A stretch of DNA of 48,313 nucleotides from Elusimicrobiota bacterium (GTDB lineage Bacteria; Elusimicrobiota; Endomicrobiia; Endomicrobiales; Endomicrobiaceae), in NCBI GenBank assembly GCA_031287735.1, contig JAITSO010000019.1:1-48313 (forward strand), given 5' to 3'. Positions 1 to 48,313 of this stretch are shown here, one piece after another. Position 1 is the first letter of the stretch. Each line of letters opens with the position of its first letter. Both the position numbers and the translations under genes were made by a program. The notes beneath the pieces were generated by a model. It had not been told where the DNA came from. It ran no database searches and worked only from the letters and a program-made list of their open reading frames with translations.

Positions 1-36
1 CGCAGGGTCCCGGAAGAGTAGGTCGCCGCCGAGATA
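1..36 (+). rRNA. rrf: 5S ribosomal RNA, 3' end only
   Basis: The first ~36 bases resemble the conserved 3' part of bacterial 5S rRNA, with the GAGTAGG-type segment followed by a GC-rich closing strand that would pair with the missing 5' end. The stretch is much richer in GC than the sequence that follows and runs directly into a rho-independent terminator, as expected at the end of an rRNA unit. Only the tail is present, and the exact 3' end is uncertain by a few bases. Confidence 0.75.
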
Positions 37-45
37 CAAATATAT

Positions 46-81
46 TAAAAAAGAGCGTGTTTTAACCCCACGCTCTTTTTC
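46..81 (+). terminator. Rho-independent terminator after 5S rRNA
   Basis: A perfect 9-bp stem (51-59 with 69-77, AAGAGCGTG/CACGCTCTT) has a 9-nt loop, is preceded by A's and is followed by a T-rich run. It lies immediately after the 5S tail and would end the rRNA transcript. Confidence 0.85.
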
Positions 82-379
82 TTGTACTTATATACCCACA
101 CACACACAACACACAACCATAAAATATAGAAAAACCAGGAGACACCTATAGACATGAACACTTTTCTGTTATTATCCTCGCCGCAGGAAATTATGAATAC
201 CTTAAGAATCGCATGTTTTTCCTGTTTAAAAGAACAATTGCAACTAATCTGCCGCCAGCTGTTCTGCGTTGCCATTCGCTATAGAATATCTATGGGATTT
301 TCTAGTAAATACTTGTTTATATGCTTTATAAACAAATTTTACGTTTTTGCCTAAATAAAGCACACTGGAGGATAATTGA
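82..379. other. Intergenic region, no recognised gene
   Basis: About 300 bases lie between the 5S terminator and the next gene. A CA-rich simple tract sits near 95-116. Both strands contain short open frames (about 66 and 76 codons), but neither has a ribosome binding site or a sequence I recognise. The end of the region carries the ribosome binding site (GGAGG at 366-370) of the downstream barrel gene. Decayed coding sequence is possible but not shown. Confidence 0.4.
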
Positions 380-1087
380 ATGTTAAAAAAGCTTTTAGTT
401 CTTTGTTTAGTTGTGCTGTCTTCACGTAGTTTATCATTTGCAAGCAGGGGTTATGTTATAGACACTCCTACAATTGGGGTTTTAAATTATGCATCTTATG
501 AGATCTCGTTTAAATTTTTTTCACAAGGCAACTTTCTTCCAAAGCTTGATTTGGGTGTTTTTAGGATTTTAAACATTGGTTTATCATGGGAACTTGAGAG
601 TTTGATAGGCAACAAAAATATCGGTATTGCAATACCTGCTTTGCAAGTTAAACTAAAGCTTTTTGAAGGCACTATGCTTATACCAGGTTTTGCAATAGGA
701 TACGATGGACAGGGGTATGATTTTAATAGCCAATTAGATGGAAATTACCTTCAAAGAGAACGGGGCGTTTATTTGGTCGCCGGTAAAGAGCTTTTTTTAA
801 AAAATCTCATATTCAATGCAGGCATTAGTATAAACGAGCTTTCAGATATAAAGTTACGTGGATTTGTAAATGCTTTTGCAGAAGTAATACCGGATTCACT
901 ATATTTGCTAACCGAGTACGATAATATTTATTCCATAGATTCAGCCAGGCTAAATTTTGGCGTAAAGTTTTGCTTAACAGAATTTATCAGTATAGATACA
1001 ATAATAAGAGATTGCTTTAGAAAATCATCAGACATTAGGTATGCCAATGAAAGAATGATCAGAATAAACTATTTAGGAAGATTTTGA
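380..1087 (+). CDS. Predicted outer-membrane beta-barrel protein (YjbH-like)
   Basis: This 235-residue protein has a classic signal peptide (KK, a hydrophobic core, then likely cleavage after SLSFA near residue 22). The rest alternates polar and hydrophobic residues as in beta strands, with many aromatic and glycine residues, and ends in an aromatic (GRF). The N-terminal mature part loosely resembles the YjbH/exopolysaccharide-linked barrel family, but this is a weak assignment. It would reside in the outer membrane. The start is supported by GGAGG at 366-370. It lies 16 bp upstream of accA and may share its transcript. Function is unknown. Confidence 0.6.
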   Translation: MLKKLLVLCLVVLSSRSLSFASRGYVIDTPTIGVLNYASYEISFKFFSQGNFLPKLDLGVFRILNIGLSWELESLIGNKNIGIAIPALQVKLKLFEGTMLIPGFAIGYDGQGYDFNSQLDGNYLQRERGVYLVAGKELFLKNLIFNAGISINELSDIKLRGFVNAFAEVIPDSLYLLTEYDNIYSIDSARLNFGVKFCLTEFISIDTIIRDCFRKSSDIRYANERMIRINYLGRF

Positions 1088-1103
1088 TTAAAAGAGAACA
1101 TCT

Positions 1104-2132
1104 ATGACTTTTGACTTTGAACAACCTGTTGTTGAAATAAGCAGTAGAATAGAGAATTTAAAGAATGAATTGCAAAAAACTGGAAATTTAAATTTGTTAG
1201 AGCAAATAGACATTCTAGAAAAAACAAAAAAGCAACTGATGGAAGAAATTTATAGCTGCTTGACTCCTTGGCAAAAAGTTCAAATTGCAAGGCATCCCCA
1301 AAGGCCATACTCTTTGGATTATATAAAAAAAATTTTTACCAATTTTACTGAGCTTCGAGGTGATAGATTTTTTAGTGATGATCAAGCTTTGATTTGCGGT
1401 ATTGCGGAATTTGACAGAAAATCTATTGCAATTATAGGTCACCAAAAAGGTAGGACAATTCAAGAAAATATGGAGAGAAACTTTGGAATGCCACATCCAG
1501 AGGGATACCGTAAAGCTTTAAGAATAATGAAATTGGCTGAAAAATTTAAAAAACCAATAATAACTTTTATAGATACAGCAGGTGCTTATCCGGGAATTGC
1601 CGCTGAAGAAAGAGGACAAGCTGAAGCTATAGCACGAAATTTAAGAGAGATGTCTGCCATTAAAGTTCCTATTATAACCATTGTAATCGGCGAGGGCGGT
1701 TCTGGTGGTGCTTTAGGTATAGGTATTTCAAATAAAGTTTTATGTCTAGAAAATTCTTATTACTCTGTGATTTCGCCTGAAGGATGTGCAGCCATACTTT
1801 TTAGAGATGCAAGCAAAGCCTCGCAAGCTGCCTACGATTTAAAATTAACTGCTAAAGATTTGCTCGATTTGAAAATTATTGACGAAATTATAAAAGAACC
1901 TCTTGGCGGAGCACATCGTGATGTTGATAAAACTTCTCAGGATATTAAACTTGCTTTAATCAAATATATTCGTAAATATAATAAGATGAAAGCAGAGGAT
2001 ATTATTTCGGATAGGTATCTAAAATTCAGAAATATAGGCGTATATAATGACAGTGCAAAAAATTCTGCTAAAAATTCAAAAAAAACAAGCACTGATTCGC
2101 CGCACAAAAACACTGAAAAAACTAAAAAATAG
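1104..2132 (+). CDS. accA: Acetyl-CoA carboxylase carboxyltransferase subunit alpha
   Basis: AccA, with AccD, transfers the carboxyl group from carboxybiotin to acetyl-CoA to give malonyl-CoA, the first committed step of fatty-acid synthesis, in the cytoplasm. The 342 residues show the N-terminal helical region with [13 protein letters not shown], the GDRFF segment, GHQKGR, the [10 protein letters not shown] motif and the [11 protein letters not shown] oxyanion/acyl-CoA loop, followed by [10 protein letters not shown]. The last ~30 residues are a Ser/Lys/Thr-rich, low-complexity tail beyond the usual end of the family. No accD is in the window. Its stop codon overlaps the ribosome binding site of fba, so the two are probably cotranscribed and translationally linked. 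Confidence 0.96.
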
Positions 2133-2142
2133 GAGGCTTAAA

Positions 2143-3135
2143 ATGGCATTAGTACCTGCAAAACAAATTTTAGATGAAGCAAGAAAAAATGGTTACGGGG
2201 TCGGAGCATACAACGTAAACAACATGGAACAAATACAGTCTATTATGGCAGCAGCAAAAGAAACTCAATCGCCAGTTATTATTCAAGCCAGTAGGGGTGC
2301 TTTAAAATATTCCAATTTTACTTACCTAGGTTATTTAATGAAAGCCGCAGTTATTGAAAACCCAGATATTCCAGTTGCTATGCATTTAGATCATGGTAAT
2401 TCTTTAGAATCAGCAGTCAAAGCTATAGAACTTGGATTTTCTTCGGTTATGATTGACGGTTCTTTGCACGAAGATGGGAAAACGCCTTCTACTTATGACT
2501 ATAATGCCAAAGTCACAAAATCTGTTGTTGAATATGCTCATGCAAGAGGCGTTTCTGTTGAGGCAGAAATAGGAACTCTTGGGGGAATAGAAGACGGGGT
2601 AGGTTCTGGAAAAATTCATTTGACAGATCCAGTAGAGGCAAAAAAGTTCGTAGAAGAAACCGGTGTGGATGCTTTAGCTATAGCTATAGGAACTTCGCAT
2701 GGAGCTTATAAATTCAAAGGTTCTGCAAATCTGGCTTTTGACGTTTTAAAAGAAATCAGAGCATTAATAAATATCCCTATCGTTTTGCATGGTGCTTCTT
2801 CAGTTCCTAAAGAATTGATTGATGAGGTGAACAAATACGGTGGAAAAATGCCAGGTGCAACGGGCGTTCCTATGAGTAGTTTGCAAGAAGCAATTAAGCT
2901 TGGGGTTCAGAAAATAAATGTTGATACCGATGGTCGTCTGGCAATCACTGCAGCTATAAGAAAAGTTTTTTCAGAAACTCCTGAAAAATTTGATCCAAGA
3001 GATTATTTGGGTCCTGCACGTACTGCTCTTACAAATATTATAATCGGGAAAATGAAAGATTTTGGTACAGCAGGACATTCAAAAGACTATACGCCAATTT
3101 CGCTTGGAGATATGAGAAAGCAATATTTAAAATAA
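2143..3135 (+). CDS. fba: Fructose-bisphosphate aldolase, class II
   Basis: This zinc-dependent aldolase interconverts fructose 1,6-bisphosphate with dihydroxyacetone phosphate and glyceraldehyde 3-phosphate in glycolysis and gluconeogenesis. The 330-residue protein has the class II signatures: HLDHG (catalytic Asp and zinc His), EAEIGTLGG, GTSHGAYKF (zinc His), LHGASS (zinc His) and NVDTD in the phosphate site. The ATG at 2143 is preceded by AGGAGG at 2131-2136, which overlaps the accA stop. The open frame extends further upstream into accA, but the start at 2143 matches the family start (MALVPAKQIL). It is the last gene of the forward block and is convergent with clpP. Confidence 0.96.
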   Translation: MALVPAKQILDEARKNGYGVGAYNVNNMEQIQSIMAAAKETQSPVIIQASRGALKYSNFTYLGYLMKAAVIENPDIPVAMHLDHGNSLESAVKAIELGFSSVMIDGSLHEDGKTPSTYDYNAKVTKSVVEYAHARGVSVEAEIGTLGGIEDGVGSGKIHLTDPVEAKKFVEETGVDALAIAIGTSHGAYKFKGSANLAFDVLKEIRALINIPIVLHGASSVPKELIDEVNKYGGKMPGATGVPMSSLQEAIKLGVQKINVDTDGRLAITAAIRKVFSETPEKFDPRDYLGPARTALTNIIIGKMKDFGTAGHSKDYTPISLGDMRKQYLK

Positions 3136-3268
3136 TGCACATAAAAAGACTATGTCGGAAACACTAAAAACAGATAAGCACAATCTGGCAATTTTTAAAG
3201 ATATTGCAGGATTAGAAATTTATCGCCCACGCAACAACCTATAGGGTGACTGTTGCACCGAGGAACAG
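3136..3268. other. Convergent intergenic region between fba and clpP
   Basis: This 133-bp gap contains a modest hairpin (GCAACA 3231-3236 with TGTTGC 3251-3256) without a clean U-tract, so a terminator is not well supported. A 30-codon open frame (3152-3244, +) lacks a ribosome binding site and is not called as a gene. Confidence 0.3.
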
Positions 3269-3886
3269 CTATTCTTTTTTGTTCAAGCTTGTTATAACTT
3301 CATCTATGAGTCCATATTCTTTTGCTTCTTGAGAGGACATATAATAGTTTCTTTCGGTATCTTTTAAAACCTGATCCGTGGTTTTCCCACAATGTATTGC
3401 AATAATTTCAGATAGTTTTTGTTTTGTAGAAATCAATTCTTTCGTTTCTATGTTGATATCAGAAACCGTCCCTGATATACCACCGCCGTATATTAGCGGT
3501 TGATGTATCATTATCCTCGAATGAGTAAGTGCATACCTTTTACCTTTTGTTCCAGCTGCAAGCAAAACTGCTCCAAAAGACATTGCCATACCCATGCATA
3601 TTGTTGTGATGGGGCTTTTTATAAATTGCATAGTGTCGTAAACGGCAAGACCAGCAGTAACCATTCCACCTGGAGAATTTATATACAAATTTATATCTTT
3701 ACCTTGCTCCTCAGAATCTAAATACAATAACTGTGCAATAAGCACATTAGCAGAATCAGTGGCAATTGCACCATCATACCCGCCTACAAAAATAATTCTA
3801 TCCCTTAAAAGTCTTGAATATATATCATAGCTTGCTGCTGCTCCCTGGTTCCATCTTTCTATTACAGTGGGTATTAAAGAAGGCAT
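3269..3886 (-). CDS. clpP: ATP-dependent Clp protease proteolytic subunit, Ser-His-Asn triad
   Basis: ClpP forms the barrel-shaped serine peptidase that works with Clp/Hsp100 unfoldases on cytoplasmic proteins. The 205 residues align along the family: YDIYSRLL, YINSPGG, YDTMQFIK and the IMIHQPL block. The nucleophile is Ser103 (in GMAMSFG, where GQAAS/GLAAS is usual) and the histidine is His128. The position of the catalytic Asp (Asp185 of E. coli precursor numbering, in the TERD segment) is Asn180 here (codon at 3347-3349, AAC). About three extra residues lie after IHQPL. Listeria ClpP1 is a known ClpP with Asn in this place, so reduced or partner-dependent activity is plausible. It lies 25 bp downstream of tig, the common tig-clpP order, but no clpX follows. 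Confidence 0.95.
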   Translation of the reverse strand: MPSLIPTVIERWNQGAAASYDIYSRLLRDRIIFVGGYDGAIATDSANVLIAQLLYLDSEEQGKDINLYINSPGGMVTAGLAVYDTMQFIKSPITTICMGMAMSFGAVLLAAGTKGKRYALTHSRIMIHQPLIYGGGISGTVSDINIETKELISTKQKLSEIIAIHCGKTTDQVLKDTERNYYMSSQEAKEYGLIDEVITSLNKKE

Positions 3887-3911
3887 TTTTTCACTCCATT
3901 TTTTAATTTAT

Positions 3912-5231
3912 TTACACTAAAACATCTTTTTGCGACAACTCTTTCTCTACAGTTTTAATGTCAGCATTTTCGACGAGAAAATCAAAAACCTTTTTTTCTT
4001 CTATTGCGTGAACAATATTTTCAAAATTTTTTCTGAAGTATTCATCTATATTTTTTTCTAACTTTGGATTTAACGCTTTGCGCCTTTCTTTTTCTTTTTG
4101 CAGATCACTATCAGTAGCATTAAGTTTTTCTTCCTTTTTTATTGAATTAAAAACATATGAAACCTTGACTATATCTTTAGCATCTTTGCAAATATGTTCT
4201 TTGTTCCGTTCAAGATATTCGTTAACATGTTCAGGGACAACGTCGTTTTTTACTCTTTCAATCATATCTTTTTCCTGCAATTCAACCAAGCATTGCGGAA
4301 CTTCAAATTCATTTCTCTTCAATAATCCTTCTATTATTTGTTTCCGCACCGATGCATTTTGACGGTGCTTCTCTTTTTCTTCTATGTCCTCTTTAATTTT
4401 GTTTTTTAAAACATTAAGATTTTCAACACCGCAATCTTTAGCAAATTCATCATCAAGATTTGGGAACTTTACTTCCTTAACTTCTATGACTTTTACTTTA
4501 AATTTAACGGTTTTTCCGGCTAAACATTTGTTTGGGTGTTCTACTGGATAAGAAATTACTGTTTCTCTATTATCACCTGCTTTAGTGCCTATTAAAATAT
4601 CTTTGAATTCCTTTAATGTATTCTCGGCTGACATGTCTATCATATGATTTTCAATTTTAATGTCTGCGAGTTTCTGACCGTTCAAATCGAAAGCTTCGTA
4701 CCCCACACAAACAACGCTATTTTCATTGCAAACACCTTTCGTAGATGGAATAAAATCAGCATATCTTTTCCTTATGAGTTCTAGTTGGCAACTTATGTTT
4801 TTATCCGTAGTTTTAAAAATCTCTTTTATAATTGGGATGTTTTTGTAATTCATGGCTTTCACTTCAGGGTGGCATTGTGCTGAAAAGCTATATTTAAAAG
4901 GCGTGTTCAAATTGTATTCTAACTTAGTTAGAGCAGGAGAATTTATATGATTAAATTTTTCCACTTTTAAAACTTCATAAAGAGTTTTATCTAAAATATT
5001 TTGCACGACTTCGTCTTTTATCGACTCAGCAAAATTCTTTTTTATGATTTCTAACGGAACCTTGCCTTGCCTAAAACCAGGTATTTTAGCTTTCTTTTGA
5101 AGCGAAGTACAAACAGGCACCAATTCATTTTTTATAGCATCACAAGTAACTTCAACATCTATATTTATAGAGACCGACGTTCTTGCAACAACACTGTGTT
5201 TAAAAGCTATTGCGTTTTCACTTTGTTCCAT
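3912..5231 (-). CDS. tig: Trigger factor, ribosome-associated chaperone and peptidyl-prolyl isomerase
   Basis: Trigger factor binds the ribosome at the tunnel exit and shields nascent chains. The 439-residue protein has the N-terminal ribosome-binding domain with a PGFRQGKVP signature (family GFRxGxxP), a central FKBP-type PPIase region (about residues 150-240) and a long helical C-terminal arm containing LPNLDDEFAKDCG. The frame is open further upstream through the two tRNA genes. The real start is the ATG at 5231, preceded by AAAGGGTG. The gene lies 22 bp after tRNA-Leu, so the tRNAs and tig-clpP may form one transcript. Confidence 0.93.
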   Translation of the reverse strand: MEQSENAIAFKHSVVARTSVSINIDVEVTCDAIKNELVPVCTSLQKKAKIPGFRQGKVPLEIIKKNFAESIKDEVVQNILDKTLYEVLKVEKFNHINSPALTKLEYNLNTPFKYSFSAQCHPEVKAMNYKNIPIIKEIFKTTDKNISCQLELIRKRYADFIPSTKGVCNENSVVCVGYEAFDLNGQKLADIKIENHMIDMSAENTLKEFKDILIGTKAGDNRETVISYPVEHPNKCLAGKTVKFKVKVIEVKEVKFPNLDDEFAKDCGVENLNVLKNKIKEDIEEKEKHRQNASVRKQIIEGLLKRNEFEVPQCLVELQEKDMIERVKNDVVPEHVNEYLERNKEHICKDAKDIVKVSYVFNSIKKEEKLNATDSDLQKEKERRKALNPKLEKNIDEYFRKNFENIVHAIEEKKVFDFLVENADIKTVEKELSQKDVLV

Positions 5232-5253
5232 TTTGCACCCTTTATAATTATTA

Positions 5254-5334
5254 TGCGGACAGAGGGACTTGAACCCCCACGCCTTGCGGCATATGGTCCT
5301 AAGCCATACGCGTCTGCCATTCCGCCATGCCCGC
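5254..5334 (-). tRNA. tRNA-Leu (anticodon UAG)
   Basis: The reverse strand folds as a class II tRNA with a seven-pair acceptor stem (GCGGGCA with TGTCCGC, one G-T pair), the anticodon loop CTTAGGA with UAG, a long variable arm, a TTCAAGT T-loop and discriminator A. CCA is not encoded. It lies 4 bp downstream of tRNA-Lys. Confidence 0.95.
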
Positions 5335-5338
5335 TTTT

Positions 5339-5411
5339 TGCGCCACATAGGAATCGAACCTATAACCTAACGATTAAGAGTCGTTTGCTCTACCAATTGA
5401 GCTAGTGACGC
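5339..5411 (-). tRNA. tRNA-Lys (anticodon CUU)
   Basis: The reverse strand folds as a 73-nt tRNA: acceptor GCGTCAC with GTGGCGC, a D-arm with GGTAGAGC, the anticodon loop CTCTTAA with CUU, and the T-loop TTCGATT. CCA is not encoded. It is the first RNA of the tRNA-Lys, tRNA-Leu, tig, clpP series. Confidence 0.96.
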
Positions 5412-5556
5412 ACTAAAAACATACAACAGCCCGTTAACGACGCCCAGAAGCTAAAACCTTATTTTAATAAATTAAACTTAAAAACCGCAGATGACATAGG
5501 CATTTATTCATCTCTAAAAATCTGTTTGATGTTTTTAGTTTTCCAGAAAACAAAAT

Positions 5557-5589
5557 AAAAACAGGAAAGCCCAGAAGCGTCCTGTTTTT
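5557..5589 (-). terminator. Rho-independent terminator of the lipoprotein gene
   Basis: A perfect 10-bp stem (AAAAACAGGA 5557-5566 with TCCTGTTTTT 5580-5589) has a 13-nt loop. Read on the reverse strand it is followed by a T-rich run and lies 36 bp after the lipoprotein stop codon. The A and T flanks could make it act in both directions. Confidence 0.8.
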
Positions 5590-5624
5590 ATGAAAAAAAT
5601 CCAAACAATAAATCAAAATGCTAT

Positions 5625-5948
5625 TTATTGTCCCGTTATGTCTTCTGCATCTGCCACCACAGATGTAGCAAGACCATCAACAGATTCGGTAGCAGAAACA
5701 GGCGAAGTCGCAACATCAGTTCCCGGTTTACTAAGCACTGCATTCGTTTCTATAAATTCAGCAGTCATGTCTGTTTCAACTAAAAAGTCTTCAGCCAATT
5801 CATTGTCCGCAACGTTATTCGCCACGGTCTCATTAGCCGAACCATCATAATTTTCATCAACAGATTTTGACCCACAAGACAACAGTACGAGCGATCCAAC
5901 AAAAAACATTAGAACATAACTTAACCCTAACAACAAAACCCTTTTCAT
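5625..5948 (-). CDS. Small putative lipoprotein
   Basis: This 107-residue protein has an N-terminal signal (MKRVLLL, hydrophobic core) ending in a lipobox LLSC, with Cys25 as the lipidated residue. The mature part is acidic and of low complexity, rich in Asp, Glu, Ala, Thr and Val, and looks disordered. No domain is recognised. The ATG at 5948 is chosen because it starts the signal peptide and has GGAAG upstream; a longer open frame to 5996 runs through the promoter. The gene is a single transcription unit with its own promoter and terminator. Function is unknown. Confidence 0.7.
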   Translation of the reverse strand: MKRVLLLGLSYVLMFFVGSLVLLSCGSKSVDENYDGSANETVANNVADNELAEDFLVETDMTAEFIETNAVLSKPGTDVATSPVSATESVDGLATSVVADAEDITGQ

Positions 5949-5986
5949 TATCCAAACTTCCTTTTTGTTAATCTGACGCACTGGGT

Positions 5987-6015
5987 AGTGTAGCAAATTA
6001 AGCCGCTTTTTACAA
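5987..6015 (-). promoter_or_regulatory. Putative sigma-70 promoter of the lipoprotein gene
   Basis: On the reverse strand a -35 like TTGTAA (6015-6010) and a -10 like TACACT (5992-5987) are separated by 17 bp. Transcription would start about 30 bp before the ATG at 5948. It is found by eye and matches consensus at most positions. Confidence 0.45.
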
Positions 6016-6275
6016 AATACCTGACTATCTCATGCCCTGTGTAATAGTAAAAACCGTATAGCTTGCATTCTGCAATAATTTTTTGAGAATTCACCGACTA
6101 TTTTTGCTTTCACAAAAGTAAAAATTCAACCCCACTGGTATGCAGCATACAGGTAACCCAAATTGATTTTGCATTTCATATTATTTTAGTGTACCGTAGC
6201 GTAGTGCTTTGGTGCTGCAAATCGCGTTGAATTGTCTAAATCAAAGGTTTTATTAAGCAAAAAGAGATTAAGGAC

Positions 6276-7280
6276 ATGTTGAAAAAATATCTGGTAGAAA
6301 TCATTTTAGGTGTTTTTTTCGGTGCAGTCTTTACTTATCTTACCTTACGCCAAGTCAATTTAAATAATTTCCTCAAGCTTATGCAAAGTGTCAACTGCTC
6401 AGTTTTAGCTCTATCGGGATTAGTTTATATATTATGTTATGTCCTGCGGAGTGTTAGATTCTGTTTTATAATTCTTCCCATAAAAAAAACTAAACTCCTT
6501 GCAAATTTTCCATACACTGTCATAGGGTTTCTGATTAACAATGTACTTCCTCTAAGACTTGGAGAAGTAGTTCGTGCAAATATTACAGGTAAACAAATGG
6601 GAATACCACGTAGTAGTATTTTGGCGGCCATCATTATAGAGAGAGTTTTTGACATAACAACCTTCATATTTTTTTTCTTTGCAATAATATTTTTAGTTCC
6701 TCTTACCATTCCGAAATTTTTGTTAAAATCCTTCGGTGTTTTGTTATCTATAGTCATATTATGCATAATAGTGCTTCCTGTTGTGATTACACTGCAAAAA
6801 AAAACTCTGAAAATAATTAGAAATTTTGCTTTTGTCCCTACAAAAGTAAAAAGATTTATCTGCTTAATTTTTAGCAAATTCATCAATGGACTGTCGGTGT
6901 TAAAAAAACCTTCTATAGTTTTTAAAGTTTTTGTTTTATCTCTACTAATATGGTTGGCTGAAAGTTTCTTTTTTCTTGCGGTTGCCAGCTCTTGCGGCGT
7001 AAGTGTTTCTATTTTAGGTGCCGCTTTTACTATAATTGTAGTAGGCATAGGCACCATTATTCCAACAACACCAGGATTACTCGGAACTTTTGAATTTATG
7101 GGGATAACCGCCTTACAAATTTTATCTATAGATAAAGATCCCGCATTAGCATCCATTGTCACTTACCACTTGCTAGAGATATTGCTAATAGTGCTTCTTG
7201 GAGTGTTATGCATTTTGAAAGCAAAAGTAACGTTTTCAGATTTACTCAAATTTTCAAAAAGTAAGGAACATAGTGCATGA
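6276..7280 (+). CDS. Flippase-like integral membrane protein (UPF0104/LPG-synthase TM family)
   Basis: This 334-residue inner-membrane protein has about eight hydrophobic helices. It carries the family signatures NVLPLRLGEVVRA (about residues 88-100) and IIERVFD (about 121-127), and a C-terminal PTTPGLLGTFE segment. The family (YbhN/AglD, and the membrane part of MprF) is linked to lipid or polyprenyl-linked sugar handling, but the precise reaction is usually not known. There is no C-terminal lysyl-transferase domain, so lysyl-phosphatidylglycerol synthesis is not expected. It is the first gene of a tight operon, with an ATGA overlap into the WecA-like gene. Confidence 0.85.
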   Translation: MLKKYLVEIILGVFFGAVFTYLTLRQVNLNNFLKLMQSVNCSVLALSGLVYILCYVLRSVRFCFIILPIKKTKLLANFPYTVIGFLINNVLPLRLGEVVRANITGKQMGIPRSSILAAIIIERVFDITTFIFFFFAIIFLVPLTIPKFLLKSFGVLLSIVILCIIVLPVVITLQKKTLKIIRNFAFVPTKVKRFICLIFSKFINGLSVLKKPSIVFKVFVLSLLIWLAESFFFLAVASSCGVSVSILGAAFTIIVVGIGTIIPTTPGLLGTFEFMGITALQILSIDKDPALASIVTYHLLEILLIVLLGVLCILKAKVTFSDLLKFSKSKEHSA

Positions 7281-8308
7281 CTTCCATTCTCACCTACATA
7301 CCAACTTCTTTTGTTGCTTTCCTAACATCCTTATTTTTTGTTCCTCTGTGCAGATTTATTGCGATAAAATTGAATATTTTTGACTGTCCCATCACAAAAA
7401 TAAAAACACACAAAGAAAATGTGCCCTACCTTGGAGGACTAGCTATAGCAATTGGATGGTTAGTTTCAATGTCATTTGTAAGATTTACAACAGATTTTCA
7501 AACTGGAACACTTAGCAATTTAAGAGGTATTTCTTTGGGGTCTTTAATGATGTTGCTCTTAGGAATTATCGATGATGTAAAAATTAAAGGGCTAAACTTC
7601 AAATTAAAACTTGCTGTTCAAATTACAGCTGCCGCTGTAGTAATTTTCTTTTTTGATATAAGAATTCATTTTATCAAGGATTATTGGATTTCATGTCTTG
7701 CAAGCATTATTTGGATTACTGGAATTACAAATGCATTCAATATCATAGATGTTATGGACGGGCTTTCAAGTGGAATTGCATTTATAGCTTCTCTCGCGTT
7801 TCTACTTATATCACTACCAACGGAAATGATTTACGTGAATTTTTGCACTGCTGCACTAGCAGGATCCGTTTTGGCTTTTATTCCTTTTAATCTATCTAAA
7901 TCAAAAAAAATTTTTATGGGAGATGCTGGAAGTCTATTTGTAGGCTTTGTCCTTGCAAATTCAGCATTGGGAACGTCTTACACATCAACAAACGAAATAG
8001 GGCTGCTGGCACCTCTATTTATTCTATCCATCCCGATTTATGAAGTTGCTTTAGTGAGTTTTTTTAGAATTAAAAAAAATAAGCTACCTTTTGAAGGAAG
8101 CAAGGATCATTACGCTTTGCGCCTCATAAAGATGGGGTTTTCAAAAAAACAAATTATTTCGATAACTTACTTATCGTGCTCGGTTCTTGCCTTATGTGCT
8201 TTTCTATTAACCAGGTTGGAATCGCACTATTCGCTATGCATTTTTATTATCGTAATTTTATTGCTTTGGGTAGCTACCATTAGACTATCAAGAGTCGTGG
8301 TAGATTAA
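7277..8308 (+). CDS. WecA/MraY-family polyprenyl-phosphate sugar-1-phosphate transferase
   Basis: This 343-residue multi-spanning enzyme of glycosyltransferase family 4 would move a sugar-1-phosphate from a UDP-sugar to undecaprenyl phosphate at the inner membrane, starting a glycan. Visible motifs are PYLGGLAI, the LLGIIDD pair of acidic residues, FNIIDVMDGLSSG (about residues 150-165) and FMGDAGSLFVGF, followed by the cytoplasmic HYALRL segment. The start of the protein is closer to WecA/TagO than to MraY, and no murein genes are near, so a surface glycan initiator is more likely than lipid I synthesis. It overlaps the previous gene by 4 bp. Confidence 0.9.
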   Translation: MTSILTYIPTSFVAFLTSLFFVPLCRFIAIKLNIFDCPITKIKTHKENVPYLGGLAIAIGWLVSMSFVRFTTDFQTGTLSNLRGISLGSLMMLLLGIIDDVKIKGLNFKLKLAVQITAAAVVIFFFDIRIHFIKDYWISCLASIIWITGITNAFNIIDVMDGLSSGIAFIASLAFLLISLPTEMIYVNFCTAALAGSVLAFIPFNLSKSKKIFMGDAGSLFVGFVLANSALGTSYTSTNEIGLLAPLFILSIPIYEVALVSFFRIKKNKLPFEGSKDHYALRLIKMGFSKKQIISITYLSCSVLALCAFLLTRLESHYSLCIFIIVILLLWVATIRLSRVVVD

Positions 8309-8310
8309 AA

Positions 8311-9627
8311 ATGAGAAAAACCATAATAATCGGAGCAGGGGTCAGCGGGTTAAGTGCAGCACATTTTTTAAAAACTCCATATACGGTATTAGAAGCAAAA
8401 TCTTTTGCTGGCGGTCTTTGTGCCTCATTTTGCAAAAATGGTTTCACTTTTGATTGTTCAGGACATTTCATACACGCTAGAAACGAGCAAACTAAAAAAC
8501 TTATTGATAAACTTTGCAGTGGAATAAATAAAATAACAAGAAAAGCTTCAATTTATATGGATATGAAATTTATTCCTTTTCCTTTCCAAGCCAATCTTTT
8601 TTATCTAGATGAAAAGAAAAAAAAAGAATGCATCAAAACTCTTCTGCAAATTAAGGACGGAACCACAACAAGCACTCATGAAACTTTTCTAAAATGGTCA
8701 AACGCTACATTTGGAACTGCCATCACAAAATACTTTATGCACCCATATAATAGAAAGCTTTGGGATTACGATTTAAACAAAATGACAGCAGACTGGTGTG
8801 GCGAATTTGTACCCAATCCGGACATTACCCGTATAATCAGATCAGCTTACTCTAAAAATAAAATAAAATACGGGTACAATAGCGAATTCTTCTACCCAAA
8901 AAGTGGCGGCTGCCAAACTTTAATAAATGGATTTTTGAAAGAAATTAAAGTTTCATTAAACTCAAAAGTCATCAAAATAGATGTAAAAAATAAGGAAGTT
9001 TTAACTGAAGATAAGCAAAAACATAAATACGACAAAATCATTTCTACTCAAAGTGTTACGGAACTTATAAAGCAAATTCCAGATGCTCCCACAACTGTAA
9101 AAAATGCTTCTAACAAACTCATAGCATGTTCCGTTCGGTGTATAAACATAGGTGTTAAATCTAAACATGGAATCCCAAAAATTTTAAAAGACAAACATTG
9201 GATTTATGTTCCGGAAAAAGTTTTTCCATTCTATAGGTTTGGCATTTATTCAAATGTAAACAAGTTTTCTGCACCTAAAGATTCTTATAGTTTTTATGTA
9301 GAATTTTCTTCTATTAATAGAGATTATAAAAATTCAGAAAATGTGTTAAATGACCTAAAGCATGCTGGATTTATTGGTCTCGACGATAAAATTGTTGTTT
9401 TAAATAGTATAGAAATACCAAACGCATATGTTATTTATGACAATAATAGGGAAAAAGCAATACTAGAGATAACTTCATTTTTAAACAAGCACGATATTTA
9501 TTCCATAGGAAGGTACGGTGCATGGGAGTATTCTTTTATTGAAAAAAATATCGAAGACGCACACGTTATTGCAAAGCATATAAATTCATCTTTCAAAAAC
9601 TTTTCACTAAAAGAAAAAAAATGTTGA
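8311..9627 (+). CDS. FAD-dependent oxidoreductase, amine-oxidase/protoporphyrinogen-oxidase-like
   Basis: The 438-residue protein starts with a Rossmann dinucleotide motif (IIIGAGVSGLSAAHFL, then VLEAKSFAGG), followed by a FDCSGHFIH segment and a C-terminal SIGRYGAWEYSFIE stretch near the flavin. This pattern is seen in the protoporphyrinogen-oxidase/UDP-galactopyranose-mutase-like proteins found in polysaccharide clusters. Neither heme biosynthesis genes nor galactofuranose transferases are nearby, so the substrate is open. It starts 2 bp after the WecA-like gene and overlaps the patatin gene by 7 bp, so it is cotranscribed. A role in modifying a sugar or polyprenyl-linked intermediate is an inference from context. 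Confidence 0.8.
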   Translation: MRKTIIIGAGVSGLSAAHFLKTPYTVLEAKSFAGGLCASFCKNGFTFDCSGHFIHARNEQTKKLIDKLCSGINKITRKASIYMDMKFIPFPFQANLFYLDEKKKKECIKTLLQIKDGTTTSTHETFLKWSNATFGTAITKYFMHPYNRKLWDYDLNKMTADWCGEFVPNPDITRIIRSAYSKNKIKYGYNSEFFYPKSGGCQTLINGFLKEIKVSLNSKVIKIDVKNKEVLTEDKQKHKYDKIISTQSVTELIKQIPDAPTTVKNASNKLIACSVRCINIGVKSKHGIPKILKDKHWIYVPEKVFPFYRFGIYSNVNKFSAPKDSYSFYVEFSSINRDYKNSENVLNDLKHAGFIGLDDKIVVLNSIEIPNAYVIYDNNREKAILEITSFLNKHDIYSIGRYGAWEYSFIEKNIEDAHVIAKHINSSFKNFSLKEKKC

Positions 9628-10601
9628 AATGTTTTTATTTAAAAAAACCAGCACTAGTTATTTTTATGCTGCTGTTTTTTTCGTTTCACTGCTTTAGTGA
9701 AGAGTTGTTCCCTTTTGACGAGGAAGAATTTTTGATAAATAGCTTATGGCAAAAATTTGGAAAACTAAAAGATAATGATAAGCCAAAAATTGCATTAGTA
9801 CTCGGCGGCGGAGGCGTACGTGGGTTTGCACATATAGGTGTATTCAATGTTTTAGACCAAGAGGAAATACCGATTAACCTTGTAATTGGAACAAGCATAG
9901 GAGCCATTATAGGAGCTTTCTTTTGTGCAGGTATTCCAATTGAAAGCATAGAAACACTCTCCCAAAAAATTGGAATAACAGACATTGCTTCTTTCAACAT
10001 ATTTTCTACATTTTCTTTTATTTTTAGCAACAAACTTCTCTCAAACGAAAAACTTGAAAAATTTATAAACAATTGCCTAAATAATGCAGATTTTAAAGAT
10101 TTACAAATACCTTTGATTTGCCTTGCTACAGACCTGCGAACAGGTGAAAAAATAATTTTAAAAGAAGGAAACGTTGCCTTTGCAGCACGAGCAAGTGCCA
10201 CAATTCCTGGAATTTTTAAACCTGTAGAGTATAGACAGTATTACCTTATCGACGGTGGCGTTAGCGAAAATATCCCAGTAAACACTGCAAAACAAAATTA
10301 TAATGCTGATATCGTAATTGCAGTTTCTGCTGCTGCAAATATTGTAACACATAACATGTCTAATAGTTTCGAAATTCTTATGCAATCAGTCTATATACAG
10401 GGAAAAAGCATCGATTATAACAGCGTGCAGAAAGCTGATTTTCTAATTACACCAGATGTAAGCAATATTCCAATAATGGATTTTGAAAAAGCCAAAAATT
10501 TGGATGTCATAGAAAAAGGTTCTTTAGCAGCAAAAAAAGTTTCAAAAAACATAAAAAAGACCATCATAAATAAATGTTGGGAGAAACTATTCCTTGAATA
10601 A
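9621..10601 (+). CDS. Exported patatin-like phospholipase
   Basis: This 326-residue protein has an N-terminal signal or anchor (hydrophobic about residues 10-25) and a patatin domain. It shows the glycine-rich oxyanion loop GGGGVRG, the nucleophile elbow GTSIG with Ser92, the ASATIPGIFKPV segment and the catalytic Asp in DGG (Asp211). Patatins hydrolyse acyl esters of phospholipids by a Ser-Asp dyad. It resembles the RssA/YlbK type with an added export signal and lacks a POTRA/barrel as in PlpD. It overlaps both neighbours in the operon and would act in the periplasm or on the inner-membrane surface. Confidence 0.9.
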   Translation: MLKCFYLKKPALVIFMLLFFSFHCFSEELFPFDEEEFLINSLWQKFGKLKDNDKPKIALVLGGGGVRGFAHIGVFNVLDQEEIPINLVIGTSIGAIIGAFFCAGIPIESIETLSQKIGITDIASFNIFSTFSFIFSNKLLSNEKLEKFINNCLNNADFKDLQIPLICLATDLRTGEKIILKEGNVAFAARASATIPGIFKPVEYRQYYLIDGGVSENIPVNTAKQNYNADIVIAVSAAANIVTHNMSNSFEILMQSVYIQGKSIDYNSVQKADFLITPDVSNIPIMDFEKAKNLDVIEKGSLAAKKVSKNIKKTIINKCWEKLFLE

Positions 10602-11625
10602 ATTTTTAGTATTTGCGTTCTTAAATGTCACACTTTTTTTAGGGTATGCAATAGGCGAAAACACGAAAAATCACTACTCGTCAAATATTAAAAGCACTGC
10701 CTATCTAAATTCTTTGAGTTCAAAAAAAAGAAAAAAAATTGTCCGTGATCTAGATGGCAACGCACAAAAATTATTAGATAATGGAAATTATATAGAAGCT
10801 CTGGAAATTTATAAAACTATATTATCTTGCAAAGATTTGCTGAAAAAACAAAAAAGTAAATATTATTGCAAAATCGGGAATATTTATAATTTACAAAACC
10901 TTTATGATTTAAGCATCATCAATTACAAAGAAGCCCAATATTTATACCCAAAAAATCTGGAAATAAAAATCAGTATGGCGCAAATTCACTTAAATAATAG
11001 TTTATACAGTTTAGCCGAAAAACTCTTTAAAGAAGTATTGGAATCCGACAGCAAAAGCGAAGTGGCACAAATTGGATTGGGTAACATTTACTTCTATCAA
11101 AAAAACTACCAAAAAGCAGCTTTTTATTACGAACAAGTTCTGTCAAACGACGATAAATATAGTGTTTTAAAGCTAGCTTTTTGTTACAGACAGCTAAAAA
11201 AACCGTCCAAGGCATTAGAAATTTTAAATTGCTTTACAAAAAATAAAAAAGCTACCGAAGAAATAATTTTTCTAGTTGCTATCCTGCTTATGGACCAAGG
11301 AGATTTTGCAAAAGCCAAGGAAAAATTTATTAAATATTTAGAACATGGTGGTTCGCATATATTCCAAGTCTACCTTCATCTTGCAAATATTTACGAAGCT
11401 GAAAACAATTTGAGCAAAACAAAAGAATTTTTAGAAATGGCAAATTATATAAACCCTAATTACGCCATAACTAATTTGATGCTTGCTAGGGTATTTTACA
11501 AGTTAAAAGACATAAATTCATCAAAAAAACATGCGAGATTAGCTGAACAAAAATCAGAAAGTTCTTTCGTAAAAGAACAATCCCAAAAACTAGTATATTT
11601 TCTAGATAGAAATAAATTTAAATAG
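10594..11625 (+). CDS. Tetratricopeptide repeat protein, exported
   Basis: The start is a TTG at 10594 with GGGAG at 10579-10583, inside the end of the patatin gene. The 343-residue protein begins with a hydrophobic signal-like segment (residues 4-20), followed by about seven degenerate 34-residue helical TPR units (such as AQIGLGNIYFYQKNYQKAA) up to the C terminus. TPR arrays bind partner proteins; no catalytic domain is seen. It is the last gene of the five-gene operon, and its overlap with the patatin suggests the two products work together, perhaps as a periplasmic scaffold. Exact function is unknown. Confidence 0.8.
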   Translation: MNKFLVFAFLNVTLFLGYAIGENTKNHYSSNIKSTAYLNSLSSKKRKKIVRDLDGNAQKLLDNGNYIEALEIYKTILSCKDLLKKQKSKYYCKIGNIYNLQNLYDLSIINYKEAQYLYPKNLEIKISMAQIHLNNSLYSLAEKLFKEVLESDSKSEVAQIGLGNIYFYQKNYQKAAFYYEQVLSNDDKYSVLKLAFCYRQLKKPSKALEILNCFTKNKKATEEIIFLVAILLMDQGDFAKAKEKFIKYLEHGGSHIFQVYLHLANIYEAENNLSKTKEFLEMANYINPNYAITNLMLARVFYKLKDINSSKKHARLAEQKSESSFVKEQSQKLVYFLDRNKFK

Positions 11626-11696
11626 GTAGTATCGCAAAACAAAAAAAGTAAATTTTCCTGCACAACAATATAGCAACTATAGTTGACGGTGTTGAA

Positions 11697-11784
11697 CGGA
11701 GAGATAGGGATTTGAACCCTAGTTACCCTTTTGGAGCAAACAGTCTTTCCAGGACTGCGCCTTAAACCACTCGGCCATCTCTCC
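11697..11784 (-). tRNA. tRNA-Ser (anticodon GGA)
   Basis: The reverse strand gives an 88-nt class II tRNA: acceptor GGAGAGA with TCTCTCC, D-arm with GGTTTAAGG, anticodon loop CTGGAAA with GGA, a long variable arm, the T-loop TTCAAAT and discriminator G. CCA is not encoded. Confidence 0.95.
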
Positions 11785-11793
11785 ACCATACTA

Positions 11794-11823
11794 CGTATAA
11801 CTAAAAGCATAAATTTAACACAA
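11794..11823 (-). promoter_or_regulatory. Putative promoter of tRNA-Ser
   Basis: On the reverse strand TTGTGT (11823-11818) and TATACG (11799-11794) are spaced by 18 bp and would start transcription about 3 nt before the mature tRNA. The match is moderate. Confidence 0.35.
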
Positions 11824-12024
11824 TCCATTTCTTTTTTGCTTGCAATAGAAAAGAGTTCATTATAGTGCCGTATATTTATCGTTTACGATTTTTTAAGCTA
11901 AATATTTTACAATGGATAACCTGCGGTTACTATACTTTACAAACTGCAAAGAAAGAACTTTTATTCTATAAATCACTAAACTTAAATTGCAAGTAATCAC
12001 TCTTAACACGCAAACAAACTATGT

Positions 12025-12297
12025 TTACGTAATTTCAGATTTTATATTTTTAATTCTTTCTTCGCCAAAATATTGATTAACTTTTTTTATTATTTCTTTT
12101 TTATGAATTGCGAGTTCACTATTAGCTGGTGAACTTGTCGTCTCAATATATATAACGCCTTTCCTGTAACCGCTTATTTTAAGACCTTCAATTCCAGATT
12201 CTTTATCCCAAACATTTCCAAGGACAAACCAAGTATCGTCTATACCAAGCTTATTTTTAAGAACATCCATAATATCAGAACTTTTAACCCACGACAT
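12025..12297 (-). CDS. DUF721/DciA-like small protein
   Basis: This 90-residue basic protein has the DUF721 pattern: a short N-terminal helix with VLKNKLG, a hydrophobic strand region (VIYIETTSSPANSELAIHK) and a C-terminal helix with VNQYFGEERIKNIK. In other bacteria this family includes DciA, which helps load the replicative helicase. Its position 3 bp downstream of the dnaN stop supports a replication link and cotranscription. It is shorter than many DciA proteins and lacks extra domains. Confidence 0.75.
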   Translation of the reverse strand: MSWVKSSDIMDVLKNKLGIDDTWFVLGNVWDKESGIEGLKISGYRKGVIYIETTSSPANSELAIHKKEIIKKVNQYFGEERIKNIKSEIT

Positions 12298-12300
12298 TGT

Positions 12301-13443
12301 TTACGCTCTCATAGGCATTACTATACAGATATAGCATTTATTTTTTTCAGGGGTAAAAACTATAGGCATTGTGGTGTTTGTAAACTCAAAATAAATAAAT
12401 TCTTCTCCGCAATTTTGTAAAATTTCTTTTACAAAATCAGGGTTTAGTTTTATCTCAATTGGTGCGTTTTTATATTCAACTTCTATATTTACCTCACCTT
12501 CTCCAATACCTGCTGTTTTTGCAGAAATATTTAAATTATTATCTGAAAATGTAAAAACTACCATTGATACTTTATCTACTGTTATCTTTTCTCCGGTTAA
12601 AAGAGAAGCTAAACGTACAGCCGCCAAAGTGCTTTCAACATTTAATTTAATTTTAAATTCTGGATCTTTAGGGATTATTTGCTCGTAATTTGGAAAAGCT
12701 CCATCTATCAAAGTTGATGTCAATGTTATGTCGCCTATTTCAAAAGCTATATGATTGTCACTCAAACCTATATTTATATTTTCATCTACAGAATCTATAG
12801 GAAACAGCCTTATTATTTCATTAACAGCTTTAGTAGGAACTATAAATTTAGATTTCACATTGACACTTGGGATAGATGTCCAAATGTAAGCAAGTCTCCT
12901 TGCGTCTGTGGCAGCAATTTCAAATTTTCCATCATCTGAAAAAACAAAACAAACTCCATTTAGTACATATCTTTGGGTATCTTTTGACGTTGAAAATACT
13001 GTTTTTTTTAGCATTTTAATAAGAGTGTCTTTGCTTATTGAAAAATTATTTTCTTTAGGAAACGATGGAATCTCTGGATACTCTGTTTTTGAAATTCCAG
13101 TAAGGTCAAAATGTGAGTTATGTGATTTAATGTTTATTTTATTGGTTTCATCTGAAGTAATTTCTATTTTTGTACTTTCTTTATTATTTTGAATTTCTTT
13201 CACAATGTCGAAAAATCTTTTAGTAGGAATTGTAATGGCTCCTTCCTCAATTATTTCAGCTTTTATATAACATTGGACTGCTGTTTCAAGGTCCGTGGAA
13301 GAAAGTTTTATTTTACCACTGTCTTTGTCTGTTGCAAATAAAAAATTAGATAAAACAGGTAAAGCACTCCTCGAAGTTGATGTTACAGATGATACTTTAT
13401 CTAAACCTTCGCTTAATACTTCTTTTTCACAAATTACTTTCAT
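12301..13443 (-). CDS. dnaN: DNA polymerase III beta sliding clamp
   Basis: DnaN forms the ring that tethers the replicative polymerase and other repair enzymes to DNA. The 380-residue protein contains three clamp domains, with TSRSALPVLSNFLF at the start, FDLTGISKTEYPEIP in the linker between domains, DARRLAYI in domain 2 and the C-terminal MPIVF...CYICIVMPMRA typical of the ligand-binding end. AAAGGAG lies about 8 bp before the ATG at 13443. dnaA, usually next to dnaN, is not adjacent: the upstream gene is mltG and the 325-bp gap is unusual (see separate entries). Confidence 0.97.
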   Translation of the reverse strand: MKVICEKEVLSEGLDKVSSVTSTSRSALPVLSNFLFATDKDSGKIKLSSTDLETAVQCYIKAEIIEEGAITIPTKRFFDIVKEIQNNKESTKIEITSDETNKINIKSHNSHFDLTGISKTEYPEIPSFPKENNFSISKDTLIKMLKKTVFSTSKDTQRYVLNGVCFVFSDDGKFEIAATDARRLAYIWTSIPSVNVKSKFIVPTKAVNEIIRLFPIDSVDENINIGLSDNHIAFEIGDITLTSTLIDGAFPNYEQIIPKDPEFKIKLNVESTLAAVRLASLLTGEKITVDKVSMVVFTFSDNNLNISAKTAGIGEGEVNIEVEYKNAPIEIKLNPDFVKEILQNCGEEFIYFEFTNTTMPIVFTPEKNKCYICIVMPMRA

Positions 13444-13768
13444 TTATTATCTCCTTTTAAATATATAAAAACAACATAGTTACTATAGTAACGAGTATAC
13501 TGCTAGTAAAATTTTTAAATCTAAAAAGTAGTTATTTATAAGTAATAATTTAAACAAGCTTGTAATAATAAGTATACTGATAACTATACAAAGTTATTAC
13601 AGTTATGAACAAGTTGCAAATAAAAAAGATTTTTACTAGGCTTTTACCGCACTTATACACATAGACACCACATCCATATTTTTAATGTCTAATTCTTAAA
13701 CAACAACAAAAAGCATAAGACAGCACTCATGCAATCGTAATAAATATCAACGTTTGATTGTATCTTTA
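13444..13768. other. AT-rich dnaN upstream region with DnaA-box-like sites
   Basis: This 325-bp gene-free stretch lies upstream of dnaN. It has one exact match to TTATNCACA (TTATACACA, 13653-13661), one 8/9 match (TTATGAACA, 13603-13611), two copies of AGTATACTG (13494-13502 and 13571-13579), and palindromes at 13479-13492 and 13554-13563. It is very AT-rich. Such features fit a regulated promoter or a replication origin, but a functional origin cannot be shown from this. Confidence 0.4.
13479..13499 (-). promoter_or_regulatory. Putative dnaN -10 element with overlapping palindrome
   Basis: On the reverse strand TATACT (13499-13494) resembles a -10. The expected start point falls inside a perfect 14-bp palindrome GTTACTATAGTAAC (13492-13479), 35 bp before the dnaN ATG. 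A regulator binding here could block the start of transcription. No good -35 is seen. Confidence 0.4.
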
Positions 13769-14485
13769 TTACTTATTAGACCTACCTATTTTTAAGTGAT
13801 CTTCCAAATTTTCACTAAAAATATTTTTAGTTCTTGATTTATTTGCTCTAAAAAATAAAATTCTTTCATTTTCGTAAGGGAAAAGTGCTGCATACACAGA
13901 ATAAATCTTTGGTTTACAAATTTGACCTGGTGGCAGACCGTGATATTTGTAAGTGTTATAGTAACTTTCTATCAAAGTATCGCTCGTATTTAGATTTAGT
14001 TTATGTTTTACGCCATGTTTTTTACGAATATAGTTTATTGTTGCACAACTTTGAAGTTTCATATTGTTTTTTAACCTATTATGGAAAACTGCACTTACTT
14101 TCCTTTTATCTTCAAAACTTGCTCCTTCTAATTCAATTATAGAAGCAAGAATCATAAGTTGCTTATAAGAAAGACCGAGATGTTCAGTTCTTGATATAAC
14201 AATATCCTTAAGCGTAGTCATGGGAATAAACATATTAGAAAAAGACGAAGATGCAAAGGATAAGGCAAAAAACACAGCAAAAGAAACCTTTATAATTTTA
14301 AAAAAAAACGAATCGCTGTTAATTCTGCCGATATTGGCAAAATATCTAAAATTATTTATTGATAAAAATAAAAACAGGGTTTTCTTACAATTTTTTACCA
14401 ATGTAAACCATTTTAACATTATTCTGTGGGATTTTAACATAGTTTTTGCATCAGTTATGATAGTAAAACATAGGTTAAAAATCAA
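13769..14485 (-). CDS. mltG: Shortened MltG-type endolytic transglycosylase (YceG-like)
   Basis: MltG cuts nascent glycan strands at the inner membrane. The C-terminal half matches the family: ILASIIELEG with Glu118 in the place of the catalytic Glu of E. coli MltG, VFHNRLKNNMKLQS, YNTYKYHGLPPGQI and the LEDHLK end. A hydrophobic segment (about residues 61-80) could be the anchor. The ~100-residue LysM-like part that normally lies between the anchor and the catalytic region is missing, so the protein is N-terminally reduced. The annotated start is a TTG with no convincing ribosome site; later ATG or GTG starts (for example at 14440) are possible. Confidence 0.7.
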   Translation of the reverse strand: MIFNLCFTIITDAKTMLKSHRIMLKWFTLVKNCKKTLFLFLSINNFRYFANIGRINSDSFFFKIIKVSFAVFFALSFASSSFSNMFIPMTTLKDIVISRTEHLGLSYKQLMILASIIELEGASFEDKRKVSAVFHNRLKNNMKLQSCATINYIRKKHGVKHKLNLNTSDTLIESYYNTYKYHGLPPGQICKPKIYSVYAALFPYENERILFFRANKSRTKNIFSENLEDHLKIGRSNK

Positions 14486-14579
14486 ATTTTATACTGTTTT
14501 TAGCAATATTATTTTTGCTATGAAATAATTTAATGCAAGAATATGGTAAGTTACGCTCTATTTTTGCTTTTATGTATAT

Positions 14580-14609
14580 TTGCGGTATTTATTTAAAATT
14601 TTGTACAAT
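14580..14609 (+). promoter_or_regulatory. Putative autotransporter promoter
   Basis: TTGCGG (14580-14585) and TACAAT (14604-14609) are spaced by 18 bp, 81 bp upstream of the autotransporter ATG. The ribosome site AGGAG lies at 14679-14683. Confidence 0.35.
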
Positions 14610-14690
14610 CTGCGTCTAATAAGTTCTGTAATTTCATCAAAAAGTTAAGAGAAAACAGTAAAATTTAAACAGGAAAACAGGAGTTACTAG

Positions 14691-17600
14691 ATGAGTTTGT
14701 CTAAAAAGTGGCGGTTGGTTTACCTGGTATTTTTTTGCTTTTTTTTGTTTTTCAATTGCAGTTACGCAATAGATGTTAGCAATTTTCAAGAGTTACAAGA
14801 TAATCTGATTGCAAATGATGAAAGATATATAAACGTAACAGCTAATATATTTTTTGATGCAAGAAATACTGACAATGCAATTGTACTTGGGAACATGGTA
14901 AAAACAGTTAATGGTGGTGATTACTCACTAACTTTATCATCGTCTAGTAATAGGTCAGTAGTGAGTGCTTCCACTGGTACAAGCAGTTTAGTGTTTAAAA
15001 ATTTTGTTGGAGTCTTAAATTTTATAGGAAACTGTAGCGAGGTTAATGAAGACGGCGGTTCGATTTACAACGCGTTTGGTTCAACTATAAGCTTTATAGA
15101 TTCGTCAGTAATTTTTAGAGCAAATGTAGCTAAAAATAGAGGCGGTTCGATTTACAACGAGGGTGAAATAAATTTTGCAGAAAATATTGAACAAAAAATA
15201 GAATTCCTTGATAACGTTTCCATTGGTGATGCAAGTTACGGACGCGATATATACAATGTTGGAAAAATAAATTTAGGTGGTATGGGTAGCGTAGTAATCA
15301 ATGGTGGTATAGCTGGTACAAATGCTGCCATAATCTCAAAAACTGCTACCGGATTATTTGAACTAAAAGGTGATAATCAATATTACGAGGGTTTATTTTT
15401 GCAAACATCTGGAACAACAACTGTCACAGGAAATGGTTCTACGTATTTCGGAGGTTATAGTTCTATAACTAACAGCAAATTGAGAATTATTAATGGTGGC
15501 GTGATAAATAGCGGGCAATTAAAAGCAGATATTGGTTCTGAAGTAGAAATTGATAACGGAAAAATATTAGGAGGACAAATAGTGGTATCTGGAAACGCTA
15601 CAATAACTGCAAGAAATTCGGACATAAATATAGAAGATAAAAATTACACAGCGTTTAAAGTTCTGGATGATTCACACATGCTATTGGATACTTTATATTC
15701 TTTAAAATTAAGTGGCAATTTTGTTGGGGATAGCAACGGTGGAGCAATTTACTCTAATGCTTTGCTAGATATTTTGAATACAGCCGTAGCTTTTACTATG
15801 AATAGTGCAAATAAAGGTGGAGCAATTTATGCCGGAAGCGGTTCGCGTGCTGAAATAAACGTAGACGGAACTGGCAATTTCAGCAGCAATTCGGCATTTG
15901 ATGGTGGAGCAATTTACCTGGACGGTGGATCATACATATCTATAGTAGGTTCTGGTGATGGTAGGAGTGTTACAGAGTTTAGAGATAATAAGGCCAAAAA
16001 AAATGATTACACATATGGTGACGGCGGTGCAATTTATGCAGCAAGCGGAAGTTCTGTAACAATTTTGGCAGACGCTGGCATAATAATATTTAAGGGAAAT
16101 ACCGCCAACAAAGGTGGGGCAATTTATGCGGACAATGGAAGCACTGTGTGCCTCTCAGCATATGGTGGCAATGTAATGTTCGAAGGCAATAAAGCGCTAA
16201 ACGGAAATGTAGAAGCAAATGCAGATAATGATGTTTATTTAAGTGAAAATGCACGATTAAATTTAGAAGCAAATAGCGGTAGAAATATATTGTTTTATGG
16301 AGGAATTGCAGGAAAAGGTGATTGTCTAGATGTTTCGGGTGCAGGTATAAATAAACTTGGGGCAGGAATGTCAAGAATCTACGGAGATTTAAAATTTGGT
16401 GGCAATTTAAATATAAAAGAAGGAATTTTTGAATATTTTGGCAATAATATGAGCATAAGAAACGTAGATGTTGCGACTGGGTCGTCATTTGTTGTAGCAG
16501 GTGCTAAAATATCAAATGATTCTATTTCTAACACGGGGACTAATAAATATGCAGCAAACAGTGTAAACAATTACGGAATTTTCAATATGCAAAATAACGA
16601 AGTAGATGTTTTTGAGGTAAATTCAGAATTTACAAACGATGGCGGTGATATAAAAATAGAAATATTTCCTGAAAAAAATGGCAACGATGGAATTTCAGAC
16701 AAGATAAATGCAAATAAGGTGTCAATTAATGGTGGAAAATTAATGATACGCCCAGCGGTAGGTCGTTATTCCACATTAGATGCTTCTACAGGAATTTTTT
16801 ATTCGCTTTTGGTGTCAAATAGCAATATTGCAGATTTTGAAAATTTTGGCTTTGACAGTATAGAGTTTGATATAGAATATTTAAAGGTTGATATTTATGA
16901 TTATTCGTTGTACTTAAATGATGAAAAAACTATTTTAAAGTTAAGCGTCGATGCTTTTGTGCAAAGCAATTTTAAAGAGTACGCGATAAGCTATAACCAG
17001 CAACAAGCAGCAGCAGCTTTAGACGATATTTCTACATATTATGCACCTATTGAAAGGTTAATAAAAGAGACGATTAGTGAAGCAAAAAAGCAAAATAGTG
17101 TTGCAATATTGAGGAAGTTACCTGAGCAACTGTCAGGATACTTTTTAGCTAATTTGGTTCGAAGTGCTGTTAGTGATAATTTAGAGAAAGAAATTTACAA
17201 TAAAGTGAGATTGAACAAACATAACGATAATAAAAGAAATGCAATTTGGGTGCAGACAGTTAGTGGGCAGAGTGGGTTTAAAAGAGATGACAATTCGCCT
17301 CATCCGTATAGGGACACTAGTTACGGAGCAACTTTTGGCTTTAATAATTGGACTTCTGAAAATGCGAATATGGGAATATTTGGAAAGTATCAGAAAAACG
17401 ATATTTATCAAAGTTTACACAATGCCCATATTGACAACATCGGCGGTGGTCTTTACGGTGGCTTTCTGTTATGCGACATTGTGGAAATTAAAGCTATGCT
17501 AAGCGGGATACACAGCAATATACAAGCTGAGAGATTTGTGGATTATGAGAGTCAATTTATAGAAGGCAATAAAGCAAGTTCTGGTTTCTCTAGTCTTTCT

Positions 17601-18113
17601 TTAAGTAGTGATATTGAAATTTCACTGAAGCGAATTGGAGTTACGGATATGCTGTTTAGACCTTACGTTGGCATGCAAATGCACCATATGAACTATGGAA
17701 AAATACTAGAAAGTGGGGCATATCCTCTAGTGTTGGAAGCGGTTGACGGTTCTTATAGCCGCGAGGTTCTAAGAATTGGTGCTGAGTTACGATACGGAGA
17801 TGAAAATAAGAACAATAAATTTGTTTGGTATGGAGCTGTTGAATTGAAATATATATTGGTTGGAACTTTACCGTCTATAGACGTAAAAGCTGTAGGTTCA
17901 AATGCAGAATATAAAAGCGTTGGGTTTGAAGAAAATAAAATTGTTCCAGGATTAGGTTTTGGAATTGAATTTGATGTATATAGAAGCCTAAGACTTAACG
18001 CTGCTTTGAATTATTACGGTGGACAGGGTTATGAAAGCTATAAAGCAAATATTGGCATAAAATATGATTTTGGAAACTTTCGGCGCCGTCATGGGACAGA
18101 AACAGTTGCTTGA
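14691..18113 (+). CDS. Autotransporter with POMP-like GGAIY repeats
   Basis: This 1140-residue type V secreted protein has a signal peptide (basic start, a long Phe-rich core, cleavage near SYA, about residue 27). The passenger is Gly/Asn-rich and carries repeated GGSIY/GGAIY motifs near residues 122, 151, 350, 376, 405, 445 and 475, several preceded by an F-x-x-N/T-x-A-type segment, the pattern of chlamydial polymorphic outer-membrane protein repeats and other beta-helix passengers. A C-terminal autotransporter barrel spans about residues 850-1127. After the strand ending KYDF, 13 residues (GNFRRRHGTETVA) follow, whereas barrels usually end in an aromatic. It is probably a surface adhesin; the ligand is unknown. 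Confidence 0.9.
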   Translation: MSLSKKWRLVYLVFFCFFLFFNCSYAIDVSNFQELQDNLIANDERYINVTANIFFDARNTDNAIVLGNMVKTVNGGDYSLTLSSSSNRSVVSASTGTSSLVFKNFVGVLNFIGNCSEVNEDGGSIYNAFGSTISFIDSSVIFRANVAKNRGGSIYNEGEINFAENIEQKIEFLDNVSIGDASYGRDIYNVGKINLGGMGSVVINGGIAGTNAAIISKTATGLFELKGDNQYYEGLFLQTSGTTTVTGNGSTYFGGYSSITNSKLRIINGGVINSGQLKADIGSEVEIDNGKILGGQIVVSGNATITARNSDINIEDKNYTAFKVLDDSHMLLDTLYSLKLSGNFVGDSNGGAIYSNALLDILNTAVAFTMNSANKGGAIYAGSGSRAEINVDGTGNFSSNSAFDGGAIYLDGGSYISIVGSGDGRSVTEFRDNKAKKNDYTYGDGGAIYAASGSSVTILADAGIIIFKGNTANKGGAIYADNGSTVCLSAYGGNVMFEGNKALNGNVEANADNDVYLSENARLNLEANSGRNILFYGGIAGKGDCLDVSGAGINKLGAGMSRIYGDLKFGGNLNIKEGIFEYFGNNMSIRNVDVATGSSFVVAGAKISNDSISNTGTNKYAANSVNNYGIFNMQNNEVDVFEVNSEFTNDGGDIKIEIFPEKNGNDGISDKINANKVSINGGKLMIRPAVGRYSTLDASTGIFYSLLVSNSNIADFENFGFDSIEFDIEYLKVDIYDYSLYLNDEKTILKLSVDAFVQSNFKEYAISYNQQQAAAALDDISTYYAPIERLIKETISEAKKQNSVAILRKLPEQLSGYFLANLVRSAVSDNLEKEIYNKVRLNKHNDNKRNAIWVQTVSGQSGFKRDDNSPHPYRDTSYGATFGFNNWTSENANMGIFGKYQKNDIYQSLHNAHIDNIGGGLYGGFLLCDIVEIKAMLSGIHSNIQAERFVDYESQFIEGNKASSGFSSLSLSSDIEISLKRIGVTDMLFRPYVGMQMHHMNYGKILESGAYPLVLEAVDGSYSREVLRIGAELRYGDENKNNKFVWYGAVELKYILVGTLPSIDVKAVGSNAEYKSVGFEENKIVPGLGFGIEFDVYRSLRLNAALNYYGGQGYESYKANIGIKYDFGNFRRRHGTETVA

Positions 18114-18272
18114 TGTTAAAAGCAAAATTTTGTTACGTAGAACAATATTAATCAGTGCAGTTCCCTAATTAACCACAAGTAACGGTTTGCTAAATAAACA
18201 GACCTATCCAAATTATCACATAGAAATTATCAAAACACTAAATTTTTCACTGGTATTACGAGATGTCTTTTG

Positions 18273-20876
18273 TCAAATTTTTTTCAACTCTAAAAGTTCA
18301 CTGCTTTTTTCATTTTTTAAATCTATTGAAATTTTATCTCCTTCTTTAAATTCTCCTGAAATCAATTTTGTTGATAGCGGGTTTAGTAAAAATGTTTGAA
18401 CAGCTCTTTTTAAGGGTCTTGCTCCAAAAACTTGGCTATAGCCTTTTGAAGCAATAAAGCTTTTGGCTTTTTCGCTAAGTTCTACACTAATTTTTTTTTG
18501 TGCAAGTCTTTGCTCAAAAGACTTTAACTGAATATTTATGATTTTATTTATATCTTCTTCGTCAAGTTTGTTGAAAATTATTGTTTCGTCTATTCTGTTT
18601 ATAAATTCAGGTTTGAAATAGTTATTAAGCTCATGTAGAACTTTTTTTTGCATTTCATCATAATTTTGTTCTTCTTGAATGTATTGAGATCCTATATTTG
18701 AAGTCATTATTATGACTGTATTTTTAAAATCTACAGTTCTACCCTGTCCATCGGTAAGACGACCGTCATCAAAAAGTTGAAGCATTATGTTAAAAACTTC
18801 TATGTGTGCTTTTTCAATTTCATCAAATAAAATCACACTATAAGGTCTTCTACGCACAGCTTCCGTAAGTTGTCCACCTTCTTCAAATCCAATATAACCC
18901 GGTGGTGCTCCGATAAGACGTGAAACGCTATGTTTTTCCATATATTCAGACATATCTATTCGGACAATATTTTTTTCATCACTAAATAAAAGCTCTGCAA
19001 GTGCTTTTGCCAGCTCTGTTTTTCCAACGCCTGTAGGTCCTAAAAACAAAAATGATCCTATCGGTTTGTTTTGGTCGGAAAGTCCGGATCGTGAGCGTCG
19101 TACAGCATTTGAAATTGCACAAATAGCTTTATCTTGTCCGACAACTCTATTGTGAAGTTGTTTTTCCATTTTGAGAAGTTTTTGCATTTCGCCTTCCATC
19201 ATACGCGTCACTGGAATTCCTGTCCATTTGCTTACAATTTCGGCAATGTCGTCATCATCAACTTCTTCTTTTAAAAATTTTTGCTCATTTTGAAGTTTCA
19301 AAAGTTTTTTGTTTTCTTCATTAAGTGAGGCTTGGATTTGGGGAATTTTACCATACCGTATTTCCGAAACTGCTCCTAAATCTCCATTTCGTTCTAAAGT
19401 TTGCTCTTTAATTTTTGCATTTTCAAGTTCTAATTTTAAACGCCTTATTTGCGAAATAACTTCTTTTTCTTTTTGCCATTGAATCTTCATCCCTGCAGTT
19501 TCTTGCTTCAATTTTTCTATTTCTTTTTCTATGTTTGAAAGTCGTTCTTTTGAGGTTGCATCAGTTTCCTTTTTTACAGCTTGTCTTTCAATTTCAAGCT
19601 GTCTTAATTTACGTTCTATTGTGTCAAGCTCAGATGGCATAGAGTCCATTTCTATTCTCAATTTGCTTGCCGATTCGTCTATTAAATCTATAGCTTTGTC
19701 TGGCAAGTATCTGTCAGTTATGTATCTTGCACTAAGTGTTGCGGCTGCGACTAAAGCTGAATCTTTTATTTTAACCCCATGATGAATCTCGTACCGTTCT
19801 TTTAGCCCTCTCAAAATTGCTATAGTGTCTTCTACTGACGGTTCCACAGCAAAAACCGGCTGGAAACGCCTTTCTAAAGCCGAATCTTTTTCTATATATT
19901 TTCTATATTCATTAAGGGTTGTTGCCCCTACAAGTTTTAACTCTCCACGTGCAAGCATAGGTTTTAGCATATTAGCTGCATCAACAGCACCTTCGGAAGA
20001 ACCCGCTCCAACTATTGTGTGCAGCTCATCTACAAAAAGAATTATATTGCCTTGAGCATTTTGAATTTCTTTGAGAACGGCTTTAAGCCTATCTTCAAAT
20101 TCGCCTCTGTATTTTGCGCCAGCTATTAAAGCTCCTAGATCTAGTGCGATAACTTTTCTATCTTTTAAACTTTCTGGTACATCTCCAAAAACAATTCGTT
20201 GTGCTAAGCCTTCAACAATAGCAGTTTTCCCAACACCAGGTTCACCGATAATCACTGGGTTATTTTTTGTTCTTCTTGAAAGAACTTGCGCACAGCGGCG
20301 TATTTCCTCATCTCTACCGATCACAGGGTCAAGCTTTCCCAGTTTTGCCAAAGATGTCAAGTCTTTCCCATACTTTTCTAAAGCCTGATATTTATCTTCA
20401 GGATTTTGGTCTGTTACTCTTTGCCCACCTCTTATAATTGCGAGAGAATTTAAAATGCTTTCTTTTGACAGATTATATTTCTTCAATATTTTTGAGGCGC
20501 CGCAAGAATTCTCTTCAGACATTGCCATAAGAATATGTTCTGTTGAGACAAATTCGTCTTTTAATTCTTTTGATGCTTTTTCAGAGTTGGTCAAAATTTT
20601 ATTAAGTTCTTGAGAATAAAAAAGATTTCCGCCTGAAACTTTCGGTCTTTTTTCAATTACCTGCATTAAATCTTTTAAAATGTTTTCAAGATTCATGTTT
20701 TCTTGTCCGGCAGCTGCGGAATTTTTTATTATTGCGACAACAGTTCCGTTTTTTTGTTTCACTAACGAGCATAAAAGGTGTTCGGAAATTATCTCCTGAT
20801 TTCCATGTTCTTCGGCAATGGTTTGTGTATCTGCCAAAGCTTCTTGGGCTTTAATTGTCCATTTTGAGAGGTTCAT
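18273..20876 (-). CDS. clpB: ClpB disaggregase, Hsp100 family
   Basis: ClpB is a hexameric AAA+ machine that pulls polypeptides out of aggregates together with DnaK. The 867 residues show the N-terminal Clp repeat domain (about 1-145), NBD1 with GEPGVGKT (about 205) and a DELH Walker B, the coiled M-domain (about 400-520), and NBD2 with GPTGVGKT (about 605), FDEIEKAH and the C-terminal D2 small domain. There is no ClpP-binding loop of the IGF type in the expected place, so it is ClpB and not ClpA/ClpC. AAAGGAGG precedes the ATG at 20876. The frame extends upstream, but there is no support for a longer start. No CIRCE element is visible; dnaK is not in the window. Confidence 0.96.
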
Positions 20877-20910
20877 TTTATCCTCCTTTAAATTTTTAGT
20901 TATGCCCCGG

Positions 20911-20941
20911 ATTATACAAAATGTAAAAAATGAGAACACAA
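20911..20941 (-). promoter_or_regulatory. Putative clpB promoter
   Basis: On the reverse strand a perfect TATAAT (20916-20911) is preceded by TTGTGT (20941-20936) with a long 19-bp spacer. It is divergent from the tetR promoter and only ~15 bp from its -35, so the two promoters may influence each other. Confidence 0.4.
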
Positions 20942-20956
20942 TTGCATTATAAATGC

Positions 20957-20987
20957 TTGACAAATAATTATAAATGCGTATAATTAT
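20957..20987 (+). promoter_or_regulatory. tetR-tolC-RND promoter with overlapping operator
   Basis: A perfect -35 (TTGACA, 20957-20962) and a perfect -10 (TATAAT, 20979-20984) are spaced by 16 bp. A perfect 9-bp inverted repeat with a 6-bp centre (ATAATTATA 20964-20972, TATAATTAT 20979-20987) covers the spacer and the -10, as expected for a TetR autoregulatory operator. An 11-bp direct repeat ATTATAAATGC (20946-20956 and 20967-20977), 21 bp apart, flanks the -35. Confidence 0.75.
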
Positions 20988-20994
20988 GGCTATT

Positions 20995-21603
20995 ATGTCA
21001 AGACCTTCTAAAAATATAGACAATAAATTGCTTGGACTAGGGAAAAAATGGATGGAAACCAGAGGTCTCTCTTCTTTGAACGTTCGTTCTATTTGCAAGT
21101 CCGCTAATGTTAATTTAGGAATGTTTGTTTATTATTTTAAAAGCAAGAAAAATTTTCTAAGGATTATTGTAAAGAATTTTTTTGACGATATTGAAAAAGA
21201 GTGGGTAGACTTGGTTGTAGATATATCAGATCCTTTGGAAAAGTTGAAAAAAGCTATTTTGCAGCAGTGTAATTGTATAAAACGGAAGCGAAAAACCATA
21301 GAATCGATTTTCAAAGGCATTAATATCACAGATGATTTTTATAGAAAAATATTCCATCAGTTCCAAGAAAAGCATTACAAATTTTATTCGCACTTAATAG
21401 AAGCCTGCATCGAAAAAAATTGTTTCAGTAAAGAAATAGAAAAAGCCGAATTGTTTGCAATAATAGTTGGTAGTGTTTCTTTATATGCAAAAACGATGAT
21501 TTTAGAAAAACCCAAAGCACGAGAAAACTATGAAATTAGATTGAACAAATTATTTGATGTTATTGTAGGAAAAATTGTAGGCAAAGGAGGAGAGCAAGAA
21601 TGA
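20995..21603 (+). CDS. TetR/AcrR-family transcriptional regulator
   Basis: This 202-residue protein has a TetR DNA-binding domain: a helix around [18 protein letters not shown], then the recognition helix region [16 protein letters not shown]. The C-terminal ligand-binding part is helical and unlike any specific subfamily I recognise. ATGs at 20974 and 20986 are in the same frame but lie inside or before the promoter -10, so the ATG at 20995 is preferred. With transcription starting near 20991 the mRNA would be almost leaderless. It overlaps the tolC gene (ATGA) and very probably represses its own efflux operon through the adjoining operator. Confidence 0.85.
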
Positions 21604-23027
21604 AATCATTGAGGCTGTTTGCACTGGTTGCGTTTATGCACACGATGAGTTTTGCATCGGTTTTTGGCGAGGTTTTGACAATAAAAAGCTACTTAAAGCT
21701 TCTTGAAGAACATAACCCTGAATTGAAATCCATTCAGTCAAATATTGACGCTGTGGAGGGAAAGCTTGCAGAAATAGAAAGAGTTTATTCGTATTACTTA
21801 AATGCTGACACAAGTTTTTCAGATAATTCTGCCAGTGGTTTGCAAGAAACTGTTTATAATTTAGGTTTAAACAAGCAATTTGCAACCGGAACTCAGGTAA
21901 CATTAGGTTTTGCCGCAAAAAGTGGCAACTATAAGACTTCTTATGTAAACCAAGCAGATTATTCGCTGTCAGTTTTTACTCCAACCTTACAGCTACAACA
22001 ATCTTTATTTAAAAATTTAAATGGAGCAATGACAAAAGCTTCCATAGAAAAAGCAAAAGCCGAAGCAAAATCAACTTTGCATTCTCTAAAATACCAAAAG
22101 CAATATTTGTTATTTCAGGCGAAAAACGCCTATTGGAATTTGTCCTACAGAAGACGGCTTATAGATTTTAGAAAAACTTCTTTAGAAAGAGCTAGAAAGA
22201 TATTGGATTGGAACGCAAAGCGTTATAAATTAGATTTAGCTGAGAAAACCGACCTTCTGCAATCACAAGCTGCTGTAAAGATGGGCGAATTGAATTTAAA
22301 GCTCGCTTATGAAGATGAGATCAAAGCTGATAGATTGTTTAATCAATTTTTAAATGTAACTTTGCAATCGGATAAAAAATTCGATGTCATTAAATTTAAT
22401 GATGTTGAGAAAACGCTGTTTAATAAAATAGAAATTAAAGATGTAGGAATTAGACTTGATATTCTTGCATCCTTAGAAAAAATCCATAGTGCGGAGTTTG
22501 AACGGCTTTATCACAAAAAAAATTCTGGAGCAGATTTAGTTTTAGTTGGAGAATTTGATATTTACAATGTAAATCAAAAAGTCAAAAATTTTACTGACCA
22601 ACAAAGCGACGGTTCAGGTTATTCTGTAGGTTTTCAGTGGTCTGTTCCTCTTGATTTCAAAATAAGAGAAATTGCTGATGCTGGCTACTTACATGCGGTG
22701 GAAGCTGCCCAACAAGATGCAAAAGCTATAGCTCTTTTAGCTAAAAATGAGTGGCTTGAGCTTGTGGATAATTGGAACAATGCAAAAAAGAGGCTTTCTT
22801 TAGTGGCAGAAATAGAAGAGATACAAAGGACCAGAAACGAGGAAGATAAAAATTTATTGAGACGCGGTAGGAGTACAACATATCTTGTTTTGCAAGGCGA
22901 GCAGGATCTAGACAATGCGACTCTAAATGTTTTAACTGTAGTTTTAGAACTTATGACTTTACGCGAGCAAGCCGAAACTCTTTACAATAACCCTGAATCT
23001 GGGAATGTTGAAAATCTTACACAATAA
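21600..23027 (+). CDS. TolC-family outer-membrane efflux protein
   Basis: This 475-residue outer-membrane channel has a signal peptide (cleavage near VFG, residue ~24) and two repeats of the TolC fold, each beginning with a helical segment (LLEEHNPELKSIQSNIDAVEGKLAEIERVY is the first and LLAKNEWLELVDNWNNAKKRLSL part of the second) with strands between, read here only as motif positions around 30-60 and 375-420. TolC trimers form the exit duct of tripartite efflux or type I export. AGGAGG precedes the ATG, which overlaps the tetR stop. The partner pump gene follows after a 121-bp gap that lacks an adaptor gene. Confidence 0.88.
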   Translation: MKSLRLFALVAFMHTMSFASVFGEVLTIKSYLKLLEEHNPELKSIQSNIDAVEGKLAEIERVYSYYLNADTSFSDNSASGLQETVYNLGLNKQFATGTQVTLGFAAKSGNYKTSYVNQADYSLSVFTPTLQLQQSLFKNLNGAMTKASIEKAKAEAKSTLHSLKYQKQYLLFQAKNAYWNLSYRRRLIDFRKTSLERARKILDWNAKRYKLDLAEKTDLLQSQAAVKMGELNLKLAYEDEIKADRLFNQFLNVTLQSDKKFDVIKFNDVEKTLFNKIEIKDVGIRLDILASLEKIHSAEFERLYHKKNSGADLVLVGEFDIYNVNQKVKNFTDQQSDGSGYSVGFQWSVPLDFKIREIADAGYLHAVEAAQQDAKAIALLAKNEWLELVDNWNNAKKRLSLVAEIEEIQRTRNEEDKNLLRRGRSTTYLVLQGEQDLDNATLNVLTVVLELMTLREQAETLYNNPESGNVENLTQ

Positions 23028-23148
23028 TATTTTAGCAAGATGGGGAAAATAAAAAATTTCGTTCCCAGCATTTTGAATAAAAATTAAAAATATCCGTCAA
23101 AAACAAAATCTAATAGCCACATTCTTTTGCAATTATTTGGAGGAAAAA
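23028..23148 (+). other. Gap between tolC and the RND gene, possible scar of a lost adaptor gene
   Basis: The 121-bp gap lies where many tetR-tolC operons carry a membrane-fusion protein gene. It contains a 15-codon open frame (23040-23087, starting MGKIKNF) that stops, and the RND ribosome site GGAGG (23139-23143). Loss of an adaptor by deletion is an inference; no sequence homology to one can be shown here. Confidence 0.3.
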
Positions 23149-26100
23149 ATGAACCTAGCTAAATTAGCTATCAAGCGTCCAACTTTTATTGTAGCAATAC
23201 TTTTTATCGTTTTAATACTAGGCTTTATGTCTTATAAGACTATGAGCGTGCGCATGTTTCCCGATATAGAATTTCCTTATGTTTTGGTGATAACGCAATA
23301 TCCCGGTGCAGGCCCTGAAGAAATAGAACAACTTGTGTCAAAGCCGCTTGAAGACGCAATAAGTGGCGTGTCTGCTTTAAAACATATAAACTCTGTAAGC
23401 CAAGATAATTATTCTATTGTATATGGAGAATTTGAGCTTTCGAAAGATCCTGATATTGCTTTGCAAGAAGTAAAAGACAAAGTCAGCCAGGCGCGTTGGG
23501 ATTTACCCGATGATATTGAAGAACCGGTTATTCAAAAGCTTGATCCTGACGATATGCCAATAGTAACTTTAAGTTTGAGAGCGATGATGTCTTCAAAAGA
23601 CCTTTATGATTTTGCTGACGATGTTATATCAAAAGAATTTTCGCGTGTTAGTGGAGTTTCAAAAGTTGAAGTTCTTGGAGGTTCAAAAAGAGAAATACAC
23701 GTTAATGTTGATAAAAATAAACTAAAAGAATATGAGCTTACGCTTGGAGCAGTTTCAACAAGAATTTCTGCAAATAGTATGAATATTCCAGCTGGGAAAA
23801 TAGAAAAAGGAACTATGGACCTAGCTTTTAGAACTATTGGTGAATTTAGAACGATAAACCAAATAAGCAATGTTGTTGTAAGTTTTTTGGGAAACGATAT
23901 TCCTGTGATAGTTAAAGATATAGGCGAAGTTGAAGATGGACTAGAGCAGGAAACTTCGCGAGCAAGAGTGAGCGTAAGAGAAAATGGACAAATCAAATCT
24001 GAAACTTCAATGTTGATTGAAATTTATAAGCAATCCAAATCAAACGATGTTCAAATATCTGATGGAATTCAAAAAAGACTTAAGGAAGTAAATAAAAAAT
24101 TTGAAAATACAGATGGTCAACCTACTTTATCGTTGGTTTCTGATAACGCACGTGGTGTAAGGTTAAACCTTGAAGATGTGGAGCGTACAATTATTGAGGG
24201 AATTTTTCTTGCCATAATAATTGTGTATTTTTTCCTTGGAAGTTGGCGTTCCACTTTTATTACTTCTCTTGCAATTCCAAATAGCTTAATAGGTTCTTTT
24301 GTTTTCATGCATTTTGCCGGGTTTAGTTTAAACGTTATGTCTTTAATGGCTTTATCGCTTTCTGTTGGTCTTTTAATTGATGATGCTATTGTTGTGCGAG
24401 AAAATATTTTCAGACATTATGAAGAAGGTTCTTCGCCGATAAAGTCTGCTATAACCGGAACTAATGAAGTTTCTATGGCAGTAATTGCGACGACAAGTGC
24501 AGTAATTGCTGTTTTTGCTCCGGTTGCTTTTTTGAGCGGAATAATGGGTCAATTTTTTAGGGAATTTGGGCTTACCGTTGTTTTTGCCATGATAATTTCT
24601 GTTTTTGACGCGTTGACAATTGCACCAATGCTTTCGGCGTATATAATCAAAGAACATATCGACGACGAAAAGCCATCGCCTAAAATTGTTCGAGCTATAG
24701 TTAGTATTTTTCATTTTTTGACGTTGGTCTGGTTTGAAAAAGTTTACTCGGCAGCTGAGAAACTTTACGTGAAAATTATTGCTTTTGTTGTACGCCATAA
24801 AATTTTTACCATATTAATTTCCATTGCATTTTTTGCATTCTCGTTGTTTATCGCATCAAAATTGAAAGTTACTTTTGCGCCAAATTCAGAGTGGGGAGAA
24901 TTTAATATAAAACTTGAAGCACAACCTGGGACATCTTTAGACCAAATGGACGAATATGTTAAATCTGTTGAAAAAATAATAATGGCTAATCCTAATTCTG
25001 AGACAACAGTTAGCACTATAGGAACAATCACCGGTCAAACTCATCAAGCCACAATTTTTGTACGAATGATACCATCAAAGGAAAGAAAAATATCCACTAC
25101 CGACATGAAAGAATTATTACGTAAAGAAATTAGAAAAAATATTGGTGAAGAGACTTTAGAAATATCAGTGGTTAATAATGGCGGTATGGGTAGTGGCGAG
25201 AGCGAATTTATATTAGAACTTTTTGGCGAAGATGAAGAGGTGCTTGCGCAAGCAGCGAAAGTGTTAATGGAAAAGTGCAAAAATGTTGAAGGTCTTACCG
25301 ATATCAAATCAAATTACAAATCTGGAAAACCCGAATTGCAAATACAAATGGATATGAAAAAAATGGAAGAATTGGGAGTAAATTCTGTGACAGCTGGAAA
25401 TGAGGTAAGGGCAATGATAGATGGTGCATTATCAGGAAAGTTTAGAGAGCATGGGTTAGAGTATGATATACGCGTTCAGCTTCAAGAAGATCAAAAAAAT
25501 ATCATGGATGCTTTCAACTCTACTTATGTAAATAATGTTAATGGTAAACTTGTGAAGCTTTCAAACGTGGCTTTTCCTATAAAAGCTGAAGGTCCTTCTG
25601 AGATCAACAGAAAAGACCGTTCTGTTTACGTAACTGTTGAGGGAAATCTTGCAAAAGGAGGTGCGATAGGCAATATTCAAAAAGATGTGTATAAGATATT
25701 TTACAGTGAAAAAAATAAACCGGAAAATGTTGAAGCTTGGAAAAATATAGAAATTAGACCATCTGGAAACGCTGAAGAAATGGGAACAATGATGACAAGT
25801 ATTGCCATTGCTGCTTTGTTATCGGTTGTTTTTATGTTTTTGATTTTGGCAAGTTTGTATGAATCTATAATGACTCCTATTACAATTATGAGTGCTTTGC
25901 CTCTTGCAATTATTGGTGGTTTTGTAGCTTTATTTTTAACGAAACAACCAATAGATATGTTTACACTGATAGGCATGATAATGCTTTTAGGAATAGTCGC
26001 GAAAAATTCAATCTTGCTTGTGGATTATATTCAACAAAAAATAAAAGCAGGTCTTAGTATAGATGAAGCCGTAATTGTTGCTGGAAAAACTAGGTTGCGA

Positions 26101-26373
26101 CCAATTCTTATGACGACATTCGCAATTATTGCGGGTATGATACCGACAGCACTTGGTCTTTCTGAAATTGGAAATTTCAGGAAAGGTATGGGTATAGTAG
26201 TAATCGGTGGTGTTATAAGTTCAACATTACTCACACTTTTGATAGTTCCTGCGATTTTTGAATACATAGACAAATTAAGAAGATTTTTAAGGAAAATTGT
26301 AGGTCGTCCTGAAAATAGGCTTATAGATATGACTGATGTGCAGCTTATAGAAAAAGGTTTTATTGAGAAGTGA
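23149..26373 (+). CDS. RND-family multidrug/solute efflux transporter
   Basis: This 1074-residue inner-membrane proton-driven pump has 12 predicted membrane helices and two large periplasmic domains. It starts with the family N terminus (AKLAIKRPTFIVAIL), contains the LLIDDAIVVREN segment in TM4 with the two Asp residues of the proton relay, the R/K region in TM10 (GIVAKNSILLVDY), and GSWRSTFIT and PxMSAYII-type signatures. The ATG at 23149 has GGAGG 5 bp upstream; a TTG at 23137 is in frame but inside that site. It is in the tetR-tolC operon, but no adaptor gene is seen in the window. Substrate is unknown. Confidence 0.93.
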   Translation: MNLAKLAIKRPTFIVAILFIVLILGFMSYKTMSVRMFPDIEFPYVLVITQYPGAGPEEIEQLVSKPLEDAISGVSALKHINSVSQDNYSIVYGEFELSKDPDIALQEVKDKVSQARWDLPDDIEEPVIQKLDPDDMPIVTLSLRAMMSSKDLYDFADDVISKEFSRVSGVSKVEVLGGSKREIHVNVDKNKLKEYELTLGAVSTRISANSMNIPAGKIEKGTMDLAFRTIGEFRTINQISNVVVSFLGNDIPVIVKDIGEVEDGLEQETSRARVSVRENGQIKSETSMLIEIYKQSKSNDVQISDGIQKRLKEVNKKFENTDGQPTLSLVSDNARGVRLNLEDVERTIIEGIFLAIIIVYFFLGSWRSTFITSLAIPNSLIGSFVFMHFAGFSLNVMSLMALSLSVGLLIDDAIVVRENIFRHYEEGSSPIKSAITGTNEVSMAVIATTSAVIAVFAPVAFLSGIMGQFFREFGLTVVFAMIISVFDALTIAPMLSAYIIKEHIDDEKPSPKIVRAIVSIFHFLTLVWFEKVYSAAEKLYVKIIAFVVRHKIFTILISIAFFAFSLFIASKLKVTFAPNSEWGEFNIKLEAQPGTSLDQMDEYVKSVEKIIMANPNSETTVSTIGTITGQTHQATIFVRMIPSKERKISTTDMKELLRKEIRKNIGEETLEISVVNNGGMGSGESEFILELFGEDEEVLAQAAKVLMEKCKNVEGLTDIKSNYKSGKPELQIQMDMKKMEELGVNSVTAGNEVRAMIDGALSGKFREHGLEYDIRVQLQEDQKNIMDAFNSTYVNNVNGKLVKLSNVAFPIKAEGPSEINRKDRSVYVTVEGNLAKGGAIGNIQKDVYKIFYSEKNKPENVEAWKNIEIRPSGNAEEMGTMMTSIAIAALLSVVFMFLILASLYESIMTPITIMSALPLAIIGGFVALFLTKQPIDMFTLIGMIMLLGIVAKNSILLVDYIQQKIKAGLSIDEAVIVAGKTRLRPILMTTFAIIAGMIPTALGLSEIGNFRKGMGIVVIGGVISSTLLTLLIVPAIFEYIDKLRRFLRKIVGRPENRLIDMTDVQLIEKGFIEK

Positions 26374-27623
26374 AAATAGAAAAACCTGAGCTTTTGCTAC
26401 CCGCTGGTTCATTGTCAAAATTTCAAACAGCTTTTCTTTACGGAGCCGATGCTGTTTATTGTGGATTTGCGCAAATGTCTTTACGTGCAAAATCAACTTT
26501 CCGCACAGACGAGATGAAAACCGCAATAGAATTTGCACATTCTATAGGCAAAAAGGTTTATTTGGCTATAAATTTATTTTCTCACAACAAAGATGTAACG
26601 CATCTTAAAGAAGTTATCCAAACTGCAAAAATTTTAAATCCTGATGGGTTGATAATTTCTGACCCCGGTATATTTCAATTTGTTAAAGAAAACATTCCTC
26701 AAATGACTATTCACATTTCTACGCAAGCAAATATTTGTTCTTGGCTTACAGTTGATTTTTGGAAAAAGCTGGGTGCTAATTTATGTGTTTTGGGACGGGA
26801 AGTGAGTTTTCAAGAGGCCAAAGAAATTAGACATAAATGCAAAGGTATAAAGCTTGAAATTTTTATTCATGGTGCAATGTGCATAAGCTATTCTGGTAGA
26901 TGTTTACTTTCAGCTTTTATGTCGTCGAGAAGTGCAAACCGAGGCAGTTGTGCTCATTCTTGCAGGTGGAAATATAAAAGTAAACTATTGATTGAAGAAG
27001 AAATGAGACCGGGACAATATTTAGAAATTGAAGAAGACGATTTAGGCTCCTACATTTTAAATTCAAAAGATTTGTGTCTTATGCCTAAACTCAATAAAAT
27101 TTTAGAAACGGGTTTTAATTCTTTAAAAATAGAAGGCAGAAATAAAAGCGAATATTATGTTGCTCAAACAGCAAGAGTATATAGAAAAGCAATTGATGAT
27201 TACTTTGAAAATCCGTATGAATGGTCTTGTGAAAAATATGTGGATGAATTAAATACTCTTCAAAACAGAGGGTACACAATGGGTTTTTTTGACGGAATAC
27301 CAGATGACAAAGCACAAGATTACAGAGATACTTTAAGCAAAAGCGAATACAGAAATGCAGGTGTTGTAAAAGAAAATTGCGATGGAAAGCTTGTAATAGA
27401 ATTGCGACATAAACTAAAAGAAGGCGACGAAATAGAAATTCTATCGCCTTTTCAGTTTGAGCCTATTAAAATCAAATTAAATGCAATTTACAATAAAGAC
27501 AATAATAAAATTATAGAAGAACTTTCACCTGGAAAAACAAATCAATCAGTGAAAATTCCCATACCTAAAACTCAAAGAAATCTGTTTCCCCCAAATACTG
27601 TTTTAAGGATAAAGGTAAGCTAA
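26370..27623 (+). CDS. Peptidase U32 family protein (TrhP/YegQ-like)
   Basis: This 417-residue protein shows the U32 pattern: PELLLPAGSLSKFQTAFLYGADAVYCG at the start (an N-terminal TIM-barrel-like part), the family block with FIHGAMCISYSGRC, the AHSCRWKY cysteine region, and SLKIEGRNKSEYYVA. E. coli relatives (TrhP, RlhA) take part in hydroxylation of tRNA or rRNA bases, and the cysteines may bind an iron-sulfur cluster; that role is known for the family and is inferred here. The GTG start at 26370 overlaps the RND stop (GTGA), so it is in the same transcript, though a functional link with efflux is not evident. Confidence 0.85.
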   Translation: MKIEKPELLLPAGSLSKFQTAFLYGADAVYCGFAQMSLRAKSTFRTDEMKTAIEFAHSIGKKVYLAINLFSHNKDVTHLKEVIQTAKILNPDGLIISDPGIFQFVKENIPQMTIHISTQANICSWLTVDFWKKLGANLCVLGREVSFQEAKEIRHKCKGIKLEIFIHGAMCISYSGRCLLSAFMSSRSANRGSCAHSCRWKYKSKLLIEEEMRPGQYLEIEEDDLGSYILNSKDLCLMPKLNKILETGFNSLKIEGRNKSEYYVAQTARVYRKAIDDYFENPYEWSCEKYVDELNTLQNRGYTMGFFDGIPDDKAQDYRDTLSKSEYRNAGVVKENCDGKLVIELRHKLKEGDEIEILSPFQFEPIKIKLNAIYNKDNNKIIEELSPGKTNQSVKIPIPKTQRNLFPPNTVLRIKVS

Positions 27624-27664
27624 TCATCGGCTTTTAAAAAATCTTAAAGCATTGATAGCAGGTT

Positions 27665-28552
27665 CTATGAGTGATTTTGTTTGGTCATATTAAAAAATTT
27701 CGTAGCTAAAAAATTATCTTTTACTATCTGCTGCTTTAGTGACTTTATATCTTTAAATTTTTTTTCATCTCTGATTTTTTTTAGCAATGTAATCTTGGTT
27801 TTTGATTTTTTCCAAGTTTTATCAAAGTTTAATATATGAGTTTCTGGAATAATTTTTGTTCCCCTGTTAAAGGTTATACGCGAACCGATATTAGTAATTG
27901 ATGGATAAATTTTTTCGCCTTGTGATATGAGTGTTATAAAAACTCCACATGGAATGATTTTGTCTTTATCTGTTTTTAAATTTATTGTAGGAAAACCTAT
28001 TTTTTTGCCTAATCCTTTTTCTCTAAAAGGTATTCCTTCAAAAGAATAATTTCTACCAAGCGTTTTGGCTGCGATGCTTATTTGTCCCGATGAGAGTAAA
28101 TCTCTTACATTTGATGAGGATATTTGTTTTTTGCAGTACATTAAAGGTTTTACAACACTTATCTCTATGTTATTTTTTTTAGATATTTTTTTTAGCCAGC
28201 AAACATTACCTTTTCTGCCCTTTCCAAATGCAAAATTATTGCCACAAACAACATGAGAGACATTAAAAATTTTCACTAAGAATTCATCAAAAAATTTACC
28301 ACATGAAAAAGAAAAAATATCGGAGGTAACTTTCAATACTGCAATTTCATCAAAACTGTGGGTTTTTAAAATTTCAAGTTTTTCATCAATGGTTGTGATT
28401 AAACCGATGGATTTTTTAAATGGTTTTTCAAGAGTTATCAAAACACTTTTTAACTTATGCTTTTGAGCTATTGATAAGGTTTTATTTATAAGAACCTGAT
28501 GACCTCTATGCACACCGTCAAAAGTGCCTATTGTTACAACTGATTTTTCCAT
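27665..28552 (-). CDS. ribF: Bifunctional riboflavin kinase/FAD synthetase
   Basis: RibF phosphorylates riboflavin to FMN and adenylates FMN to FAD. The N-terminal nucleotidyltransferase domain begins TIGTFDGVHRGHQ (adenine/phosphate site), followed by SSNVRDLL; the C-terminal flavokinase domain has the GFPTINL and NIGSRITF segments and a long basic helical end. The start at 28552 (ATG) gives 295 residues; a GTG at 28561 is an alternative, adding 3 residues. It lies 15 bp after the ABC-F gene on the same strand and converges on the U32 gene. Confidence 0.9.
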   Translation of the reverse strand: MEKSVVTIGTFDGVHRGHQVLINKTLSIAQKHKLKSVLITLEKPFKKSIGLITTIDEKLEILKTHSFDEIAVLKVTSDIFSFSCGKFFDEFLVKIFNVSHVVCGNNFAFGKGRKGNVCWLKKISKKNNIEISVVKPLMYCKKQISSSNVRDLLSSGQISIAAKTLGRNYSFEGIPFREKGLGKKIGFPTINLKTDKDKIIPCGVFITLISQGEKIYPSITNIGSRITFNRGTKIIPETHILNFDKTWKKSKTKITLLKKIRDEKKFKDIKSLKQQIVKDNFLATKFFNMTKQNHS

Positions 28553-28567
28553 TGTTGCCACCGGTGA

Positions 28568-30475
28568 CTAATACTCCAAAGATTCAAAAAGTTTCCTAAA
28601 TCTTTCTGTCTCACTTTCTAAATGTTCTAATGCAAAGGCAAAATCCATCCATAATTTCTCAATTTCTGACTCTAATACTTTGTTTTCTTTAGCTACCGTT
28701 TGTAAAATTTTTACATCACTTGTAACAGAAGCTAAAGCAAGTTTTTCGTTATTTAAATTAACTACTATTTCTTTTTTTGCTATTTCAGTTTCAAGCTTTT
28801 TAACTTTCTCATCCAATGGTTTTAAGGTTTTAGATTTCTCTTGAATAAGTTGGGCACGGAGTTTTTTAATTTCGTTTTTATTTTTGGAATTGCTTTCTTT
28901 ATTAAAGCTTTTTGATTCTGCTTTAAAATTTTCATCTTCCCAACCACGTTTATTTAGAAAGTCCTGATAAGTTCCGTCAAAGAAAATAACTTCATTCCTG
29001 TCAAAAATAATAAGTTTTGTAGCTACGTTACGTAAGATTTCTTCATTATGAGTTACCATAATTACAGAGCCTTGGAATCTATCAATAGCGTCTATTAAGC
29101 CTTCGCAAGATTCCATATCAAGGTGATTTGTCGGTTCATCTAGAAGTAATAAGTGACAAGGTGTTGCTAAAATTTTTCCCAACAAAACTCTTGCTTTTTC
29201 GCCTCCACTTAAGATATCTATTTTTTTTAAAGCGTCGTCGCCGCTAAACATAACGGCACCGGCGATATTGCGAGCTTTTTGAGGAAGAATTTTGTTTGAG
29301 CAGTTCAGGATTTCATCATAAACAGTTTTTAAAGGGTTTAAATTTGCAGCATCTGATTGCACAAAATAAGAAATTTTTAAATCTGGATGCGTCTTTATTG
29401 ACCCGTCATTAGGCTGCAAACGACCGGCGATGAGTTTTAAAAGTGTAGATTTTCCCTTGCCGTTTTTTCCTATGACGCAAATTCTTTCTTTTTTTAAAAC
29501 TTCAAAGCTTAAATTTTTTATTAAAAGCTTTTTTTCAAAAGCTTCTTCCTGTTCTTCTGACTGGCTTTTAATATTGTTATCTGAATTTTCCTCGCTACTG
29601 TATCTAAAACTTAGATTATGCACGCCAAGCATTTTGGCTGCATTAAATTCAATGCTCGAAAAAGAAAAATCCAAGTCTTCAATTTCTGTCAATTCTGCAA
29701 GTGTTTCTTGTTTTTCCAAACTTTTAATTCTAGATTGTACCATTCCAGCAAGGCGAGCTTTTGCCCTAAAACGTCTTATAAAAAGCTCCGTTTGTTTCTT
29801 CTTTTTTTCTATATTGCGGCGAGTTTTTTCATAAATTTCTTCTTCTTTTTCTATTTGTTCGTAAAGTTTTTGCGTTGTTCCTTCAATTTTTCTGGCTTTA
29901 GTTCTGTGTATTACGGTGCAATGAGTTATGACGCTATCCATAAAACTTCTGTCATGAGTTATTAAAATCAACTCGCTTTTCCAAGAACGCAGAAACCCAC
30001 TAAGCCATCTTATCGCGACAATATCAAGATAGTTGTTCGGTTCGTCTAGCATCAACATATTTGCGTCTGAAAGTAAAACTTTAGCGAGGTTTATCCGTAT
30101 TTTATAACCGCCGGAAAAAAGATTTGGGTTTTTCAACATATCAAGCCGGGAAAAGCCAAGCCCGGAAAGAATTTTTTCAGCTTTCCATTTGCCGTCTTTT
30201 TCAACTTCGGTTAAAGCAAGACAAGCTTCCTCAACGGCAGTGTTTTTTGTAAAATTGATATGTTGTTCAAGGTAACCGATTTTGTAATTTTTAGGTATGC
30301 TTATTAGACCAGAATCGTATTCCATTTTTCCTAAAATCATCTTAAAAAGAGAAGTTTTGCCATGACCATTTCTACCAACAAGCCCGACTTTTTCTTTTTC
30401 ATTTATACTCAAATTTAGGTTATCAAACAAAGTTCTAGAACCAAAGCATTTGTCTAAATCTGTAATTTTAATCAT
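28568..30475 (-). CDS. ABC-F family ATPase
   Basis: This 635-residue soluble protein has two ABC ATPase cassettes and no membrane part. Walker A motifs are GRNGHGKTS (about residue 35) and GKNGKGKST (about 340), with signature motifs FSGGYKIR and LSGGEKAR and the linker [10 protein letters not shown] between the cassettes. The C-terminal ~85 residues are a charged coiled coil, typical of the Uup/YheS/YdiF group. These proteins act on the ribosome in translation or ribosome assembly, or give antibiotic protection; which is not clear here. It lies between rseP and ribF, 14 bp after rseP. Confidence 0.9.
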
Positions 30476-30489
30476 AAAATTGCCATAAG

Positions 30490-31548
30490 TTATTGTTTAA
30501 TAAAAAATTTTGTAATTCCGAGTCTCAAAAAGTCACTGTAAGTTGCAAAAAGAAAAATCAATATCACAAAAATTAAGCCTATAGTATTGTATATTTGTAT
30601 AATTTTTAGCTTTATTTTTTTTCTAATAATTCCCTCTATTGCAAACAAAACTATCATGCCACCGTCAACCATTGGAATAGGGAATAAATTAAACAATCCT
30701 AAAGCAACAGAAATTATGGCAAGGAGCCTTAAATAGTCTTGCATTCCAGATTTTGCGGCTTTCGCCATAACTTGCATAACACCTATAGGACCAGCTATAT
30801 CTGGTTTTTCCATAGAAATAATTTTACTTGCAAGATAATCTATTGTCATAAATGTTTGATTGATTGAAACTTTTGCACCTGCATATATTGAATTAAAAAA
30901 ATTTGATGGAGTGTTTGTAAAAATAGGATTAATTCCTAAAGCCCCGCTTTTTGTGACTGGGTTTTGACCAACTGTTATGTTTTGCTCAAAAGTGTAAGTA
31001 CCTCTTTCTATAACAAAAGTTGCTTCTCTATTAGCTTTATCTTTTAAATTATTTGCCAAATCGTCCCAAGAATTTATTTTAATACCGTCAATGTAATTGA
31101 TTTTATCTCCAGCTTGTAACTTTGCAAGTGCTGCCGGATAATTTTCTAATAAAGAACCTATTTTTGGTTCTTTTGATATTTCTGAAATTCCCCATATATT
31201 AAATGAAAATGCAAAAATTATAATAGCTAAAATATAATTTGCAAAAGGTCCTGCAAAAGATACCCATATTTTTTTAAACCATGGAAGCGATAGATACTCG
31301 CCTTTTTCTCCTTTTAAGTTGTCCGGATTGTCGCCCGACATTGACACCAACCCTCCAAAAGGAATAAGCTTTATGCAATATTTTGTTTCTTTGTAATTGT
31401 ACTTTATGATATCTGGTCCAAACCCAAAGGCAAAAGTACGAACGTGTACTTTGCACATTTTTGCAGCAAAAAAATGACCAAGTTCGTGAATAAAAACCAA
31501 AAACCCAAAACCTATGATAATTCCAAGTATTTGAACGATAATGCTCAT
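30490..31548 (-). CDS. rseP: Site-2 membrane protease RseP
   Basis: RseP cleaves transmembrane segments of regulatory proteins and leftover signal peptides in the inner membrane. The 352-residue protein has the zinc site HELGH (residues 21-25), a PDZ region near the middle (ASLQAGDKI-type segment, here [15 protein letters not shown]), and the third zinc ligand region [11 protein letters not shown] near the end. AAAAGGAG precedes the ATG at 31548. Its partner genes in other bacteria (dxr, bamA) are not adjacent. It has one PDZ, fewer than the E. coli form. Confidence 0.92.
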
Positions 31549-31624
31549 TTAAAACTCCTTTTATGCCAGGTTTTTATTGTTGATGGCAATAGCATTTTGC
31601 TTATCTTACCGAATAGATTACCCA

Positions 31625-32995
31625 CTATTTTATCAATCTTTTTTTTATCATATTTTCTGTTATAGCTCGGCTTCTTTTTATCGTTTCTTTGGCTTTGTTG
31701 AATAGTTTTTCATAACTTATATCTATACCGGCAACTTTTTCTTTTATGGCTTTTATGCCTACAGCAGCAGCGATTTTTGGAAAAATTTCCCATTCGTTCA
31801 TTGCTGGTAAAATTTTATCGGGTTTTATTTTACTGCTTGAAATGCAAGCAGCTAGCTCTTTGGCAGCTGTAATGCACATGTCGTTTGTAATTGAGTTTGC
31901 ACAAACGTCCAAAACGCCTCTAAAAAGACCTGGAAAACCTAAAGAATTATTAACTTGATTAGGAAAATCGCTTCTGCCAGTAGCTACAATTGCTGCTCCT
32001 GCGGATTTTGCGACCCAAGGGTAAATTTCAGGAATTGGATTTGCACAAGCAAAAATTATTGCATTTTTTGCCATACTTTTGATCCATTCTTTTTTTATTA
32101 CATCAGGTCCTGGCGCTGACAATGCAATAACGGCGTCGGCGTTCTCCATCGCTTCTTCTATTGTGCCGTTGATATTTTCACTGTTTGTTTCAAGACATAA
32201 ACGCCATAGTTCTTTTTGATCTTTGAGGTCTTTTCTCGATTTACTTAAAGTCCCTTTGATATCAGCTATTATTAAATTTTTAGGATTTGCCCCATATTGA
32301 ATTAGAAAATCTGCGGTTCTGACATTTGCAGCACCTGCTCCTATCATTGCTATTTTTACTTTATCTATTTTTTTGCCGACCACTTTTAAAGCGTTTATAA
32401 ACCCTGCAAGAATTACAAGGGCAGTTCCTTGTTGATCATCATGCCATACGGGTATCGTGCATTCTTTTTTTAAAGTATTTAAAATATTGAAACATTTTGG
32501 AGAAGAAATATCTTCAAGATTTACGCCGCCAAAGGAAGGTTGTAAAATTTTAACAGTCTGAATTATTTCTTTTTCACTTTTAGTATCAAGGCACAAGGGG
32601 TAAGCATCTACGCCGCCAAGGTATTTATACAATAAAGCTTTGCCTTCCATAACAGGAAGACTTGCACCTGCTCCTATATCTCCAAGTCCTAAAACACGCG
32701 TACCGTCGCTTATCACAGCAACACTGTTACCTTTATTTGTATACTGATAAATAAGTTCTGGGTTTTTATGAATATCTAAACAAACGGCTGCTACGCCAGG
32801 ACTGTACCATATTGAAAAATCATCAAAACTTTTTATTTTACATTTGGGAACAACTTCAATCTTTCCTTTGTAAAAAGGATGTAATTTTCTTGCAAGGACG
32901 GCCGGTTTTTGAATAGACTTCAAAAGTTTTTGCAGGGTGTTTTTTTTATTTGATTTATTGGATTTGCTATGCAACTTTTCATTTTTAAAGGACAT
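31625..32995 (-). CDS. NAD(P)-dependent malic enzyme
   Basis: Malic enzyme converts malate to pyruvate and CO2 with reduction of NAD or NADP. The 456-residue protein starts after a ~40-residue basic extension and has the family order: [44 protein letters not shown] and a nucleotide-binding [10 protein letters not shown] region. It is the small MaeB-type without a phosphotransacetylase domain; cofactor preference cannot be read. It lies 9 bp after the ABC ATPase gene and 76 bp before rseP. In a reduced metabolism it could supply pyruvate and reducing power from malate. Confidence 0.92.
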
Positions 32996-33004
32996 TTAAT
33001 ATAC

Positions 33005-34114
33005 TCAAAAGATTTTTTCTCCAGTTTTGCTATCGAACAAATGAGATTTGGAAATGTCAAAAATTAACTCTATCACTTGGCCTGTCTTGGCTTGATTATG
33101 TGAATTTACTCTTGCGACAACTTCGTTCTTGCCTGTATTTAGATGTAAGTATTTTTCGCTTCCTAAAGGCTCTACAACCTCAACAGCCGCGTTAAAAGAA
33201 GCCATATCTGCAGTATTTCTATTTCCATCGTAAAATAATTTATCATAGATATCTTCTGATCGCATACCTAAAGTTGCTTTTTTGTCAATGTAGGGTGCAA
33301 CGGTTCTTTCAAATTTTTCAGGTAAAGCAAATTCAAAGGCACCTTCGTTTAGAAAAATAGCAGAACTTCTCTTTATAACTTCAACCTCAAAGAAATTCAT
33401 CGAAGGACTACCTATAAATTCAGCAACGAACTTATTTGCTGGTTCATCGTAAAGCTCTATAGGTTCACCTATGTGTTGAATTATACCCTCTTTCATAACA
33501 CAAATTTTATCTCCCATTGTCATTGCTTCGGTTTGATCATGGGTAACATAAACCATTGTCGTCTGGAGTTTTTCATGCATTCTTTTTAATTCGGCTCTCA
33601 TTTGTCCTCTGAGCTTGGCATCGAGATTAGAAAGCGGTTCGTCAAATAAAAAAACTTTAGGTTTTCTAACTATTGCTCTTCCAACTGCCACTCTTTGCCT
33701 TTGTCCACCACTTAGTTGTTTAGGTTGTCTATCAAGAAGATGTGAAATTCCTAAAACATCAGCTGCTTCAGTAACTCTTTGACGAATTTCTTTTTTGCTA
33801 AATCCTCTAAGTTTTAAACCAAAAGCCATGTTGTCATATACAGTCATATGAGGATACAAAGCATAACTTTGGAAAACCATCGCTATATCGCGGTTTTTTG
33901 GAGACACGTCATTTACTCTTTGATCTCCTATATAAATATCACCTTTACTAACCTCTTCAAGACCCGCAATCATTCTTAATGTTGTTGTTTTTCCACAACC
34001 TGAAGGTCCTACAAGAATACAAAAAGATCGATCAGGTATCTCTATATTAAAATCTTTCACTATATCGAACTTCCCATAACTCTTCCAAACGTTTTTCAAA
34101 GTTATACTTGCCAC
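33005..34114 (-). CDS. Sugar-type ABC transporter ATP-binding protein (MsmX/UgpC/MalK-like)
   Basis: This 369-residue ATPase has Walker A GPSGCGKTT, Q-loop, signature LSGGQRQR, Walker B LFDEPLSNLDAK, and a C-terminal regulatory OB-type domain. The start VASITLKNVWKSYG matches the family start, and the GTG at 34114 has AGGAGG six bases upstream; the ATG at 34117 is only three bases away and less likely. No permease or binding protein is nearby, so it is probably a shared ATPase serving transporters encoded elsewhere, as MsmX does in Bacillus. Confidence 0.9.
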   Translation of the reverse strand: MASITLKNVWKSYGKFDIVKDFNIEIPDRSFCILVGPSGCGKTTTLRMIAGLEEVSKGDIYIGDQRVNDVSPKNRDIAMVFQSYALYPHMTVYDNMAFGLKLRGFSKKEIRQRVTEAADVLGISHLLDRQPKQLSGGQRQRVAVGRAIVRKPKVFLFDEPLSNLDAKLRGQMRAELKRMHEKLQTTMVYVTHDQTEAMTMGDKICVMKEGIIQHIGEPIELYDEPANKFVAEFIGSPSMNFFEVEVIKRSSAIFLNEGAFEFALPEKFERTVAPYIDKKATLGMRSEDIYDKLFYDGNRNTADMASFNAAVEVVEPLGSEKYLHLNTGKNEVVARVNSHNQAKTGQVIELIFDISKSHLFDSKTGEKIF

Positions 34115-34292
34115 CATTACCCTCCTCGGCAAAGAATTTAATGCGGATAGATGCGAAAACCATTGTCAGCATCTTATAATTTTTGGCAAATTTAAGTCAA
34201 ACTTGTTTTGCGATATAACAGATATAAATTTTTATGCAAATTTGAACTATTTTTAATGAAATAAATTAATATTTAGCATGCTTTTTAAGGTT

Positions 34293-37200
34293 TTAATAGT
34301 CTTTTTGTTCTTTTTTGGTAGTCGGTTTTCCAAAACGAAGGCTTTGTTGAAGCATTATTCTTTTATCCATCTCGTATTTTTTATTCTCAGATTCAAATTC
34401 GTAAGTTCCACTTAAAAACAAATCATTGAAAAGCTTGTACCGGACACCTATTGAATGCCGCAAGTCAAGTTTATAATTATAAGCGTCGAAAAGAATTGAA
34501 TAATTTATAAATAGTGAGTTAAATATGCTCTTTTCCATCGTGTAAACAGTTCCCAGTAATAAGTTTGTTATGTTGGAATAATTATTTCCAGAAGTAGATT
34601 CGGATTCAGAGTTTGTTTGTGTAGATTTTGCATGTGTTTGAGCATAAGAAATTCTAATATTGTCTACAAGGCTTAAGCTGCGTAAAAATTTTTTAACGGC
34701 AGGTATTAAAATAGATTTGTCTACCAGTCTAGCTAGTTGTTGCTTTATAACAAAATCAGCATCTAAAGCTATTTCCTCTTTTCTCTGATCAGTGTTTTGT
34801 GTTTTTTCATCAACGCCCATCAACCTTTCGAGTACTTCTTTGCTGCTTAAGGCCGGATTGTCTTTTGATATAAATTTTATCTTTAAATCTGGAATTTGTG
34901 AACGCTCTATTTCTAATTTTATGTTTTCGGCATTCTGTTTTTTCTGTGATGCAATTGTAGTTTCAGCATCTGCTGTTACATATATTAGCTCTTTTTCTAC
35001 AATTTCTATACGTGCTTTTACTACATTAAATTCAAGACCTGGGTAAAAAATTGTTCCGTTAAATGCTTCTACATCGCCTCTTATTTTCAAATCATCGGGT
35101 TTCCCATTTATTGATACTGAACCATTTATTAATGCAGAAATGAACGAATTATCAAATTTTGTGTTGTTTCCGGTTTGCAATTTTATATCGAATTCTGTGT
35201 TTTCGGGCAGAAATGATTCTGTTTCGTTGTGAGTTCCTGGAAATGTAAAGTTTGTTTTTTCAAGGGTAATCCAACCTGAAATTTTTGGCGATATTGGTGT
35301 TCCTTGTATTTTTATATCAAAAACCGGTTCTCCGTAAGAATAATTGTCTAAGATAGCAAATTTGCCTAGAATTGAGGGCAGAGGCAATTGTGGAACATAA
35401 ATATACATACCTTTAATACCAGTTGCGATTCTAATATCAAAATCTTTTATTTTGACGCCATTTGTGAGCTTGATATTTCCGTCGATTGCAACTTTTCCAG
35501 AGCCTGATTTAAAAGAGATATTTTCTATTTTAACTACATTTTCATCTACTAAAATTTTAGCTGATATATCGGTCAGTTTATTAAAATAGTTCTTGGTTTT
35601 AAGCATTCCATTGGAAATAGATAGACTTCCTTTGGTTCTTATTTTCGAATAGCTACCTTTAAATTCGAGCTTTGCTATCATTTTGCCGGATGTTTTAATT
35701 ACAAAACCATCTAAAAAATACTTAAGAGAACTTAGTAAATAATCTTCAAAATAATACGTTACATTAATTGGCGACTTCTTCATCTTTTGAGATAAGCTTG
35801 TATCTACCCAAAAAGGAAAACTGCCTTCCATTTTTGCCATAGTTTCTCCTTTTTTAGATATTAGAAAGCGTTTGATATAGGCGTAATTGTTTTTGAAATC
35901 AACTTCAATCGACATATCATCGTAAGGGCAAAACATAAAGCTTCCTTCTGATGACGTCAGCGACATTTTTCCTTCAGGTTTGCTGATAGGACCAGACAAA
36001 TTAAATTCAATACGGTTTTTGCAACCGGCAATATGTGGAATATCAAAAATGTCATCCATAATATCCAAATTTACATCATTTCCTGTCAATTTGAGCTTTA
36101 TATCAGCTTTAGAGAAATCACCGTTAAAATTTAGGAAAGATTTATCTTTTAAAATAGTAACTTCTTTAAACGACAACGTTTTACCAAAAGCTATATTGCC
36201 AAAACACTTAAAAGGAACTTCTTTATTAAAGTTATTTGTAAAAGATAGATTTTTGCTATCTATTTTATAGCTAAAGTTAGTTTTTGGTAATTTATATTTG
36301 TTTATCCACAGATCATTTAATTTGACAAAGCCTTCGTAGTGGGGTTTTGCTTTCGATGATGTATCTGGCTTTACAATTTCACCAGAACTTTTAATATTTC
36401 CAAATAAATCGGCGCCGGCAAGTGAAATATTGGCTAATGAAAAATCAAGGTTATATTGTTTGCTTTTAAAATCGAAGTATGCATTATTTACTTTGATTTC
36501 TCCTTTATCTACTCGTAGAGAGGTTGAACTCAATAAAATTTTATCTTCACTAATCTCTGCGTTTGATTCTATAGATTTGAATTTAAGAAATTTGAAGTTT
36601 GAATTTTTAGAATAAAAAGAAAGTTTAGTGCGTGGCTTTTCGTTAGTTCTTTTTTTTATCTCGCCATTTCCTCGAAAGCTTCCATTAATTCCGATATCCA
36701 AATCTATAATATCTTTTAGTGTGTTGCTAGTTAAGTTTTTGAAATCGAAAGAAATTTTTGAAATATTTGAATAATATCCTTGGAAATTGACTTCTGTCTT
36801 ATCTATGTTAACTTTTGCATCATATATTGAAACCATCTTGTCTTTATACTCAAAAGCCGAGACAATAGAGAATATTTTATTGCGGAAACGCCCGTTTTTA
36901 ATTTTAAGTTTTGCTTTGGCGCGAGGTGCCGTTAAACTTCCATCAAAGCTGATATTTGCATTGAGCAAGCCAAGAGCATCTTTGTGGAATCCTTCAATGT
37001 TAGCATTGTTAAAATTTAAACTTCCCTTAATTTTATTTTTTTTCAGCAATAGTTCTATCGCACCACTGGTTCCATTTGAAAATTCAATATCTGAAAATAT
37101 AATTTCTCTTGCAAGTGGTGATATTGACGCCTTCGATAAGAGTTTTCCAAAGTAAATATTTGAAATACTTATATCTTCACCTTTGACTACATATTTAAGC

Positions 37201-38975
37201 TTATTTTCGTTACCACTTCGTGATTCAAGTTGCAATTTAGCCTTTGTCTTAATTGGTCCAATGTAAAAACCATTGATTTGAATGTTAAGTAAAGCATTTT
37301 TGTTGCTTTGCGAAAGATTTAATGTTCCAGAAATGTCGGCTGTAATTTTATTTTCAGTATCAATCATTTTAAGAGTATCTATGTGCAATTTAGTTAGGTC
37401 TGATACACCTTTGCTTTTAAAATGTTTGAACTTGTTTTTTCCAAAACTTCCTTGAGTGGCATAAATGTCAAATTCTACATTCTCGTTTATTTTGTATTTT
37501 ACTACGCCATTTGCTAACCCGCTGGCATTATATTTTGAAAATCCAAGAATCTTCAAAGCATTTAGAATTCTAATTCCGTTAAATTTAAAATATGCAGCTA
37601 TGAGCTTGGCTTTTGCTATGGTAGAGCTAAAACTAATGCTGCCGTCGGTTTTGCTGAAAGCAATATTGTAAGAATTTTTGTTTCTTATAATTGAACCTGC
37701 TATAGATTTTTGATTATCGTTTGATATTTTTAGCTCATCAACTCTGAAAATTATTTTATTTTTTGTGTTGTTTATAGCTCCAAACATTGAGAATAAACCC
37801 GTGATATTTTTTTTGTTAAAAGAAGCTATGGGCAAATCTGATAGGTCGACGTTTTTTATATTTGCAAAGATATCGCCATCTTCCGTATTTATTTTAACGT
37901 TTCCTTTGTTTTGTTCATGAAGTATTAAAGAAAAAAGGCATATTTTGTCGAAATACTTCGCCACAATATTTTTACCTTTTCCATACGCACAAGCAAAATC
38001 CCAAGAAGATTTATTACCCTCTGAATATAAATTTATATCGTCAATACCCAAACCAAAAATTTCCAGATTCTCAGTGTTTAGGTTTGCTTTTTTATAGCCA
38101 TTGTTATTCTCAAAATTAGCCGTTGCTGTACCTTTTATATCTTGTGAAACTTTTTCCAAATCACACTTCGCCTGTGCTGTAATTATCCCTGATGAAATTT
38201 TGAGTTCAAAATACCCAAATTCTCCATCTGCCTTCACAAAACAAGAATTTTCGTTTATATCAAAGCTGCTCTTTGTGTCATTAAAATCGAAGTTTTTGTA
38301 AGAAAATTGAGTAAGAATTATATTTTGATGGATAGTTTTTGCAAAAATGTTAAATGTCCCTGTTGAATGACCTGATAGGAACAATTTGTCTGAACAATTA
38401 TATTTTGCCGAAAAATTAAAAGTTCCGTAATTTGTATCTGGTTCTATTAAATAAGAACAATTCACTGCAAAGCTTTTGGCATCTAACAAAAATTTTGAAT
38501 AAATTTTCTGGTTGATTAGCAAGATAGAGCAGTTTTTAATTTGCAAATTTTCTTTATTTGCGTATGAAATTTTACTTACAAAAACTGAAATTTTAGATTT
38601 TGGTAGTTTTAGTTTGGTTTGAGCATATTTGTTGTTTTTTTGGTGCGACAAGTCACCTTTGGAAGAAATTTTAATATCAGACACTTTTACATTACTAATA
38701 TAATCTTTTGGAGATGTGGGATTTTTAATTATTTTGAGCAAATTTACCGCAATGTCTATTTTTTCTACCTCCACGGAACTGTCCAAATTGACATTGCTTA
38801 AAGATAAAGTAAAGGGAACGATGCAGAAGTTTTTGAATTTTAAAGAGTGCCCAGTTTTTAAATAAATATACTTTTGAATTAGAGGCGAAAAGACACAAAT
38901 TTTTAATCCATTAAAAAAAAGGAAAATAGACAAAGGTAACAAAATATATATGGCTGGTTTCAATAAAATCTTCAT
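34293..38975 (-). CDS. tamB: TamB/YdbH-type translocation and phospholipid-transport protein (DUF490)
   Basis: This 1560-residue protein has one N-terminal membrane helix (residues 5-25), then a very long region of repeating amphipathic beta strands as in AsmA-like bridge proteins, and a C-terminal DUF490/TamB domain with strands such as GVRYKLFNDLFLSGTYEF. TamB spans the periplasm from the inner to the outer membrane and is linked to autotransporter assembly and lipid traffic. TamA is not in the window. The autotransporter at 14691 might be a client; this is inference. It lies 160 bp upstream of the ABC ATPase gene and probably has its own promoter. Confidence 0.85.
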   Translation of the reverse strand: MKILLKPAIYILLPLSIFLFFNGLKICVFSPLIQKYIYLKTGHSLKFKNFCIVPFTLSLSNVNLDSSVEVEKIDIAVNLLKIIKNPTSPKDYISNVKVSDIKISSKGDLSHQKNNKYAQTKLKLPKSKISVFVSKISYANKENLQIKNCSILLINQKIYSKFLLDAKSFAVNCSYLIEPDTNYGTFNFSAKYNCSDKLFLSGHSTGTFNIFAKTIHQNIILTQFSYKNFDFNDTKSSFDINENSCFVKADGEFGYFELKISSGIITAQAKCDLEKVSQDIKGTATANFENNNGYKKANLNTENLEIFGLGIDDINLYSEGNKSSWDFACAYGKGKNIVAKYFDKICLFSLILHEQNKGNVKINTEDGDIFANIKNVDLSDLPIASFNKKNITGLFSMFGAINNTKNKIIFRVDELKISNDNQKSIAGSIIRNKNSYNIAFSKTDGSISFSSTIAKAKLIAAYFKFNGIRILNALKILGFSKYNASGLANGVVKYKINENVEFDIYATQGSFGKNKFKHFKSKGVSDLTKLHIDTLKMIDTENKITADISGTLNLSQSNKNALLNIQINGFYIGPIKTKAKLQLESRSGNENKLKYVVKGEDISISNIYFGKLLSKASISPLAREIIFSDIEFSNGTSGAIELLLKKNKIKGSLNFNNANIEGFHKDALGLLNANISFDGSLTAPRAKAKLKIKNGRFRNKIFSIVSAFEYKDKMVSIYDAKVNIDKTEVNFQGYYSNISKISFDFKNLTSNTLKDIIDLDIGINGSFRGNGEIKKRTNEKPRTKLSFYSKNSNFKFLKFKSIESNAEISEDKILLSSTSLRVDKGEIKVNNAYFDFKSKQYNLDFSLANISLAGADLFGNIKSSGEIVKPDTSSKAKPHYEGFVKLNDLWINKYKLPKTNFSYKIDSKNLSFTNNFNKEVPFKCFGNIAFGKTLSFKEVTILKDKSFLNFNGDFSKADIKLKLTGNDVNLDIMDDIFDIPHIAGCKNRIEFNLSGPISKPEGKMSLTSSEGSFMFCPYDDMSIEVDFKNNYAYIKRFLISKKGETMAKMEGSFPFWVDTSLSQKMKKSPINVTYYFEDYLLSSLKYFLDGFVIKTSGKMIAKLEFKGSYSKIRTKGSLSISNGMLKTKNYFNKLTDISAKILVDENVVKIENISFKSGSGKVAIDGNIKLTNGVKIKDFDIRIATGIKGMYIYVPQLPLPSILGKFAILDNYSYGEPVFDIKIQGTPISPKISGWITLEKTNFTFPGTHNETESFLPENTEFDIKLQTGNNTKFDNSFISALINGSVSINGKPDDLKIRGDVEAFNGTIFYPGLEFNVVKARIEIVEKELIYVTADAETTIASQKKQNAENIKLEIERSQIPDLKIKFISKDNPALSSKEVLERLMGVDEKTQNTDQRKEEIALDADFVIKQQLARLVDKSILIPAVKKFLRSLSLVDNIRISYAQTHAKSTQTNSESESTSGNNYSNITNLLLGTVYTMEKSIFNSLFINYSILFDAYNYKLDLRHSIGVRYKLFNDLFLSGTYEFESENKKYEMDKRIMLQQSLRFGKPTTKKEQKDY

Positions 38976-39147
38976 TTACGACTCTCTAAAATCAACACTG
39001 TACAGCTTTGCAATGGCTTGAAAAAATATACGAATGGGGCAAAAGCCAAACGAATTTCATAAGTAACTTAAGTGTTGCAAACAAATTCAAAGGTTGTTTG
39101 AGTTTTTTGGGTAAAATCATGTCTGGCATTTTTTTAAATAAAAAAAA

Positions 39148-39924
39148 TTACAAAAATTTATTGTTTTTTTCCCAAATAATGCGTATGCCTTCTAAAGTCA
39201 AATCTGGCAAAACAGCTTTTATTTCTTCCACTTCGCTTGTTACAAGCGAGGATAATCCCCCAGTGGCGATTATCCATTTGACGGTTGTTTCCTTTTTTAT
39301 TCTTGCAATTATTTCTTTTATTGTCCCGATGTAACCAAAATAAATTCCCGATTGCATACATTCTACAGTTTTTGAACCAATTGCTGTTGCAGGTTTTTTT
39401 ATCTCGATTTTTGGAAGTTGAGCAGTATGAGTGAACAAGCTCTGTGCGGAGAGTTCAGGACCAGTAGATATCGCACCACCGATATATGTGCCATTTAAAT
39501 TTATGCAGTCAAAAGTTGTTGCAGTTCCAAAATCTATGACTATTCCCCCGTTACCATAAAAACTTTTAGCTGCAATAACATTAGCAATTCTATCCGCTCC
39601 TACTTCGTACGAAAAAGTCATTTTTCCGCAATTGGCTTTGCTTATAAAAAAATTTTCCTTTTTGAAATACTTTTTGGCAAGTTCTTCAAAAGTGCCATTC
39701 AAACATGGAACGACACTTGCAGTTGCGACAGCTTTAATTTGTTCAGTCTTAAAGCCTAAATACGAAAACATGCTTATAAGTGAAACTGCATATTCGTCTG
39801 CAGTCTTTCTTTTCAAAGAAAGCATTCGCCAAACTTTTAAAGGTTTTTGTAAAACTTTTTTGTTTTTCGTGCTAAATAATCCAATGCTGATATTGGTATT
39901 TCCTATGTCTATGGCTAAAAACAT
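39148..39924 (-). CDS. coaX: Type III pantothenate kinase
   Basis: CoaX phosphorylates pantothenate in coenzyme A synthesis. The 258-residue protein has the ASKHA N-terminal MFLAIDIGNTNISIGLF (phosphate loop, Asp6), GADRIANVIAA, IDFGTATTFDCI and GGAISTGPELSAQSL, and the end LTLEGI, all family signatures. Type III kinases use a monovalent cation and are not feedback-inhibited by CoA. GGAG precedes the ATG. It is downstream of pdxJ by 145 bp on the same strand. Confidence 0.93.
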   Translation of the reverse strand: MFLAIDIGNTNISIGLFSTKNKKVLQKPLKVWRMLSLKRKTADEYAVSLISMFSYLGFKTEQIKAVATASVVPCLNGTFEELAKKYFKKENFFISKANCGKMTFSYEVGADRIANVIAAKSFYGNGGIVIDFGTATTFDCINLNGTYIGGAISTGPELSAQSLFTHTAQLPKIEIKKPATAIGSKTVECMQSGIYFGYIGTIKEIIARIKKETTVKWIIATGGLSSLVTSEVEEIKAVLPDLTLEGIRIIWEKNNKFL

Positions 39925-40069
39925 TTTTCACTCCGTGTTTATTGATAATCAAGTCAAGGTTTGAACTTTTCAGGTGTTGTAGGAATAACTCGCAATCAGC
40001 AAAGCTTATTTTTTTGCATCATGATATATTGTGGTAATAGAAGTTGTAAGTACTTGATTCTAAAAGATT

Positions 40070-40801
40070 TCATCTGTTAATAAGTTCTTTCATGTTCTTA
40101 ACAGCATTTTCAAGACCTTCAAATACTGCTCTTGCTATTATGGCAAAACCTATATTAAATTCACTCATGTCTGGTATTTTGCAAATCGGAAGGCAATTGT
40201 CATAATCCAAACCATGCCCCGCATTTAAAATTAGTCCTTTTTTAACGGCAAAAGTAGAGGCATTGTAAATTCTTGACAATTCCTCTTGCAGCACATCAAA
40301 ATTATTTGTGCTATTTTTAAAGAGATTTGCATATTTGCCAGTGTGCAACTCAACAGCATCGGCGCCTATTTCGTAAGAACTTTGAATTTGTGCTATATCT
40401 GGTTCTACAAATACACTAACTGTTATTGCGGAGTTTTTTAGTTTTAAAATTATTTCAGAAAGTTCCTGCTGATTGTTTTTAACATCAAGACCACCTTCTG
40501 TTGTCAATTCTTCTCTTTTTTCAGGAACCAAACATACGCTATCCGGTTTAGCGTCCAATGCAATTTCTACTATATCTTTGCTTGTAGACATTTCAAGGTT
40601 TAGCTTTATCTGCAAAACATCTCTAATATTGTAAACATCTTCATCTTGTATGTGCCGTCTGTCTTCGCGCAAATGGATAGTTATTCCATCAGCACCAGCT
40701 TTTTGACAAACAAGAGCAGCAGATACTACAGACGGAAAACACTCTTTACGTGCTTGTCTTATAGTTGCTATATGGTCAATATTTACTCCAAGTTTTATCA
40801 T
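40070..40801 (-). CDS. pdxJ: Pyridoxine 5'-phosphate synthase
   Basis: PdxJ condenses 1-deoxy-xylulose 5-phosphate with 3-amino-2-oxopropyl phosphate to make pyridoxine 5'-phosphate, the last ring-forming step of the DXP-dependent vitamin B6 route. The 243 residues start LGVNIDHIATIRQAR, and contain ITIHLREDRRHIQD and EIGADAVELHTG, ending in a LNAGHGLDYDN-type phosphate site, all matching the family. It overlaps glmM (ATGA). The rest of the pathway (pdxA, dxs) is not in the window. Confidence 0.96.
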   Translation of the reverse strand: MIKLGVNIDHIATIRQARKECFPSVVSAALVCQKAGADGITIHLREDRRHIQDEDVYNIRDVLQIKLNLEMSTSKDIVEIALDAKPDSVCLVPEKREELTTEGGLDVKNNQQELSEIILKLKNSAITVSVFVEPDIAQIQSSYEIGADAVELHTGKYANLFKNSTNNFDVLQEELSRIYNASTFAVKKGLILNAGHGLDYDNCLPICKIPDMSEFNIGFAIIARAVFEGLENAVKNMKELINR

Positions 40802-42141
40802 TTAATAGACTCTTTAATTTCTTTTATTATGGAAGAAGCCAAGTTTTGTGCTATGTTTTTTATATTGGATAAGCTTTTCCCTTCGACCATAACTCTCAAA
40901 ATATTTTCAGTGCCGGAATATCTAACCAAAATTCTTCCATTTGTTCCAAGTTCCTCTTCGTGTTGTTTTAAAAGTTTCTGGGTTTTTTTCAAATGCTCTA
41001 TTGGGATTTTTCTATGAACTTTTTTACTTATCAAAATTTGCGGAAATTTGCTGATAACATTCATAAATTCAGACATTGTGGCGTTTTCAGCTGTAACAGC
41101 GTTTAGTAGCATCACAGCACTTAGCAAGCCATCGCCTGTAGGTAGAAAATCGTTAAAAATAAAATGTCCGGATTGTTCACCGCCTAAAGAGGCCTTATGC
41201 TTTTTCATGTCTTCAATAACGTATCTATCACCAACTTTGGAAGCGACAAATTTGATATTTCTGCTCTTTAAACTTTGCACAACTCCTATATTTGCCATAA
41301 CCGTAGAAATCAATACATTATTTTTGAGTTTTCCATGTTTTTTTAACCAAAATGCCATAGAAGAAAGAAAAAAATCTCCATCTCTAATAATACCTTTTTC
41401 ATCAATGCATATAAGTCTATCTGCGTCACCGTCAAACGCAAAGCCACCGAATGCTTTATGTTTTTTTACAGCGATAGAAAGATTTTTTGGATATAAGGCG
41501 CCGCAATTTAAGTTTATATTTTTACCATTGGGTTTAACGTTTAAGACTATAACTTTTGCTCCAAGTTTTTTAAAAACTTTTGGGGCGCTCTTGAAAGCTG
41601 AACCGTTGGCGCAATCTAAAATTATTGTTTTGCCTTGGATGTTTTTGACATGTGAGCTGTCAATTATGAAATTTTCATACAGCTTTAAAAACATCTTGTC
41701 TTCTATGGAAGGTATTTTTTGATTTTTAATTTTAGTTTCTTTTTTTAAATGCTCGTTTACTGCAATTTCAATTTTTCTTTCAATAGTATCAGTAAGCTTT
41801 AGACCTCTTGAATTAAAAATTTTTATTCCATTGTCTCTGTAATGGTTATGGCTTGCAGATATTGCCACCGCACAAGAGAATTTGTGACTTGCAACAACAA
41901 ATGAAGCTGCTGGTGTTGGCATTACCCCACCTAGTATGGCTTTTGAACCGACACTTTCTATTCCTGCTGATAGATGTTTTTGTATTCTTTTGCCGGATTG
42001 TCTAGTATCTCTGATTATAAAAATACGACCTTTTTTGCCTAGTATTTGTGCGATAGATTTTCCAATAATATTGAGAGTTTTGCAGTCAAAAGGAAATTTG
42101 CTAGCATCGCCTCTTATTCCATCTGTACCAAATAGCTGCAC
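40798..42141 (-). CDS. glmM: Phosphoglucosamine mutase
   Basis: GlmM turns glucosamine 6-phosphate into glucosamine 1-phosphate for UDP-GlcNAc, a precursor of peptidoglycan and surface glycans. The 447 residues show LFGTDGIRG at the start, the active Ser loop AISASHNHYRDNG (His where Pro is usual), metal-binding FDGDADRLICID, and the phosphate loop VRYSGTEN. The GTG start at 42141 has GGAG 8 bp upstream and overlaps the TAG stop of the preceding CdaR-anchor ORF by one base; an upstream in-frame ATG at 42168 reads through that ORF and is rejected. Confidence 0.95.
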   Translation of the reverse strand: MQLFGTDGIRGDASKFPFDCKTLNIIGKSIAQILGKKGRIFIIRDTRQSGKRIQKHLSAGIESVGSKAILGGVMPTPAASFVVASHKFSCAVAISASHNHYRDNGIKIFNSRGLKLTDTIERKIEIAVNEHLKKETKIKNQKIPSIEDKMFLKLYENFIIDSSHVKNIQGKTIILDCANGSAFKSAPKVFKKLGAKVIVLNVKPNGKNINLNCGALYPKNLSIAVKKHKAFGGFAFDGDADRLICIDEKGIIRDGDFFLSSMAFWLKKHGKLKNNVLISTVMANIGVVQSLKSRNIKFVASKVGDRYVIEDMKKHKASLGGEQSGHFIFNDFLPTGDGLLSAVMLLNAVTAENATMSEFMNVISKFPQILISKKVHRKIPIEHLKKTQKLLKQHEEELGTNGRILVRYSGTENILRVMVEGKSLSNIKNIAQNLASSIIKEIKESIK

Positions 42142-42242
42142 TACAATACTCCGTTTACGTAAAGCCAAACAAGAATAGCAAGACCTAAAGCTAAAAGCTT
42201 ATGCTTCCAATTTTTTATAATTTTTGTATAAAATTTTTTCAT
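42141..42242 (-). pseudogene. 33-codon ORF resembling the CdaR/YbbR membrane anchor only
   Basis: Reverse-strand codons from ATG at 42242 to TAG at 42141 give a 33-residue peptide. It has a basic start (MKKFYTKIIKNWKHK) and one hydrophobic helix, LLALGLAILVWLYV. This NW-K-LALxLAxLxWLYV pattern is the N-terminal anchor of YbbR/CdaR proteins, which in many bacteria are encoded between cdaA and glmM and regulate c-di-AMP synthesis. The periplasmic YbbR repeats are absent: the frame stops one base into glmM. A ribosome site (GGAGG, and GAGG close to the ATG) is present, so it may be a remnant or a functional micro-protein translationally coupled to glmM. Confidence 0.6.
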
Positions 42243-42273
42243 CCTCAAAACCTCCATGTGCTAGTCAAAAAAA

Positions 42274-43770
42274 TTATTTAAAGTAGTTTTTGCCAGGACG
42301 AATTATTATTGTCTCTCCAATTTTTATGCTTTTCTTTTTAGCTAGATTGCGGTTGTCTTCATGTATTGCTTTTACAGACGTGCTGTAAGTTCTTGCTATT
42401 TTTCCGAGATATTCTCCCTCTGCTACCTTGTGTTTAATGAGACCCGGCGAAGGGTTCAAGTCAGGGATATTTTTTATGTTTTCTAAGAATTTTGACTTGC
42501 TTCCATAAGGAATTTTTACCTCAAAATTAGGGTACCCATGCGGCGTGCACCAAGCTTTTAATGCGGGGTTTAATTTTTTTATTTCTTCAAGTGTTGTCTC
42601 GGCACATTTAGCTATTATTTTTAAATCCACAACTTCATTTGTCACATATTTATCGTAAACTAAAGGTTGTGCGTAATTTAAATTCTTAAAACCATACTGT
42701 TTTAAATTTTTGCCAATTGTTACTGCAGCAATGAACTGCGGAACATAGTTTTGTGTTTCTTTTGGAATAGCTTTTCGTGCTACCATTTCTGATACGTCAA
42801 CAGCATTTGAAAATTTCATATCACGCAAAAGTCCATATTCGCCTCTGTTGTAGGCTGCAAGCACCAAATGCCAATCATTTAACATAACATAAAGTTGTTT
42901 TAAATATAGACAAGCTGCTTGAGTAGATCTTTCAGGGTCTAACCTTTCATCTATCCAATAATTTATTTGTAATCCCAAGGCTCGGCCTCTATGCGACATT
43001 ATTTGCCACATTCCTGTAGCACCGGCTCTTGAGACAGCTTCGGCATTGTATAAGCTTTCAACTACAGGAAGATAAAACAATTCTTCCGGGAGATCAAATT
43101 TTCTTAAACTTTGCAACACAATATTTTTATACGCTCCACTTCTTTCTAAAGCAAGCGTAACTCTTTCTTTGGATTTTCCGTTTGAATAAATCGAAATGTA
43201 ATTTTCTATCAAAGAACGGTTTTTGGTTGTCATAGGAATGGAACCACTTAAGTTTTGTGACAAATCAGAGTTTTCGTCTGCCTCATAAAAACTTTTTAGT
43301 TTAGCAACAATTGATCCAATATCATCAAGAAGAAAATAGTAAATTTCTGGTTCTATAGCCGAATGTTCCAATTCTTTTAAGAGAATATTGAAATGTTTTT
43401 TTGCAACGGCATAATCTTTCTTTTTAAGACTATCAACGGCTTTTTGGTATTCTTTTTGAGCATCTGCAATTTGCGTTTTTGCCTTTTTATTGCTCTTTGC
43501 TTTTGAAATGGCATTCGCTATTTTTAGAGCAGAACTGTCAGATTCGTCAGCCGGATAAAATAAAGAATCGTCTGAAGTATCACCAAATTTCTCATTGCTG
43601 TTATTTTGCCCGGTTACATTTAAATCTATTTTGTTCGTAGCATCAGCAGGCAATTCTTGTTTGTTTCGTTCTACAAGAGTATCATTGTGGCTTATCGTGC
43701 TTGCATACGAGCAATTCAAGAAAAGCAACAATAAAGCAATGCTATGGAAAAAATGGTGTTTCTTTTTCAT
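42274..43770 (-). CDS. mltD: MltD-like membrane-bound lytic transglycosylase
   Basis: This 498-residue murein hydrolase has a signal peptide (KKK, hydrophobic core, SYA), a variable charged spacer (about residues 30-230), an SLT lysozyme-like domain with catalytic Glu in LPVVESLY, GATGMWQIM and AAYNRGEYG, and a C-terminal LysM repeat (HKVAEGEYLGKIARTYS) for peptidoglycan binding. No lipobox is seen, so it may be periplasmic rather than a lipoprotein. It is 31 bp upstream of the CdaR-anchor ORF and glmM, giving a cell-wall-related transcript. Confidence 0.9.
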   Translation of the reverse strand: MKKKHHFFHSIALLLLFLNCSYASTISHNDTLVERNKQELPADATNKIDLNVTGQNNSNEKFGDTSDDSLFYPADESDSSALKIANAISKAKSNKKAKTQIADAQKEYQKAVDSLKKKDYAVAKKHFNILLKELEHSAIEPEIYYFLLDDIGSIVAKLKSFYEADENSDLSQNLSGSIPMTTKNRSLIENYISIYSNGKSKERVTLALERSGAYKNIVLQSLRKFDLPEELFYLPVVESLYNAEAVSRAGATGMWQIMSHRGRALGLQINYWIDERLDPERSTQAACLYLKQLYVMLNDWHLVLAAYNRGEYGLLRDMKFSNAVDVSEMVARKAIPKETQNYVPQFIAAVTIGKNLKQYGFKNLNYAQPLVYDKYVTNEVVDLKIIAKCAETTLEEIKKLNPALKAWCTPHGYPNFEVKIPYGSKSKFLENIKNIPDLNPSPGLIKHKVAEGEYLGKIARTYSTSVKAIHEDNRNLAKKKSIKIGETIIIRPGKNYFK

Positions 43771-44019
43771 TTTGGTAAGTGCCTTTTCAACTTTAACGAA
43801 AGAGTAAATATCGCAATTTTTTGCCAGCGACAGAGCCGCAATTAGCTTTAAAAATTCGTTTTGTAACTGTCAGCTGCTGCAGATAGTATCAAATTTTTAC
43901 ATTTTATATATATTTTTAATAAATTTTGACTTAACTAAAAAAACGACTGGAAGTTTCTTTTATAGAAAGCATTTTAAAAATTTGAAAACAAGCAAATAAA
44001 TGATAGAGTGAACACGAAA

Positions 44020-44047
44020 TTGCTGTAACTATTTTATGGGCTATTAA
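44020..44047 (+). promoter_or_regulatory. Putative promoter of the helicase gene
   Basis: TTGCTG (44020-44025) and TATTAA (44042-44047) are spaced by 16 bp within the otherwise featureless 301-bp gap 43771-44071 between the divergent mltD and helicase genes. The match is weak; no other structure is seen in the gap. Confidence 0.25.
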
Positions 44048-44071
44048 ATACACCAAAGCGAGAACTTATTT

Positions 44072-47000
44072 ATGCTATTAGATAACAAGACGCAGTCAGA
44101 TGGAAAGCCATTTAAAGTTGTGGATTTTCTCAAGCAAAATGCCGGTCAAGGAGAATTGAACCTTGTGACGGCTTTTTTTTCGGTCAATGTGCTTGCTTTG
44201 CTACATGATAAGCTCAGCTGTATAGAAAAATTTAAAATGGTTTTAGGAAAATTATCTCAGCAAGATATGCTTTCTGACAAAATTATTGATTTGCTTGTTC
44301 AAGATTTAAGCATAGACAACAGTTTGTCATTGTCGTGTTGTGCCAAAAGAGCTATTGATTTTTTAAAGCAAGACAAGGTAGAGATAAAAACTGTAGAACG
44401 CAATTTTTGTCATGCTAAAACTTATATCTATAAAGATAGCGATATCCGCAAATGCTTTCATATTATTGGCAGTTCTAACCTCACAGACGCCGGTCTTGGA
44501 ATGCACGACAGCAGCAACATAGAACTAAACACAGCTACTTATAGTGCTAATAACGATTGGAAAGAAGCTCAGTTTTGGTTTGAAAATTTATGGAAAAATA
44601 CTGCATTAGAAAAAATAGAAATGCCAGACAAAACGAAAATTTCTGCAAAGCAACACATCATAGATATGCTATTTAATATGTGCAAGCAATACAGTCCAAA
44701 AGATTTATATTACAAAGTATTGTATGAGCTTTTTAAAACGGACTTGCTTTCACTTTCCAAAGATGCTGATTTTAACGCTGAAATTCAACATTTAAAAGAA
44801 ACCGTTATTTATAAAACTTTGTACCCATATCAACAAAGTGGTGTAATTAGTTTAATTGCGATGTTGCAAAAGCATAACGGAGCAATTCTGGCTGATGCTG
44901 TAGGTTTAGGTAAAACGTGGACAGCTTTAGCAGTTATGAAATATTTTCAATCAAAAGGTTATACTGTTATTTTATTTTGTCCTAAAAAGCTGGAAAACAA
45001 TTGGCGCCAATACAAAGGTCAAAATTCAAGATTTGAAAAAGATGAGATAGACTACATTGTCCGCTATCATTCTGATTTACAAGATGAAAGATTAGATGTG
45101 GTGCATTATCCTGATTTTCCACTCTCAAAAATTTGTCGCAAACAAAAACTTTTAATAGTAATTGACGAAAGCCACAATTTGCGAAATGACAAATCTTCCC
45201 GTTATAAATATTTTGTTGATAAAATTTTGCAGCCGCAAAAAGCTAACAACGACGTGAAAATTTTGCAATTGTCAGCTACGCCGATTAATAACAAATTGCT
45301 TGATATTCGCAATCAGTTTAAGCTGATATCTAGAGGTCAAGACGATGGGTTCAACGAAAAACTGCAAATTAAAAGCTTAGAGTCTTTATTTCGAATTGCT
45401 CAAAAAGATTATGTAGATTGGATTAATACATATAACCATAAAATATCTGATTTTATTGAAAAACTGCCGGAAAAATTCTTCCATTTAACAGATTCGTTGA
45501 TAGTTGCCAGAACGCGAAGGTTGATTGAAACTAAATTTGGGACAATGCGTTTTCCAAAAAAAGAAAAGCCTATAAATGAATACATTGCACCTGAAAATAT
45601 TGGAAATTTAAAAACTTTTGACGACATTCTTGATGCCATAAAAGTTGATATGACTGCCTACCGACCTTCAAATTACATAGAGGAAAGAAAGCACGCAAGA
45701 AGTGTTTTAGAAGATGAGGTTAAAAGAGAGTCTTTTCTTGTGAGAATGATGTATATTTTGCTGATAAAAAGATTAGAATCAAGTTGGCATTCATTTAAAA
45801 TTACTGTTGAAAAAATTCTCGAATCTCATAAAAACGCTTTAAATAAAGTTAACATGTTTATTGAAAAGGAAGAGGAAAGTTATATTGACGACGAGCTAGA
45901 CGAAAACGATAGAGAAAATTTGCAAGACAGTGCTACTGAATTGCCAATTGAAGAAAATTTTGAATTAGGAAAAAGAAATCCTATAAAACTATCGCAGATT
46001 ACTGAAATCAAAAAATTTCAAGAAGACCTAAAAAAAGATACTGATAAATTGCAAAAATTGCAGAAAAACCTTGAAGTTTTCGAAAGTGAATTTAACGAAA
46101 ATATCTCAAAGACAAATGATGTTAAATTTGAACGGCTCATAAAAATTATTAAAGAAAAAGAAAAACAAGAGAATAAGAAAATTTTAATTTTCACTGTCTA
46201 TTCTGATACGGCAAATTTTTTGTACAAAGAGTTAAAAAAACGAAATTTTAAAAACTTGGGTTTTGTTTCTGGAAACCAAAGCGAAACTTTTGACGGATAT
46301 TCAGGTAAAAAATTTGAAATAATTTTGGAACGCTTTGCTCCTTATACCAAACTCTATAATGAAAAAGACTGGTCAGCGTTGTATGAAAAACATTTTAATG
46401 ATGACAAGTATTTTGTTGATGGCAAATGGAAAGTTTCTTATGACAAATGGTTAGAAGCAATTGAAAAACACGACGCTGAAACTTTAGAAAAGATAAGAAA
46501 ACCGATAGACGTTTTAATTAGCACAGATTGTTTAAGCGAAGGTCAAAATTTGCAAGACTGCGATATGGTTGTAAATTATGACATTCACTGGAATCCTGTT
46601 CGGCTCATTCAGCGTATGGGACGCATAGACAGAATTGGTTCGCCAAATAAGTCAATAAAAGGAATAAATTTTTGGCCTGCAAAGGGTTACGAAGGGTACT
46701 TAAATCTGAAGACAAGAGTAGAAAACAGAATGGCGATAATGACTTTAGCCGGAACAGAACTAGACAACAACTTAACTCCAGAATTTAAAGAGATAGTTAA
46801 GGAAAATCCTTTAATTTCTGAACAGACTCAAAAAATGCTCCAGCAAATGCAGCTCACTTGGGACGATATTGAAGACAATCAAGAAACACTTGGACTAAGC
46901 GACCTCTCGCTTGAACAGTTTAGACAAGACCTTTTTGAATTTTTCAAACAAAAAGAAGATTTTTTCAAACAAATGCCCAACGGGATTTTTTCAGGTTTTA

Positions 47001-47440
47001 AAATCTACCCTGACAAAAAGTACATTTCAATGGTTGATAGCATTGTAGCCGTATTAGGTTACCCAAAGCGTCCTGAGAACGTAAAAGATTACACTTATTC
47101 TAAAATTCACCTTTTGCATCAACCTATTGACGCAATGTCTACTGGTTCTGTTTTAAAAAACCGGCAGGAGGTTTTAAGTTTTTTGCGTTTCCATAAAGAG
47201 GAAGAGCGGTATGTTCCCGATAAAATAGAAAAAGGAGATAGTAACGAATTGCAAAAGTTGTCAAAAGCCATTGATATTTGGTTAAAATCTCAAATAGAAC
47301 CAACCGCAATTGGCGGTATTAGAAATTTATTTTCAGACAGCACAAATCTACAAACCACTTCGCCAGAACAAAAAAAAATAGAAGAAGAATTCAAAGCAAA
47401 AAATTTTGATTTAATTACGTGGACTATAATTACGAAATAG
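44072..47440 (+). CDS. PLD-SNF2 helicase fusion, possible restriction/defence protein
   Basis: This 1122-residue protein has an N-terminal phospholipase-D-like part with a single HxK motif (His114, Lys116, in HAKTYIY, then GSSNLTDAGLG), followed by an SNF2/superfamily 2 helicase: Walker A ADAVGLGKTW (about residue 274-284), DESH box (365-368), LSATP motif III, a charged coiled insert (about 600-700), and helicase C motifs ending QRMGRIDRIG (about 846-855). Such PLD-helicase fusions are common in restriction-modification and phage-defence islands. It stands alone on its strand; no methylase or nuclease is seen in the window, though the gene entering at 48313 could be a partner. Confidence 0.85.
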   Translation: MLLDNKTQSDGKPFKVVDFLKQNAGQGELNLVTAFFSVNVLALLHDKLSCIEKFKMVLGKLSQQDMLSDKIIDLLVQDLSIDNSLSLSCCAKRAIDFLKQDKVEIKTVERNFCHAKTYIYKDSDIRKCFHIIGSSNLTDAGLGMHDSSNIELNTATYSANNDWKEAQFWFENLWKNTALEKIEMPDKTKISAKQHIIDMLFNMCKQYSPKDLYYKVLYELFKTDLLSLSKDADFNAEIQHLKETVIYKTLYPYQQSGVISLIAMLQKHNGAILADAVGLGKTWTALAVMKYFQSKGYTVILFCPKKLENNWRQYKGQNSRFEKDEIDYIVRYHSDLQDERLDVVHYPDFPLSKICRKQKLLIVIDESHNLRNDKSSRYKYFVDKILQPQKANNDVKILQLSATPINNKLLDIRNQFKLISRGQDDGFNEKLQIKSLESLFRIAQKDYVDWINTYNHKISDFIEKLPEKFFHLTDSLIVARTRRLIETKFGTMRFPKKEKPINEYIAPENIGNLKTFDDILDAIKVDMTAYRPSNYIEERKHARSVLEDEVKRESFLVRMMYILLIKRLESSWHSFKITVEKILESHKNALNKVNMFIEKEEESYIDDELDENDRENLQDSATELPIEENFELGKRNPIKLSQITEIKKFQEDLKKDTDKLQKLQKNLEVFESEFNENISKTNDVKFERLIKIIKEKEKQENKKILIFTVYSDTANFLYKELKKRNFKNLGFVSGNQSETFDGYSGKKFEIILERFAPYTKLYNEKDWSALYEKHFNDDKYFVDGKWKVSYDKWLEAIEKHDAETLEKIRKPIDVLISTDCLSEGQNLQDCDMVVNYDIHWNPVRLIQRMGRIDRIGSPNKSIKGINFWPAKGYEGYLNLKTRVENRMAIMTLAGTELDNNLTPEFKEIVKENPLISEQTQKMLQQMQLTWDDIEDNQETLGLSDLSLEQFRQDLFEFFKQKEDFFKQMPNGIFSGFKIYPDKKYISMVDSIVAVLGYPKRPENVKDYTYSKIHLLHQPIDAMSTGSVLKNRQEVLSFLRFHKEEERYVPDKIEKGDSNELQKLSKAIDIWLKSQIEPTAIGGIRNLFSDSTNLQTTSPEQKKIEEEFKAKNFDLITWTIITK

Positions 47441-47518
47441 GCGAAAACATTAGACATTTTCTGCTATTTTAACTATCCCAACTTCTTTGAGTCCGTTGTC
47501 AAAAATGTAAGTTCGTCC

Positions 47519-47621
47519 TTAATTCCCACTTTTTTGAAGGGGGACACTTGTAAAGTGCGGGGGTTTTAAAACCCCCGGCCGTGCGAAGCCCGACCACCCC
47601 CTTTAAAAAAGTGGGAATTAA
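47519..47621. repeat. GC-rich palindromic element with nested hairpins
   Basis: Outer inverted repeats of 25 bp (47519-47543 and 47597-47621, one mismatch, ends TTAATTCCCAC/GTGGGAATTAA) enclose a 20-bp perfect palindrome (CGGGGGTTTTAAAACCCCCG, 47558-47577) and a small CACTT-GTA-AAGTG hairpin (47545-47557). The element is much richer in GC than its surroundings. No transposase gene is present. It resembles a REP/MITE-type intergenic repeat and could also end the helicase transcript. Confidence 0.8.
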
Positions 47622-47779
47622 AGTCAACGTAGTAAACGGACCGACTGACACATATCAGACGCTACCTGCAAGGAAATGTGTACAACTGCTAAGCCTTGCA
47701 AAACGACTGTACTTAGAAAAATCTGAAACTAAAGACCATTTCGCTTTTTGAAAGAAAGATGATTACAAACAGCAGTCAG

Positions 47780-48085
47780 CTATTCCACCTTTTTAAAGCA
47801 CAGCTGAGCCGTAAATATTCGTCTTTAATTCCCACTTCTTATGTGGTGTGCGGATTTGCCGCTAATCCCACTTTTTTTAAAGACCGGTATAGCAGCTGTA
47901 TTGGCTTTAATTCCACCTTTCCCTTGTGGCCGTCACGTTGTTGCCTTTAATTCCCACTTTCTTTCCCTTTCAGGTCGGTCATTTGCTGTTATTCCCACTT
48001 TTCTAAAAGGGTGTGGTGCTGGTTTGCCGGAAATTCCACCTTTTTTAAAGGGGGTGGGCGCCACGGCGGCCGGGGGTTTTAAAAT
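47780..48085. repeat. Degenerate tandem array, period about 41 bp, related to the palindromic element
   Basis: Seven copies of an ATTCCCACTTTTTTAAAG-like core, with CCCAC or CCACC at 47785, 47831, 47867, 47913, 47953, 47994 and 48036, are spaced 46, 36, 46, 40, 41 and 42 bp. The intervals share a GTGG-x-GC-rich and TTTGCCG segment. The core equals the left arm of the palindrome at 47519, and the array ends in GGCCGGGGGTTTTAAAA, shared with that element's centre. Frames across it read IPxFLKG again and again, but it is not called as coding. Confidence 0.75.
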
Positions 48086-48152
48086 CTAAAATTTACCCAG
48101 TATCAACAAAACCAACGACGCTAATAGAAATAAACAAAAACCCATAAAAAAA

Positions 48153-48313
48153 CTACCGACTTTGTTCCACAACACCATTTATTTTTAGCTTTATCGTTTC
48201 TATATTTTCCAACCCATCATTATCAACAACTTTTACAGCTATATTATGTGTTCCAGTTTTTAGAGAAACCGTTTGCTTTCCGTCTTTGTCAATAAATATC
48301 GAAGGCTTAAAAC
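48153..48313 (-). CDS. 3' end of a gene with an Ig-like/strand-rich C terminus (partial)
   Basis: The reverse strand is open from the window edge to a TAG at 48153-48155, giving the last 52 residues of a protein. The sequence (ending GVVEQSR, with GTHNIAVKVVDNDG and IETIKLKING) has the alternating strand pattern of an Ig-like or PKD-like domain. The rest lies outside the window, so no function can be assigned. The gene converges on the helicase, with the repeat array in between. A tail of this kind could belong to a modification enzyme or a surface protein; I cannot decide. Confidence 0.6.
   Translation of the reverse strand, partial: FKPSIFIDKDGKQTVSLKTGTHNIAVKVVDNDGLENIETIKLKINGVVEQSR

Follow-up and report, generated by a model that had tools for sequence, protein, structure and literature searches.

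Small accessory subunits of membrane enzymes include CydX and KdpF, each a single helix with a role established by experiment. For the c-di-AMP cyclase CdaA, the described membrane partner is CdaR: according to one account, the two proteins make contact via their transmembrane domains and streptococcal CdaA–CdaR fusions exist (PMC10243994), and a second account has YbbR binding the membrane part of CdaA and GlmM its catalytic part (PMC6368335). GlmM acts at the catalytic domain of CdaA, and the mode by which CdaR regulates CdaA is stated to be unknown (PMC8573169). Our literature search found no study on c-di-AMP signalling in Elusimicrobiota. Here we describe a micro-ORF from a genome of this phylum that quite probably encodes a real microprotein, a YbbR-less "micro-CdaR" that would most likely serve as a one-helix membrane subunit of CdaA; we infer its translation, binding and regulatory role from conservation, dN/dS, linkage to cdaA, co-occurrence, fusions to CdaA, kinship with the CdaR anchor and the published CdaA–CdaR contacts.

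The micro-ORF locus and a relocated cdaA

The window (that is, the whole stretch of DNA analysed, 48,313 nucleotides) carries a minus-strand run of genes for an SLT+LysM lytic transglycosylase, the micro-ORF, glmM, pdxJ, a type III pantothenate kinase and a TamB-like protein (Table 1). A reading made earlier from the sequence alone (the sequence-only reading) had reported a ribosome site and a one-base overlap with glmM, and both are present: the stretch before the start codon reads GGAGG-TTTTGAGG-ATG, and in the junction TAGTG (42143–42139) the TAG stop (42143–42141) and the glmM GTG (42141–42139) have one G in common. The peptide, which has no match in Pfam or NCBIfam, is predicted by AlphaFold2 to form a single helix (residues 3–30, mean pLDDT 82.8). 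Our family profile has the micro-ORF as its single match in the whole 1.36 Mb genome, with an E value of 3e-14 that is to be read knowing that the peptide itself is among the 46 rows of the profile. On the plus strand, divergent from the glmM run, positions 44072–47440 encode a protein of 1122 aa whose domains are PLD-like, SNF2/ResIII and helicase C.

Table 1. Positions of the micro-ORF, its signals and its neighbours in the window, and of a fused form from another genome.
Feature	Positions	Strand	Details	Basis
micro-CdaR ORF	42141..42242	-	33 aa + TAG, MKKFYTKIIKNWKHKLLALGLAILVWLYVNGVL	family profile, AlphaFold2
Shine-Dalgarno GGAGG of the micro-ORF	42251..42255	-	8 nt spacing to ATG	sequence
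GGAG, likely Shine-Dalgarno of glmM	42149..42152	-	within the final micro-ORF codons	sequence
glmM, phosphoglucosamine mutase	40798..42141	-	GTG start	Pfam PGM_PMM I-IV
pdxJ	40070..40801	-	follows glmM and overlaps its end	Pfam PdxJ
SLT+LysM lytic transglycosylase	42274..43770	-	directly upstream of the micro-ORF	Pfam domains
CdaA-micro-CdaR helix fusion	L003 618-1496		genome G023	

The genome has a completeness of 99.98%, and the closest named relatives that we found belong to Candidatus Endomicrobiellum (Endomicrobiaceae, Elusimicrobiota; GlmM identity 61–62%). The sequence-only reading had found both the YbbR domains and cdaA missing and had proposed a search for such genes. A domain search of the whole genome found no YbbR domain, as that reading had it; cdaA, absent from the window as stated, is nonetheless present in the genome, where the only DAC protein lies on another contig (C60:23991-24344, DAC and CdaA_N domains) in the order folP-cdaA-pyrB (pyrB named from sequence). 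As the usual order in relatives is folP-cdaA-micro-glmM, with the upstream folP-cdaA order widespread, a break must have occurred in the lineage of the window between cdaA and the micro-ORF; the place that cdaA has in relatives is occupied by the lytic transglycosylase, which is found beside the micro-ORF in none of the other loci examined. On a tree, the CdaA of this genome clusters with the CdaA of its own family, and rearrangement is therefore more likely than replacement; a horizontal origin of this cdaA is accordingly not supported. The motif of the peptide (see below) is intact even though cdaA has moved off, which argues that the peptide can be retained without direct linkage.

Distribution of the peptide and its association with CdaA

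The same single-helix ORF, 24–50 aa long (median 32 aa), is represented by 119 distinct coding sequences across Elusimicrobiota. A first search profile, built from the initial 25 peptides, identified this short ORF next to cdaA in almost all members of the family as well as in further orders and classes of Elusimicrobiota, and a wider fetch extended this to most other families of the phylum having CdaA. By genome-wide profile search, 170 of 336 genomes of the phylum contain the peptide or a fused form, almost always in single copy, and YbbR domains occur in only 3 of 150 sampled; the comparison with related genomes that had been proposed earlier thus recovered a conserved short form. Among 77 Endomicrobiaceae genomes, DAC and peptide are both present in 64 and both absent in 13, an agreement that is inflated by the shared locus and by incomplete assemblies, although G131, at 95% complete, has neither. 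Families f8, f19 and f27 possess CdaA but lack an adjacent peptide of this kind, and the f8 genomes gave zero matches to the family profile genome-wide, so CdaA can do without the peptide, which is not needed everywhere. Among control genomes, those of Thermotogota and Cyanobacteriota are examples with DAC and without a match to YbbR. At the loci in question (L112, L114 and L127–L129 in f8; L153, L160 and L182 in f19; L155 in f27), cdaA is directly followed by a gyrB-like or glmM sequence.

Three genomes of 0.7–0.8 Mb (G123, G126 and G129; loci L085, L086 and L087) show cdaA decay in progress: stops or frameshifts interrupt cdaA, and the micro-ORF is degraded. In G144 (L184), the micro-ORF lies at a contig end before glmM-pdxJ and the genome has no DAC match; its cdaA may be located in an assembly gap. 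A 635-aa open frame with overlapping glmM matches at another contig end (G006, L024; contig C14, 1–1905) is probably a misassembly or partial duplication.

The micro-ORF starts no more than 30 nt from the cdaA stop in 107 of 115 cases, and in 52 of the 115 the two genes share an ATGA overlap (exactly −4). Where glmM lies elsewhere, the peptide usually stays with cdaA; this is seen at loci L038–L042, L050 and L052, for genera g9 and g11, and for a large part of family f16. The peptide is also fused in frame to the C-terminus of CdaA at L003 (G023), at L069 and L073 (G024 and G034) and at L143 (G233), which the CdaA tree resolves into at least three independent events; among the loci examined, fusions were seen to CdaA only and none to GlmM. 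A divergent CdaA group (100/100 support) carries a C-terminal helix either alone (f21) or followed by YbbR-like sequence (f22, f28, one f20 and one f14), and the f21 relatives (L168–L180) end at this helix, which is comparable to micro-CdaR. We take the partner of the peptide to be CdaA because the peptide follows cdaA away from glmM and fuses to CdaA, and also because of these divergent CdaA proteins and the damage to the peptide alongside broken cdaA in G123, G126 and G129. Covariation (MI with APC; 113 peptide–CdaA pairs, Neff 71) gave top pairs scattered over CdaA, from which no convincing map of contacts emerged.

Within the divergent group, seven CdaA proteins of ~390–440 aa (L035, L036, L167, L171, L175, L176 and L181) have the C-terminal helix and then YbbR-like sequence, and one genome, G057, carries both types, that is, a CdaA–TM–YbbR fusion (L035) and a separate cdaA-micro-glmM operon (L099). 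A quick tree hints that the f21 TM-only CdaA arose from a CdaA–TM–YbbR ancestor by YbbR loss, a point that the careful tree does not settle.

The sequence-only reading had left the target between GlmM and c-di-AMP, and the evidence favours CdaA. A membrane tether that recruits GlmM for peptidoglycan precursor synthesis, with CdaA incidental, would suit the window's genome, in which the peptide adjoins glmM and not cdaA, and likewise G144, in which the peptide is beside glmM and no cdaA was found, although the contig ends there. Such a tether would not be expected to follow cdaA away from glmM or to fuse with CdaA only, and the homologous CdaR anchor contacts the membrane domain of CdaA in two reports (PMC10243994, PMC6368335); we consider this alternative improbable.

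Selection on a kept short form

Codon-level selection, a check suggested by the sequence-only reading, was assessed in 29 disjoint pairs, selected so that their CdaA proteins are at least 80% identical, and gave a peptide dN/dS of 0.151 (95% CI 0.119–0.191), that is, purifying selection, with 0.118 in the core between the motif N and last W versus 0.190 in the remainder. The two alternative frames of these codons gave pN/pS values of 0.86 and 1.94. An earlier value of 0.54 from low-pS pairs was discarded, as saturated distant pairs were mixed in, and was replaced by that from the CdaA-identity pairs. The conserved motif is N-W-x-[LI]-K-x2-[AS]-x3-A-x3-W (N in 98/113, W in 96/113, K in 112/116, A or S in 116/116, A in 110/116 and W in 113/116), after the last Trp of which the peptide ends within a median of 6 residues. 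Past the first pair, these residues are spaced by 3–4 as on a helix face, and the periodicity of conservation was marginal by permutation (p = 0.05), so that a conserved face is suggestive only. The N-terminal side is positive (median +3), which points to an N-in, C-out topology and fits the cytoplasmic C-terminus of CdaA.

Selection of this kind bears on the proposal that the ORF is a translational coupler or leader, whose translation loads ribosomes onto glmM and whose peptide is itself unimportant. The one-base overlap with glmM, the likely glmM Shine-Dalgarno inside the micro-ORF and the frequent ATGA overlap with cdaA would all be natural in a coupler, but selection acts at the amino-acid level and is confined to the micro-ORF frame, and the motif is kept where glmM lies elsewhere and in the CdaA fusions; we consider the coupler improbable too.

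Of the two origins that the sequence-only reading had offered, the minimal membrane peptide kept by selection agrees with a phylum-wide short form under purifying selection, and the deletion remnant does not. A full cdaR reduced to its 5' end, drifting since the YbbR part was lost in the window's lineage, would explain why position and anchor match cdaR exactly in a genome without YbbR. However, a remnant or pseudogene should evolve neutrally with an unconserved short form, whereas here the same short length is kept across the phylum with its own Shine-Dalgarno and a dN/dS of 0.15, fusions to CdaA recur, and just 3 of 150 genomes bear YbbR; real decay looks different, with broken cdaA and damaged peptide together. 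A private deletion remnant is thus rejected as very improbable. A chance ORF, that is, a hydrophobic reading of unselected intergenic DNA, is refuted by the single genomic match, the phylum-wide conservation and the dN/dS, even if A+T-rich DNA commonly contains short ORFs and many occur in the window.

Kinship with CdaR and comparison with known systems

In the Clostridia-containing phylum (the phylum holding locus L034), the micro-family profile has matches in 116 of 199 genomes. Most of these (E to 4e-10) fall on the N-terminal anchor of an ORF of 230–450 aa, a length in keeping with full-length CdaR. The search there revealed no convincing micro form that stands alone; a few short weak matches were partly examined. 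The match to CdaR N-termini and the order cdaA-micro-glmM in relatives uphold the earlier view of a match limited to the CdaR/YbbR anchor in the position of cdaR, and this homology rests on ~20–30 positions. Set against the CdaR/YbbR-domain family (PF07949), the peptide lacks a YbbR domain, has the CdaR-type N-terminal single transmembrane anchor in its profile match and predicted helix, and lies between cdaA and glmM in relatives, with the glmM side alone retained in the window. Judged from its sequence, then, the peptide falls outside CdaR if the YbbR domain is taken as defining, and reads as the CdaR anchor alone by position, anchor and motif. An ancient cdaR truncation, fixed and kept, is the likely origin of the micro form.

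We propose that micro-CdaR is the N-in/C-out transmembrane anchor of CdaR, which would have dropped the extracytoplasmic YbbR domains and kept the CdaA-touching part. It would most likely pack via its conserved face onto the three-helix membrane domain of CdaA, and this packing is predicted to set CdaA dimer assembly or activity, while the cytoplasmic cyclase domain in that complex would be where GlmM acts. We suggest more tentatively, as a possibility that falls a little short of probable, that what CdaR conserves in order to work on CdaA is the helix of its anchor by itself. The c-di-AMP cyclase of an entire phylum would then be served by a one-helix subunit of 32 residues, either a microprotein in trans or a fused helix in cis, and mostly without an extracytoplasmic sensor; CdaR would have a core role in building or gating the CdaA membrane assembly, with YbbR as an optional sensor module. 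The natural helix-only form, a conserved microprotein without a Pfam or NCBIfam match, allows the role of the anchor to be considered apart from the YbbR domains, so that how CdaR regulates CdaA can be tested directly with a 32-residue part.

The closest comparisons in cis are the CdaA–CdaR fusions (those of streptococci, PMC10243994, and the seven CdaA–TM–YbbR ORFs above), in which a CdaR-like helix follows DAC as in L003, L069, L073 and L143, yet YbbR sequence is retained whereas the micro and f21 forms end at the helix. With the CdaR of Bacillota, micro-CdaR has in common the cdaA-cdaR-glmM order, profile kinship, and one N-terminal helix that is positive at its inside end and carries this motif, as in NWQLKIICFLLAIVLWFVI of L188; CdaR, however, runs on into extracytoplasmic YbbR domains (~230–450 aa), whereas the micro form stops after the helix. 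CydX and KdpF, although unrelated to micro-CdaR in sequence and partner, resemble it in having ~30 residues, a single helix and a gene that shares an operon with the enzyme served.
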